Source: Ectocarpus siliculosus
Taxonomy: Eukaryota; Sar; Phaeophyceae; Ectocarpales; Ectocarpaceae
DNA length: 63,120 nucleotides
NCBI GenBank assembly: GCA_000310025.1
Contig: FN649740.1
Coordinates: 3,420,841-3,483,960, forward strand
Direction: 5' to 3'
In this document: positions 1-63,120 of the stretch, piece after piece
How the letters are laid out: each line of letters begins with the position of its first letter
Numbering within the stretch: the stretch's first letter is position 1
Notes under the pieces: model-generated
What the model was told of the DNA's origin: nothing
Databases searched by the model: none
The model's input: only the letters and a program-made list of their open reading frames with translations
Made by a program: the position numbers and the translations under genes

Positions 1-472
1 GAAGCGGGGGGGGGGGGGGCAAAAGCCCGAACAGCTTGAGGGGAAGGGGGGGTTTACTTGCATATGCGATTTTTTCCGCTACAGTAGTGCTGGTAGAATA
101 TTGTTCGGCCGATTGAGCCCGTCAGCGTATTGAGAGATCTTGTCGGGCACTGTACTGTACTGTACTGTACCGTACTGTAGCGGCGGGGATGAAAACGAAA
201 CAGTCGGACGCGGACGTGGATCCTGCTCGCATGTGCGGCGGCGTTATCGGAAGGAACAAGATTCAACACCGGAATGACTGAATAAAGTTCCTCGGGTGTT
301 CGTCAAGTGGAAAGTGGCACCGGCATCACCAGCATCACCGGCAACGGCAGCAACAACAACAACAACGGCAACAACAATCACGCGTGCCTGACGTCACTTT
401 TGGGGGACAAGGACGCCGTTCGTTTCCCCGGCCTTTTCGCCCGCAACAACCGTAACGTTGAATTTTCCTCGC
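1..472. other. Non-coding, presumed CysRS intron
   Basis: Begins with a poly-G run and contains a short CAGTA/CTGTA tandem (about 150-175) and a CAACAA-rich stretch (345-375). No peptide in either strand matches the CysRS C-terminal domain. Read as the intron that follows the KMSKS exon. Confidence 0.5.
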
Positions 473-3400
473 CTGCCGTGGCGAGTTCTCCTGCAGGGCC
501 TGCTTGATGGTGATGAAGTTCTTGAGGCTCTTGGACATCTTGAAGCCCTTGATGTGCAGGTGGCCGGTGTGCAGGAAGTAGTTCACCCACTGGCAGCAGT
601 CGTACTTAGCCTCCGCCTGACCCGGCAACAACAAAACGGAAGAGCGCACGACCGGCCCCAAGGAGGCAAGAAAAAAAAGAACTTATGAAATGCCGCTCGA
701 GATGGGCATATGGGGGAAACGCATCAAGGCGTCACGGGGCGTAGATGCTTGAGTGCATTGACCTCTGCGTAGCGGACACTTAGCGTTGGAATCGGCGAGA
801 GCAGAGAATCAATCTGCCGAACGAGGGAGGCAGAGGAAGCTATAATAGGTGCTAATAGCTTTGCATAGCTGACCTGGGCCATCTCGTTGTCGTGGTGCGG
901 GAACTTGAGGTCGACGCCCCCGGAGTGGATGTCCATCGTGCTGCCACAGAAAGGCAAAAAAAAAAAAGGAGAAAGGAACATCACGCAAACACACAATAAT
1001 AAAACGACGCATGCCTCTCCCAAGATCCCTGAAAAGCGGTCCTTGACATCCCGCCGTAGTCTCGAGCCAGAATCGTTCCCAGTCTCCGAACTGACCGTGC
1101 AATACTGCCATCACCACGCTTCTCCGGTCTCTCCACTCCAAACATGAAAAAACTATCAAAACACCTCCAGCTCACAGAAGATCGTGCTTCACGTGCGATA
1201 GTAGGCCACGCGGATGGAGAACAAAATTGGCGTACGGATTCATCCATCCTTCTCTCGCCCGCGGCGACAGATTTAGCCCCCAACACACAGCGCCCTTGCT
1301 CTCAACGGTTGACTCTTTGATGCGCTCACGCCTACATGCAGCCAACCAACTACCTCCCCCACCACATTAACACATTATCCCATGTCGTATCCTCTGTGTC
1401 TCTCTCACCCGTCCCCCATCCCCTCGAACGTAGCGCTCGCCATTACGCTGCACTCGATGTGCCACCCGGGCCGCCCGTCGCCCCAGGGGCTCGGCCAGCT
1501 GGGCTCCCCCTCCCGGCTGCGCTTCCAGAGCGCGAAGTCGCCCGACGACCTACGGTATGGTGCGTGAAACAAACACGGTTTGTTTGGAAATACCATGGGA
1601 AATACCATGGGAAAGCTTTGCACCGGCCACGAAGGCGCAATTATGTTCGGTGCTTTCCAATCGGGAGAGAGAAAACGATGTTGAGTTGGAGGTTCCGGGA
1701 AACACGGTTAGTTTTTACCATGGTGCAGATTAACACCGGCCACCAAAGCGCGCTTTTCGGTTGTTTTCAAATCGGGAGAAGAAATATATACATATTGCTT
1801 TCTTAGAATACTGAGCCTTAAGTTCGGTTTGCAAAAAGCATAAAACAAAATATGAAGTAGCTCGAGATGCGTCCGTTATTGCCCAATCCTTTTCTTTTAG
1901 GTCATGTCCAAGCTAGTTCGGGAGACATGACGGAAAGCGGTATCATAGCATTCAAATTGTCGTGGAACAAACATACGTTCTACAGTAAGCGCTCACAATC
2001 CTAATCGAATTCGTTCAAGTGGCGTCAGATGACACAGGCAGCTGAAAATAAGTGAACAGAAGATGAAATTGGGCACAAATCCACCGAGTGAATACCGAAA
2101 AAAAACCCGGAGGAAGGCTCGGTCCCAAAACTACTGTTGTTGCGGCTCTTGGGTGGAAATACGTGCGGCGTCACAACCAACAAATAAAAAGCCGCAAAAC
2201 AAATCTTGCAAGGGGGCCGCGATCGGAGGTAGCAGTCTGACCTCTTGTCGCCGGCCCCTAGGCTGAGCGCACCCTCCCCTTCCGCCATGAGCTCCCCGTT
2301 GCCGACCCCCTCGGGCAAGAGCTTAGCGTACGCGTGCCCCTTCTTCCCTTCGAAAGACTTAGGGGAACCAACAAGGACAACACATATCATATGCATATAG
2401 CCACGAAGGAAAAGGCGGTATTGCAATGAGGAAGAGGGGCGGGGGCGGGGGGGGTCAAAAACGACTGATGACGCGTATTGCTGCATCGTCGTTGCTGCAT
2501 CATCGGCGTGTGACGTGTGACGTGAGGGAGTGGAAATAGGATGGATGGGACGGTAGGTTTGGGCAGGCCTGCAGGCATGCACACCTCGAGGCTCCCCGCT
2601 CGTTCAAAAACAGGGGGGTTGGATCAACACGTTGCGAAACGGCGGACGGGAAGGGCTATTGCACGCCCCCCTCGTCTCCCCCCAAGGGCGACAGGAACGC
2701 ACTCGAAGCTACCCATCTACCCATCCCTCGCCGATCGCGGTAGGCGTGCAGCGGCCACATTCACTCTCACAGCAGCCACATTCACTCTCACAGCACTAGA
2801 GTGAGGAATCACTTCCGCCAGGTCTGCCACACACCGCGGCGGCAGGCGCCCGACCTTGGAGGCGGCTTTCCCCCTCACACAGCCAGTCCGCCATTCACCT
2901 CACCGCTGATCGGAACGCGTCTTAGGCATGACGGCTATTATAGCTGCCTACCGGTGATGAGTCAACCACGCCCCCCGCCCCCGTTGGCGCATGGCCACAC
3001 GTGCACTGAGAAAAGCGTCGGAAAACAGCGAGTGATCTGGCTGGTGCAGGTGGTGCTGGTGATGGTGCTGGTGCTGACCTGAACGTTAAAGTAGACGGAA
3101 CCGTTTGACTCGTAGGCGTAGCCGTTGTCGATGATGCCTTGGATGTACTCCACCACCTGATGGCCACGCACACGCCGCGGCAGGCACACGGGAGCAAAGA
3201 AAAGGCAAACGTGGAACCAACACCAGAAACGAAAGCCAATTCAACACAAAATCGCAGCGGAAGCCGAGGTCGGCAGAAAGCAAATAGCAAGAAAGCCGGC
3301 AAGGACACCCTCCAACATGCGGCGGAATAGCCAGGCAGAATCCGAGGAGACACCAACAGCGCGAACGCCCGCTTTTTCTCTCGATCTGCGCCCTACTCGA

Positions 3401-4068
3401 GGGGGAGGGGGGATGAGTAGGAATTTCGGAAGACGGCCCCGAAAGGACCATCAAATCGAGAGGTTAATTATAAGATTTGGTGTGGGGTTGTAGCAAAAGC
3501 GGTACAATATTTATTAGTGATTGCGATTGAGCGTTGTACAACAGAAACCTATACAACTTTTGCTCTCTGGGTTCGAGACCGAGACCCTAAAACCCAAAAA
3601 TACAACATAGAGAAACATTTCGGAGCCGCCACCTATGGCAACGCAGGAGGGAGCGATTTACCATCGGTCTTGTGGGAACAACGCTCCGCCCTGTCCAGGA
3701 CTTGCGGTCAACGGTCCGACAGCCAAGGCATGTGAAGCACGAGCACCCCCCCCCCCTCCCTTTCCCTCTCTTCACGGGCCCCCGAAAGCACCGAAAAACT
3801 CCAACAGCAGTCCTCTCCTCCTTCTCTCACCTCCGGGATGAACTCACTGACGCGTGTCACCACGGTGGGGGCGCGCACGCCTAGCAAGGCCATGTCCTGC
3901 ATGTAGTCCTCCTCGAAGTGGGCCGCCAGCTCGCGATAGTTTTGCCCGCCCTGCCCCACCCCCACGCGCCCGGCAATGCACGTGCGTAAACGTGGAGAGG
4001 GATGCATGCCCACCCGATGGATACCCCCGGGGAGACGGACGACAGGCCGACAGGGAGGGCGAGTGGGG

Positions 4069-4104
<36 letters not shown>

Positions 4105-4117
4105 CAGCGAGACAGAG

Positions 4118-4178
<61 letters not shown>

Positions 4179-5106
4179 GATTCAGAGAGATAGCAGAGAC
4201 AGAGACAGAGACAGACAGAAGAGACAGAGACAAACAGACAGACAGATAGACGAAGAGCAAAATGACAAAACATAGCGCCGCATTTTGCATCCATCCACGC
4301 TGTAGAGAGAGCATGTCTCATCCGAGCAAGCGATGAAAAATGTATCGAAACCCAAGTCCGTCCAGCTACAAGCATCGCTGAAGACGCGGTAAATCCAGGC
4401 TGACGGGGACGCACCTCGTTGGCCCTGGTGATGATCTTGTCATCGATGTCGGTGATGTTCATGCACAGAGACACGTCGTAGCCGAAAAAATCGGTCATCA
4501 CTCGCCGAAGGATATCGAAGTGCAGGTATGTCCGCGCTGAGGGAGACACAAGGATGCGGCGGAATACACGGCAGAGCGTTTGAAAGAAGAGACGACAGCA
4601 GTGTCTTCGCCGCGAAAAAAAAGCAGGAGGGATGCAGTGGCGTGGGCCTTGATCAGACGCTACATGTGCGATTGAAGCCTCGTGTGATTTTCACAAGGCG
4701 TGCTGAAAAAAAACTTCCCCTCCAGGAGGTTCAGAGGCTGCGTTTGTCGTCGCCCCCTGCTACACGTCTTCACCGCATCGGTCGAGGGACAGACCGGGTT
4801 CACCACACGGCCTTCTACGGGTACGCGCGGTTTATCCCGCTTTCTCTCTTCCGTTCGTGTCTGCGTGCCCCCCCCCTTCCTCTTTCCTTGTCTCTCCTGC
4901 GAATATCGGGACGCCCGCGACAACGGAACCTCTGCTGCTGAATAACGAAGGGCGCCTTTAGCGCTTGTCTTCGGTGGCCCGGAGATTTCAATCTAGACCA
5001 ACGTCCTGACGCACACCCGGCAACGGTGTGTTCGTGTGAGCGACAAAAATCATCCCTACGTACGACATTCAAACTCGCCAGATACCACAGTGTGCCCCAC
5101 CGAGAG

Positions 5107-5137
<31 letters not shown>

Positions 5138-5284
5138 GTCTCTGCCTCTCTCTGTCTCTGCCTCTCTCTTCTCTCTCTCTCTCTCGGGAATGTTCTCACC
5201 GTGGCCCATGTGGCTGGGGGCGTAGACAGTGGGTCCGCACATGTACCACAGCACCCGGTTGGAGTCTTTAGGCACAAACCGAGT
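1..5284 (-). CDS. CARS: Cysteinyl-tRNA synthetase (partial, 8 exons recovered)
   Basis: Charges tRNA-Cys with cysteine; class I synthetase, eukaryotic cytosolic type. Exons in coding order: 5284-5200, 4536-4415, 3950-3831, 3156-3079, 2357-2242, 1549-1409, 940-874, 616-473. All junction phases agree, giving 291 codons. The first exon has the CGPTVY signature with HMGH in place of HIGH. The next carries [10 protein letters not shown], then a TRVSEFIPE segment, GWHIEC, the FPHHDNE zinc-site segment and finally the KMSKS loop followed by LKNFITI. Zinc ligands (Cys of CGPT, Cys of HIEC, His of PHHDNE) are present. The N-terminal start exon upstream of 5284 was not found. The anticodon-binding C-terminus must lie below position 1; 1-472 reads as intron. 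The last seen junction appears to use a GC donor. The gene is divergent from the dynactin gene. Confidence 0.93.
1571..1800. repeat. Degenerate two-unit tandem duplication in a CysRS intron
   Basis: Two diverged units, each starting with ACACGGTT, containing a CCATGG-type site and CACCGGCCAC, and ending AATCGGGAGA. The first unit also has an internal doubling of the AAATACCATGGG motif. Lies between the 1549-1409 and 2357-2242 exons. Confidence 0.6.
3645..3760 (+). repeat. tRNA-like short interspersed repeat with poly-C end, copy 1
   Basis: Shares an ordered set of blocks with 11180-11320 and 54798-54950: an ACGATT..CCATCGG block, a TGTGGGA.CAA.GCTCCG block, a TCAACGGTCCGACAGCCAAGG block resembling a tRNA 5' half (A-box-like), GGCATG, and a terminal poly-C run. 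It lies in an intron of the CysRS gene, in opposite orientation to it. Confidence 0.55.
4069..4256. repeat. (GA)n/(GACA)n microsatellite
   Basis: About 190 bp of GAGA and GACA units inside a CysRS intron. It generates long artefactual open frames of alternating Arg/Glu or Ser/Leu. Confidence 0.95.
4945..5090. repeat. Dispersed repeat pair, copy A
   Basis: Matches 5683-5845 in order: a TAGCGCTTGTCTT..GG block, a GAT-TT-AA-CTAGACC block, CAACGTCCTG.CGCAC, GGTGTGTTCGTGTGAGCG, then an ACTC-CCAG block. Divergence is moderate. It sits just downstream (in gene sense) of the first recovered CysRS exon. Confidence 0.7.
5107..5186. repeat. (CT)n-type microsatellite
   Basis: CTCTGTCTCTGTCT repeats immediately beside the CysRS exon at 5200-5284. 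Confidence 0.9.
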
Positions 5285-6862
5285 CTGCCGCAGGCGACAG
5301 GACAGGGGAGCGACGGGCGAAGAGAGGGGGGGCGGGAATAAGACAGGAGTTTGGTGACGGAGGAACAGCGTAAAAAAAATGGCCAAGAGACGTGCAAAAG
5401 AGAAGGCCACCAAGGTCGCTGGAAGCGACAGGGGAGAGCTGTAGTGGGTTTCCGGTCCAACACCTGAAACGCACGATGGATAGCTGTTCATTACCGTCTT
5501 TGTGACGTACCTCATCAGAGAAAGTCCTGTCCGCATTCTCTTTCCGCCCCTAGTCTACCGATACGGATACGAAGCGCCCCAGAGACACGTACCACGCTGT
5601 ACCCGAGTTTGTCTTGTGAACCGTATACCATAATTGTATCGGGATGCTCACGACGTACACTCGAGGTGGATTACAAAAACGCTTTTGAGCGCTTGTCTTG
5701 GGGGACCCCGGGATCTTAACCTCTAGACCCATATCATTATTGCGTGTCCGCGGTCAACGTCCTGCCGCACGACCGTTTGTGGTGTGTTCGTGTGAGCGCA
5801 CGGATCACCGCTATGTGGTGCGATATTTAAACTCCCCAGGGACCGTAAGGGAAGTGCGGACAAACTGCTCCCCGTGCTATTCGCAGCAGTTGGAGATCCA
5901 CAGCCTTCGTGTGGCTAGTTTTCGCCAATGCCAATGTTCTGGTAGACAGAGAAGGATTGCAAAACACACCACCGCGACGACTGTGCAGGCAGGGCACGAG
6001 CATCCTGCGCAGAACTAACGCGCTAGCAGCATGGGGCACGGACAGTTCGTACAAAAAGTGGATCGTCTCCACTAAAGCTGCGGACTGGTGCAGCAGGCTG
6101 AACGGCGGAATCTGTTGTATACAATATACAGCTGCTGTAGGCATAGTGAGCATGTCGCACTCTCGTTGCCCCAATGGAACTATTGAATGGTTGCTTACCC
6201 TGTAATGGGAGAATTGAGGGGAGATGCACGTCATGAGCAGACTGCTGTTGGCAACGCACTCACAGCTCCGCGAATGGGGCACAGCTGAGCGACAGCTGTG
6301 TGCCAACCGCACACATCCTCCCATGTTCCACGTTCCGCACCACAGCTTGCAAACAGAACACCCCCGCCACACGAGAAGAGCGACAAACACACACGACTAC
6401 CGCATCAGGAGCGCAACGACCTTTGGTCTACTGCATACCTTTGTCCTCGTTAGCGAGTTGAAGACCTTGAGAGGGTACATCCTGTCCATCATCTCCGTCA
6501 AGCCTCCCTCGCCGAGCGGTCTCGGAGGCACCCACGTGGGCATGCCGGCCTTCTTGCATCCCTCTCCTGCTTCCCCGCAAGTAGCCATGACGGCAGTCAA
6601 GCACACACTGCGGTGTGGTATTTCCACCCGGCGTTCACGGAAGCGTGTGTTGTGGCTCGTGTGTGCTGCTGGTTGCGAGTATCAAGCGTGTGGGCCAGGG
6701 TGGAGAGCAGCACCCACAGGAACGGTTCCATGGGGGTCTGTCTAGATTGACTGCTTTGCCACTACCTACTACAATTCTGCGTCTCCCCCACAGGCTCACT
6801 TTGGTTTAGGCAAAACAAAAGCGCACATCATCACACAGCAGCGGTGGACACGCGGTAGCCAC
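5285..6862. other. Divergent intergenic region between CysRS and dynactin p50
   Basis: About 1.6 kb between the 5'-most CysRS exon seen and the dynamitin start codon. It should contain the missing CysRS start exon and both promoters. Apart from repeat copy B, I see no supported coding exon, TATA-like element or RNA gene. Confidence 0.5.
5683..5845. repeat. Dispersed repeat pair, copy B
   Basis: Second copy of the repeat at 4945-5090, same orientation. The two copies bracket the first recovered CysRS exon, so they could result from a local duplication. Confidence 0.7.
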
Positions 6863-9800
6863 ATGGCAAGCTCGGCGAGGGGAGCAGAGGAGGAGGTGTT
6901 TGAGACGCCCGATGTTGGGGAGGACGGGTTAGAGCAGCACTCGGAAGGTGAAATACCGAACCCAACCCTGTCGAAGACCGGCAACAAGGTACGGCAGTCT
7001 CTCCTGCGTTGCAACAACAGCAGTGCATCATGGACCAGATCGGCAACCGCCGTTGTGGCTTTTCCAAGGGCCGAACAAGTCCGTGGGTCGGCAGCGGCCG
7101 CTTTCGCGGTGGTCTTGCCTTGCTTCCAATGCATCACGCGCACACCTTGCTTCAGACAAGAGAAAGCAGGGAGCAACGAATGCGGCTTGATTATGCACCC
7201 AATTCAAAAAGTAAAGTTCCAACTGCGCAACTTCATGCATGTGGGCACTATTTCTTCTCGCTGTGTTGCACTTGCCGTGCGGGGTGTGCACACGTGCACA
7301 CCCACGGCAGTAGACCGCAGCAATAGAGTCGCAAGAGAGGCTGATGCTGTTGTGTGGGGGGAGACCAGGCTGCTGTTGTTGGGCTGGGGTGATGGTGGGC
7401 ATGGTTACCCCCGACATTAGATGCCACACCGGTGGACCGATTTTCAAAGCGATTTCTCACAGCAGCACGAATCGCGGTGCCGAAAACGACGGCGTTGAGA
7501 GATTTTCCGAAAACGCACCGTTTCATGTGTGCATCCTCTTCGGCGTGGAGTAATCGGGCATTGAAAATGGTTGAGAGGGTGCAGTGTCTTGTGTCAACAG
7601 CAGTAAGAATCTTTGCTGAGGTGCCGCTCTTGCTCTGTCCTCGGCGTCGTATTCCCCCGCCCGCTGTGTTCGACCAGATCTCATTTGGCAGTTGCCAGCA
7701 CACAACATCACTCCCCGAGGCGTGGAATGTGAAAACGATACCGCCTGCCCTTTTATCTATCTCTGCCGACGCACTTATGGTGAAGGTTGGTCGGTGTCTT
7801 CCTTGCTCAACCTTCTGCACGTGCTCTTTCTACATAGCTATATACGTCGACTGGGTTCCCCCCCAACGAATTGATCTCCGTCCGTTTCGAAACACGTCAG
7901 GTGCCGGATGCCGAGGTGGTGGAATCCTTCGTGCCTCCCCAGGCAGCCTTCGAGGTGAGCCTCTCCAAACGTAACGCAACGTATCGTAACGGTCGAGGTT
8001 GATTTAGTGTCCCCGTCTAGCCTACACCACCACCTCACAACCCGGCTTGTAGCATATGTCCAGCCACAACGTCCCCCTTATCACTTTCTCTTCACTCTCT
8101 CGATCGATCGAGAGATACGTGGAGAGAGAGAGAGAGAGAGAGCAGTTCAACGAATGTCCGGGCATCAGCTTGGGACGCCAGGCGCATAAACCTAGCTCCA
8201 TCCATGCATCTGTTTACACGATTTGTGCGGTGATTTGTGGTTTACGCTGCTTGGTGGCTTGGGCAGGTGTTCATGGGCAGGACCTACGCCGGCGCCCGAG
8301 AGGACATGTCGGACGTCGTGGGAGCCGCCGCCTCATCTTCTTCCTCCGCAGGAGGCGCCGTCTACGAGGGGGAGGGTTACCACCGTCCCCTGGCCGGGGC
8401 ACCGCCTCCTGGAGAAGGTGAACCGCGCAAGTACCTTTTTGAAGGGAAGTTGCTCAATGTCCTGGCCCGAGAGGTAGCGTGCGTCCAGAGATTCTCGGCG
8501 GGAGATATCCCAAGACTTTGTTTTCGTATGAGTAAAGGCGGGCCGTTTTCGGTGGGCCGTTTTAGGGTGGAACGATCGACACACTTAGGAAGGCTGGACA
8601 GTAGTGTTGCGTGTGCGTGAAATAATAATGTGCCTGTAGGAGGAGACTGTGCGCGCAGGCGGGGTACGACGCAGCCCTTGTTATGCCCACCCACGCACCA
8701 CGTCTCGATGTTCGTTGGCCTGTCCTTCCTCGCGATAGCGTCCTGCTCGATGTATGTCCCGGAGAATGCGGTTGAAACCCTCTCTTCCTCAGAGAAACTC
8801 TGCGCTCCCCTTGTTCACGAGCGATTTCGCTTGCACCTGTCTTGCGCCATCCGGCCGAAAAAAAAAGTCTCCTCGAAGATGCTCTGCACGCCTTTTGATT
8901 CACTCACGGGCGATTCGCTTGCTCTTGTCATGGGCCATCCGGCCGCAGGTGGTGGCGAGGTGGAGACGGCGGCTGGCGTGAGAGGGGGGGGGGGGTCGGG
9001 GCCGAGGAGGAGGACCGGCGAGAGCCCCTTGCAGCGACTGGTGAGGCTGAGGGAGGAGACGGCCATGCTGGCGGAAGACCTAGAGGAGATGTCGAAGGTA
9101 AGGTATACTGTGTGTGTGGGGGTGATACGGTCCCGTTTTTGCTGCACATCGAAGTAAAGGACTACCCTTGTTGTTGTTTTTGCTTCTCCGCTTTCTTCCT
9201 GCGGTGCTTGCCTGTGATTTCTCCCGCTAGCAGGGTTTCGGCGGTCCGCTTTTTGATGTGCTTGCGTTGGCTCGATGTTTGTTCACTTCTAGTTCGCGAG
9301 CTCTATCCCTCCGTAAGTATTCCAATTCACGACCCAGGGTTCAGATACTTCCGAGGGTACCAACTGAACCACGGGCCTAAGGCGTGGCTGAGAAGTATCA
9401 CGGTAACGGGGTCGTTGGTCCACGTACAACCCTTCCGTGCGCTATTCATGGGTACATTATTTTGCTACGGCTATTTTGTTTTTATGTCAGCGAAGACACC
9501 CATCCCCTTCTCGGCATGCCTCGTAGGCTACCGTGGGTGACATAAGATTTCACAACCCACGTAGCCGCATTCAGAGCTCGATTTCTTCGCAGCAGAAGGA
9601 GTGGCGGTGGCGATGTCGGAGCCGTCTCGTCGAGAGTTTTCGTACCATCATTTCATTCGTGCATGCTGCTGTCGTCGTGGAGTAGTCGATCTTTGAAAAT
9701 CGTTCCAAGGGACGCGGTATCTCACGTCATGTCACCTGTGGTAACGCTCTTTGCCCTCCCGCTTCTGTACCCGGATAGGCGAGGAGGACAGATAGAGCCG

Positions 9801-12800
9801 GAGACGCCGAAGGGGCACAAGAGAGTGAGGGTGGGGCGGCGGCGGGGGGGTACTCGTTGTGGTCGGCCATGGCCAAGGAGACCGAGGCGCTCAAGAGACA
9901 GCTTGCGCTCCTGTCGGGGGACCCAAGGTTCAAGGTACACATCAATCGTGGAAAGGTGTTTCGTGTTGCTGTTGTTGTTCTCGTCGTTGTTGCTACTGTT
10001 GACGCTCGTTGTTGTGTTTGTGCGGGTCGAGTGCATCTCTGGAAATAAAGACAGCCGGTACACGGCTCGCCTCCGTTCTAGAATTGTCAGACGCCAGAAA
10101 TAACCCCCAAGGTGCAGCACCTGTTCTTGCTGCTGTAAATGTTCACCGCGAAGCGAACGCTTGTTGATCTCCCGTCGGAGAGGGGGAAAGTAGTGTCTTC
10201 GCGTAGGAGTACGGTGGGGGGGGCTCAGTAGTGTCGGTATGGACCAGACCAGCATACCGGCACTATTCAGAGGGGCCGGCACCATTCAAAGAACTGAATG
10301 ACTTTGTGATTCAGTCTGCGTCCGCCCAGAACACCGACACTACACAGGGCGTAGGCGCCATTCAACCGGCACGACCGCGGGCCCTTGGCTATTGCAGTAT
10401 GTACTGATGGCTTCCTCTCTGGGTCCGCAGCCACCCTCTCGCGCACGCCCTCACCCCCCCCACTTTATCTGTCGTCGACCCGCCGTTCACCGGTGGTGCT
10501 ATCGTACCCCGTGCCTCGACTTCGCTGGAGTACAGGCCTCTCCCCCTCCCCGCAACGGGATTCCGTTGTTCGTGCACCCACCTACCCCGTTTGTGACGCA
10601 CCATTTTGCGTGGACGCCCCCGGCGTGCGAATTTTTTATGTGCAGCACATCATCTCGTCGACCCCGGCGACGGGCCGGGATCAAGACGTGCTGCAGCAAC
10701 GTCTATCGGAGGGGGTGGTGAGGGCGCTGGAGAACCTCCGAGAGCCGGCCGGCGATCCCGCGGCCGAAGGTGAGGGTATGCATGCGGACGTGAGATTTTT
10801 TTTTTTGTCCCTGGCCATGGCGCTTTTCCACCGTGTTCCTTTGTTGATGGCCGAGGACAAGCACCGTGAAAGGGTTTCGCGCTGCGGCCGGCCTCAGGGT
10901 CCAATCAAGCGCGATCCCTACCTATGTACGTAGTCGTTTCGACGCCTCGCATCGAGTTGCTCGATGGAAACATCATCACAGCAGTATGTTCGAATCATGC
11001 GAGGCCACCGGCAGGGCCAACACCAACTGCTGCCTGTGGTCCTCGCTGACAATACGCAAGATATGGACGTGTTCCGCCCGATGCTTTCATTCCCCACGCC
11101 ACACGAAAACCAGCACCAATGGTGACCACGTTTCGGTGGGAGTGAGGAAACTTCATTCATGCACCACCATTCGCTCCCCCCCCAGGAAGGAACGATTGGC
11201 CATCGGTGATCGGTCGGTCCTGTGGGACCAATGCTCCGTCCTCTCGAAGACGCGTGATCAATGGTCTAGCCGCTAAGGCATGCAAAACATGAGTTCGCCC
11301 CCCCCCCCCCCCCCCCCCACCCGGGGTCCCCTTTCCCCTTTTTTCCCGGGAGCAACAAAAACACCCCAAAANNNNNNNNNNNNNNNNNNNNNNNNNNNNN
11401 NNNNNNNNNNNNNNNNNNNNNNNNNNNNNNNNNNNNNNNNNNNNNNNNNNNNNNNNNNNNNNNNNNNNNNNGGTTATGGCCGCAAGGGCGGAAAAAACGG
11501 GCCTCCCCCCCCCCCCCCCCCCCCCCCATCGCGGGCTCCCCTTACCGCTCTGTCTCCGGCAGCAGCAACAGCACCGCAAACAGCAGCAGCTAGAGGCGGC
11601 AACGGTTCGGTGACGTACGAACTGTTCCTCAACGACGCTTCGGAGGCTAGAAGGCGTTTCGGCCCCGCGGGGGGCGGGGGTGGCGAAGGAGGCGGAATCC
11701 CCAGCGCGGAGGCCCGCATCGCCGCGCTCGAGAAGGCCCTGGGGGGCGGAGGGGAAGGGGCGGCAGGGGTCGTCGACGCTGGAAAGGCCGGGGAGGTAAG
11801 CAACGGTTTGGCAAAGGACCAAAAACAAATTCGTGCTCTGTTGTTTTGGTGGTCTGGTTGGTTGGTGCGAGGATTTGCTTGTGTGGGATGTAGGAGTCTT
11901 GTCTTGCCCCAGGTATCCCTGCACGTGCTCCGATCAATATCGGCTCTGGTTTGTGGTTGTGTTTTTCTACGCAGGCAGAGGTTATGTGCATATCCGCGCT
12001 CGTTCCCGGCAGGCTATTTTTCGACGATGTGTCATGAACGACAACACCCTGCCGCAAGCGAGTTTTCTACAAAGTTAATCGAACGAAGCGAGATTTCTAA
12101 TCTGGCCTGAGGTCTCGCCGCAATATAGGGCCTCATCAAGACCAAAAAGTTTGCACAGCTTGTTGGCTTTATCTAGGTTTTAGAGTACATGACTTGGTTT
12201 TAGACTACAGGGGTCAGCAGCTGAACTTTTTTTTTCGGAGCACACAGCGGATTGCAGCAGAGAACACGCGCACTGTGCACAGCAGATAACACACGCACAG
12301 CAGACAGCGTACGCATAACAGGCGACACACACGCACAGCGGGCGACAGCATCTGGGCTCGATGCCGCTGGACTCTCTGTGGTGTGATTAGGCTATCTATT
12401 GCTGTCGCGCATGTTTTTTTTTGTTACCGCCGCTTCCAACTGCCAGCAATGTGTGAGCACAGCACCACATTAGTTCTCGAAAACCTAGGACGCCGATTGC
12501 CATCGCAACACTTCGAGCGTGTGCTCCATTGTGGTGTCTCTGGGCGTGATAGTTGTGTTGGGCATTGGGTGCTGCATGTGGCGAGAGCATCGTGGCGACG
12601 TGAAATCTGGTTTGGCTTTTGCGCCTGGCGATGCGGCCCGATTGCCCGGGCCAACAAAACGAAAGAACGAATTGGATTCCACGCCGCCACGAAGGTCTTC
12701 CCAGACACAGCACCCATGCCTAACACAACTCTCACGCCCCGAAATATCGCAATGGAGCACACGATCGAAGTGGTGCCATGACGATTGGTGTGCTATGTGA

Positions 12801-13831
12801 CGAGAACTGACTCGTGTCCTGCTGTTTCGCTGGCAGTTGAAAAAACACAAGAAGAAAAGAGGGAACAGGGGGTTCAGCAATAGTATGCGCGGGGTACGTA
12901 TGCCCACGAAAGCGGGGTGTGGACGGGGGGGGGGGGTGCAACCGGTAGGTGAAAGTTAACGTTACCAGCGCACAGCAGGTGTACAGTAGTATCAAAGTGT
13001 GTGGTGTTTGCGTTCTCTTTCCGCCCGTGGACGCACACGTCTGACGACAGTTACATCGGTCAGCTGTCGCTCGTTGTAGCGACAGCTAGTTTATCTCTTT
13101 AGATGGTATGCATACAATCACAAAGAGACTTGTACCCGTTTGAGACAATTCCACGGTCGAACGGGATGTGCTGAAGCCTTTATAGTAAGCGGGAGCAAAA
13201 ACGGCTGGATACCAGGGCTTATCTCGAGTCTATTTATGCAGTTTTCATAAACGTAACGTCAATTTGTCTTGAACCCTGAGGCGCACGAGTCCAACCATTG
13301 TGGGACTCTAGAAGCAAGACGTTTGGGTGCGATGTATCCATACAGAAGAGGTCCGCGACGTTGAACCACAGTTGCTAGAGTGTTGGCGGCACTTTTTCTT
13401 TTTCTTTTTTTAGTATGACACAACGAATCCATCTCTATCTGAGAAAAGAGTCTAAGATAGATTAGCAATAGTGCGACCTGCATGGAAAATTCGGGTGACA
13501 ATGGTTAATGTCGGAATTCCAAGTGCAAGATAGAAATTTAATGGACCAAATGAATGTTCGAAACTGCGAAGTATTCGAAAGCAATTCGAACTCCGCCCAT
13601 GCGGCAACGTTTCAGCTGTAAGTCGGAGCCTCTTTTTCCAGCTTCGTGGCCGTGTTATGCACGTGTCTGACTCGCGCGTGCTCAACCCGCCACCTTCGAT
13701 CGTCAACGTCATCGGCTTGAGAGCGGATGTTTCAGGCCTGATGATGAGGACGGGAGGGGCGGGAGGCCCTTGCACACACACATCACAGGGCGAGTACTAC
13801 CCGTTCCAGATAAATACCACAGTCTTTTCAG

Positions 13832-13885
<54 letters not shown>

Positions 13886-16800
13886 CGTTGTTGTTGTTGT
13901 TTTCACATAAAAAACAGTTCCGGTCTCCGCTCAGTGCCTTCTAATGTCCGTACTGCTCCAACTGACGCGAACGTCTTTCCGTGGTCACAAGCCAACTGCC
14001 CTCAAAGGGGGGTACACGTTTCTGTTTATAACTTAAAACCGAAGCCCAGAAAATTCCTCCAAGGCGCGATTTCTTTCTTTTACCCAAACGAAAAAGAAAA
14101 AAAAAAAATGAAAACTAACCGGGATACAGACGATCGACCCCGGTCAAAAGGGATGAAAGAACGGTAGACCCTGAAAGACAGAAAAGAAAGCGATAAAGAC
14201 AAGGAAAAAAAAAAGGAAGGTAGACATGTCCCCTCCAACGCTCCAGTGAGCGGAGGAAAAACCGACTGTGTCCTGTTTCTTTTTTCACCATTTGTTCTAG
14301 CCTATACTCTATATATTCAGTTAACGCCCGCAATCAAGATTTTTTTTTTTAAAGAAATAGAGGCTCACTTTTCCACGAACAATATGAAAACAGGGTTAAG
14401 AAACATAGTTCAGTTTGGGTCACACAATAAGAAATGTCATGTCATGTCATGTCTCAATAAGAAAATATAAGAAACAGCGGCGACGGCTGCCCTACTACGT
14501 AAGAAACGAGGGGTCGCGGGGGAGTGTGTCGAATAAGAAACACCCCACAGCTCCTCCTAACTCTAGCCCTTTCCTCCCTCTCCCACTACCCCTCCCCCTC
14601 CCATAGATGGCGGGTGGTTTCCGTTGTTGGCATGTCAGCGTGCGGGTGAGACTATCATGCGGTGTTTATGCACTTTTTTAGTTTCAGCTCTCACTCATGA
14701 GGGGGGTACAGGACCTTGCAGCGACAGCGAGACGTTACCGCTGAATACATTTCGCTTCTAGGGACTGGCCTTGTGTACAGCCGTCGGTAGTGAGAATCGG
14801 GGTTGAGTACGGGAGGCAAGGAAAGGGGTGCAAATCGTTTGTTTATTTTGAACGTTGTGTAGTTAGTAAGCAAGCAGAGAAAATAAGAAATTGCCGATTT
14901 CAGAAATTCAGCAGGATTTGGCGGCACAAAAGAAAAGAAACTTGACATACGAAATTGAACGACATACGCTGAGTTTATAGCCCACAATAAGAATTCGAGG
15001 CTGGACCTGAAATATGTGTTTCTGAATTGCAGGCGCCAACTGTATGTACGCTGCATTGTTTTATTTGTATTTTATTGTTTTGTTGCCCCTTGTGGCCGCT
15101 GTCTTGGTTGTTTCAGGTTGCGGGCCCTCTCGCCGAGGTAGTGGCATCTCTCGAGAAGCGCGTGTCCGTCCTCGAGCCCGGCCGTCTGGACGTGCTGAGG
15201 CAGAAGGCGCAGCTCGCCAAGTCGGAGCTGGACGCCCTGGCCAAGTCTCGCTCTGCTCCCGCGTCGGGATCGGCTTCTTCTTCGTCATCTGCTCGTGGCA
15301 AGAAGGCGAGGAAGCTTGGTGGCGGCGTGTGTGCGTTTGCTGTGCTTCTTTTGGGGGATATATTGTGGGCCTCCTGCCGTACATGCGTATGGGCAGCAAC
15401 ACCGCGAAGTGCCCCGTGCTTTTCTTTTTTGAGATAACCGGTTTTCGCGTGGGTTGTTGTTGTTGTTGTTGTCTTCACATTAAAAACCGTTCCGATCTCT
15501 CTCTACCTGGGTAACGCTCCTCGAACCCCCGACTTTTGGGGGGCGAGGCGCTTCGCTCTCCGTGTGGAGTTTCTGTTGCACACCAATTCATGTGTCCACC
15601 CAGGCAAGCGCTCAATCCTAACGGCAAGGCGATATTACTAGCATATGCGTTCGCAGCGCTTCGAAGCGCTCTTCCACCGCGCTCATTATCGAGCCAAATA
15701 CACCATACTATTCATACATTGACGATATCCGAAACGTCATGTGTGGGTGCGGTCGCTTTGCATTTTGTTCATTGCAAGGTGGAAGAGGCGTTCGCCACCC
15801 TCGAGAACTGGCAGGGGATAGCCGCCGGCCTCCCCGCCCTGGTGGATCGCCTCCAAGCTCTGGAAACTCTGCACCTGGCCAGCGCGTCCTTCGCCCAGCG
15901 GCTGGAACAGGTGAAGACGGAAAATAGGCCGCTGTGCGGCGGGGGTTGCAAACGTCTGGCAAGCTTCCTTTTGTTGAAGTATCCTTTCATATGCTTCCGT
16001 TCCCCACGCCCGCGCGAGTCTGGTCCTCCCGGTGCAGTGCCTCACACGCGTGTGTCACTGCTGTGATTGCTCGCAATACTTGGGAGAAGCTGCTCTGGTG
16101 AATCTAGCCAGCGCGTTGCTCGTGCGGTCGCTGGATTGTCTTACGCTGGCCTTCAAGGGGCGGAAAGCGCGGGAGAAACCATGCCGAGCGTGCGCGCGTC
16201 GACGAGGCGGCGCTTGTTATTCTTGCGCCCACTAACTTTCGAGTGTGTGTTTCGTTCACCACCGCTGCGATTTCTCCCGTCGTTGAGCATTGGCTCCCCC
16301 GCGTGTTGGGTATGAAGTACAGAATCTCATCGTTCGAGGGAAGTTGTGTACCAAGTGAAGCAAGTTTGTATGTTGCTAATCTACCCGTGCCGATCGCACC
16401 CATTTGCTTTTAGTTTTCTCAAAACCCCGTGTGCGCGCATAACCGGCAGCGCCGTTTGAGACCCTCTCGAGTCTTGTGTCTATGCCGTGGCGGGGTTTCT
16501 TGACGCAGAATCGAATGGCGGGGCATTGCCGATTTCGCGTCGCAGATAGCCTCAGGCAACCATGCGGGTCCTCTTTTATCAGATTCTCGTTTCTCTTAAG
16601 GTGGTGTCATGGTCGTGATACGGGACAGTGCCCGGAACGAGGACGGTTTTTGTCATTAAGAATGCGGCCAAAGCAACGATGGCAATCGTTGCGTAGCCTA
16701 CTCAATCTGACATAGACGAGACTAGAGGATGTTGACTCGCGGGACAAAAGCCAATCGTCGCCCCGACTGTTCGCGCAGAAGACTTGAGCACCCCCAGAAC

Positions 16801-16996
16801 GATCCCATTCTTCTGTGCGCCCGGCCTCTGCCCGCGTCAGGTGGAGACCGGACAGACCGAGCTGGAGGGGGTCTTGAAGTGCACCAACGAAGGGCTCCTG
16901 GACACCCGAAAGAGCTCTGCGGAGAACGTGTCCATCGTGAACGAAAACGTGAAGGCGCTCGACAGACGGCTAGCCGGGGTGGGGCTGACGGCGTAG
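6863..16996 (+). CDS. DCTN2: Dynactin subunit 2 (p50 dynamitin), 10 exons
   Basis: Shoulder/sidearm subunit of dynactin, the cofactor of cytoplasmic dynein on microtubules. Exons: 6863-6988, 7901-7954, 8267-8473, 8960-9097, 9779-9934, 10646-10769, 11590-11795, 15117-15326, 15779-15910, 16841-16996 (stop TAG). All phases agree: 502 aa, against about 400 in animals. The N-terminus has the family's acidic VFETPD segment. Mid-protein ESPLQRLVRLREE matches the dynamitin coiled coil. Further matches are a YELFLNDAS segment, several leucine-heptad coiled coils, and a C-terminal ENVSIVNENVKALDRRL segment. The extra length is Gly/Ala/Ser linkers. The start was chosen as the first ATG in frame with the acidic N-terminus. 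Uncertain edges: the exon 4 acceptor (8960 or 8949) and the exon 8 donor. The 3.3-kb intron 7 is the longest in the gene. Confidence 0.9.
7395..7602. mobile_element. MITE-like element, GATTTTCAAA family, copy 1
   Basis: Left part (CCGACATTAGATGCC...GACCGATTTTCAAAG, then a TTTCTC block) is inverted-complementary to the right part (CGTGGAGTAATCGGGCATTGAAAATGG...GTGTCTTGTGTCA). The same block order occurs at 9528-9744 and 55986-56236. Located in dynamitin intron 1. Ends are approximate and no target duplication was established. Confidence 0.5.
8948..8959 (+). other. Ambiguous acceptor of dynamitin exon 4
   Basis: Two AG sites precede the ESPLQRLVRLREE exon. The AG at 8947-8948 has the better upstream context but gives phase 1. 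The AG at 8958-8959 keeps phase 0 with exon 3, so I used 8960 as the exon start. A transcript would decide. Confidence 0.4.
9528..9744. mobile_element. MITE-like element, GATTTTCAAA family, copy 2
   Basis: Imperfect terminal inverted repeats: left CTACCGTGGGTGACATAAG, right complement TTACCACAGGTGACATGACG. Internal TCGATTTCTTCG and GTCGTGGAGTAGTCGATCTTTGAAAATCG blocks are shared with the other copies. It ends about 35 bp before the acceptor of dynamitin exon 5 and so supplies sequence close to that splice site. Confidence 0.6.
11180..11320 (+). repeat. tRNA-like short interspersed repeat with poly-C end, copy 2
   Basis: Contains GGAAGGAACGATTGGCCATC, CTGTGGGACCAATGCTCCGT, the tRNA-5'-like block TCAATGGTCTAGCCGCTAAG, GCATGCAAAACATGAG and a long poly-C run. 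Very close to 54798-54950. Located in dynamitin intron 6. Confidence 0.6.
11372..11471. other. Assembly gap (100 N)
   Basis: One hundred N inside dynamitin intron 6. Sequence on the two sides is the same segment in clean and corrupted form, see the finding on this gap. Confidence 1.
12437..12839. repeat. Fold-back element (long imperfect inverted repeat)
   Basis: Two arms of about 180-200 nt meet near 12638. The left arm starts CAACTGCCAGC and the right arm ends GCTGGCAGTTG. Both contain CGTGTGCTCCATTG and TTGTGTTGGGCAT-type blocks in opposite orientation. Similar peptides appear in open frames on both strands because of this symmetry, not because of coding. Located in dynamitin intron 7; an A/T-rich stretch flanks each arm. 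Confidence 0.75.
13835..13905. repeat. (TTG)n microsatellite
   Basis: Over twenty TTG/TTG-like triplets in dynamitin intron 7. Confidence 0.95.
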
Positions 16997-17114
16997 TAGT
17001 AGTCTAGGCGGGGGGGGTCTTCGACGACGGAAGGGTTGATGGGCGGAGCGTTGTTGGCGGGAACCACCTTGGACATGACGGACCTGCTAAATGTATCCTT
17101 GAGCGGCAGCAGCT

Positions 17115-17158
<44 letters not shown>

Positions 17159-17765
17159 CAGTGCCGAGGAACGAATGTGAACAGTTGTTGGCGATGAAGG
17201 CGGTTTGCCGCCGACAGGGTCGACAGCGTCAAGTGCGTTTTTTCCCGTGTCTCACCCCCGGCGAAGAAGGCCCTAGGTTACCGAATTCTCCAAGCGCAGC
17301 CCACACGTCTTGTTAATGTGCGGGTTGGATGTGGGATCCCGTTTTCTGGGCATGCTGCACTCGGTGGTACCATGCGGAGCTTTCTTGTCGAGTTGGAAGA
17401 TGGGATTGGTGGCTTGCATGCGATCAGCGGAAACATTTTCGTTTAGTCAAGCGAGAATGGGCAGAGTGAGACGCTTGCAATCGGCCCGCTTCGCGGCGCA
17501 AGGTCCCTTTTCGACAGTCAAATTTTTGGGCGGCATTTTTGAGTGGCAGGGTACGTCGGAGTCGTGAAGGTGGAGCTTGTCGCTGGCTGGTGGCATGGCG
17601 CAGGCAAGCCAAACTCATTGTTGACGACAGGTTCGAAGTGTGCGCAGTCGGTCTCACGCAAGACGCGTGTTTCGTTTGGGTCTCCTGGACGGCAGCACCG
17701 ACCGCGTCATGTGGCTGACCAATGAAACTATGTCAGTCTTTTGGGGCGGTTGTCGTGTTCACGTA
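16997..17765. other. 3' region of dynamitin and intergenic sequence
   Basis: Holds the CAG tract and otherwise no supported gene. Open frames here are short and have no recognisable domain. Confidence 0.5.
17101..17160. repeat. (CAG)n microsatellite downstream of dynamitin
   Basis: AGCAGCAGCTACAGCAGCAG tract of about 17 triplets starting 105 bp after the dynamitin stop codon, probably in its 3' untranslated region. Confidence 0.9.
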
Positions 17766-18043
17766 CCGTAAGGTTGCGAGTCAGCGCACAGGGGTGCGAA
17801 CGATTTTCAAAGCGTAATTTCTCCACAACCAGGAGGTTACCACTGTCGAGAGGTGCGGGTTTGGAAATATCTCATCAAGAGCTTTACTGTGGGTATATCT
17901 CGAATGGGTAGTCTTTCTGTGTGTGTTTTTATTGTTCCTTAATTTCCTGAGAACTATCAGTTGGCGCTCGCACCCTCCTGGTTGTGTAGAAATTACGCTT
18001 TGAAATCGATCGCACCCCTGTGCACTGACTCGCAACCTTACGG
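17766..18043. mobile_element. 278-bp MITE with ~70-bp TIRs and TA target duplication
   Basis: Terminal inverted repeats of about 70 bp: left starts CCGTAAGGTTGCGAGTCAGC, right is its near-complement ending GACTCGCAACCTTACGG. TA dinucleotides flank both ends (17764-17765 and 18044-18045), as expected for Tc1/mariner-type insertions. The interior is about 135 bp with no coding capacity. An internal GATTTTCAAAG motif links it loosely to the elements at 7395, 9528 and 55986. Confidence 0.85.
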
Positions 18044-18583
18044 TAATCTGCGTGGCTCAACACCCGTCTATGGCCTAAGTTGATCCTTGCTTCGAAGCTC
18101 TCGATGGTTTAGAACGACTGGCTGGTGGTGCTTTCATGACGTGTTTCGTCGAGTTTCGGCACGAGGTGCTGCTACTCACATGGTAGGAACCAATTTTCAC
18201 CGGTTTCAGCAATCCTACAACCGGCATACAAGGAAGCTTTTCCTACTACACTGCAACACAATTGGCCCTAGGCTAAGTAAGAACAAAGAAAAGTAATCCA
18301 ACGGCCCACGAAAAGCACGCAGATCGGGAGGTGTCTCACCTCCGCTAGACACTTCATGCTGTTTGGAATGCTGCGTACATAAGCGCGATGCGGGGGAAGT
18401 TTGTCTCCCACCCTCTGTTTATATCCAGCGCGTGACCGAAGTATGTGTTGGTGTTTCCGAGAGGAATTGATCTTCGACAAAACGGCGTGAAACAACTGCC
18501 CGTAAAATTCGAATTGTATGTAGCAATAGATTCAAAATACGCGAGCAGTCTAATGCTATTAGTCTAATGTTCCTAGAATCGTA
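18044..18583. other. Intergenic, nothing recognised
   Basis: No supported exon, RNA gene or repeat seen between the MITE and the tandem array. Confidence 0.4.
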
Positions 18584-19116
18584 CCCACCGAACGGCGGAA
18601 ACGGTGCAGGTTTGGTGCAGCCATGGCTGACGGGCAAAATATATCTGTTGCGCCAACCTGCCCCCCGGGGGGGGATTAGTGTCTAAATCCCCCCCGTCTG
18701 TATCTCCGCCCACAAGGCGCCAATCGAGCCAGGACATGCACGGCTGTGTTGCTGTGATGTAGGGCTATCGTGAGACCCACCGAACGGCGGAAACGGTTCA
18801 GGTTTGGTGCAGCCATGGCTGATGGGCAAAATATATCTGTTGCGCCAACCTGCCCCCCGGGGGGGGATTAGTGTCTAAATCCCCCCCGTCTGTATCTCCG
18901 CCCACAAGGCGCCAATCGAGCCAGGACATGCACGGCTGTGTTGCTGTGATGTAGGGCTATCGTGAGACCCACCGAACGGCGGAAACGGTTCAGGTTGGGT
19001 GCAGCCATGGCTGATGGGCAAAATATATCTGTTGCCCCAACCTGCCCCCCGGGGGGGGATTAGTGTCTAACCCCCCCCCCCGTCTGTATCTCCGCCCACA
19101 AGGCGCCAATCGAACC
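18584..19116. repeat. 192-bp tandem repeat, ~2.8 units
   Basis: Units begin with CCCACCGAACGGCGGAAACG at 18584, 18776 and 18968, an exact 192-bp period with only a few substitutions. Each unit contains a GC palindrome core CCCCCCGGGGGGGG followed by ATTAGTGTCTAA and a C-run. The third unit stops near the GGCGCCAATCGA block. Confidence 0.95.
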
Positions 19117-19120
19117 ACGA

Positions 19121-19425
19121 AACACCGGTAGAAGTGTGTGAAACATGCGCGTAGAGCACACAGCAGCGGGCAGCAGATGAGGCGACCAACACATCAAGTA
19201 TTACTGCCCACAACTTTTCGCGCACCCAATGGGAACCGAACACAGCCTTCTTCTCTTCTTGAGGCAGACTTCCTTTAGCTACACGAGCATCCCGCTGCTC
19301 CATGCAACCCTTCAAGGCTTCCGTCGACACACAAACACCGGTAGAAGCGTGTGGAACGTGCCCGTACAGCACACAACAGCGGGCAGCAGGTGAGGCGACC
19401 AGCAAATCAAGTATTCCTACTCACA
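19121..19425. repeat. Direct repeat pair inside the hairpin spacer
   Basis: A segment of about 90 bp starting AAACACCGGTAGAAG occurs at about 19123 and again at about 19336, each with the blocks GCACACA.CAGCGGGCAGCAG and GAGGCGACCA. It lies between the 192-bp array and its inverted copy. Confidence 0.75.
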
Positions 19426-19449
19426 GCTGAAAAATAACATAAAAAACGC

Positions 19450-19541
19450 ACGTGTGCATGTCCCGGCTCGATTGCCGCCTTGTGGGCGGAGATACAGACG
19501 GGGGGGGGTTAGGCACTAATCCCCCCCCCGGGGGGCAGGTT
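19450..19541. repeat. Inverted partial copy of the 192-bp repeat
   Basis: Complement of the array segment running from the CAACCTGCCCCCCGGGG block to the GACATGCACGG block. With the array it can form a long hairpin spanning 18584-19541. Confidence 0.85.
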
Positions 19542-21628
19542 ATCCTCGAAACCGCTATATTCGCAAAGGGCGTAAGTTCGAATCCCCATGGGGTGAAAAA
19601 TTTACGAAATTTGCGGGTGAAAGGGAAAAACAGTTGAAAAGCTCTCGTGAGTACCACACTTCGACGTTAGCACCGTTGACGAGGAAAAGGGGCGGCTGGA
19701 CCCTTGTCGCGACAAAAATAACATTGAGCACGCACCGCAGGAGGAAGGTGGGGCACGAAAATAAATAGTCTGGTGTTTACCCACCTTCTGTGTGACCCTG
19801 GATGGCTGCAGCAGTACGAAAAAATATACTGACAAGTGTAGTATACACTGAAGAGTGTAGTCAGGTCAGACCACGAAAAAATGAGGACTGTCGCCATAAT
19901 AAATAGGACGAAAACACAACACTCACACACGACACCGTAAACACCGTTCCGAAAACACCTCCAACGGGCACGTCGAAACTGACCGTGAAACACCGTAAGC
20001 ACCTCCAGTATTTTCGACACCGGGCGAAACGTTCCGAGACCATCCAATGGGCACAAACCCAATTTGGGTGTGTTCCCACGGCCACCAGCTGTCGCGCAAG
20101 TCTTCATTCCGCCGAAACCAACACACGGTTGCCGCTACACATGTAGACCTACATATTGCCTTCCTTAAGCCGACCGAATGAGCGCGCAGGGTGGATTGGC
20201 TTACATAATCCACAGAGAAGCTATATTCATCACTGCATACATGAATGGGAAACCTAGCCACGTTGGCAAGCATTTTCGTCAGCACTTTGGCCAGCGCACA
20301 GCACCCAGAGGTCCATACAGGCGCCCCCGACTACCATGAGTAGGGTAAACCTCGGTGGTGGAAGGAGTGGGGTCGAAAGCGAGGGCACCCCTCGTTGTCG
20401 TGCACCAGGAGGCCTTCTCGTCGAGGGAACGGATACGCATCTGAAACTATTATCTGCCGGTTCAGTAGCACGACACGGGAGTGAAAGTTGGGCTAAAGTT
20501 CTGTGACATCCCAAAGGAAAATGGCAAGGGTCGTTGAAGAAATAGAAGTCCATGGAAACACGGCCTTCACAGTGTTGCTCGTGACATTCATAGGCAGGGC
20601 TTTCGGGTTAGGGCTTTCGGGGTCCGAAGTTCCGTGTTAAACCGAATTCCAACTCCTTCAAAACATTCTGTTGCACTGTCGTAACCTAACCCTACTTAAG
20701 AACGGCACTCCTTCATTCTTGTCCATGACATTCAAATCGAGGGTCGTCTGTGCCCAAAGTCCATGTGTGAAACCGAGTCCTGCCTCACACACGTAAATCT
20801 CGCTGGTGTGATCGAATCAGAAGCACATCATCGCAGCCAAAGATGTTTTTCACGGTCAGCTTCGAGGAGGTGTCCTCGTCGAAGGAACCGATGCGCATTT
20901 GAAGCCACAACTACGCCTTTTCAGTACTTCACTATCACGACACGTTTGATGAACTGGATGTGAAAATACTGGGAAATCAACACGACATTGCAAGGCAAAC
21001 TTGTATCATGTCGGCGAAACATTTCGACCCCATGGAAACGGGAATGACAAAATTCACTCGTTCCGTCCACGAAATTCCCAGCAGATTCGTCGATATTCGG
21101 AGAAGTACCCTGCACTATGTAAATGTCCCCGCAATGGCCATTCTCCGAAGCTTAGTTCGCTTCAGGGTTTGCGAATTTCGTTTCCAGTTCTCGTACAGCT
21201 CTTGTTTTCCAGCTCAGGCCTATTGCCTATTGTGAAGTGCTCCAATCCGTTAGCGTGCTTCAGGGTTCGCCGGAAAAGATCCAATTTCAGCTGCGAGCTC
21301 TTCGGCTTTAATCCAAACTTCCTGGTGCGTGTAGGTGCCGGTATCACCCACTCGGCGAGATCTTGAGACCGTTCTGGCCAGATTGGCCATACCTGCTCCA
21401 CACGCCAAATCCTACAGTACTCTGCACAAATCCGCGCACCCTGTATTGATGCGACGGCCAATCGTTGTGAGGATTGTACCACCCACAACCAACGCTTGTC
21501 CTTTCCTGGCTTGCCGAATAGTCGTGGCTCGTGGGAGACCAACGGTGTTGCGTACGGGGTGATACGTACATGTTGCGTGTTATGACCTACCATGACATAG
21601 CACTTTCTTCTGTTTTCCGTGTATTTTT
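19542..21628. other. Gene-free stretch of decayed repeats
   Basis: Apart from the old repeat copy I find no supported exon. The 181-codon open frame on the minus strand at 21162-21707 has no recognisable domain and runs into the left arm of the inverted repeat. Confidence 0.45.
19930..20850. repeat. Old direct copy of the large-repeat family
   Basis: Follows the block order of about 22060-23020 with clear divergence: the CACGGCCACCAGCTGTCGCG block, CTTCCTTAAGCCG, CGCGCAGGGTGGAT, CCTCGGTGGTGGAAGG, GTGACATCCCAAA and GGGCTTTCGG. A further decayed fragment around 20851-21030 repeats the GTCGAAGGAACCGATGCGCA block. Confidence 0.7.
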
Positions 21629-22672
21629 CAAACGGTATTGCCATTTTCGACTCCGATCTCGTAAAACATTTTCGCGACACACCTCGAATAATGCTTCGAA
21701 ACAACATCCTATGCGTTACTGCGGCTCTCAGCTATCGTGCAAGCCTTCGTTAGTCTCATAGTGACCGGTGGGTGCCGAGATATGGCCCAAAATGGCATGT
21801 CACGGCACCACCTCGGCGGTGTCGACAAAAAAATGCCTATGTACGACACCATCAATCACTTCAAAAGCACCCCCCCCATACGCACGATTACAATTGAGCT
21901 GTGTTCCCAGGCCCCCGGCCGTCGCACAAGCAAGCCGTCATTTCGCCGACACCAACATGTGGTGGTCGAGGTACGCCTAAGAATGTGGCCGCAGCACCAA
22001 CTCGGCGGCGTCGTACATCAGCCCATGTTTACGACACCGCGCGATTCTTTCCGAAATACCTCCAATGGGCACAAACCAATGTTCCTGTGTTTCCACGGCC
22101 CCCAGCTGTCGCGCAAGCCATCGTTCGGCCGAAACCAAAATGTGGTTTCCGAGATACGCTCGAGAATGCGGCCGCAGCACCACCTCGGCGGTGTCGTAAG
22201 TAAGGCATATTTACGGCACCGCGCGAAACTTCCGAGAACACATCCGATCGGCAGAAAACCAACTTTGTTGTGTCCCCACGGCCACCGGTTGTCGCGCAAG
22301 TCGTCACTCGGCCGAAACAAACTTGCGGATGCCGTTATGCATGCAGACCTGCATATCGCCTTCCTTAAGCCGGCTGAACTAGCGCGCAGGGTGGATCGGC
22401 CACATCATCCACAGAGAAGACTCTCGCCATCGCTGCATACAAATGAATGGGAACCTGCCACGTTGGCAAGCACGTTGGCAAGCAGTACCGTCGGCACTTT
22501 TTTGCCAGCGCACAACACCCGGAGGTCCATGGGCGTTCGTTGTGGAACGGCCCCGACCAACAAGACGTGAGCGTTAACCTCGGTGGTGGAAGGGGTGTGG
22601 GGCGCAACGAGGGCACCCCGTGTTTCGTCCACTGGGAGGCTCCTCGTCGAGTGAACCGATATTTCGTCGATT
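21629..22672 (+). repeat. Large inverted repeat, left arm (~1.04 kb)
   Basis: Near-identical complement of 24096-25135. Internally it is built from about four diverged units of ~185 bp, each with a CACGGCC.CCAGCTGTCGCG block, a GGCCGCAGCACCACCTCGGC block and a CCAATGGGCACAAACCAA block. Open frames of 277 aa here have no domain match and mirror the repeat. Confidence 0.92.
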
Positions 22673-23741
22673 TGGGAGTGGAAGTTGTGCCGAAATTCAG
22701 TGACATCCCAAAAGAAAATGTCCTGTGTTGTTGAAGCAGGTGAACTCCACGGACACACCATCTTCATGGAGTTCACTCGTTCATTCATTGATCGATAGGG
22801 CTTTCGGATTCCCAAGTTCGGGTGTGAAACCGAAACCGAACTCCTTTAAAGTATTCTGTTTCACTTTCGTAACCCTACGTGAGAACTTCACTCATTCGGT
22901 TGCCCATGACATTCATATCGAGAGCTGTCTTTGCCCAAAGCCCCGCTGTGAAACCCGAACTCAGACTCCGACACGCGTTTCCATCTGGTATGATCGAGTG
23001 TAAAGCATGACATCGCAGGGCGTGCTTGCTCTATAGATATGTTTGCAGAGGTTTGGAAAGGGTGACTTCACTAACCGTGGGAGGTGAAGCCACTGTCTTT
23101 TCCTACACTATAGGTGAAGAACATACGTTTGCACACGAAACTACACGTATCACAAAGACGCTCCTCGTCCCCAGTCCGTCGGGCAACCAAGGCCGAAACG
23201 GCAAACAGGAGCTCCTAGGAAACAGAGCGTACGTTTAAATTAAGCACCTCCCAACCCGCTCCTCCCCCCCCTCGGTGTTTGCCATCGGGATTGGGTTTTC
23301 GTCGCTTGGCAACGACGTTGTAAAACAAGCCAATTCACTTCGTGAACTCGCCAACCAGGTTACGGTTTTTTTTTTTTTTACCTCTGGTTTTGTTTTTGGC
23401 GGTAACCATAGTGGTGGTCGAGTAGATCATGTTGTGCGGGGTCTAGAAACCTCACTCCGCGCAAGGGGGATGATCGCACTACGTTGTGTTTAAATGGTCA
23501 AGCATCCTCGAGGCAGTTACACAGTGCTTACAACTGTCTCTGGAAGTGAAAGCACCAGAAAATAAATTAAGCCATACGCAGCTGTCATCCGTACGCAAGG
23601 AAGTAAGCACAAGATGCCGAACACCCTTAGCAGGATGCAGCTCACCCTTCATGCGACTCGCCGAATACCTCACGGCGGTTCACGCTTGTTAATGTGAGAG
23701 CCTGGTCCGGTGAGAACCCGGCATGCTCCGTCCCGGCTTTG
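22673..23741. other. Spacer of the large inverted repeat
   Basis: First part (to about 23020) is the continuation of the repeat unit also seen at 20480-20850. It then runs through unremarkable sequence into the dispersed repeat at 23417. No supported gene. Confidence 0.5.
23417..23741 (+). repeat. ~325-bp dispersed repeat, copy 1
   Basis: Nearly identical to 62798-63120: TCGAGTAGATCATGTTGTGC, the CTCGAGGCAGTTACACAGTG block, GAAAATAAATTAAG, and the end GAGAACCCGGC.TGCTCCGTC. Cut by the N gap at 23742. Confidence 0.93.
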
Positions 23742-24095
23742 NNNNNNNNNNNNNNNNNNNNNNNNNNNNNNNNNNNNNNNNNNNNNNNNNNNNNNNNNNN
23801 NNNNNNNNNNNNNNNNNNNNNNNNNNNNNNNNNNNNNNNNNNNNNNNNNNNNNNNNNNNNNNNNNNNNNNNNNNNNNNNNNNNNNNNNNNNNNNNNNNNN
23901 NNNNNNNNNNNNNNNNNNNNNNNNNNNNNNNNNNNNNNNNNNNNNNNNNNNNNNNNNNNNNNNNNNNNNNNNNNNNNNNNNNNNNNNNNNNNNNNNNNNN
24001 NNNNNNNNNNNNNNNNNNNNNNNNNNNNNNNNNNNNNNNNNNNNNNNNNNNNNNNNNNNNNNNNNNNNNNNNNNNNNNNNNNNNNNNNNNNNNNN
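23742..24095. other. Assembly gap (354 N)
   Basis: A run of 354 N between the dispersed repeat and the right arm of the large inverted repeat. Confidence 1.
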
Positions 24096-25135
24096 ATGGA
24101 GGAAATATCGGTTCACTCGATGAGGAGCCTCCCAGTGGACGAAACACGGGGTGCCCTCGTTGCACCCCACACTCCTTCCACCACCGAGGTTAACGCTCAC
24201 GTCTTGTTGGTCGGGGCCGTTCCACAACGAACGCCCATGGACCTCCGGGTGTTGTGCGCTGGCAAAAAAGTGCCGACGGTACTGCTTGCCAACGTGCTTG
24301 CCAACGTGGCAGGTTCCCATTCATTTGTATGCAGCGATGGCGAGAGTCTTCTCTGTGGATGATGTGGCCGATCCACCCTGCGCGCTCGTTCAGCCGGCTT
24401 AAGGAAGGCGATATGCAGGTCTACATGCATAACGGCAACCGCAAGTTTGTTTCGGCCGAGTGACGACTTGCGCGACAACCGGTGGCCGTGGGGACACAAC
24501 AAAGTTGGTTTTCTGCCGATCGGATGTGTTCTCGGAAGTTCGCGCGGTGCCGTAAATATGCCTTACTTACGACACCGCCGAGGTGGTGCTGCGGCCGCAT
24601 TCTCGAGCGTATCTCGGAAACCACATTTTGGTTTCGGCCGAACGATGGCTTGCGCGACAGCTGGGGGCCGTGGAAACACAGGAACATTGGTTTGTGCCCA
24701 TTGGAGGTATTTCGGAAAGAATCGCGCGGTGTCGTAAACATGGGCTGATGTACGACGCCGCCGAGTTGGTGCTGCGGCCACATTCTTAGGCGTACCTCGA
24801 CCACCACATGTTGGTGTCGGCGAAATGACGGCTTGCTTGTGCGACGGCCGGGGGCCTGGGAACACAGCTCAATTGTAATCGTGCGTATGGGGGGGGTGCT
24901 TTTGAAGTGATTGACGGTGTCGGAGATAGGCATTTTTTTGTCGACACCGCCGAGGTGGTGCCGTGACATGCCATTTTGGGTCATATCTCGGCACCCACCG
25001 GTCACTATGAGACTAACGAGAGCTTGCACGACAGCTGAGAGCCGCAGGAACGCATAGGATGTTGTTTCGAAGCGTTATGAGGTGTGTCGCGAAAATGTTT
25101 TACGAGATTGGAGTCGAAAATGGCAATACCGTTTG
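24096..25135 (-). repeat. Large inverted repeat, right arm (~1.04 kb)
   Basis: Complement of 21629-22672 with a few substitutions and small indels. The match ends at GTTTG (25135), where flanking sequence diverges from the left arm's outer flank, so the outer boundary is sharp. Confidence 0.92.
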
Positions 25136-27362
25136 GCACATCATTTCCATCAGTTCAAAAGTGTGTACGGTGTGCCACACGAAGCATCGCCGCATTTCCC
25201 CACTTGCACGTACATACGAGCATACGTCCGCCCGCACCCAAGGCCGGATTGGAAACGGAACCCTAGCCCTAGTCTGGCTGCGTTTGCGGTGGGACGCCAT
25301 CAGTACATCACATCCACACGCGGTGTTGTCCTGCGCTTACAGGTGAAGGCCAAATACGCGAACCTTTCTGCGTCCAACCACCCCGCCGCCGCGGGGCGGT
25401 CTCTTGCAGAAAATTTCGGACAAACATGCTGCACTCGGAGGTCTCGGTTGAAACATTCTGTTGTCTAGAGATGAGATTGGCGTTTCATTGATTGGTGGAT
25501 TCCACACTTTGGATATGCGGCACTCGATGGTCTCCTGTGAAACACATCTTTCTTCGGGGGCTGGCGATTGGAGCGTGATCGACGGGTGTATAATTAAGCG
25601 ACAAAAAGGGAGACTGGGTCTCTAGCCAGTTTTGTGACGTTTTTCCGACGTGGGATGCGATTGCTCGGGCATGAAACGGAAGATTTTGAAGTTAACGAAG
25701 TTAATGAACCAGCTGCCACGTATCACAATGCCTCGGATGCATATATTTTCAGGTTTAGAACGTGTGTACCAGGGTGTGCGCGGAAATGCTTTCAACACAC
25801 GAAATCAGCGATCTGAGTCAGGAATGTTTTTTATTTGGAGGGGGGGACGTTTACACGGAAATCCCCGAGTTTTATGCGCAGGTGTTTCAGATGAGGCGAG
25901 GACATGTACCGGGAATCCCCGAGGTGTATGCGGAGGCATTTTCACTGGGGCTGCTGCTGCTGCTTCTCTGCTTGTGTGTGAATTTCATCTGGGCGTAGAG
26001 ACTCCCGAGAGGGGGCGGGCATCGCCCAGACTTGTCTTCGGAAGCTTCCCATGCATCCCCGAATATCCTTCTGGAGCAACCCATTCAACAGCAGTACAAT
26101 CTGCAGGTGCACGCTTGCATACACTCTCTTGGTCGTGTCTACATGTGCCTACATGCAAGCTCTACTTCGCGGATATCGTAGAACCACTGTGGGATGTAGT
26201 GTTGAAGAAAAAGACACTACTTTCTGGCCGCCTGTTCTATGTTGGCCAGTGCCTCAATCCTTCGGGGTGCCCACGTATTCCGATGGTCCTCTCTCGCGCT
26301 CACAAGCGCTACGACCTACAACACCGGTGCACGTGTGCTCTCCCGTGATGTCTAGAATTTTTTGGTGGTGGGACACACGGAATCTAATCCACGTATACCA
26401 GTCCCCAGTTTTCCAACAATGATGCTTTCAACTCTTACGGTTTCAACAAACTGCAGTTTATTCCGTCTTCGACAACAAACTTGGCTATGCAGTGTCGAAG
26501 CAACAGAACGCGAACGTCGTCACAAATGCTCACCGAATGGCTCGTACTGCTGTATCTTGTAGGTGACTCATGGACATTTTTTGAAATTCCCACCGGCCGG
26601 GGGGCTTACGTATCCGATATTTTCGTTCTTGAACGCTTGATCTGAATGCAATGTTGCGGTGTACTTACGAATAACGCATCCAGATGTCACCTGAAACAAG
26701 GACATGCATGACTTGCATGACGTTTATGAGAATCAGGGCACAAGCAAATCGGCGATGACATCAAGGAGAGCAACACGCTACATTGCACTTTTTTTTGCCC
26801 GCGTTCTAATCTAGTCAGAGGCAGCAGAACGCCATAGAACCTGAATCATTTTCACCCGTTCCGCTGACGACTTAATCGAAATGATTGACAAACATGAACC
26901 GTCGACACGGACACGTGCTTCATTTCATTAGAGAGGTGTGCGGGGGAGAAGTAGTCTTCGGAGTCAGCAACACCAGTGGCACATCATGCGAAAGCGATGA
27001 AAGAGGTGAGCATATAGCTACACGTGGTCACATCTAGCCAGCTACCGTTTGTTGTAAAAGTGCTGCTACCGTTGTAAAAGTGCATCTGAAGCTGTTTTTG
27101 GGCCTAAATCTTGTTAACCTGAACCCTGTCCAAAACTCACTCTTCGTAGCACCTACCTACGTCATTAAGGGCTCACAACCATGTACAATATTCACGCGCA
27201 CATATGTATTTTGGAGCGACCTATGCATGCAATGTGCCTGCCCGTATCCGGAGCAGACTAATCTGCTGTCCCGGTGCGCGCCAGAGGTAATTCTGTTGTG
27301 CACCAAACCCTGTACAATATATACGGTTGAAGGAACGCTTGACATCTCCGCCCAATGTCGAC
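25136..27362. other. Intergenic region downstream of the membrane-protein gene
   Basis: Contains a 232-codon plus-strand open frame (25650-26348) without recognisable domains. A two-unit repeat around 25850-25950 encodes, in another frame, paired EIPEFYAQVF / GIPEVYAEAF peptides before a hydrophobic stretch. Coding status is undecided. Nothing else is supported. Confidence 0.3.
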
Positions 27363-30300
27363 TTAGCGGGCGTTCCCTCCATTGACCCCTGTCACGAACT
27401 GCGGCGGGCTTTGGTAACCGTACGTGCTAGAAGGATAGGGTCCCCCCGCGTAGCCCCCACCGTACGCGCCTTGACCTCCACCCCCCGCGTAGGGAGGTGG
27501 GTTGCTTCCTACGGGGTTGCTCGGTGCTGCTGCGTACTGTAACATCGTTCGGGAAGACGCAGGGGACAACCAGGCCGTGTCGGGTTAAATATATTTCAAT
27601 GAAATTGCATACTGGGGAGGCGATACCGACAGGATAGGGATTTCTGGCAGCCGTGACCCACGTTTACAACACAGTAATTTTAATGTGATATTTCTCCTTC
27701 ATTTGAAGAAATACGAGTGCCCACTTCTATAGTTTCGCATGTTCACTTCGTCGAGCAAATGCTATTATTGACGCCTTGGTGCTACAAGGAATGTTCTACG
27801 CCTTACAGTTTGGATTGTTTACGCTACACAACTTGACGCAAAATGCCAAACCGTCCCCCGAGGGATGGCCTGTTCGGTAGGGAGTGGAGTTCAGTGTCCG
27901 AACCCAACGACGCGGCTGCACTTTACACATGGGTAGGTGAGAACGTCTCGTTCACCACCACCAAATGGAGTATTCTGAGTTGAAGCACACCGGCCACCAA
28001 TATTAGGACGTCTCTAAAGCAGCCTATGTTCCATTCACTCCACGGTGTCTGCGGCACTCTATTGCTCACGTGCGCAGCGCCTCTTGCTACCCTGCCACAC
28101 GAATCTCGCTGGGCGGTAGGATTAAAGGCACACTATTTTGACGCTGGCTCTATTTCATTACTTGAATCCAATATTCAATAGGAAATCAACCTTCCCGCCG
28201 TTTAGGTGCTATAGATGATACCATGAAGACGCGTCCTGTGTGCTGGCAATATCAGATTTGCTACTGGAGCTGAATATCGAACGTCGCAGCAGCCTCTGAA
28301 AACAGTCTGTAGTCTGCGCCGGAACCCAAGATTTGTCACAGCCGTGCTTACCGCCACGGACCGTAAACCCCTGAACGCAGGGTCGTTGACCGAAGCTAAT
28401 GGCATCAGCAACTGCAGTCAACCCGCAGTTCAGGAGGTTGAGGTCAGAGGCGGCGAGCACAAGCAGTATAAGACACGGGGTGTCGGTCTAATTTGCGGAG
28501 ATTTGCGGAGATGGGAGGCTGCTAATACGACCCTGATATCAATATTGCAGTGAAAAACGACCTTGTTTGAGCGCCTGCCGTTTGGGCTCTTTTGACTTAA
28601 ATTTAGAATGGTGCGACATTTTCCTTGATATAACAAGGAGGTTTGTGGAGCTGCCTCTACTGCCGCCCTGTGCGGGAGTCCACGATTTTTGTTGTACATA
28701 TTCTAGTGCTCTTGCGTTTGTTTTCATTATTTGCCAACATCCCTTAAGATATTCGAAGTATATACCAACGTCGATATGATGAGTAAACTCATTGTTAACG
28801 CTCCCACAGAGATGGGTGACGCCCGACCCGAGGATTGAAACTTTGACGACATCGCGCGAACCATGGCTTTGTCAGCGGAGACAACTGTCCTATCATAAGA
28901 GACATGACCTATCGAGTGATTGTCCTTATAGCAACGAGCAGCAAGAGGTCTGGGGCAAGTCGACAACAATCTCAGCAAAGCGCTCACAAGGTGCCATATG
29001 TCATAGACACCTGATATGGTTGCTGTGCCCCCCCCGGCGGCGTGTAGCTGTAGGCTCCAGCAGCGGCACCAGATGAAAACCCTGGCTGTTGTGCCGTTCC
29101 AGTCGTCACAGCCGTCTGATTGTAAACCTGTTCCAAGGCAGAGGAGCCGAACATTGGGATGCATGCTCCCCGGATCATGTGGCCATTCACCGTGCGCCGG
29201 TGGCGTTTGCCGCTCTCTACATTAGTTTTTCGAACAGTAAATTTGGTGTACTCATGCCTTCCTTGTGCCTATCTCTACAACGACACCAACAATCTAGGCA
29301 TGTGCCACAACTGTAGGTTCTCAGACAAACAGTTTCCAGAACCTTTAAAAAAGCTTTGTTTTCGTGCGAGTACTACTCCCCCCCCCCCCCCCCCCGTTGT
29401 ACCTGGGACTTTTTCTTTACCAAAGCATGGATTTCTACCAAACCTACTTTCCATCAAATTGGGGGCTGCGCGACCTGTTCGTTTGCAGCAACACGTGGAA
29501 AACCCCCCGCCACTCGAAAAGTGAAAACCAACGCGGGTACGTGGAGGGTTGGCATGTTCAACTGCACCAAAAAACAAAATGCAACTCTGACGAACCAACT
29601 GAAAACAACCGGGCGAACAGCTTCGCAGAACCGCATGTGTCCGCCTGCACGATAAAAAGAACGCACTAGAAGGCCGTTACCAGAGTGTGACGTCGACATC
29701 TACACCGGGTTCCTTCACCTGCGCGGAATCGGCTGGCAGCCCCATACCGACTACCAGCATCGGCATTTGCGGGGATGTGGTGGTGGGGGGCTGGTGCACC
29801 ATCACAGCAGGTTGTCGTTGATCTCCCTGTACAATCATACGGTGTTTCGACGTAATATATACACGAGAGCAAAAGAAGCTGGGAAGGGTGACAAACCGCA
29901 TTGTCTACAGCGGGTGAAATGCAGTATGATCCAACCTCGCGTCTTTCGATTTTCTTTAATGCAGGAAATGGTACAGTACATGATGCACGGCAGAGCATGC
30001 TACGTCACAGCGTACCTCGAGTGCTACCGCCGTGTGGGGTGCCACTGCCCTTGGCATTGCCTTGGCAATACACCTGGCGACACAAGGCAGGAATGAAGAG
30101 GAGGCATCGGTTGACTGGAGATGATCGATTGAGAAAGGTGGTAGAGAAAGGTGGTAGAGGCGGTGATGCCTTGATGGGGGGGGGGGGGCATTACATGATG
30201 CCATGTGGTACCCACCGCCTCATCTTTCAAGGTTCGTCTGTACGTCATTCGAGGTCACCAACAAACTTACCCTTCCTTCGCGCAAGACGGTCAGGCATTA

Positions 30301-33300
30301 GATCAGAATCGACGGAAACGGCAACCGTGTTCGATTTCCCGACACGTACCCTCCCAGAATGACCGCGATCACGGTCCCCGGCACCACCCCGCCCCAAACC
30401 GCGTACCACCCGCCGAAGAATGCTGCCAGCAGGCCGGAAGCTGCCAAGGCGAACGGCGACGAGCAGGAAACGTGCCAGTAGTGACCCCGGCACCCCGCCG
30501 CGAACAGCGGGGCCATGCCCACCATGATCGCCCCCCCGAGCAAGATGCCAATGCCAGCGAAACACTCCTGTTGTTCATGGAGGAAGCCGTTTCATTCACG
30601 CGTAATAAGCAACAGCCTCTCATGGAAGGAGCGTCCCATTTTCCTTCTGATCTAACAGAGAGTCCCTCCGTGTACAGCACATGTCACCAATAAGTATATG
30701 ATAGAGAAGAACTGGACAATATACCAAGGCCTTGAGAGATCGAACGCGAAAAGTTTGTTGGCGTAGTCAAAGTCTGACGTATCCTGACGAAAAACATGCC
30801 CTGTGTGTATTGGTTCAGATTTCCGGGCTAAAACCCTTTGTCCAGAAATGAATGTTTATTTCCGTTTCATTGACGTCCAGGTCTCACGTACCTGACAGCG
30901 GCCCATAAAATACGATGTACAGTGCCACTCCTGCAGAGCAGAGTAGTTTGGATACGTCATTGCCAGAGATGCGGGCGGAGAGCAAACGAGCACCAAGCGT
31001 GTGGGTGGTGGTGGGGCGGGAAAACGTAACTTGATACCGACTTTCGAGGAACTCGGCGGCGAATCGCGAAGACGAAGGTCATGCCCAAGCTGAATTGCGG
31101 TCTGGAGCTCTTCCTCTCAAACCAGGCATATCAATAGCCGCTCGACGGGTCATTGGCCACGTCTCGAAATTTATGAATGGAGCAACGTTGTCGCCAGGGT
31201 TGTACCAGACTACAGCTATACATTTTAGAACAAAGTCAACAACAATAATTTCCGGATTTCCTACAACACCAGCGGGCCGATCGCGGCTCTTTTCACTGAA
31301 CGAAATGTAGATGGCTAGTCTGCTGCATGTACGTCAAGCCCAAACCCGAACCAACAAAAGCGTCCAGAATTACCGCGTACGACACCCAGCATACCGTGCA
31401 ATACGTGTCAGAGGGCTCCCCGGTTTGACACTCGCACAGCTGCTCGACAACGTCAGAATCCTCATCGCCAGTCATTCCGCTCCATTCGCTGCACCACGCA
31501 CTACCGTTGACGTCTTGGGTCTGAGATGGGGCAAGAGTTGGCAAGCGGTTTCTTCACTTGATCAGAATTTTGCAACTATTGTTTGGAAATCCTTGACGCT
31601 GATCGGTCTCCTTTGCTGTATCGAACGGCGTAATGAATTTTTGACTAAAGCGGGGCGCCAATTCAGTGGCGACTGCGAAGTATTGATCTTCCTCCGCACA
31701 CGAAGGGTCCACTTTACTGCTTGGTCTATAGTCTGCCTATTGCGTTTTGTATACACGCGCTTCTCGGAACGGGTACAGCTACAAATCAGCCCGCTTTCTA
31801 CGGTAACTGGACACGCATGGTGGCCGTACTCCTGCACTCGACGCACCACGCGCATGTCTTGTGGTGGCTAACAAGAGGGCGGATGGGACGTTCTACGAGT
31901 GAGTACGACGAGCACTGGGCAGCATGTTGCGACAATAAGTGTCTCCATTGTATCACACAACGAGATCCTGAAATCGAACACCGAGGAGTGATGTTACGGT
32001 AGGGAGGTCGCCTCATGTTACACTTTCTGAAAACCTACGGCCGCGTCCTATATCGCCGTAAGAGGACCGAAACAGGACCACACGCTGTCTCCAAAAAGTG
32101 CAACATTTCCCCCCGAAAGTGCACCCCCCCCTACAGTAGCATCAGCCCGAGCCTCCTCCGGCCGCAACGTATCCGTACCTGCGTGCACTGGTAGTCCATC
32201 TGCCAACCGTATTCTAGACTTTCGGACACGATGCTTGGGTTTATTGGAACACTTGAGATGTTTTCGAGGAGAAGCGAAGTCTCGGTCGCAGACGACGCCA
32301 GCGCAAAGCTCTCATTCAGCGTCACCAAGTGATTCCCCTAGGCGAAGAAACAAGTGGTCAGAGAACGTTGAGTTAGGGGCAGCAGAGGTACAGAAACTCA
32401 AGCCGGTCATACAAGGATCATGTGTGGCTACAGCAAATCCACACCAACATGGCAAAGGCGAGTGTAGGTCTTGTGCCCAGATATTCCTCGTGAAGTGCGT
32501 CGCGATCTGTGGTTTCTTATATCGCAGACCTACCACATCTAAGGTCTTGTCCCCTGGCGATGAGCCGAGGTTGCAATCAATCCAATAACGTCAGACGTTT
32601 GGGCGTCGATTCTCACTTACGCAAACCAACCCCCAAGGCCAAGTATGTCTTCATGATGTTTTCCTCTCTTCCTGCGTACGTACGTGATGGCACGTAAACT
32701 CGTCGCAGTGCGTGTATTCCCTCCACCAGTCAGGACCCCATTCCTCTCGCCTTAGGCCGAAGATGTCGCAGTCGCACGCCGTGTAAAGGTTTGTCTCAAT
32801 GTACACGCAGTCGTACTCCACGCACACCTGTTTCCAGCGTCACGTTCGCAAACGAACGACACCTGTTTTCCTGTTGCTCCGTGGCAGGCGGGTATGGCCC
32901 AACGAAAGCCGATAGGTATCCCTAGGTTGTCCTTAGGGCTTTTGCCCTGCCAAATGCTAACGACTGTTTTTTGCCCGCTACAAGCTACGATCTGGGAGGC
33001 TGGGCTAGCAATTTGTCCGGATAAAAGAGAAGGGGGGGCTTGGGTCCATGGCCGCGTGGTTCGAACAACAGAAGGGGGTTCCAAAGCTGAGCGGAAGGGT
33101 CTTGCTGGTGAGAATCGCAGCCTCCGGCCTGGTAAGACTTCCAAACTATACAACCTATGTGCGATGCTGACAGCGAAGTATGTGGAGCCGGCATGTGGTT
33201 TGCTGTATTCTACTCTTGTTCAGTGATGACGAATGTTGCCAAAGAGCAATGACGTGGTCACAAGGCTGTGTACTACCTCCCTGGATGAGCAGGAGCTGCC

Positions 33301-36300
33301 GCTGCTGCCGCCACTCCCCCCTGAGCTTCTCCTCAGCTGTCTTCTTGAACACGTAGTCTGAGTCTCGTATTCGGTGCAGGTGCATTGCTTTGGGGAGAGG
33401 GAAGGGAAGGAACGAAGGACGTTTCAGCTGTGCGGTTAACCCCGAAGCGTTTTGTCGAGGACTTTCAGAACCATTTTCGTGCGGGCGCCATGAAGACTAG
33501 CTTGGACCTTCTGTTGTGTGCCTCGACAGCTATCACCAACCAGAGGGTGACCGATATCAGCGTACAGGTTGGTGTTTGATGCTACGGTAGGGAGGTCACC
33601 CCGACTCACGACTTTGGGTAGGGGAACACTGACTACGTAATCCGGCTGGCCGCGTCCCGTTTCGCCGAAAGACTTCCAAAACAAGCCTACAACACGTTTT
33701 CTCCTAGAAGGAAAGATTGCACCCAAACGTGCACCCCCCTACCGAAGCATCAGTCGTTGGTCAAAGTAGAACATAGGTTCGGAAAGTGATGTTCCCGCCC
33801 TGGCTCCCATCACCGGTCGGGCCAGTGACTTTTCACCAGCATAGAGATACCTTACCATCTCTCTACAAATGCGCACTACCTAGAGCCCGGCCATACCTGT
33901 GTGTATCGCTTTTCGCGACAATTCCAGGCCGAGCAAAACGACGCATCCTGCGGAGAGACGAGATCGCGCGAGATCGCGTGAACGTTTGAACAAGACTCAG
34001 CCTTGGTTCAGCGATGTGAACGCAGGGGGTAGCGCCGGCAAGGTGTTGGACACACTCTCCGCGTCTAGGTAGACGGGAATAGGACAGCGTTCGATAGGAG
34101 AAAGAAAAGGCGTCGCGTTGCTTCTTTCCTGTGTCTCGTGTATGTACCCTGATCGGGAAGTGCGGTTTGCAACTACGGCATTCCTTGGGAGTACCGAACC
34201 GATAAGACTCCGAGCACGGCGTCCAAAAACATGATAAAACAGTCAAACTAATTTCACCATTCATTGCCGAAAAGGGATTCTGACGAGTTTAGGGACCCCG
34301 ACTGCCTCCGTCTTGGCAAAGTTCCCCTGGCAGGGCCGGTAGACCAGAGAAGAAGGTTGTTCTTGCAACAAAGTGAGGGGTATCGATAGTGCAGGACGGG
34401 GGATACACGTTGACTGCATCATGATTCAGCAGCAACCCGCACCGTTAGCTCGACCATTGTCAGTTGAGAGCGCTGCAAGAACACTCGGAAGGTTCAACAG
34501 ACCCATAGCATCCATTCAACCCACAGGACACAGCCGATGGCAATCAACCACAAAAAGACTCCAAGCAACACCTACAGCGTACCAATTCATTTGAGCGCCA
34601 CAGGCAACACTCTTCAATGTGTTGACACCAGGGCGGCAGACAGCAAAGCAACCAACGACTTGCCAACTGTTGAATAACGACAGCTCAGTAACTCCCTCGT
34701 TTCTGTGCCCTAGGTCGTCAGTTCACGACGACTTGTCCTTTCATCAGACGATACAAGACCAATCTCAGCATCAAACACAGGATAGACACCCACAGTGCGC
34801 GCAGTCACGACAGCAAATACTCCGACACATCCCCTTCGACTGTGGTTTTATCCCGAAAGGATAGTATTTCATTGATTGTACGCATGTTTTCTAAGAAAAC
34901 GCGAACGACGCACGATCGATTGAAAATTCGTTTCAGGTCGCACCTCTAGAGCAGCCTCGGATGACGACGTGGTTTCGCCGTCGTCGATGCCGCTGTACCA
35001 GTCGTTAATGCTGATGCCGAAGGTCGAATCTACGGTATCCGCGAGGGGTCTTACACAGGTACAGTTTCCTTTCAAGAACTGCTCTTCAGGGTCTGCGTAG
35101 TACCTGTTTCACGAGGCGCGAGTGTGTGCAGGATAATGCAAATTTGATATCCGTGAAGACGGTCGGAGTTGTTTCGCGGGCTGGGTTTCGAAATCCGTGG
35201 CATGTAGGTAACCTTTGAAACGTCTGCCTGTTGGTACAAGCGGCATTGCTCCGCTCTGTTTCAGTGGTTTGACGAACACACAAGCTAAACGATGCCCCTC
35301 TTCTTGCAAGATTGGGCTTCGATGAGGCAAGAATACCGAAAACAACCACAACAACAACCAACAACAATGTGTGGTTAAAAAGGCACGCTTTTTCAGAATG
35401 TGGAAGGTTGTTTCAAGGTGCGACGGATGCCTACCTCTCCGTTCCCCATCTTTGGCAATATTTCCCATTGCCCGAGACGTTTTCGCAGGTATACGAGTCC
35501 TCCGACCAGTCGTCCCATTGTGCTAGGCCGCCTTGATACACCCCGTCACTGTCAAAGTAGCCGGCCAATCTCGCCGCTTCGTCGTAGCTTAGAACCACGC
35601 GAAGGGGGAGACACAAAATGTTTTTGCGCGGGCTTCACTTTTAGGTCATCTCGGTGAATCTGTCGAGGGCGTTGTAGTATTGCTCGAGCGTCGACGGTCG
35701 AGATGGCGTCTGGTGAATTGCGCTTTTAGATCGTACATCATGATTCCCACTATTAATAGGATGGCGGAAGGTTTGAAAACGACAAGATACTATTCGCAGG
35801 GCTGGTACAAGCTGGTGATTGATCATTTTGAGATGCGACTCTCAGCTCCATTGCAACTTTCTAAGAGCCGCCAAGAAAAGTGGCAGTCACCCCAATGAGT
35901 AGACAGTGTTTTGGAACTTGGGAATACCCTTCCACGAAAGAATGATGACCTGAACTACTGCTTGAGGTGTGCCAAGCATGTCGCCGGTCAAGAGCGTCAC
36001 GCCGATGAAGGGCAAGGGTCTCTGTGCGCCAACTCGTATGTAGCAGCATGGATGCTTGCAGCTCGTGGTGTACGGCTAATGACCTGAGTTATGCCTTGAG
36101 GAACATGTCAAGAGGAACAAATGTTTGTGCTGCAACGCGATTCAAACAAGTACCCCCGACGTTGAGATGCTGGTTCTGGTGGGATGCGTGCAGAACTCCG
36201 AAGAAAAAAGAGGCGATATGTTCATGAAAAATTCGGAACATGCAGCAAGGAGCACTCGTTTCTCTATATTGGCAGACATTACACACGCTCTGCTCTCTTG

Positions 36301-37173
36301 TGAACATTGTGAAAATCGCCGGGAACTTAAACCTCAAACCAACCTGGCATCAAATGAGGTAGTGGTGGCACCAGAACGTGTCATTCCCGCGTTTGGTCAG
36401 CTGTTTTTTCGTCTTCCGCAATTCGACAACTCTTGGGGGGTTTTCGGCTTGCGCTTGAAGGTGAAGTTTAACACTGTTTTCTTGCTACCCGTGTTCCACA
36501 CCAGTGTCGTCAGCGATTGGAATTCCATTTGGATTCCAAGGCCGAGCGCTACAGCCCCGCGTTACGGAGACTGCAAACAGCTCCATCGTGAGGAAGAGAA
36601 GTGTGCCAAGATCCTTGTTCGCAGTTTGGCAGCCCTCTTGATTGAATAAGGGAGAACGCACAGAGTCGATGCACACATTCCGAGGTTTTGATCGCAGGTG
36701 TGTCGGTCGTAGGATTGCCAGAGTTTTATGTGCTTGGGGCGGAAATTTTCGAACAGACGGACGTTCTCTACAGCAGCACCCATGTTACAGGTACTCCCAC
36801 TACTGTACACTGTAGTTGCATCACGAAGTCTGCATCAACCACGTACGCAAATCCCGCTGGAGAACACCGAAGACCACAGCAATGTGCCATTCAAAAGTCA
36901 ATCGCCATTCTACGCAACGATTATATTCTTCACTTCCACAAGCACAGCCACCACCCCCTTATTACCCACGCGGTATGAGCCCTACCTTGGCTCCGAGGAA
37001 ACCAAATGGTTGTTGCCGTAGTCTTCCGAGATCCCCTCGCCAAGCATGACGGCAAACGACATCGCAATGCACAAACATATAAAGGTGTAGACGATGCATC
37101 CTATGCATAAACACGGATGCGTCCGTCGTGGCGGGACGAATCCGGTGTGTGAGGATCTCACTGTCCGCACCAT
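27363..37173 (-). CDS. Cysteine-rich membrane protein of unknown function, ~12 exons
   Basis: No family recognised. Phase-consistent model: 37173-36986, 36802-36677, 35587-35435, 35103-34944, 32827-32684, 32337-32179, 31520-31395, 30930-30892, 30567-30346, 29826-29719, 29127-29011, 27536-27363; about 571 aa. A basic N-terminus precedes a membrane segment (about residues 20-43). An ectodomain of about 320 residues follows, rich in Cys and Trp with recurring patterns such as KYCQRW, NCTCVRP, CDCDIFG, YQCTQ, LCECQTG and DTYCT, and NVS/NES/NIS glycosylation sites. Two Gly/Ala-rich hydrophobic segments (about 369-390 and 405-437) come next, then a cytosolic-looking tail of Pro/Gln/Gly/Tyr. Positive charge before the first segment suggests N-in, ectodomain outside. 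The start is the first ATG before the membrane segment. Weak points: the exon 9 donor choice (30346 or 30350), a possible extra exon at 33277-33370, and exon 2. Confidence 0.6.
31989..32144. mobile_element. Short MITE, CGGTAGGG-type ends, copy 1
   Basis: Ends TGATGTTACGGTAGGGAGGT and, on the complement of the other side, TGATGCTACTGTAGGGGGG. Same ends and size class as 33577-33752. It lies in an intron of the membrane-protein gene, 35 bp from an exon. No clear target duplication. Confidence 0.65.
33577..33752. mobile_element. Short MITE, CGGTAGGG-type ends, copy 2
   Basis: Ends TGATGCTACGGTAGGGAGGT and, on the complement, TGATGCTTCGGTAGGGGGGT. A GCCGCGTCC..T.TCGCCG block in the middle is shared with copy 1. 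Located in the intron between exons 35103-34944 and 32827-32684 of the membrane-protein gene. Confidence 0.7.
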
Positions 37174-38383
37174 CTCCCAATCAACAGGTGAAGCCTTAGA
37201 GAACCCTACGGCTGGAACGAGAAGTACAGGACGTGAGGGGGGCTGATGTCGGCGGTATCGCCGCATCGCTGTATGTGCAGTCCGAATCGGCACGAATCGG
37301 CACGTGTACTTGGTTTTCGCCTGGTTTGTTCCTTCTCGGGGCAAAACAATTTCGCCGCCAGCAGTGGTACTTCAAGTTGTACAGCAACAGCCGTTCCCAG
37401 TACAGTATCTTCCACGTCGCCGCCTTCGAGAACAAGAGGCGAACGCACGCTCCTACCGCTGCTGGCTGCTGACCTTGGGGCGCTCGCTCATAGTAAGCAA
37501 AATGCCGCAACATCTGTTGGAGTGTTCTGACCGCATAAAATGCTGGCACGGTGTGGTCTACAGCTGAAGTAGGTGGAACAAGAGAAGGGAAGATGAGCTG
37601 GACCGCCTACAGTACACCGTACACGCCGATACGCAGCCGCAAAATTAGGGTCTACACGGCGAGCCGCAAAGTGAAGTTCAACGCCCATCGAGTTTGTGTG
37701 GGTAGAATGAAAAAGTTCAATAGAGAAGGATACAAGTATCTCGAGGCAAGTCGAGATCGTTGGCTGGAAAAAATCGACCTTGTCGTAGATCGCCCGGTAG
37801 TGGAATCAAGACGGATAAATATTACAACAGCATCGACACCTGGACCACCTCACGACCTACTACGTTGGCAACCGTAACCTCAAACACCGCCCACTATAGG
37901 TGTGAACTTATGCAGTATAAAGTCAAGCCTCTCAGCTACTTGAATCTCAAGTGAAGTCAAGCGCGAGGGAAGAGCCTTCCTGACACCAAGAACGAACCAA
38001 CATATGCACATGGCAACATTCGCTGTGGAACATGGAAGGACCCCAGATTGCTTGAAGGCAATAATGACGGGCAAGGCAACACATCGATGGTTTCGTTGCC
38101 AAAAGTGCTAAAGAGGTGTACAACTTCTTGGCTATCCAGCCATCGATGCTATTTTTTCCGTCCATTGGTCCCTTCTTGAATATTTCGTCGTCGACTTTAT
38201 TGTAGAGCTACATCCGCTTCACCGAAATATTGACACACACATCTCGGGTAAGCACGTTAGGGACAACGGCAATACAATGCTTCCCACCTATCTTCACCAG
38301 AAGCTTTGCTGAGAACGCAACACAAAAACACATAAGACCACCATTTCTTGTTCGAGGCTGAAAGGAAGGTGAAATACCATCAA
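37174..38383. other. Intergenic region between two minus-strand genes
   Basis: Lies upstream of the membrane-protein start and downstream of the SMP-30-like stop. Open frames on both strands around 37200-37880 look partly coding-like (for example a Trp/Tyr-rich minus-strand frame), but no phase-consistent exon with splice sites could be fixed. Confidence 0.35.
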
Positions 38384-41300
38384 TCATTCGTCGCACGCCA
38401 GCTCTCCGCCGTCTCGGTCGACACGGACAATCTCGTACGCCGTGGTGGCTATGTCCTCTTCGGCCACGTCGAGCTTGGCGTTCACGGCATACAGAGAGTT
38501 TCCCTTGCGCATGGCCGTGGTCTGACGGTCGAAGAGGGGGTTCGATAGCGTGCGGGTCGCCACCGATCCGCAAGACAGGTCAGCCGAAAGGGACACCTGT
38601 TTAGACACGCCCCCCCCACGGGGAACCAACAACGAGGCAAAGACGAGGCAACGACGAGGGAAGGGGAGGGAATCGGTTTATGGATCGGTTGAGCTTACAC
38701 AGTTAGCGTAGTGTTGCCTTATTGAAACGTCGGGGGAGGCATTTTCGGTTGGATATTCCAAAGAAAATCTGCCACAACAAGATATATCCACACGGATCGA
38801 AGATCCTTTGTCTGAATTGGGTTTGTGGGAAATGTCACCCGAACCTGCATCTTGATTGACGAAGGCATCTGGAATCGTCGTGGGTATGCCTAGGTAATGC
38901 TCCTTGACCGTCAGCCGCAGAAGATATTTAGAGGAGCTAAATGAAAGTAACTCTACCTTCCTTGAGTTCAACTGTCATGCCCCTTCAACGATCACACTCA
39001 CGCCCTCAACTAGCCCCCGCACACGTGTAACATCGATGTTTGTTTCCGCCCTTTTTCCACGTCACCTGCTCCCGTGCGTTAGACGCTTCGACGCCAACAC
39101 GAACGAGCAACAACATCTGAGGGAACTAGGGCGAAACCGAGATATTCCAACCGGCACTTCGGTGCTCCAACCGGCACTTCGGTGCAATATAACAACGACA
39201 ACAACAACAACAACAGTAGCAATCTCATGACCGAGAGGGGATTGAATGCAAGCCATTGAGTTTCGAAAAGTTGCGGACAACGCCGGGTTATACTGTCAAG
39301 GTCGTCCAAGGGCGGGAGTTGGTCAAATCATCTCCAAGTGCGAAACGAGCTTGGCGGAATGATTCGTAGAAAGAAGCCTCTGTTGTGTGAAGTGTATTGT
39401 TCGCGGTACGAAATCGCCCTCTCGCGATTAGGGTCAAGGATTTTAGTCAACTTATGTCTGGAGTCTATATGCGTCTACGCGACACCACGAATACTTGAGT
39501 GTTGCCATTAAACCCCACGTGGAAGTACTAGGCAAATATCTCGGCATCTCGAAAGCTTACCTCATATATCTGCTCGAGAACGTTGTCGGAGACCCAGAGT
39601 GTGTTCTTGCGCAGCACCTTAATCAATCAGTCGCGAGCAAACAGGTGCATCAACTGGGCGAAGCGAGACAGAGCACCAACCCGAACAACTTCCGTGGGGC
39701 TCACCGCGTTAACCTATGGTACATGCGGTGGGCGCCTGCTTGGACGTTCAGCATGATTTGCTCTCATGGCCACATAATCCAGACACATCAAAAGCCAAAA
39801 AAAAAATATCCCCGTACCAACCCATCGCCGCGCGGCCCAAGGACGTCGCCGCCGAGGTCGATCACAGTTGCGTCGCCGGTGTCCGGGTCAACGGCGTAAA
39901 CCTGCTGGGATTCACTGTTGACAACGATCAGAGCACTGCCGTCGTCTGTGACCTGAGACACCGTTGTGCACGAAAGAACGGGGAAGGCTTGAAGGACATT
40001 CCATAATCAGATTCATGTGTGCCCCCCCCGGAATATGGCATCTTGACAAGGATGGCGTACCCTGCTAATGTTTATTGGATGGTTGGGATCACACGAATTG
40101 TCGGTGTAACTGCCCGTGTCATGTCGCACACTTCGAGGAGGTGTGGCGGAAAAGAGGCCCTTGTCTCCACCCCCGTCAGCACTAGAAACGCCTACAGTGG
40201 GTCGCTTCTCTTACATAAAACCTCCCTCTCTGTTAATGAATATTCGCGTGCCGGCCATAGACACCATATTTTGGAAATGATTCTCGTCATGGGGCACATC
40301 GCCACATGTTTGTTAGGATTCCCAATGTACCCAGACCTTCCACCAAAATAATAGCTCTAAGCACGACCATATTACAGTAGTTAGGTTCCACTACAACTAA
40401 AACGGGGAGCTATCGTACTATGTAGCTACTGCTGTGCCCTCACGTCTCCGGTGTTTTCCTTCCTAAATCCATCGGCAACGATGCACTCATAAGTCGGAGG
40501 CAGTGCAAGGTTTCGAGGGTGATGATGAGGCGACCCTTAGAAGATGATAATCGAGCATGCGTGCTTCTCTCCGCGGTACACCTGCAATTAATTTGCCCTG
40601 TGGCTGGGCGAAAGAATGACAATGAATCTCGAAGAAACCACGGTGTACGTGATTTTTGCTCGTGGTTTGGCGGGGTAAGGCAGTGCCAAAGCGTGAAGAG
40701 ACCAAACCTTCGCATGCGTAGATTGTGTCGCGCGTCAACTGCACGTGAGATCGGCAAATGTCGTGCCGGATCGGATGTGTAGCGCAAGATCACTTCAAAC
40801 GTTTTGCTCACCTCGATGCCGTTTAGATTGATCGCTTCTTCCACGAAGGGAAAGTTGTCGCCAAGAACGAGAGTCTCAAAGGATGACCCATCCACCAACG
40901 CGCCGGTCTCCCTGTCGAGGTTCACCTGTGTGAACGAACCGGTAATTCATTCGGTTGTCTTTTACATGTAGCGACCCTACTGAAGTACCATGAGAGACCG
41001 CCGCTGGCCGCATCAGTTGTAGACAAACCGCGCGGTCACCTGGCCCCAAGAAGGCACATGAAGCAGGAAACAGGCAACTCTAGCAGGAACAGGGACCGAG
41101 CCATAAAAATAAACGCGAACGTCCCCACGCAGTTCCCATGAAAAGACGAGAGGCGAGACAAGATGATGAAACTAATGCAGAAAACAGGCAAAGCAGACAA
41201 TAGGATGGATGGAGCCCCAGCGTGCTCTGAGTCGCAAACCACGTCGAAAGATAGCTTGTGTATGTAAATGAAACAATTTTGAACCATCAGGAGGGCTTCA

Positions 41301-43491
41301 AAAGACTGGGGTGTGGTCACCATCATCGCCAGGGATTTATGGTTTGGTGCACAACCCCTACGCCCAGGAACGTACGGGGTCGGTCTTGATCGATCGAAGA
41401 GTCGCGGAACAACTTAGACCACCATGATGTGAGCAGGTGATGCAGACACCCCTACGTTGCTTGGTGGAGGCCAGCACCATAAGCAGATGGGGAAGTCGGA
41501 GAACAACTGGGGCCTACCTCTAAACCCACGCTCACGAAGGACATGGCGGAATCGTGAACGATGTACTCGCAACCCAATACTCTACCACAATAACCGAAAA
41601 TGAAACAAAAACTGTGTTTGTTATGAACTATATTCACAACACAGCCCACATCGCATCATCAGAAGGTTTCCTGTTGAGATTTACTCCTCGTACAGTGGGA
41701 ACGATGGATTTTCTACGCGCTCGAATAGTAGGAACACCAGACGTTAGCGACACAACTGCCGGCGACCGCTTGTGAATCTCTGAATTGTCTCGGACGAAGA
41801 ATGATTCGCAGATCCAATTCCCGCACCTTGTAGATGTGCGGTTGGAACGAGTCCGTGTAGAACGCGGCGCCCTTCGTGACGACAACGTCATTTATGATCG
41901 ACGTGCCCACGTCACCAAAGTCCAGATCGGCAACCAAAGCGAAGTCCTCATCGTACACGCGTCCCGTGCCTTATATGCAAGTTAACCGTGGCAGGACCAC
42001 GAGATTCGGAAGAACGATAAGGGAAAGACCGTGTTAGGTGACGTATTTTCGAAATATTGTAGATTGGAACATTCTGCTCACCTTCGGTGGGCATTCGATG
42101 TCGGAACCAGTGGGGTGGGCTATAGAAAACGTGAACGTTCGTGCAACTCTCATGATTTCCGTGTAACTTGAGCTTGTTTCAAAGAATCCCGTGTTCCTAC
42201 ACAGGCTCTGCCGTTCGAACGTTTAGTTTCCGGGCTGTCAAGAAACAGCGACCGAATCAGCCCAAGAAGCTAGAGATGTTATTGCACCAAAATCGCCAAG
42301 CAGCATAGTGTCTGCGAACGCCTCAACCCGATGAGGACATCTCAAAATAAAGCGCAAACAGGCTACAGGCAAAGAAGTGATGCCGAGCCGCCTTCTTGAC
42401 TTTCACAACTGGATTCCTTCCTGTTTTTCATGCCGTCGCGTCAACAACAAAAAATCGAACGGCTGCATCAATCCCACGTACTGCTGATCGTACCGTATCG
42501 ATTCACGCCTGTGTGTACGTGTGTGCGTGCATGCTGCGTGAATCGTCTCACTTGATTTGAACATCCGTGTCTACACCTCAGGGCTCACGCGTACGAGGAA
42601 TGCCGCGAAGAACTTCGTTCTCTGAACCCTCGCTAAAAGGTGCTTTAATCGTTTGAAAAGTACAGATGCCATGGACCCATGAGTCCATGAATAAGGCCCA
42701 ACAAGACGCAGATCACCGATCATCGTCAATCGATCAACCGAACAACAAACCGTTCGACTACCAGATCTAGTCCACCTGTGACTCGTGCAAGTCAGGTGTG
42801 TTGGTGCGCACCGCTGAATGCCCCAGCGACGAAGAGGTAGCCGGATCGGCGGTCGTGACTCAGGCCTGCGGCGGGGCCCGGGGCATCAAGCTCCATCACT
42901 TCGCCCTCGCCGGTCTTGAGGTCGCCCTTCCAGATGTTTCCATCTGGAGCATGAACGGAAGCGCCGTTATGAAAAGTTTACGTTTTTCCTCAAGTCTGCA
43001 TACATGCGTGATGGAAGTTTGAGGGCACAAGAAATCTTCGGGAAAAATTGGCCCGTCCCAGTCCAATTTAACTACAATGGCGGACAAGACCAAGCGAACG
43101 AAAATCAATCATTCGTTCGGCGGATGTGTGAAAATGTCCAGTTGTCGTTCTCGACTAAACAGAGAATTTGGCGACTGGGATTCCACGGCTAATCGGAAAA
43201 ACTCCATGGCCGCATTCTTCCCGGGTGTAGACTACCTTCAGTAGATTTTGCTGTTTCTAGACCGCATGTGGTCGAACAAGAGAAGAAGCCGATCGGAAAG
43301 GAAATAAGCGCGGCAAGTACAACAACAACAACGCGACACTCACCAACCAAGGAGCCCACGAAGGCAGTCCATCCTCCGCCGCTGGTGATGCCTTCCGGAG
43401 AGAATCCCGTTGGCAAATCGATCACGTCCAGCCTCGACGAGGCACTCGTGACGGTCACCAATGTCGCCAGCAGCCCTCCAGACACCCGCAT
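38384..43491 (-). CDS. Secreted SMP-30/gluconolactonase-like beta-propeller protein, 7 exons
   Basis: Six-bladed propeller of the SMP-30/gluconolactonase/LRE-like superfamily; members are metal-dependent lactonases or esterases, but the substrate here cannot be told. Exons: 43491-43344, 42943-42812, 41969-41827, 40925-40812, 39952-39818, 39617-39561, 38596-38384. All phases agree, giving 313 aa, the normal length. An N-terminal signal peptide (MRVSGGLLATLVTVTSASS) indicates secretion. Propeller motifs: FSPEGI (probable Glu metal ligand), INDVVV...FYTDS, LNGIEV followed by DDGSAL, YAVDPDTG, a GDGLVLRKNTLWVSDN segment built across an exon junction, and a C-terminal NPLFDRQTTA plus GNSLYAVNAKL. 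The start is the only ATG placing the signal peptide in frame. It lies in the same orientation as the membrane-protein gene downstream. Confidence 0.9.
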
Positions 43492-45109
43492 GCTTGGTAC
43501 CTGTCGTCGGAGGAGGAATTGACGGCATGGTCTAGGATATCTATTGTCACTTGTTCGCCATCCTTGAAGCGAATCCTGCTATTCTTTCAATGTTACTGCA
43601 TCGGCAACAACTTTGATATACAAGAACACCGCAAGTAGGCGTCCTGTGCGGCCTTAAAAGTGCGATCCGACGCCCAGAACAGAGGGGACGACATACCAAC
43701 AACAACATCGGGCTGAATTTGATGATACGGATCTATGCATACATGACGGACGCAGTAAACAGTAGCAATGTAGCCCCTTACAGCAGTAGTCTGCCCACCA
43801 TCTGTAATTCTTTTCCACGCTGAAATGCATATCAGCGACATACATTCACAGTTTGCGCGGATGGCAATGAGATTCGACCCCTTCCTTTACAATCAATCAC
43901 ATTTCTCCAGTGTGAACTCTCTTGTCCGACCACAGATAGACACAGGTTGGTGTTGCTTCTTTGTTCTCTTGGATTATGTATGCTTTGCCGTTGTCTAGAC
44001 CAAGCCAACGCACATATATATCTAGATCCCTATCATGGCAAACGACCAAACCCCATCGCACGAGGGCACATGCCTCGGCATAAAGCCCGAAACCTTGCCT
44101 GGTATCACGTCATAGCATGTGATAACGCCAAATAACCATGCACATGCCTACCTCTAAATACCAAAACAGAATGTTCATTTTGTCCGAAAACGTACATACC
44201 CAACGTCGCAGCTCCTTTTGCCTAACCACAAATGGATGTGTGGTTCCTCTCAATCACACAGCAATATCTACCGTAGCTACTGTTAGTGTTAGACTTCGCC
44301 AACCTACATGTATCTGAAGCTGTAGTCTAGGTAAGAGGTTTATGAGCTCGACTCTCTCTATGGAGGGTTTCCTCCTGCCAATAGTTTCGGAGGAATGCGA
44401 TCAATTTTTCGTGGGTGAAAGAAAATCAACAAGGGACGGGAAGGATGCACCCTTTCTCGCGGCGATGACAACGTTAAAGGGCAAGTACCACAGTATTGTA
44501 GAATCCGGCAATACCGCCTGGGTGGCTATGAATATATGCGGTGGAGGGGGCTTCTAATCTCTGTGGCGCGGTGCCCCTATGCAGTTGCTATTGTGTACAA
44601 CTGTTGAACAGACCCGAAGATTGCCCGCCCCCGAGCGGAAGCGGACTTTCCGATTTGGATACTTGTAGACAAAAAAATATCCGTCGTGGCAGGTGCAGAG
44701 AGGGCGAAGAATACCGTGCGTGCATGGAACGTGTGAAGATTGGATAGCTTCAAGCGCTTGCGTGAAGAAGGGAGTGGGGAGGAAGGAGAGGGTCAAGAAG
44801 CTGGTGGAGGACGCAGGAACTCCACTTGTAGTCTACAGCAGTTGAGCAGCAGCAGGCGCTTATTGCCCGGGCACAGCAGTAGGATCGTCTGAATCAATGT
44901 GGCTATCGAACTGGGTCAAAACACCAGACTGAGCACCGCGACTGGACGCAGAGTGCTTAACGCTACAGTGAGCGACTCTACGAGTTGTTCGACACGGAGT
45001 TTCCTTGGAGTGAGCGAGCCGATAGATTTATACAGCAGGGACCAGGACAAGCAGACCACAGAAGTATTCCATGGACTTGAGAAAATCCAAGAAGAACGGA
45101 GACCTCTCA
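43492..45109. other. Upstream region of the SMP-30-like gene and copia target site
   Basis: No supported gene. Short plus-strand frames at 44342-44557 and 44899-45110 show no domain. The sequence TCTCA at 45105-45109 is the left target duplication of the copia element. Confidence 0.4.
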
Positions 45110-45440
45110 TGTTAGGATGATCCGAACTGGGGGTAGCTTGTCGCAAGACGTGTGTTGCATAGGGTGTCGGCAACTCGGCGAACTCGCGCCAAGGAGGAAA
45201 GATGTGCTGGGCTTGTTGTATAGACTTCTTCTTCACATGAAAAACATGTACTCACATGAACACATGAACGAACATGGACACATGGACACATGGACAGACA
45301 TGGACTGCACGCACGCGTGCACGCACCACCATGAGGGGGCGACGCAGTATACAACAGGGGTACCTTGCACACCCTGGAAATACATTCCACGTACCACACA
45401 ATCCTACAACCACTTGGCATTGCTACAAGTATATCTATCA
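45110..45440 (-). repeat. 3' LTR of the copia element
   Basis: 331 bp; on the plus strand it runs from TGTTAGGATGATCC to ATATCTATCA. By eye no difference from the other LTR. Contains a short ACATGGACAC tandem around 45265-45305. Confidence 0.95.
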
Positions 45441-45452
45441 GCCCCCCTGCTT
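45441..45452 (-). promoter_or_regulatory. Polypurine tract of the copia element
   Basis: On the minus strand GCAGGGGGGC directly abuts the TG start of the 3' LTR, the position and composition expected for the plus-strand primer. Confidence 0.75.
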
Positions 45453-45725
45453 GTGACCATGCCATGTCTTTTTCGATCCTCAAGAACTCCAAAACACAAG
45501 AAAATAAACTCAGAAAGTCAACTCAACTCCAGAACAATAGCCTCACTGGCTAGACATCAATTCCCATCCCCGGTCATATCAGATATACTTCTTCGAACTT
45601 CAGTGAACTAATTGCCCCCCAGCCTAGAACACCATCCATTGAGAAAATCCATAGGCAAAAATGCAAAATGTTGCCGCCCTAGTTGTTGTTTGATCACACA
45701 CAAAATAAACCCAAACATCAAAATA

Positions 45726-46607
45726 TTAATCCATACTCATTACGAAGTTACGATGAAACTCGAAATTTCCCACGTTAAGTGCCTTCGTGAGGAAGTCAGC
45801 ATGTTGATACGCCGATTCCACGTGAAAAATCGAAATCTCCTTCCTGCATACCAAATCCCTGATAAAGTGGTGCCTTACGTCGATGTGCTTCGAGTTACTG
45901 TTGTTGCTAATCGGGTTCTGCGCCAACTGAATAGCCCCGTGGTTATCCTCGAACACCGGAATACACGGCATATCGGCAACATGAAACGCCATACTTGCCT
46001 CAGAAACAACACTTCCTTCATCACATCCGCAAGGGAGACATACTCCGCCTCTGTCGTGCTTAACGTAACGTACTTCTGCGTCCTTGAAAACCAAGAAATA
46101 CATCCCCCCCCCACACATCACCAACCCTCCTGACACAGACCTCCTATCGGCAGCCTAACTTGCATAGTCTGCGTCTGCGAACACCTCCATGCTCAACCCT
46201 GCTACACTACCCCTCCTGAATGAAATACCCAAGTCACTAGTCCTTACCACATACCCCAAAATACCAAGACCTGCTCTCCAATGAATCTCTTTGGGAGAAG
46301 CACAGTAACGTGCTACCGCTCTCACTGCGTTCGCGATATCTGGCCTCGTTTGCGTTGCCAGCCACATCAATGATCCTATCAGCTCACGAAAAGGCCTTGA
46401 TACCACTTCTTCATCTTGGTCAAACTCTGAAAGCTTCAACCCTACAGGAAGAGGAATTTCCTTCCCGTACTCTACCCCAAACTCCATCCCCAACTCTTCA
46501 GCGTACGTCTGCTGCGAGATCTTCAAAGTCCCTGCATCCCAATTTCCCAAGAATAAAATCTCCTCTACCACCTGCTCCCTAAGGTTGTGATCGCTGTTCA
46601 CAACCAA
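45726..46607 (-). pseudogene. Copia reverse transcriptase C-terminus plus RNase H, broken
   Basis: In element sense: a thumb-region segment with GTLKISQQTY, then PFRELIGSLMWLA and TRPDIANAV, then FADADYAS, all diagnostic of copia pol. An in-frame TAG follows at about 46157 where the family continues. A frame change occurs in a nine-G run near 46105. The RNase H segment ISWFSRTQKY..LSTTEAEYVSL is in the second frame. Another shift near 45985 leads to PVFEDNHGAIQLAQNP and KHIDVRHHFIRD in the third. The catalytic RT core (YVDD box) is not present upstream. This copy cannot make an active enzyme. Confidence 0.9.
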
Positions 46608-48303
46608 ACATCCTGTGAAAACCCCGAAAATAAAATCCTACTCGTTCAGGCTCGACCTCGTTAGAAAGGCTTACCCATTAGACTACTCAGTCAGCGCTGA
46701 CTTCGTACTCAAAAAGACCAAACACAAAGCCGAAGCAACACAAACCAAAGCCAAAACAATGAGAACACCAAATAAGGAAAGTCACACCATTTGTCACATG
46801 AAGTACTTTTTTCCGGCCCATCAACCCCAGCGCTTTCATCCATCCCTCCTGCCACTGCTTCTTCCCCGCGGTAGCCACCCTCGCCTCTGCCGCGGCCACC
46901 CTTTTCTGCTGGCATGGCCGCGGCTCAGGCTTCATCAGGTGCCACGTATCCGCCTGGGTGGGGTGGGTGCAGCTGTCTCTCCGGGGGGATTGACTCGGCA
47001 GTGCAGGGGAGATTGCGCATCCGAAAGGGAAAGGCACAGGCAAAATCAGTCACCCAAAGCGTCAATTTAGCACGTGGCACTGCTGGGGAGAATACCTTGC
47101 AATACGCCCCCTGTTCTGCGCAGCAGTGATCGTTGTCTTTCGCATTCTGTACGACATCATGGTTACCTATCAAATCGAACGCCAATCTACGACTGAGGTT
47201 AATTACTCCTCTTTCGTAAAAGTGACACAACGATTCTTGCGATTTGTCTGACAAGGTTAATTATTCCTCGGTCACGCAAACAACAATGTTGGATCCATGT
47301 TAGAGCTTACACAGCTGTGTTTCTGATCAACAACCCAACACATCTTCTTCTTACTGGTGTGCAACCACTGCGCTGCTTTCGTGCATACAGTGTTCTGGTA
47401 CGAAATGGAGATCATTTCCATGTATTCCTGTCGGTTACACAGACCCCTGACCAAATTTCCAAGTGTATCCCCCTACAACTCCTACCGCTAGACATGCAAC
47501 AGACTCCTGTTCGTAACACGCAACTCATTGTCGGTAGAGGGTACAAAGATTCATGACGTCTTCGCATTCCCGTTATCGACGTGAACGCAAAAATAATGAG
47601 TCGGAGATCAATCTCTGTATTTTAACACATACGGGACAAAATATTCCCATCAACTTCAAAGCACTCAAGAAGGTATATGCAGCAGCTTGGTTAGGATTCG
47701 CTGATAATCTCATCTAATCTTTCAGTTTCTGTGGGTGACTGGCAACCTTACGTGGCGTAGTAGCCATACAACCTCGCAGTTTTGTGTGGGTGACTGGCAA
47801 CCTTACGTGACGCAATAACCATTTAACCTCGCAGTTTTGTGTGGGTGACTGGCAACCTTACGTGACGCAATATCAATTTAACCTCGCAGTTTTGTGTAGG
47901 TGACTGGCAACCTTACGTGAATCAATATCCATTTAACCTCGCAGTTTTGTGTGGATCACTGGCAACCTTATCAAGAATAGAACGCCCTTTGATGGGGTCT
48001 ACTGCTGTACCTTTCAGGAAAAACATGTGCATGATGATGACGCGTATGTATGCAGAACTCAACAAGGTGTGCTGTAGGTTTATCGGAGCACACCCAAACG
48101 AAATCGACGAAGACAAGCATGCAAGCATATACCAAAACCACTTCAGACGTAAAACGGTGAGCAGATCATCACGTGCCTGAGCGGATCTACGACCTTAGTA
48201 GGCGCATGCTGATGGTGTTGCTGCTCGGCATCTCCAGTGTTACAACAACATTCGAAATTGGCTCTCAAAAACCTGTACTCCAACCTGGACATCGCCACTA
48301 GAA
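46608..48303 (-). other. Central copia interior, no recognisable pol domains
   Basis: Where protease, integrase and the RT core should lie, I see only short frames without family motifs. It also holds the 55-bp minisatellite. Minus-strand frames at 46925-47254 and 47272-47454 look mildly coding-like but match nothing I know. Confidence 0.5.
47722..47971. repeat. 55-bp minisatellite inside the copia element, ~5 units
   Basis: The block GTGGGTGACTGGCAACCTTA recurs at 47731, 47786, 47841, 47896 and 47951, an exact 55-bp spacing with light decay. Each unit continues through CG.GACGCAATA and AACCTCGCAGTTTTGT. Confidence 0.95.
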
Positions 48304-48678
48304 TCAAACACACCCGTAAATGGGGCTACATGTATTACATACAGGACTGACACGGATGGTGTCCTTAGGGGGTAAGACTTCCCTGGTTTCTTCCCCCGGG
48401 GTGTTGGTCCTCCGCATTGCCCGCGCGAAGGACTCAACGAGACGGTCCTCCAACGATCGTGGCTGGTCTTCAGGTTGCGGGTCTAACGCTGTTCCAGCCG
48501 GCCGAGCATGCCGGGGATCGCCTCCATCGGGGGGCTTGTCCACGCTCTCTGATGCGGGACGCTTCTCTTCGGTAAACTTGATTTTTTCTTGTACTCCTCT
48601 CTCCACTTCCTCTTTGATGTGCGCCGATAATGCTTGGCGGTCCTCTTCAGTTAAGCTGCTGAGGTCGAGGGCTTCCAT
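48304..48678 (-). CDS. Gag-like N-terminal fragment of the copia element
   Basis: 124-codon frame starting 73 nt inside the 5' LTR, the usual place for Gag. Acidic and basic alternation (SLTEEDRQALSAHIKEEVER), then a Pro/Glu-rich stretch and a second helix-like segment (LEDRLVESFARAMRR). No zinc knuckle is seen before the stop. The start is the first ATG after the leader. Assignment rests on position more than on sequence. Confidence 0.55.
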   Translation of the reverse strand: MEALDLSSLTEEDRQALSAHIKEEVERGVQEKIKFTEEKRPASESVDKPPDGGDPRHARPAGTALDPQPEDQPRSLEDRLVESFARAMRRTNTPGEETREVLPPKDTIRVSPVCNTCSPIYGCV

Positions 48679-48720
48679 GATCTACTTCTCTAGCCGAACC
48701 CTTTTAAGCTAACCTCACCT

Positions 48721-48753
48721 CGGGATCCCGTGTGATATCACACGCTAGCGTGT
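48721..48753 (-). promoter_or_regulatory. Putative primer-binding region made of overlapping palindromes
   Basis: Directly inside the 5' LTR lie CGGGATCCCG (48721-48730), CGTGTGATATCACACG (48729-48744) and ACACGCTAGCGTGT (48740-48753), all perfect palindromes. No stretch resembles the usual copia complement of initiator Met tRNA. Confidence 0.5.
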
Positions 48754-49081
48754 TAGGATGATCCGAACTGGGGGTAGCTTGTCGCAAGACGTGTGTTGCA
48801 TAGGGTGTCGGCAACTCGGCGAACTCGCGCCAAGGAGGAAAGATGTGCTGGGCTTGTTGTATAGACTTCTTCTTCACATGAAAAACATGTACTCACATGA
48901 ACACATGAACGAACATGGACACATGGACACATGGACAGACATGGACTGCACGCACGCGTGCACGCACCACCATGAGGGGGCGACGCAGTATACAACAGGG
49001 GTACCTTGCACACCCTGGAAATACATTCCACGTACCACACAATCCTACAACCACTTGGCATTGCTACAAGTATATCTATCA
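48751..49081 (-). repeat. 5' LTR of the copia element
   Basis: 331 bp, apparently identical to 45110-45440. The TCTCA target duplication follows at 49082-49086. The element's promoter is expected here. Confidence 0.95.
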
Positions 49082-49086
49082 TCTCA

Positions 49087-50103
49087 AGAACAATATCTGT
49101 ACCTATAAAACAAAACTTTGTAGGCCGTTGTTGTACATATTACGGAGCACACACTCAGCAGATAAAGTCGCACGCCGTTGTGAAATGGCTTGAGGCAGAG
49201 CGTGGGGACTCACACGACTACAGGCGCAGATTACTCTCTTTCTCAGACCCTATTGAACTCACTTTAGGTTAGTTTGCTCGCTTCCCTCGCTTGGTTGGGT
49301 GTGGTGGTAATGGTGATGAGATGACGAATGACAAGCATGGGGCACAGCAATACAGGGTTTATTCCGGCAACTAATACCAACCTATAAGCATACAGATTTT
49401 CAAGAAATCTATCCGTGGATCCTGGGTTATTTACCAGAAAAGAATACGCGAGAACAACAGATCTACTGGACATAAATAAATCAACCCGTGTGTGCAGCAG
49501 CATGTGATCAGAGCATGATGCCTGGCTGCATGTATCCGATCTCTGATGAGTGACTACAAAATCATGATCACATCCGCGCCCTTCCTTTCGTGGTACATTA
49601 TGTGTCTCAACACAATCTACAACAGAGGAGATCGAAATTCATGGAGCCGCCTGGATCCACGTCACGACTGCCAGAAAGAGAGAGAAGACCGGGTTCGGTG
49701 GCCGTGTCTTGTTCAGCAGGTTTGGGCTGGTGTGTGCGGAGGGGTTTTTTTGCTTGCGTCCCCCCTCAGCCGCTGCCCACTGCCTTGTGTTGTGTGTGCA
49801 TCAAAAATGCACTCCTACCGCGGTGCTTGTGTGTCAATTCGAGTCATGTAGGGCAAGATCCAGGTGGTGGGGGAAGCAAAGGCGTACGACTTACTACAAA
49901 TAATACAGGTTCTCCGGTTCTCGGGAGGAAGGCCCGCAGATTTCCTCTGCGGCGAGACAATTGGACCGGCGGGACTGTCAGCTTTCGGGGACGAGAGCGG
50001 CGCGATGAGAGTGTGGAGTCGTGGCCTGCCTGCGCAGCAGTACTGGGTACTGGCGCTACGTGTGTTGTGGACGCTTAGGAGAGCTTTGGGGCTTGGTGTG
50101 GCG
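49087..50103. other. Upstream region of NAT10
   Basis: About 1 kb between the copia element and the NAT10 start codon. No supported exon. The new insertion lies about 1 kb from the start codon and could affect the promoter. Confidence 0.4.
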
Positions 50104-53100
50104 ATGGTTCGAAAGAAGGTGGATGCCCGCGTCCGGAGCTTGATCGAGAACGGGGTGAAGAGCAACCACCGAAGCACGTTTGTGCTCGTTGGTGACCATG
50201 GAAAGGATCAGGCAAGCCACCCACCGCACGCGGCACAGCAGACGCACCAATCCCTAAGCCGACCACACACACACACACATGCTACTGTCGACTGCTGCTG
50301 TGTCATGTGCTACACAACCAGCGGTTTCGACCTAGATGGGTTTTTCTTAGTCCTGTTGTGCTCTGCTGCTGTGGAGTTGTGGGGGACTGTCCCACTGGAT
50401 GCCTCGTGACCTACTTGTATCCCGTCGCAGACTTCGTGGCTGCCTGACAGCATGGGGGCTCTCTGTAGCTCCACCGGTCCACGCGGTGTCATGCCGTTAG
50501 GCTGGTAGGAGAGTAGCTCTTTGTGCAATCGTCGTCAACGTGGCTATCGGATATTCGACCCCAACGTGACGCCTACAGCCGCACAGCAGCAGTGTCGACC
50601 TACATACAGCACGCCGCCAGACCAATGCAACATGCGCGTTCAAGGTGTCTACTACTAGTACCAGTCCTCCTCGTCATCCTGCTGTACGACAGCCCATGCT
50701 CCAGGCACGATCACTCCTCCGACCGTGACAGCAGTGGCATTGAAGCAGAACTCTCAGGCACGTCGTGTCGTGGCCGTATATATGCATATGTACCCCTGTT
50801 TACAAGTAACTTGCGAAGAACACGCCCTGGCTGTCTCCTCTCCCACCCTTGCCCCTCGACTATGCGGGGTGCCGGGGTACGCGGAGAGGAGCGCCAAAGT
50901 TCTAGTGTGGGCGCTGTAGACGGGAGGACCAGGAGGGGACAATCGAAGGACGATGGCGCAGTTCAACAGCGAGCTTGCGCGGCGTCGATCTATGCCAAGT
51001 GGGAAGCGGTTACCAATAGTGGTACAATGTTACATAGCGGCATTAGATCGAGGTGCAGTAGTGCCACGCAGCGGTCGCTATGTATTCGGGGCGTGTTGTT
51101 AAGCAGGGGATTGCTAAACCGGGGCCCCCACATCTGTACCCGTACCTCACGCAGCCGCCTGTCAATATCTCGTTGTACTCTGCGTGTTTTGGTATCAACC
51201 GCCGAGCATGACGCATCCCGCACTCCTCCTTGAAGACACCGGCCTTGTTGTCTACGTATCGCCATGATTTCCACGTTGAAACTCGGCCAGTTGCTCACCC
51301 GTGCCGTCTCGTGCGGGTGCTGTGCGCTTGCCGCCGACATAATACCATCCCGCAAACCCTTTGCCATGCTGTGCCCTTGGCCCCAATATCGCACCATCAC
51401 AAAAACACTTTGCCGTCGGTGTTTGTTGTATTCTTCTCCCGCCCCCCTTGCAGCCTCAGCCGCCGATCCTTTCGTTTCACAGGAATCTCACCGCTCCCTT
51501 TAGGGTAGCTCGTTGTAGTTCAGATTGTTTAATTAGCCAGCTCTCGTACAGCCGTGCAGCAGGACGGCGGCAGGCGGGCACGAGAGATGGGCACCAGGGC
51601 TGCAGTACCCCTGATGCGTACATGTATGTCTATTTTTTTTTTTTACATTTTTCGTGTATCACGGCGACGGGGCCAGTGCTATCATCTTCGGCGTCGTGTT
51701 GCTAACTTCATCCCTTGTCCCCGGTGACTGCGGTTACCTCTCTTTGGTGCACGTATTACCCTTCAGGTGGTGAACCTCCACTACATTCTCTCCAAGGCGA
51801 GGGTGGCAAGCCGGCCCAGCGTCCTCTGGTGCTACAAGAAAGAGGTAGGGGATACAAATCGCACGTCTTTTTGTGGCGTGTCGTGCCTTGGTGGCCTGCA
51901 CCGCAGCAACCCTTTTGTCAGTATTCTGCCCGCCCAGGGACCACCGCTCCGATGCTGTCTGCCTGCGCCACCCCTCCCCTCTCCCCACCTCTTCTCTTGA
52001 CAGTTATGTAGCCTCGTGGTCCGCATGCGTTCTGTGTGCCCCTCAGCCAAGTTGTCTTTCGTTTGCCAACGTCTACCAAGCCCCCCCCCCCCCCCCCCAC
52101 TAATAAAACTTAAACACCTTTCAAATCCTCCCCNNNNNNNNNNNNNNNNNNNNNNNNNNNNNNNNNNNNNNNNNNNNNNNNNNNNNNNNNNNNNNNNNNN
52201 NNNNNNNNNNNNNNNNNNNNNNNNNNNNNNNNNCTGGCCCCCCCCCCCCCTTTCCCCCCCTTTTTTTTTGAAAAAATTATGTAACCTTGTGGTCCCCAGG
52301 GTTTTTGTGGCCCCCTCCGCCAAGTTTTTTTTTTTTTGCCAAATTTTACCAAGCCCCCCCCCCCCCCCCCCCCGCGAGTGCATGATTTGGTCGGGCATAC
52401 CCCCTCTCCGCGCTGTTCCCTCCTCCCTCTTCTCTGCATTTACCCCAAGTCACCCTCCCCCCTCCCGCGCGCCCAACCACGGGGCGGCATGCGTGTTCTT
52501 GTGTGTGCGATTTGGTTGCGTCCCCTGCGTCAGCTCGGGTTCTCGACGCACCGCAAGAAGAGGATGCGGCAGCTGAAGCGGCAGAAGAAGTCCGGACTCG
52601 CGTCCGCCGGGGGAGCGTCCGAGGACCCCTTCGAGCTCTTCGTCAACTCCACCAACATCAGGTCCGTCCGTCACTGGCTGACCCCTGCGCGTCACTTGTA
52701 CCGTATATATTTGTAACTGTTTTTTTTGTTTGTTTTATGAACAGGGGTTGTTGTTGTTGTTTGCCTTCTTCTCAATCTACCAAAGCTGTCGGTTTGTCAC
52801 GTATGATGCGGCCGGGCTTCTCCTTGGTGTACGCCTAGCCTGCCCGTTGCCTATTTGAGCGTCTTGAGAAGCGTTCAAGATGCGATAGATATATGGTAAG
52901 GCTGCTCCCCTCCGGACCCTCTGGTTCACCATCATCTGGAACAAGCCAGGTCGGTGGTTATATCCATGTATCTCTTTGCAGTATTTTTCAACGATGACGC
53001 TGTCGAGTTTTCGCGGTCGCTATATACATCTCTCTCGTACATTTGTGTGTGGTGACGTGCGTACCTTTTTTCGCTTTAGGTTTGTTTTACTGGAAGGATT

Positions 53101-56100
53101 TCTTTCTGTTTGCATCAAAACCGTTGATGTCATCGGTTTGCCCCGCATGACTTTTCTTTTATTTGTCCGGTGGTCGAACTGTGTCTCTGGGAAGGTGGTG
53201 CTACTACAAGGACACGGAAAGGGTGCTGGGACAGACGTTCGGTGTCTTGGTCCTGCAGGACTTCGAGGTGCAGTACTGAGCAGTAAGCCTGTTGGGTGTT
53301 GGTTGCTCCACGTACGCGTTTTGCGCGTGTGTGTGTATCGTGGCCAGTGTGTGTCGTCGCTATACCCGAGGTTGTTGCTGTACCTGGGATGCTGTTGCTG
53401 TACCTGGGATCCTGTTACTGTACCTGGGGTGCTGTTGCTGTACCTGAGATGCTGTTGCTGTTCCTGGGATGCTGTTGCTGTACCTGGGATGCTGTTGCCG
53501 CACCTGCGATGCGTTTGCTGTACCTGGGATGCTGTTGCTGTACCTGAGTTGCTGTTCTTCTTTCTTGCGCTGCTTTGGCTTTCGGCTGTGATGGGCCCTT
53601 GCCGCAATCGTGTGAAAACCAACCGCTGGCAGCACCTGGTGGCGTTTTGCGGTGCCTTGGGTCTTCGGAACGATAGTGCAGTGTCGCGCGTGGTGATGGT
53701 GATGGTAGCGGTGGTTTATCCTGCAACTCTATTGCATGGAATCGGGAGACGGGAAACAATTTGACAATTTCTTCTTGTGCATGTTTTTTTCTAGTTGCCT
53801 GAGTCGTGGTCGGTGGCACCCAACGTGCTGGTTAGGACCGTCGAGACTTAGTCCCTGACGATTCAATCGGCGGTGTTCCGTCCGCTCCGGGTTGTTGTTG
53901 TTGTTGTTGTTGCTGCTACTAATGCTGTTTTGTTTTGTTTTTTGACGCCCAACCTGCTGGCAAGGTGTATCGAGACCTCGTCCCTGGCGATTTTTTTCGG
54001 CGTTGTTGTTGTTGTTTTGCTGCTGCTGCTGCTGCTGCTGCTGCTGTATGTTCAGGCGTTGACGCCCAACCTGCTGGCAAGGACGATCGAGACGGTGGAA
54101 GGGGGCGGCCTCGTGATCCTGCTGCTCAAGACCGTCACCAGCCTCAAGCAGCTCTACGCCATGTCCATGGACGTGCACTCCAGGTAAGGACTGCCGAAGA
54201 GAGCTTTTTTTGCTCACGCCCCAACGACCCAGTTTGTCCCAGAGCAGCATGTCCTGGACAGGTTGGGACGGGGTGCGCGATGGGGAACGCATGTGGGTTT
54301 CTGGAAAGGAAGGAGGTCTTTGGGACACCTCGCTCGGACTAAGCAAGCATGATCTTATGCGCTGGCTCCTGTGGAGGCGAGGAGTCGTTTGGGGTTTCAG
54401 AGTCGGCCCAAAAAGAGGGGGGTGTTTTGTCGTGCTTTAGCTTGGACGTATCGAACGTCGTGACATGGCGGTAGGCGGCCATTAACATGGAGTAGCTGTA
54501 CCCCTTTTGGTAGTTGGCCTGTGACAACGGAAGGCGCCCGCGTCAGTTGGACCAGTACGGACATTAGAAGGGACTGAGCGGAGACCGGAACGGTTTTCAA
54601 TGTGAAGAAAGCAACAGCAAGCTGGCTTGTGGTAGGCTGGGTTTGCAGCAAGAGGACAGGCGAGTGTATTTATTGCGACACCGCCTCATGCTTTGTCCAC
54701 GCCGGTTCGACTGTTACGGTCTCTTTGAAGGGACAGGTATGTAGGTGCATTCCCCCCCGCCGTGCGTGTCTCTTTCCACGCGTATTTGACGCCGCCAGGA
54801 AGGAACGATTGCCATCGGCAATCGGTCAGTCCTGTGGGAGCAATGCTCCGTCCTCTTGAGGACGATTCTCCAATGGTGTAACGACTAGGACATGCAAAAA
54901 CATGAGTACCCCCGCCCTCCTCGTGTTGGTGGCTTTTCGCCACGCGGGTGACCCTCTCCTTTGTCTGCCTGGTACTAGATTTCGCACAGAGAGCTCCGGA
55001 GACGTGGTCGGCCGGTTCAACGAGCGCTTCATGCTCACCCTGGGCGACTGCAAGAGCTGCCTCGTGTGCGACGACGAGCTTAACGTGCTCCCCCTCTCGT
55101 CCCACGCGAGAGACATCGTGCCTCTTCCTCCCGTCGATGGTGAGAACGCCAGGTTTTTCGTACCCGCGCGGACGTTGAAAGCGCCGGGGGGGGGGTTGTA
55201 CCCGCGGTTCGACGGAAAAATTCCTCTTGCAATTTTGACCCCGTTTCTCTGTCTCTGCGGCCGTCGTTTGGAATTGTCTTGAGATTTTCACCCGTTTTTT
55301 TGTCTCTGCCCTTCCATGGAAAGCCTCTTCCGGCTGTGGCCCGTTCGTGTCCCTGCCCTTCGACGGATTTCTTGGGGTTTTGACTCGTCTCTCCTTCCCC
55401 TCCTTGGACATTGGGACACGAAAGAAAGCGGTGTCTGAGTCGGTGTCGATGCTGTGTTTTGTGCTCACCCCGTGACCTACACGGCATTCGGTGCACACAG
55501 CAGGTTTGCTTTGCTGCTTCAACGCTCTCGTTTCTGGCCTTTGACATGTTGATGAACCACGCTGCAACCATAAGTCATCTGTGGTGAATGTGTGTGTTGT
55601 TACTGCTTCTGCCGTTTGGGTCGTGCTTCATTCAATGTAAATCGTCATTCTCACTTTATGGCTGCGAGTCATGGGCATCTTTTCCGACGCCTTCGTGCCA
55701 CGTGCTGTGTCGCTTTCTTGGCCATCTGATGCCCCGTGCTCTTACGAACGTTCGCGTCACCGTCTTGGTCCGACTGTCGTTGATGGTGCTATTGCCGCTA
55801 CTGCCGTTGTTGTTGTTGTTGTTCAGAGGACGCAGAGACTACGGAGGCGAAGGAGCTGCGGGAGCTGAAAGAGTCGCTGGAGGGGACGCCTCCCGTGGGC
55901 CCCCTGGTAGCCGGTGCCAAGACGTTGGACCAGGTACGCTTGCCGTCGTTCTAGTCAAGGGGTTGTCGGGTGAGCGCAACTACGGACGGTAGGGGACATG
56001 ACGGAAGATACCATGCCCCCTTGGACCGATTTTCAAACCTCGATTACTCCAAGATATCACACCAGACGAGAGTGGCGGTGCCGAAAATGGCGACGTTTGG

Positions 56101-58538
56101 AACCGCCATCTCGTCGAGAGCTCTCCGATGACGTATCTTTTGATTTATAAACCATGTTCGTCGTGGAGTATACTAGTCGAGCTTTGAAACTCGGTTCCAG
56201 GGGGTGTGATATATAACGCCATGTCACCTACGGTAGTTGGCGACCGGGCGGGGCAAGGAGAGGGATTTGGTCAAATTTGGCGAAAATGAGAGTGTTGAAC
56301 CGACATCGTGGCTTGTGTCTACTCGCGGTGCTCCCTGCCCCCCCCCCTTTCGTGCTGTCTGTGTACCCCCCCTGCCTGGACCTGGTCCGTTGAAAACCCG
56401 GCGTGCTCCGCCCCTGCTTTGTATGGGATGCGAGGTCAATGGTCTAACGACTACGGCATGCACGACTAGTGTATGAGTACACACACACCTGCCTGGGCCA
56501 GTCCTGTGCGTTTCCATCTCCTCGCCCTCTTTTGTTCTGTTTGCTGCACCCCCTTGTGTGCTTGGTCCGCTGCTGTACGTTTGTTTTCCTCAGTTGATCC
56601 CCCTTCTCTAACGAGTGCCCCTCGTGTTGCCGTTGCTCCTGAACGGCTCTTGACCAGGCCCGAGCCCTGCTGACCTTCATGGAGGCAATTAGCGAGAAGA
56701 CTCTCAGGTCTACCGTCGCGCTCACTGCCTCTAGGTAAAGGTTTTTACTGCTGTTCCACTACCACGCGTTAGCTAGTGGTTGCTGCCTGACTTTGTACAT
56801 GCACCACTCACCCAGTGTTTGATACTCACCTGGAAGTGTTTTTGTACCACCTGACAACAAGATGATTACACGACACTTTCTGCGCGCCAACAAGTCAGCA
56901 CCGAACTCGGTCTCTGTCTTTTGTAACCCAAAGTTTCTCGACACCACTTCGGAAGTCTCGCTATGTGCATCACCAAGAACAAGTTAATAACAACTTTTTT
57001 TTTTACTGTCTGGTACGTACGTACTTGTCGGTATCGCGCAGGGGGCGAGGGAAGTCGGCGGCGATCGGGCTGTGCCTCGCGGGCGCGATCGCGTACGGCT
57101 ACAGCAACATCTTCGTCACCGCCCCTTCTCCGGAGAACCTGTCCACGGTCTTCGAGTTCGTTCTCAAGGGCTTCGACCTCCTTCACTTCAGGTTTGGCTC
57201 GCACCCTCTCTCTCTCTTTGTTGGCCCCTTGTCTTTGTCTTGGGTTAGGTTTAGGAACCGCGACCGTTCCATCCGTCGTTCCACGGTTTTTATGCATACC
57301 GTGGTATGTCCTTGTCTTATCTTAGGTTTGGCTTGGAACCGCGACCGTTCCATCCGTTATTTGCATACCATCGTATGTCCGTGTCTTATCTTAGGTTTGG
57401 CTTGGAACGCCGACCGTTCCATCCGTTATTTGCATGCAATAGTATGTCCTTGTCTTATCTTAGGTTTGGCTGGGAACCGCGACTGTTCCATACGTCTTTC
57501 CACGGTTATTTGCATAGGAACGGTGACCGTTCCATCATTCCATCCCCATAGCGCTTCTCGCCGTCTTCGGCCTCCTTCGCTTCGCGTTGGCTCTCTCCCT
57601 TTTTCCCTTGCCTAACTGCTGTACTATGTTTTTGTGTTTTGTGTTGTTCTCTCGTCGCCTTTTTGTTGTTGCCTTTTGGTACGCGCTTGTTGTGCAGCGA
57701 GCACCTGGACTACGAGGTGATCCAGAGCACCAACCCGGCTTTCAACCGCGCCGTGGTGCGCATCAACGTCTTCAAGGACCACCGCCAGACCATCCAGTAC
57801 ATCCAGCCGCACGACAGGTGCTGTTGCCCCCCCATAGCCGTCAGCAACTTCAGTGCAAACTAGTCGGCGTTGTTTTGGTATTGCGCGCGCGTGTTCCTAC
57901 ATTTTTTGTTAATTTTTTGTTTGTTTTGACGTCGGCTGTGTAGCGAGAACCCGTCCCGAGCGGTATTCGCCTTGTTCATTGCTTGCCGTGTCATCGTCGA
58001 ATACAACTCGTCTTTTTCTTTTTTTTTTGCGCACACCAATGGGCGGAAGCGTCTGTCACTTCCCATCTCTTCGTTTTCGGTCCTCTCCCAATTTATGCCA
58101 TGGAGTAAGTATGTTTTGTTGCTCTCTTCTCGACGACCTACGTACGTGTGCTGTAGCGAGAAGCTGTCCCACTGCGAGCTGCTGGCGGTAGACGAGGCAG
58201 CGGCGATACCCCTCCCGCTGGTCAAGAGCCTGCTGGGCCCCTACCTGGTGTTTCTGTCTTCGACCGTCAACGGCTACGAGGGGACCGGGAGGGCTCTCAG
58301 CCTCAAGCTCATCGACCAGCTTAGGAAGCAGCAAGGTGCGGGAGCGGGCAGTCTCCTGCTTGTTGTTGTCGTTGTTGCTGTTGGGGTCATCGGCCCGCTT
58401 AGGAAGAGGGAAGGTGCGGCGAAAGCAAACTTTCTGTTGTTGTTGTTGTTGTTGTTGTTGTTGGGGTGATGGACCAGCTCAGGAAGTAGAGGAGGTGCGG
58501 CAGGAGCGCTCTACCGTACATTGTTGTTAGCGTGGTTA

Positions 58539-58573
<35 letters not shown>

Positions 58574-61500
58574 TGTCATATCGTGATTGCGGCAAGGACA
58601 CCGCCGTCAATCCTGTTTTTCTGCCCAGTTTGAACGGTGGGGACTCGTCTTTGTTATATTTTCCTTGTTATACTTTGTATGGTCTGCTCCGAGGAGTTCA
58701 ATGTTAGATACCCCCGGTGAAACGCACCACAACCTTCTGTGCTGCTGCCCGCCCGTCTCGAGAACGAAAATTCACGTGCGTGTTTGTCTGTCTCGTTGTT
58801 ACTATTATACGTGCGGTGTGCCTTGGTTTCCGTCCGTCCACAGGCACGGCGGCGGCGCAAGCGGCGAGGATCGCGGCCTCGGAGATCCACGGGACGGGTA
58901 GGAAGAAGGGCAAGGAGAAGGTGCACGAGAACAGGTGGAAGGTGGCCGCCGACGCTGCCGCCAACGCCTCCAAGCACGGTGCGTGGTTGGAGTGCGAGAA
59001 TGCCCCGGTCCCCTCGTCGTCCCTACAACCTTACCTGTCCCAGCAGTTGCCCTGACGCCTCCAAGGACGGTGTGTACAGCGCGTGGGATACGAAGACGCC
59101 CCGATCGTCGACCCTAAACACGCTATCCCTTTTGCCTTGAGCGTCTCCAATCACGATGCGTATTTTACAGCGCATGGGATACGAAAACGTTCCCGGTTGT
59201 CGTCCCTTAAACCCTATCGATCAATCCCTTTAGACCCCGTGCCGCCTCCATGCACGGTGTGTACAGTGCGCGGGATACGAAGACGCTTCGCCTGAGGCTG
59301 TCGTTGCCGTTGGTGTTGCTGCTTGCTGGCGTCTGTGCGATGACTGCTTCGTGCATCTCCTCCTCCTCCTCCTCCTCCTCCTCGTTGTTGGTGTTGTTGT
59401 TGTTTCACACGTCCCTCGCGGCGTAAAACGAGAATTTCTGCCCGGAAACGTCAGAGCGGTCGTTTTGCCCTTGCCTCCCGCCCTTCGTGTGCGGCGGTCA
59501 TGTTGGCTCTCGGAGTGGCATGGCGCTCTCCTCTCGTTACCCGAGAGGAGAAGGCTACCTGCGATGGTCGGTAGCCTCCTTCTGTGCATGATTCTCGGTG
59601 CATACTCCGTGCCTGGATCGTCTCAAGGGGAACTAAACGACTTTGCGTTCGTGCCGCTGCTGACTTTCGTCCCCCCCCCCCCCCCGCTTAACCCCTTTGG
59701 GTCTAGCTCTTTTTTTTCTCGGCAAAAAAAAACGGGAATAGAAAGTGCGGGAGAGAGAGGCAGAAGTACAGCAAAAGAGACAGAATGTACTTCTGTAGAC
59801 GAACAGCTATCTCCACCCATAGGCCATGAGGGCAGACCGCGACAGGGCGGTGGGCACAGACAGGGTCATGGAAGGGTTGATGCGTGGTGGCGGTGCGGCC
59901 GGTATGGCAGGTTTGGCTTTTGCACCTCGAAACGATCAGTCGTCAAGCCGCCTAAACTACTCTATTTTCAGTATATTCAAATGATCAGTGAAAATGGTCA
60001 GTGAGAGGGCTTGTAAATCCATAACTGGTTCTTGCTTCTGTACTTCTCTGTCCCCTCTCCAATGTGAGCCCTGCCGGCTCACTACAGCTCCTGTGATTTT
60101 TCCACGATTCCCACAAGCACGCAGGCACACACCAGCACACACCTACCTTTGCATCAAGTGGTTCTCTAGGTTCGGGCGAGGGTATATGTGGGGTTTGATG
60201 GTATGTGTTGTTAGTGTATGTTGGACTCGTCTCTACTGCTGCTGCTGTGTAGCAACGATGACTGCTGGATCTTGGGAGTGTACGATTTTCAAATTTGGAG
60301 GACATGCATATCACGATATCCTGGCCTGCTTGGCCTTGAAATGCCCCTTTTCGCTGTCCTCCTGTCTTGCTTTAGTGGCTTCTTAGATTCGGGCGAGGGC
60401 ATGTATGTGGAGCTATTGATGTGTGTCTCTCTGAAAGGATATGGGGAGAGGTTCATGGTGGCATTCACAAATAGAGCAGTTTGCATTTTTCGAATTTTGG
60501 CCGTTCCAGGAACCTTGCAGTTACCCGCTGGCACTAACGTCTTTGGTTGGTAACCGGGTAGCGCGGTCGATGCGAATAATAAAGACACACCTACCTATGG
60601 ATCTGCCAACACCTGGCGTGGAGGGAGGGATACAGGGCGGCAACTCCATGGCATGCCACAACACCAGCGTTTGCAAATGATCGATCAATGATCTGTCAGG
60701 ACGCCTGTAGACCCAAAAGGGTTAAATTTGTTTCCGTTTCTTACCTTCCTCTTCTTCGTCTCCGACGGCCAACAGGTGGCGGAGGGGGGGGACGCACCCT
60801 GCGAGAGATTAACCTGGAGACCCCCATCCGTTACGGCGCCAACGACCCCGTCGAGGCCTGGCTCTACAGACTGCTCTGCCTTGACGCCAAGGTGGGTGGG
60901 TGGCAGTAGATAGCGTTCGCAGGGCTCTCCGTTTTTTTAGTATTAGATAAAAGCATGCAATCGGGGGGAGATTAGGGATAGGGTCTGCGTACCCCCCCTC
61001 CCTGTTTCTATTTCCAAAACTAACTTTGTTTCTCGCGAAGGTGGTCCGTAGGTGGGCGGGACGTTTTTGTTTTTGTTCGGCAGATGTTCATTTGTGCCCG
61101 AGAGGGAGGACACGCATGAAGAAGCTTCTCAGAAATTTATTTGCTTGTCAGGTCAGGGGAACGTCTTTGCTTCGATTTGGTCTGAGATAAGAGTGAATCT
61201 CTCCCCCCCCCGAAAAGCGCTACTGCCGGGCGATGTACGTCGCACCTGTATTGGGTTTTTTAATAACTAGAAATTTTCTCTCCGGTGGTTTTCTATTTTT
61301 TTTTCATCGTTTGGTATATGATGTCACGTGGAACCCCCTGGTTTTTATTATTTGTAGTTCCCTTTTTTGGTGATTTTGTTTTGTTTTTTTTCCTTATAAA
61401 TATTTGATGTCAGGTGGGTCACCACCGACTGGTCTGCGGAACCCCCGCCCCGAAGGACTGTGAGCTCTACTACGTCAACAAGGACGCCCTCTTCTCCTAC

Positions 61501-62186
61501 CACACCCTGTCGGAGGTGAGGTGATGTCGCCCGCGGCGGGCCATGGTCGACAGGCGTTGTTTGACGGTCGATGACGGCGGGGATTTTCACGACTCTCGAT
61601 AAGTCCGGTGTTGGGGTTGCCATCGCAAGCCGTCCATAGTTTTTGATATCGTTGTTTGACGATGTTTTACGATTATTTTTCGTGATACGCGACGAGTCCG
61701 GAGCTCGTGTAATCATCGCGGATCAGGCCTGGCAGCGTTGGTTGAACACGAGCGTGAGGAAGTTGGTTTGTGGTTCGCGATGTGTCCGTTGCTGAGGGCT
61801 GTGCGTTTCTTCCCACTTTTTTTGCATGTCCGTGCCACGATGTATTTGGAGGTGAAGTTGCCTGTGTTGCTGTGTGTATGTCAAATACACTACTGCATAT
61901 ATAGAAATATAATGGACAGTAGGGGCTTCAGCTGTTTTGCGTAACATCTACCTGACTTAGCCAGACAGATGGTATTGGGTCTGATGTTCTTGCCACGGAC
62001 TTTTATTTCGGATGACGATGCCTCTTTGAATCCACCGGTGCAATTGAACTACAATCCACACGTTCACGTGCTAACAAACTTCCTGCCGTGTGTGTTAGCT
62101 TGATGTCTCATCTATCTTTCTACCCGTCCGCCCGTCTGTGTGTATGTTTGTGTGTGTTTCGTGCATCGGCGGTGATCTCGCCTCTT

Positions 62187-62227
<41 letters not shown>

Positions 62228-63120
62228 CCTCTCTCTCCCCCTCTTTCTCTCGTCTCTCTCTGCGGCATGCTGTGCGTGTGTTTGTGTTTGTGGTTTGTGT
62301 TTTCGTGCATGTGTCGATGTCTCTACCTCGTTCCGCAGGGCTTCCTCCAGCGGGTGATGTCCCTCTACACCTCGGCACACTACAAGAACCAGCCCAACGA
62401 CCTGCAGATGCTCAGCGACGCTCCGGCTCACCACCTCTTCGTCCTGCTAGGCCCGAAGGCGATGGAGCAGGGTGCGAAGGGCAACCTTCCCGACGTGCTC
62501 GTCGTCGTTCAGGTAAAAACCGCTTGCTCGCTACGAATCCACGACTTTCTTTTTGTTTTTTTGTCTACAGTACCAGGAATATTTAGCCATCATTACATGC
62601 CGTTACCTTTGACACTTTTCACCGATTTTTTTTGCTGTCATGGCTGGCGCTCAATAGTACGGTACGCTCTTGGCCTGTGGGGGAACGCCACCAAATTTGT
62701 GGTTTCGACGTGCAGGTTCGTTCCTTCCTCGTGTAGGACGAAACGCGGCCCCACTTACCGGGGGACCCGCGAATCCAGCCTTTGCGTTGCTATTCAATCG
62801 AGTAGATCATGTTGTGCGGGGTCGAGAAACCTCACTCCGCGCAACGGGGGATGATCGCACCACGTTGTGTTGAAATGGTCAAGCTTCCTCGAGGCAGTTA
62901 CACAGTGCTTACAACTGTCTCTGGAAGTGAAAGCACCAGAAAATAAATTAAGTCATACGTAGCTGTCATCCGTACGCAAGGAAGTAAGCACAAGATGCCG
63001 AAAACCCTTAGCAGGATGCAGCTCACCCTTCATGCGACTCGCCAAATACCTCACGGCGCTTCGCGCTTGGTGATGTGAGAGCCTGGTCCGGTGAGAACCC
63101 GGCGTGCTCCGTCCCGGCTT
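50104..63120 (+). CDS. NAT10: RNA cytidine acetyltransferase NAT10/Kre33 (partial, 15 exons)
   Basis: Nucleolar enzyme making N4-acetylcytidine in 18S rRNA and tRNA with ATP; needed for small-subunit assembly. Exons: 50104-50211, 51767-51844, 52534-52661, 53195-53267, 54056-54183, 54979-55139, 55827-55933, 56658-56734, 57042-57191, 57698-57817, 58157-58335, 58844-58978, 60776-60891, 61414-61515, 62339-62512. All phases agree: 612 codons. Starts MVRKKVDARVRSLIENGVK as in orthologues. Then HRKKRMRQL, LTPNLLARTIETVEGGG, DVVGRFNERF, the P-loop RGRGKSAAIG, NIFVTAPSPEN, HLDYEVIQS, the Walker-B-like VDEAAAIPLPLVKSLLGPYL and GYEGTGRALSLKL, an Ala/Lys-rich linker, and NDLQMLSDAPAHHLF. The GNAT acetyltransferase and tRNA-binding parts lie beyond the window. 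Intron 1 uses a GC donor. Confidence 0.96.
50212..50217 (+). other. GC splice donor of NAT10 intron 1
   Basis: The conserved frame ends GGAAAGGATCAG and is followed by GCAAGC, matching the AG|GCAAGT consensus of GC-AG introns. No GT is available in phase nearby, and exon 2 continues in phase 0 with the conserved VVNLH segment. Confidence 0.8.
52134..52233. other. Assembly gap (100 N)
   Basis: One hundred N in NAT10 intron 2 between poly-C tracts; flanks are duplicate versions of one sequence. Confidence 1.
53371..53558. repeat. 20-bp minisatellite in NAT10 intron 4
   Basis: About nine units of GCTGTTGCTGTACCTGGGAT with single-base variants, starting 104 bp after the exon 4 donor. Confidence 0.95.
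53815..54055 (+). repeat. Two degenerate copies of the NAT10 exon 5 start within intron 4
   Basis: Blocks at about 53818-53851 (CCCAACGTGCTGGTTAGGAC...) and 53944-53977 (GACGCCCAACCTGCTGGCAA...) repeat the exon 5 sequence GACGCCCAACCTGCTGGCAA at 54061. Each copy is accompanied by a TTG/CTG run. Confidence 0.85.
54798..54950 (+). repeat. tRNA-like short interspersed repeat, copy 3
   Basis: GGAAGGAACGATTGCCATCG, CTGTGGGAGCAATGCTCCGT, the tRNA-5'-like CAATGGTGTAACGACTAGGA, CATGCAAAAACATGAG, then a C-rich end. In NAT10 intron 5, ending about 30 bp before exon 6. Confidence 0.6.
55986..56236. mobile_element. MITE-like element, GATTTTCAAA family, copy 3
   Basis: Ends ACGGTAGGGGACATGACG and, on the complement, ACCGTAGGTGACATGGCG. 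Extended subterminal complementarity runs through the GACCGATTTTCAAA / TTTGAAACTCGGTTCC blocks. Located in NAT10 intron 7. The most complete copy of the family in the window. Confidence 0.75.
56380..56490 (+). repeat. tRNA-like short interspersed repeat, copy 4 (variant)
   Basis: Begins with a CCTGG(A)CCTGGTCCG.TGA.AACCCGGCGTGCTCCG block, shared with the ends of the ~325-bp repeats at 23690 and 63070, and continues GAGGTCAATGGTCTAACGAC then TACGGCATG. The TGGTCTAACGACTACGG segment fits a tRNA A-box pattern. Confidence 0.5.
57235..57540. repeat. 69-bp tandem repeat at the start of NAT10 intron 9
   Basis: The block CTTAGGTTTGGCTTGGAACC recurs at 57321, 57390 and 57459 (69-bp spacing), with an earlier diverged unit at 57244. 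Each unit's TTAGGTTTGGCT resembles the true donor TTCAGGTTTGGCTCG at 57188-57202. Confidence 0.9.
58336..58510 (+). repeat. Degenerate copies of the NAT10 exon 11 end in intron 11
   Basis: The exon end CAGCTTAGGAAGCAGCAAGG plus TGCGG is echoed at about 58397 (CCGCTTAGGAAGAGGGAAGG TGCGG) and about 58471 (CAGCTCAGGAAGTAGAGGAGG TGCGG), with TTG runs between. Confidence 0.85.
58979..59275 (+). repeat. Degenerate copies of the NAT10 exon 12 end in intron 12
   Basis: The exon end GCCTCCAAGCACGGTGCG (58965) recurs as GCCTCCAAGGACGGTGTG (about 59055), TCTCCAATCACGATGCG (about 59147) and GCCTCCATGCACGGTGTG (about 59245). Units of roughly 90-100 bp also share GGGATACGAAGACGC. Confidence 0.88.
62190..62262. 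repeat. (TC)n microsatellite
   Basis: CT/TC dinucleotide tract in NAT10 intron 14, about 80 bp before exon 15. Confidence 0.95.
62798..63120 (+). repeat. ~325-bp dispersed repeat, copy 2 (cut by window end)
   Basis: Matches 23417-23741 with about a dozen differences. Located in the NAT10 intron after exon 15; no NAT10 coding sequence follows 62512 in the window. Confidence 0.93.

Follow-up and report, generated by a model that had tools for sequence, protein, structure and literature searches.

Does a NAT10 gene of Ectocarpus siliculosus carry decayed copies of exon edges inside its introns and, if so, were those introns born or lengthened by tandem duplication? An earlier note on the locus had reported such copies, splice dinucleotide included, in introns 4, 9, 11 and 12. 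The gene lies in a stretch of 63,120 nucleotides of contig FN649740.1 (the window): the model comprises 15 exons within the window with the frame intact, and the gene runs beyond the window end into sequence reading N. Over residues 1–447 and again over 486–612 the protein can be aligned to human NAT10 (9j3c, 2.5e-244; 7mq8, 3.7e-244); a search for NAT10 in viral contigs gave no match. Introns 4, 9, 10, 11 and 12 – five borders of one gene – contain copies of the edges of their own exons, and the observation is thus real, with the corrections given below.

For the 28 NAT10 edges, exonic 36-mers were compared to the adjoining intron and to 300 dinucleotide shuffles each. Four edges scored above every shuffle: the 3′ edge of intron 4 (138 vs. 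a shuffle maximum of 74) and the 5′ edges of introns 9 (91 vs. 89), 11 (91 vs. 68) and 12 (78 vs. 77). These are the very edges that had been named from the letters alone; the runners-up, the 3′ edges of introns 8 (1/300) and 13 (2/300), were not counted. A test of 42-mers straddling the boundary used 1,000 shuffles and Bonferroni correction over the 56 edges of three genes (NAT10, CysRS and DCTN2). Corrected P values were 4e-4 and 7e-4 for the 5′ edges of introns 11 and 9, and 1.4e-3 and 0.017 for the 3′ edges of introns 4 and 10, the last being an edge beyond the four introns of the earlier note. Taken alone, the 5′ edge of intron 12 stood at a corrected 0.053 (3/1,000 shuffles); four register-matched copies were found there in a separate repeat scan. 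Three further NAT10 edges at P<0.01 in the straddling test (intron 13 3′, intron 3 5′ and intron 12 3′), together with the 3′ edges of CysRS intron 4 and DCTN2 intron 3, did not survive correction and are not treated as cases.

Matches of this kind could in principle arise by chance in low-complexity introns rich in GTT and GCT. Introns 4 and 11 do have such tracts in their units (the matching exonic stretches, though, are not low in complexity), the 5′ edges of introns 12 and 9 lie only narrowly above their best exon-only shuffle, and a rank test over all own vs. foreign P values is not significant (0.18). Against this stand the multiple copies in register and the tail of the foreign-intron control: edges matched their own intron at P<0.01 in 10 of 56 cases, compared to 23 of 1,512 for foreign introns, and at P<0.001 in 4 of 56 compared to 1 of 1,512. 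The excess is limited to this tail and to NAT10; the 28 edges of CysRS and DCTN2 (3 of the 12 DCTN2 edges depend on uncertain splice sites) gave two at P<0.01, which is the chance rate. For the set, chance is contradicted by the foreign-intron control and is scarcely credible; single edges, such as the 3′ edge of intron 10, could still fall.

In the model the outermost splice sites of introns 4, 9, 10, 11 and 12 lie at 53267/54056, 57191/57698, 57817/58157, 58335/58844 and 58978/60776 respectively. The features at the five borders are as follows (window positions):

53813–53847, plus strand: within intron 4, exon-5 start repeated farther from the true edge (27/35), AG missing.
53848–54093, plus strand: intron 4, two tandem units of 129 and 117 nt, an exon-5-start segment closing each (from spacing and alignment; limits putative).
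53942–53976, plus strand: within intron 4, exon-5 start repeated nearer to the true edge (32/35), acceptor AG missing.
54056–54093, plus strand: true start of exon 5 at the 3′ edge of intron 4; the copies match as far as GAGAC, and the exon goes on as sequence conserved with human NAT10.
57160–57215, plus strand: true end of exon 9 with its donor, at the 5′ edge of intron 9.
57245–57551, plus strand: intron 9 tandem array, unit of ~69 nt, joints TTAG/GTTTGGCT, which could in principle serve recursive splicing; limits approximate.
57551–57605, plus strand: intron 9 outer copy, exon-9 end and intron start, 40/52, donor degraded.
57929–57957, plus strand: within intron 10, 3′ splice site and start of exon 11 in a second copy, AG kept (site at 57944); true edge at 58157.
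58308–58385, plus strand: true unit at intron 11, made up of the final 28 nt of exon 11 and 50 nt of intron; limits putative.
58386–58465, plus strand: first of the intron-11 copies, with GTGCGG as donor at 58414.
58466–58515, plus strand: second of the intron-11 copies, with GTGCGG as donor at 58495; right end putative.
58959–59049, plus strand: intron 12 true unit, exon-12 end and intron start.
59050–59300, plus strand: intron 12, three more units, start-to-start 91, 91 and 96 nt, with GT, AT and GT in the donor position; right end putative.

Introns 4, 11 and 12 hold two to three extra copies each (60–91% ungapped identity to the reference copy) at tandem spacings of 129/117, 78/80 and 91/91/96 nt respectively, and introns 9 (outer copy) and 10 hold a single extra copy each. 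At all five borders (at intron 9, in the outer copy) the repeated unit runs across the true boundary, taking in sequence of both exon and intron. Conservation of the exonic part with human NAT10 at introns 4, 9 and 11 marks the exon as the source of the copies there. The two copies in intron 4 are alike past GAGAC (14/21), where the exon differs, as expected if the copied unit stops at that point; both lie upstream of 54056, where the earlier note had wrongly begun the pattern. Its four introns all yielded edges above every shuffle, but the three- to four-fold 69-nt array of intron 9 has the intron side of the edge only (AG/GTTTGGCT), the exon sequence residing in the separate outer copy. The claim that the splice dinucleotide is copied likewise holds in part: near the donors of introns 11 and 12 lie copies of the preceding exon's end, donor sequence attached, and GT is present in both intron-11 copies and two intron-12 copies; the second of the three intron-12 copies has AT (at 59156), the intron-4 copies are without AG and the donor in the outer intron-9 copy is degraded. 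K80 between the pairs of copies compared ranges from 0.07 to 0.46, and is lowest among units of the intron-9 array.

We favor the reading – with a probability of roughly 0.78 – that tandem duplications spanning a boundary, with the outermost splice site kept and the spare copies decaying, have given rise to longer introns. Short tandem duplications, with units of about 70–130 nt, would arise locally in NAT10. Where a unit falls across an exon–intron boundary the gene would survive if splicing keeps to the outermost site, that is, to the first donor where the edge is 5′ and to the last acceptor where it is 3′. The protein would then be unchanged, the spare exon edge would be turned into intron, the intron would gain one unit, and the spare copy would decay. 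Repeated rounds would leave degenerate copies of exon edge and splice site in introns 4, 9, 10, 11 and 12. That such duplication lengthens introns follows from its being tandem across an existing boundary while the outermost site still gives an intact frame. The outermost sites are presumably those used, the additions probably neutral, and slippage or break repair may have been the mutational source.

Of the two processes that had been proposed, lengthening fits the anatomy, and birth is unsupported. According to the established AGGT model (PMC4974935, PMC2891723) introns are made by duplication of an exonic AGGT segment; the signature tested was resemblance of the intron start to the downstream exon start, and of the intron end to the upstream exon end. 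Two low shuffle counts were obtained (intron 6 start, 1/500; intron 7 end, 10/500), but none of the 44 comparisons (28 in NAT10, 16 in CysRS) was significant after correction. The copies, moreover, bring with them flanking intron sequence of the edge copied, and birth by this route is very improbable.

A further possibility concerns the copied splice sites, which might be kept as working alternatives giving isoforms. True donors (left out of training) score 3.2, 10.7 and 5.1 for introns 9, 11 and 12, and duplicated donors 3.2 (intron 9), 10.6 and 10.1 (intron 11) and 5.1, 1.2 and 5.1 (intron 12): the score does not separate the two, and the duplicated donors of intron 11 exceed the 99th percentile (6.7) of 869 intronic GTs. 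Judged from the sequence, use of the first intron-11 copy would add 78 nt, and use of the intron-10 acceptor copy 213 nt, both in frame and free of stops. However, the intron-10 acceptor copy scores 3.4, whereas 386 intronic AGs have their 90th percentile at 5.1; the insert would land a few residues ahead of the stretch DEAAAIPLPL, conserved in the alignment with human NAT10; a stop would come in with the second copy of intron 11 and with both intron-12 copies that have GT; and the intron-9 sites would shift the frame. Retention of the copies for isoforms is improbable.

The earlier note had also called the recurrence within one gene unusual. Elsewhere in the genome, in four other genes or gene families, 1 of 40 introns is affected, compared to 5 of 14 in NAT10 (Fisher 0.003), a comparison that agrees with the claim but was made after the fact, NAT10 having been picked for showing the pattern and methods differing between genes. 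The 40 introns comprise 8 of CysRS and 6 of DCTN2, examined by shuffles, and 14 of an SDA1-like gene (within L007) and 12 of CCT, examined by repeat scan only (for CCT, those whose neighbouring exons on either side were both matched in the locus). CysRS, DCTN2 and SDA1 are named from a reading of their translations. By repeat scan alone NAT10 has 3 of 14 (Fisher 0.049). The one intron elsewhere belongs to the unrelated SDA1-like gene, where 53 nt recur 83 nt farther on at 89% identity with donor sequence kept. No boundary-spanning repeat was reported by repeat scan among the 12 CCT introns.

Several other candidates were set aside. A match in the last DCTN2 intron (15870–15906 vs. 16099–16135, 70%; 2/300 shuffles) is not significant over 28 edges; a five-copy array with GTGGTGAGA in an SDA1-like intron (L007:5880–6218) has no clear homology to its own exon edge; the array at L011:409–991 has no gene seen around it; a 78-nt duplication at L005:3973–4092 lies, by eye, within an intron and off the edge; and an 82-nt duplication in L019 stops inside the intron, 37 nt short of the acceptor. 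No boundary was seen by eye at the repeats of L014, L016 and L017. Repeat families were further reported for L003, L008, L010, L012, L015 and L018; for L007 and L018 the families considered are the five largest of six. Repeats are also present in the kinesin loci L025–L027 (outside the count of 40), with 31 nt in L027 matching at 71%, which was judged weak.

Are edges themselves the target? Transcribed splice boundaries may be hot for duplication through nicks, R-loops or break repair. When eight listed duplication events were placed at random, four or more fell on edges – as four of the eight do – with P=0.013, which suggests that edges are hit above random, if this is not selection bias. The contrast of NAT10 with other introns points the same way, as does the role of NAT10 and SDA1, both of which we take to act in ribosome biogenesis. 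Yet gene and event list were picked after the fact, CysRS and DCTN2 edges match at the chance rate, and NAT10 intron interiors are about equally often self-repeated by a different test (105 of 836 36-mers; 81 of 719 once a complexity filter and a limit of 500 nt were applied). Since the interiors are self-repeated, duplication at the edges seems to belong to a wider process acting locally, and targeting is distinctly unlikely.

Boundary duplication and decay might also be a running one-way ratchet that lengthens introns in this lineage, perhaps acting chiefly on genes of high transcription, for instance those of ribosome biogenesis, with older rounds masked by decay; we consider this combined extension doubtful, though conceivable. 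Measured by how far the most distant copy is displaced in each of the five introns, the share still recognisable in NAT10 comes to 1,290 of 10,573 intron bases.

To our knowledge, intron growth by routes other than transposon insertion is little documented. The five boundary duplications of NAT10, differing in divergence, provide a series of ages; the excess of own over foreign edge matches is a countable signature, applicable to any annotated genome; and several near-equal donors in one intron make a natural test of splicing's choice. Brown algae are described as having notably long introns for compact genomes, and those of Ectocarpus have a median of 524 bp on autosomes and make up about 46% of the genome (PMC12477816).

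Introner-like elements are dispersed and multicopy. They, like the NAT10 duplications, add intron sequence, but the arrays of introns 9 and 12, searched against the genome, each match only themselves among the matches listed, rather than near-identical copies in many genes. The Rogers model, for which Drosophila cases are described (PMC2891723), shares tandem duplication with splice signals in coding genes, and differs in its birth signature, which was not found in NAT10. In potato RdRp an intron was gained through a duplication crossing the intron–exon boundary (PMC4974935): the unit there, intron 3′ end plus exon 5′ end, is that of NAT10 introns 4 and 10, but the result was a new intron, whereas the NAT10 copies remain within an existing one. 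Closest are the amphioxus 'mirages' (globins BflGb6 and BflGb9, Adh3, TnC, PGBD5), described as tandem repeats across exon–intron boundaries with units of about 10–160 bp over 5′ or 3′ boundaries, many copies keeping splice dinucleotides and lying in the intron beside the true edge (PMC3087553, PMC3902484). Mirages as a class are also marked by minisatellite-like tandem arrays of high identity, by mRNA splicing that goes on as usual and by lengths that vary between haplotypes. NAT10 copies are generally more diverged (60–93% vs. 81–100% in BflGb6; PGBD5 copies are also imperfect; PMC3087553, PMC3902484), come from another lineage and the sequence of one assembly, and occupy five introns of one gene. 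Boundary duplication is thus already known from amphioxus and potato; here it is found at five borders of a single gene.

The window contains, on the + strand, the first part of a gene for the RNA cytidine acetyltransferase NAT10/Kre33, modelled as 15 exons (50104-62512) and 14 introns that give 612 codons free of stops; its 3' continuation enters sequence reading N. Alignment to human NAT10 falls into two stretches (1-447 and 486-612), with the linker around introns 11 and 12 left unaligned, and fungal Kre33 entries are also among the matches listed for the protein. All introns are GT-AG except intron 1, where the donor is GC; judged by exon continuity or by eye, GC replaces GT donors in three genes of this genome (50212; 472, minus strand; L007:2318, in a locus on another contig). 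The style of the gene and its introns suggests a brown alga.

Other repeats lie in the same window. Direct repeats of 331 bp, 100% identical and 3,641 bp apart from start to start (45110-45440 and 48751-49081), look like a recently inserted LTR element. Two inverted arms, each about 1,040 bp long (21629-22671 and 24096-25135; 98% identity) and containing 183-nt tandem repeats, have the look of a DNA transposon whose terminal inverted repeats are long; a 323-bp repeat (96%) is found between these arms (23418-23739) and again after NAT10 exon 15 (62798-63120).

The 36 exon bases beside each exon-intron boundary (edge) of NAT10 were compared to the adjoining intron, with 300 dinucleotide shuffles for each of the 28 edges. 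Exactly four edges exceeded all shuffles, and these belong to introns 4, 9, 11 and 12, the same four in which the earlier note had claimed exon-edge copies. A second test used segments straddling the boundary (24 exon plus 18 intron bases) and 1,000 shuffles for 56 edges from NAT10 and two further genes of the genome, CysRS and DCTN2 (named from our reading of their translations): introns 11, 9 and 4 were significant after Bonferroni correction, and intron 12, taken by itself, stood at 0.053. A repeat scan run separately shows four copies of the intron 12 edge, all in register, and the 3' edge of intron 10 was newly significant (corrected 0.017). The strongest control sets each edge against introns other than its own. 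At p<0.01, 10/56 edges match their own intron compared to 23/1,512 foreign pairings, and at p<0.001, 4/56 compared to 1/1,512; the excess is confined to the tail (rank test on all p-values, 0.18) and stems from NAT10, which supplies eight of the ten passing edges. CysRS and DCTN2 together pass p<0.01 at 2/28 edges, against a foreign rate of 2%.

Copies at edges of NAT10 introns (+ strand; gene model 50104-62512)
Intron 4, 3' edge: units of 129 and 117 nt in tandem; the second consists of the end of the intron and 38 nt from the start of exon 5
Intron 9, 5' edge: single distant copy of exon end and intron start (40/52 match), donor degraded
Intron 10, 3' edge: acceptor and start of the exon copied once, 213 nt upstream, with the AG retained
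Intron 11, 5' edge: repeat unit 78-80 nt long (final 28 nt of exon, 50 nt of intron); two copies, donor GTGCGG in both
Intron 12, 5' edge: four copies including the true one, spaced by 91, 91 and 96 nt; donor positions GT (true), GT, AT, GT

The copies in intron 4 match the exon at 32/35 and 27/35 positions, and both are missing the acceptor AG. Inclusion of the splice dinucleotide holds for intron 11 and for two of the three intron 12 copies, but not for intron 4, the remaining intron 12 copy or the distant copy in intron 9. Between the true edge and that distant copy lies an array of 69-nt units that start GTTTGGCT, as the true donor does, and finish TTAG; the joints of TTAG and GTTTGGCT resemble recursive splice sites. 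Small inverted repeats in these units (57326-57463) are predicted to fold as hairpins. The interior of intron 4 also holds a 20-nt minisatellite, TGTTGCTGTACCTGGGATGC (9.2 copies, 53373-53556), distinct from the boundary copies.

The NAT10 copies are most likely tandem duplications spanning the boundary, with the outermost site kept in use. The duplicated segments cross the boundary, and use of the outermost splice sites leaves the reading frame intact, as expected if splicing stays with the outermost site after such a duplication. The protein would then be unaltered, the intron would grow by one unit, and the spare exon edge, now intronic, would decay. At introns 4, 9 and 11 the copies derive from the exon, as the exon side of these edges is also conserved in human NAT10. 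Divergence varies among copy pairs (K80 0.07 to 0.46), which suggests several duplication events spread over time, and also makes assembly error an unlikely origin of the copies. Summed from coordinates, displacement of the farthest copy in the five introns (246 + 394 + 213 + 159 + 278 nt) amounts to 1,290 of 10,573 intron bases. The mutational source may be slippage during replication or else fill-in synthesis where DNA breaks; according to passages of PMC8355091, the latter creates small tandem duplications in the cells of mice and humans.

Introns born, as well as lengthened, by boundary duplication had been envisaged, and only lengthening fits the anatomy. Under the AGGT model of birth, the beginning of an intron should copy the beginning of the exon downstream, and its end that of the exon upstream: two of 44 tests gave low values (1/500 and 10/500), none significant once corrected. 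Dispersed introners or transposons were rejected for the two arrays searched against the assembly (189.5 Mb, 492 contigs): those of introns 9 and 12 each gave a single genome match, itself, where match counts are lower bounds.

Donor strength was scored with a matrix built from 27 sites. Duplicated donors score 10.6 and 10.1 in intron 11, 5.1, 1.2 and 5.1 in intron 12, and 3.2 in the intron 9 array, compared to 11.2, 6.6 and 5.9 for the respective true donors (10.7, 5.1 and 3.2 if these are withheld from training). Among 869 intronic GTs, duplicates included, the 99th percentile is 6.7. Since the intron 11 duplicates score near the true donor, donor strength alone cannot separate true from duplicate there. 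The intron 10 acceptor copy is unremarkable (3.4, against 6.2 for the true site and a 90th percentile of 5.1 over 386 intronic AGs). Use of this copy is predicted to add 71 residues in frame, and use of the first intron 11 duplicate 26; the other duplicates tested would introduce a stop or shift the frame.

Local copies were found for 81/719 intronic 36-mers in NAT10, 12/356 in CysRS and 9/497 in DCTN2. A local-repeat scan covered 160 kb on four other contigs, with gene context viewed in six of 16 loci (L005, L007, L011, L014, L016, L017). These six gave one clear boundary duplication, in the SDA1-like gene of L007 (a 53-nt segment whose copy, at 89% identity, lies 83 nt further on and retains the donor sequence); none was counted in the remaining 13 SDA1-like introns within L007, and none was found in 12 CCT introns. 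By eye, about 24 nt of an SDA1-like intron (L007:3912-3935) also resemble the first bases of an exon some 1.8 kb further down that gene. The view that such repetition within one gene is unusual gains from the count of boundary-duplicated introns, 5/14 in NAT10 vs 1/40 elsewhere (Fisher 0.003), but methods differ between genes and NAT10 was chosen for showing the pattern; at the level of the repeat scan alone the counts are 3/14 vs 1/40 (Fisher 0.049). Under random placement of the eight listed NAT10 duplication events, at least four fall on edges with a probability, calculated after the fact, of 0.013.

Among the open-licence papers listed, judged by title and start of abstract (PMC12477816 and PMC3087553 by passages), none describes a brown-algal or stramenopile case, and the relevant ones on mirages, minisatellites and introns are all on lancelets: the mirages, boundary-spanning minisatellites described in passages of PMC3087553 and PMC3902484. 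In potato, a new intron was produced by a duplication crossing an intron-exon boundary, according to passages of PMC4974935. Given these lancelet and potato precedents, the NAT10 structure is a fresh occurrence of a known phenomenon, unusual in its clustering within one gene.
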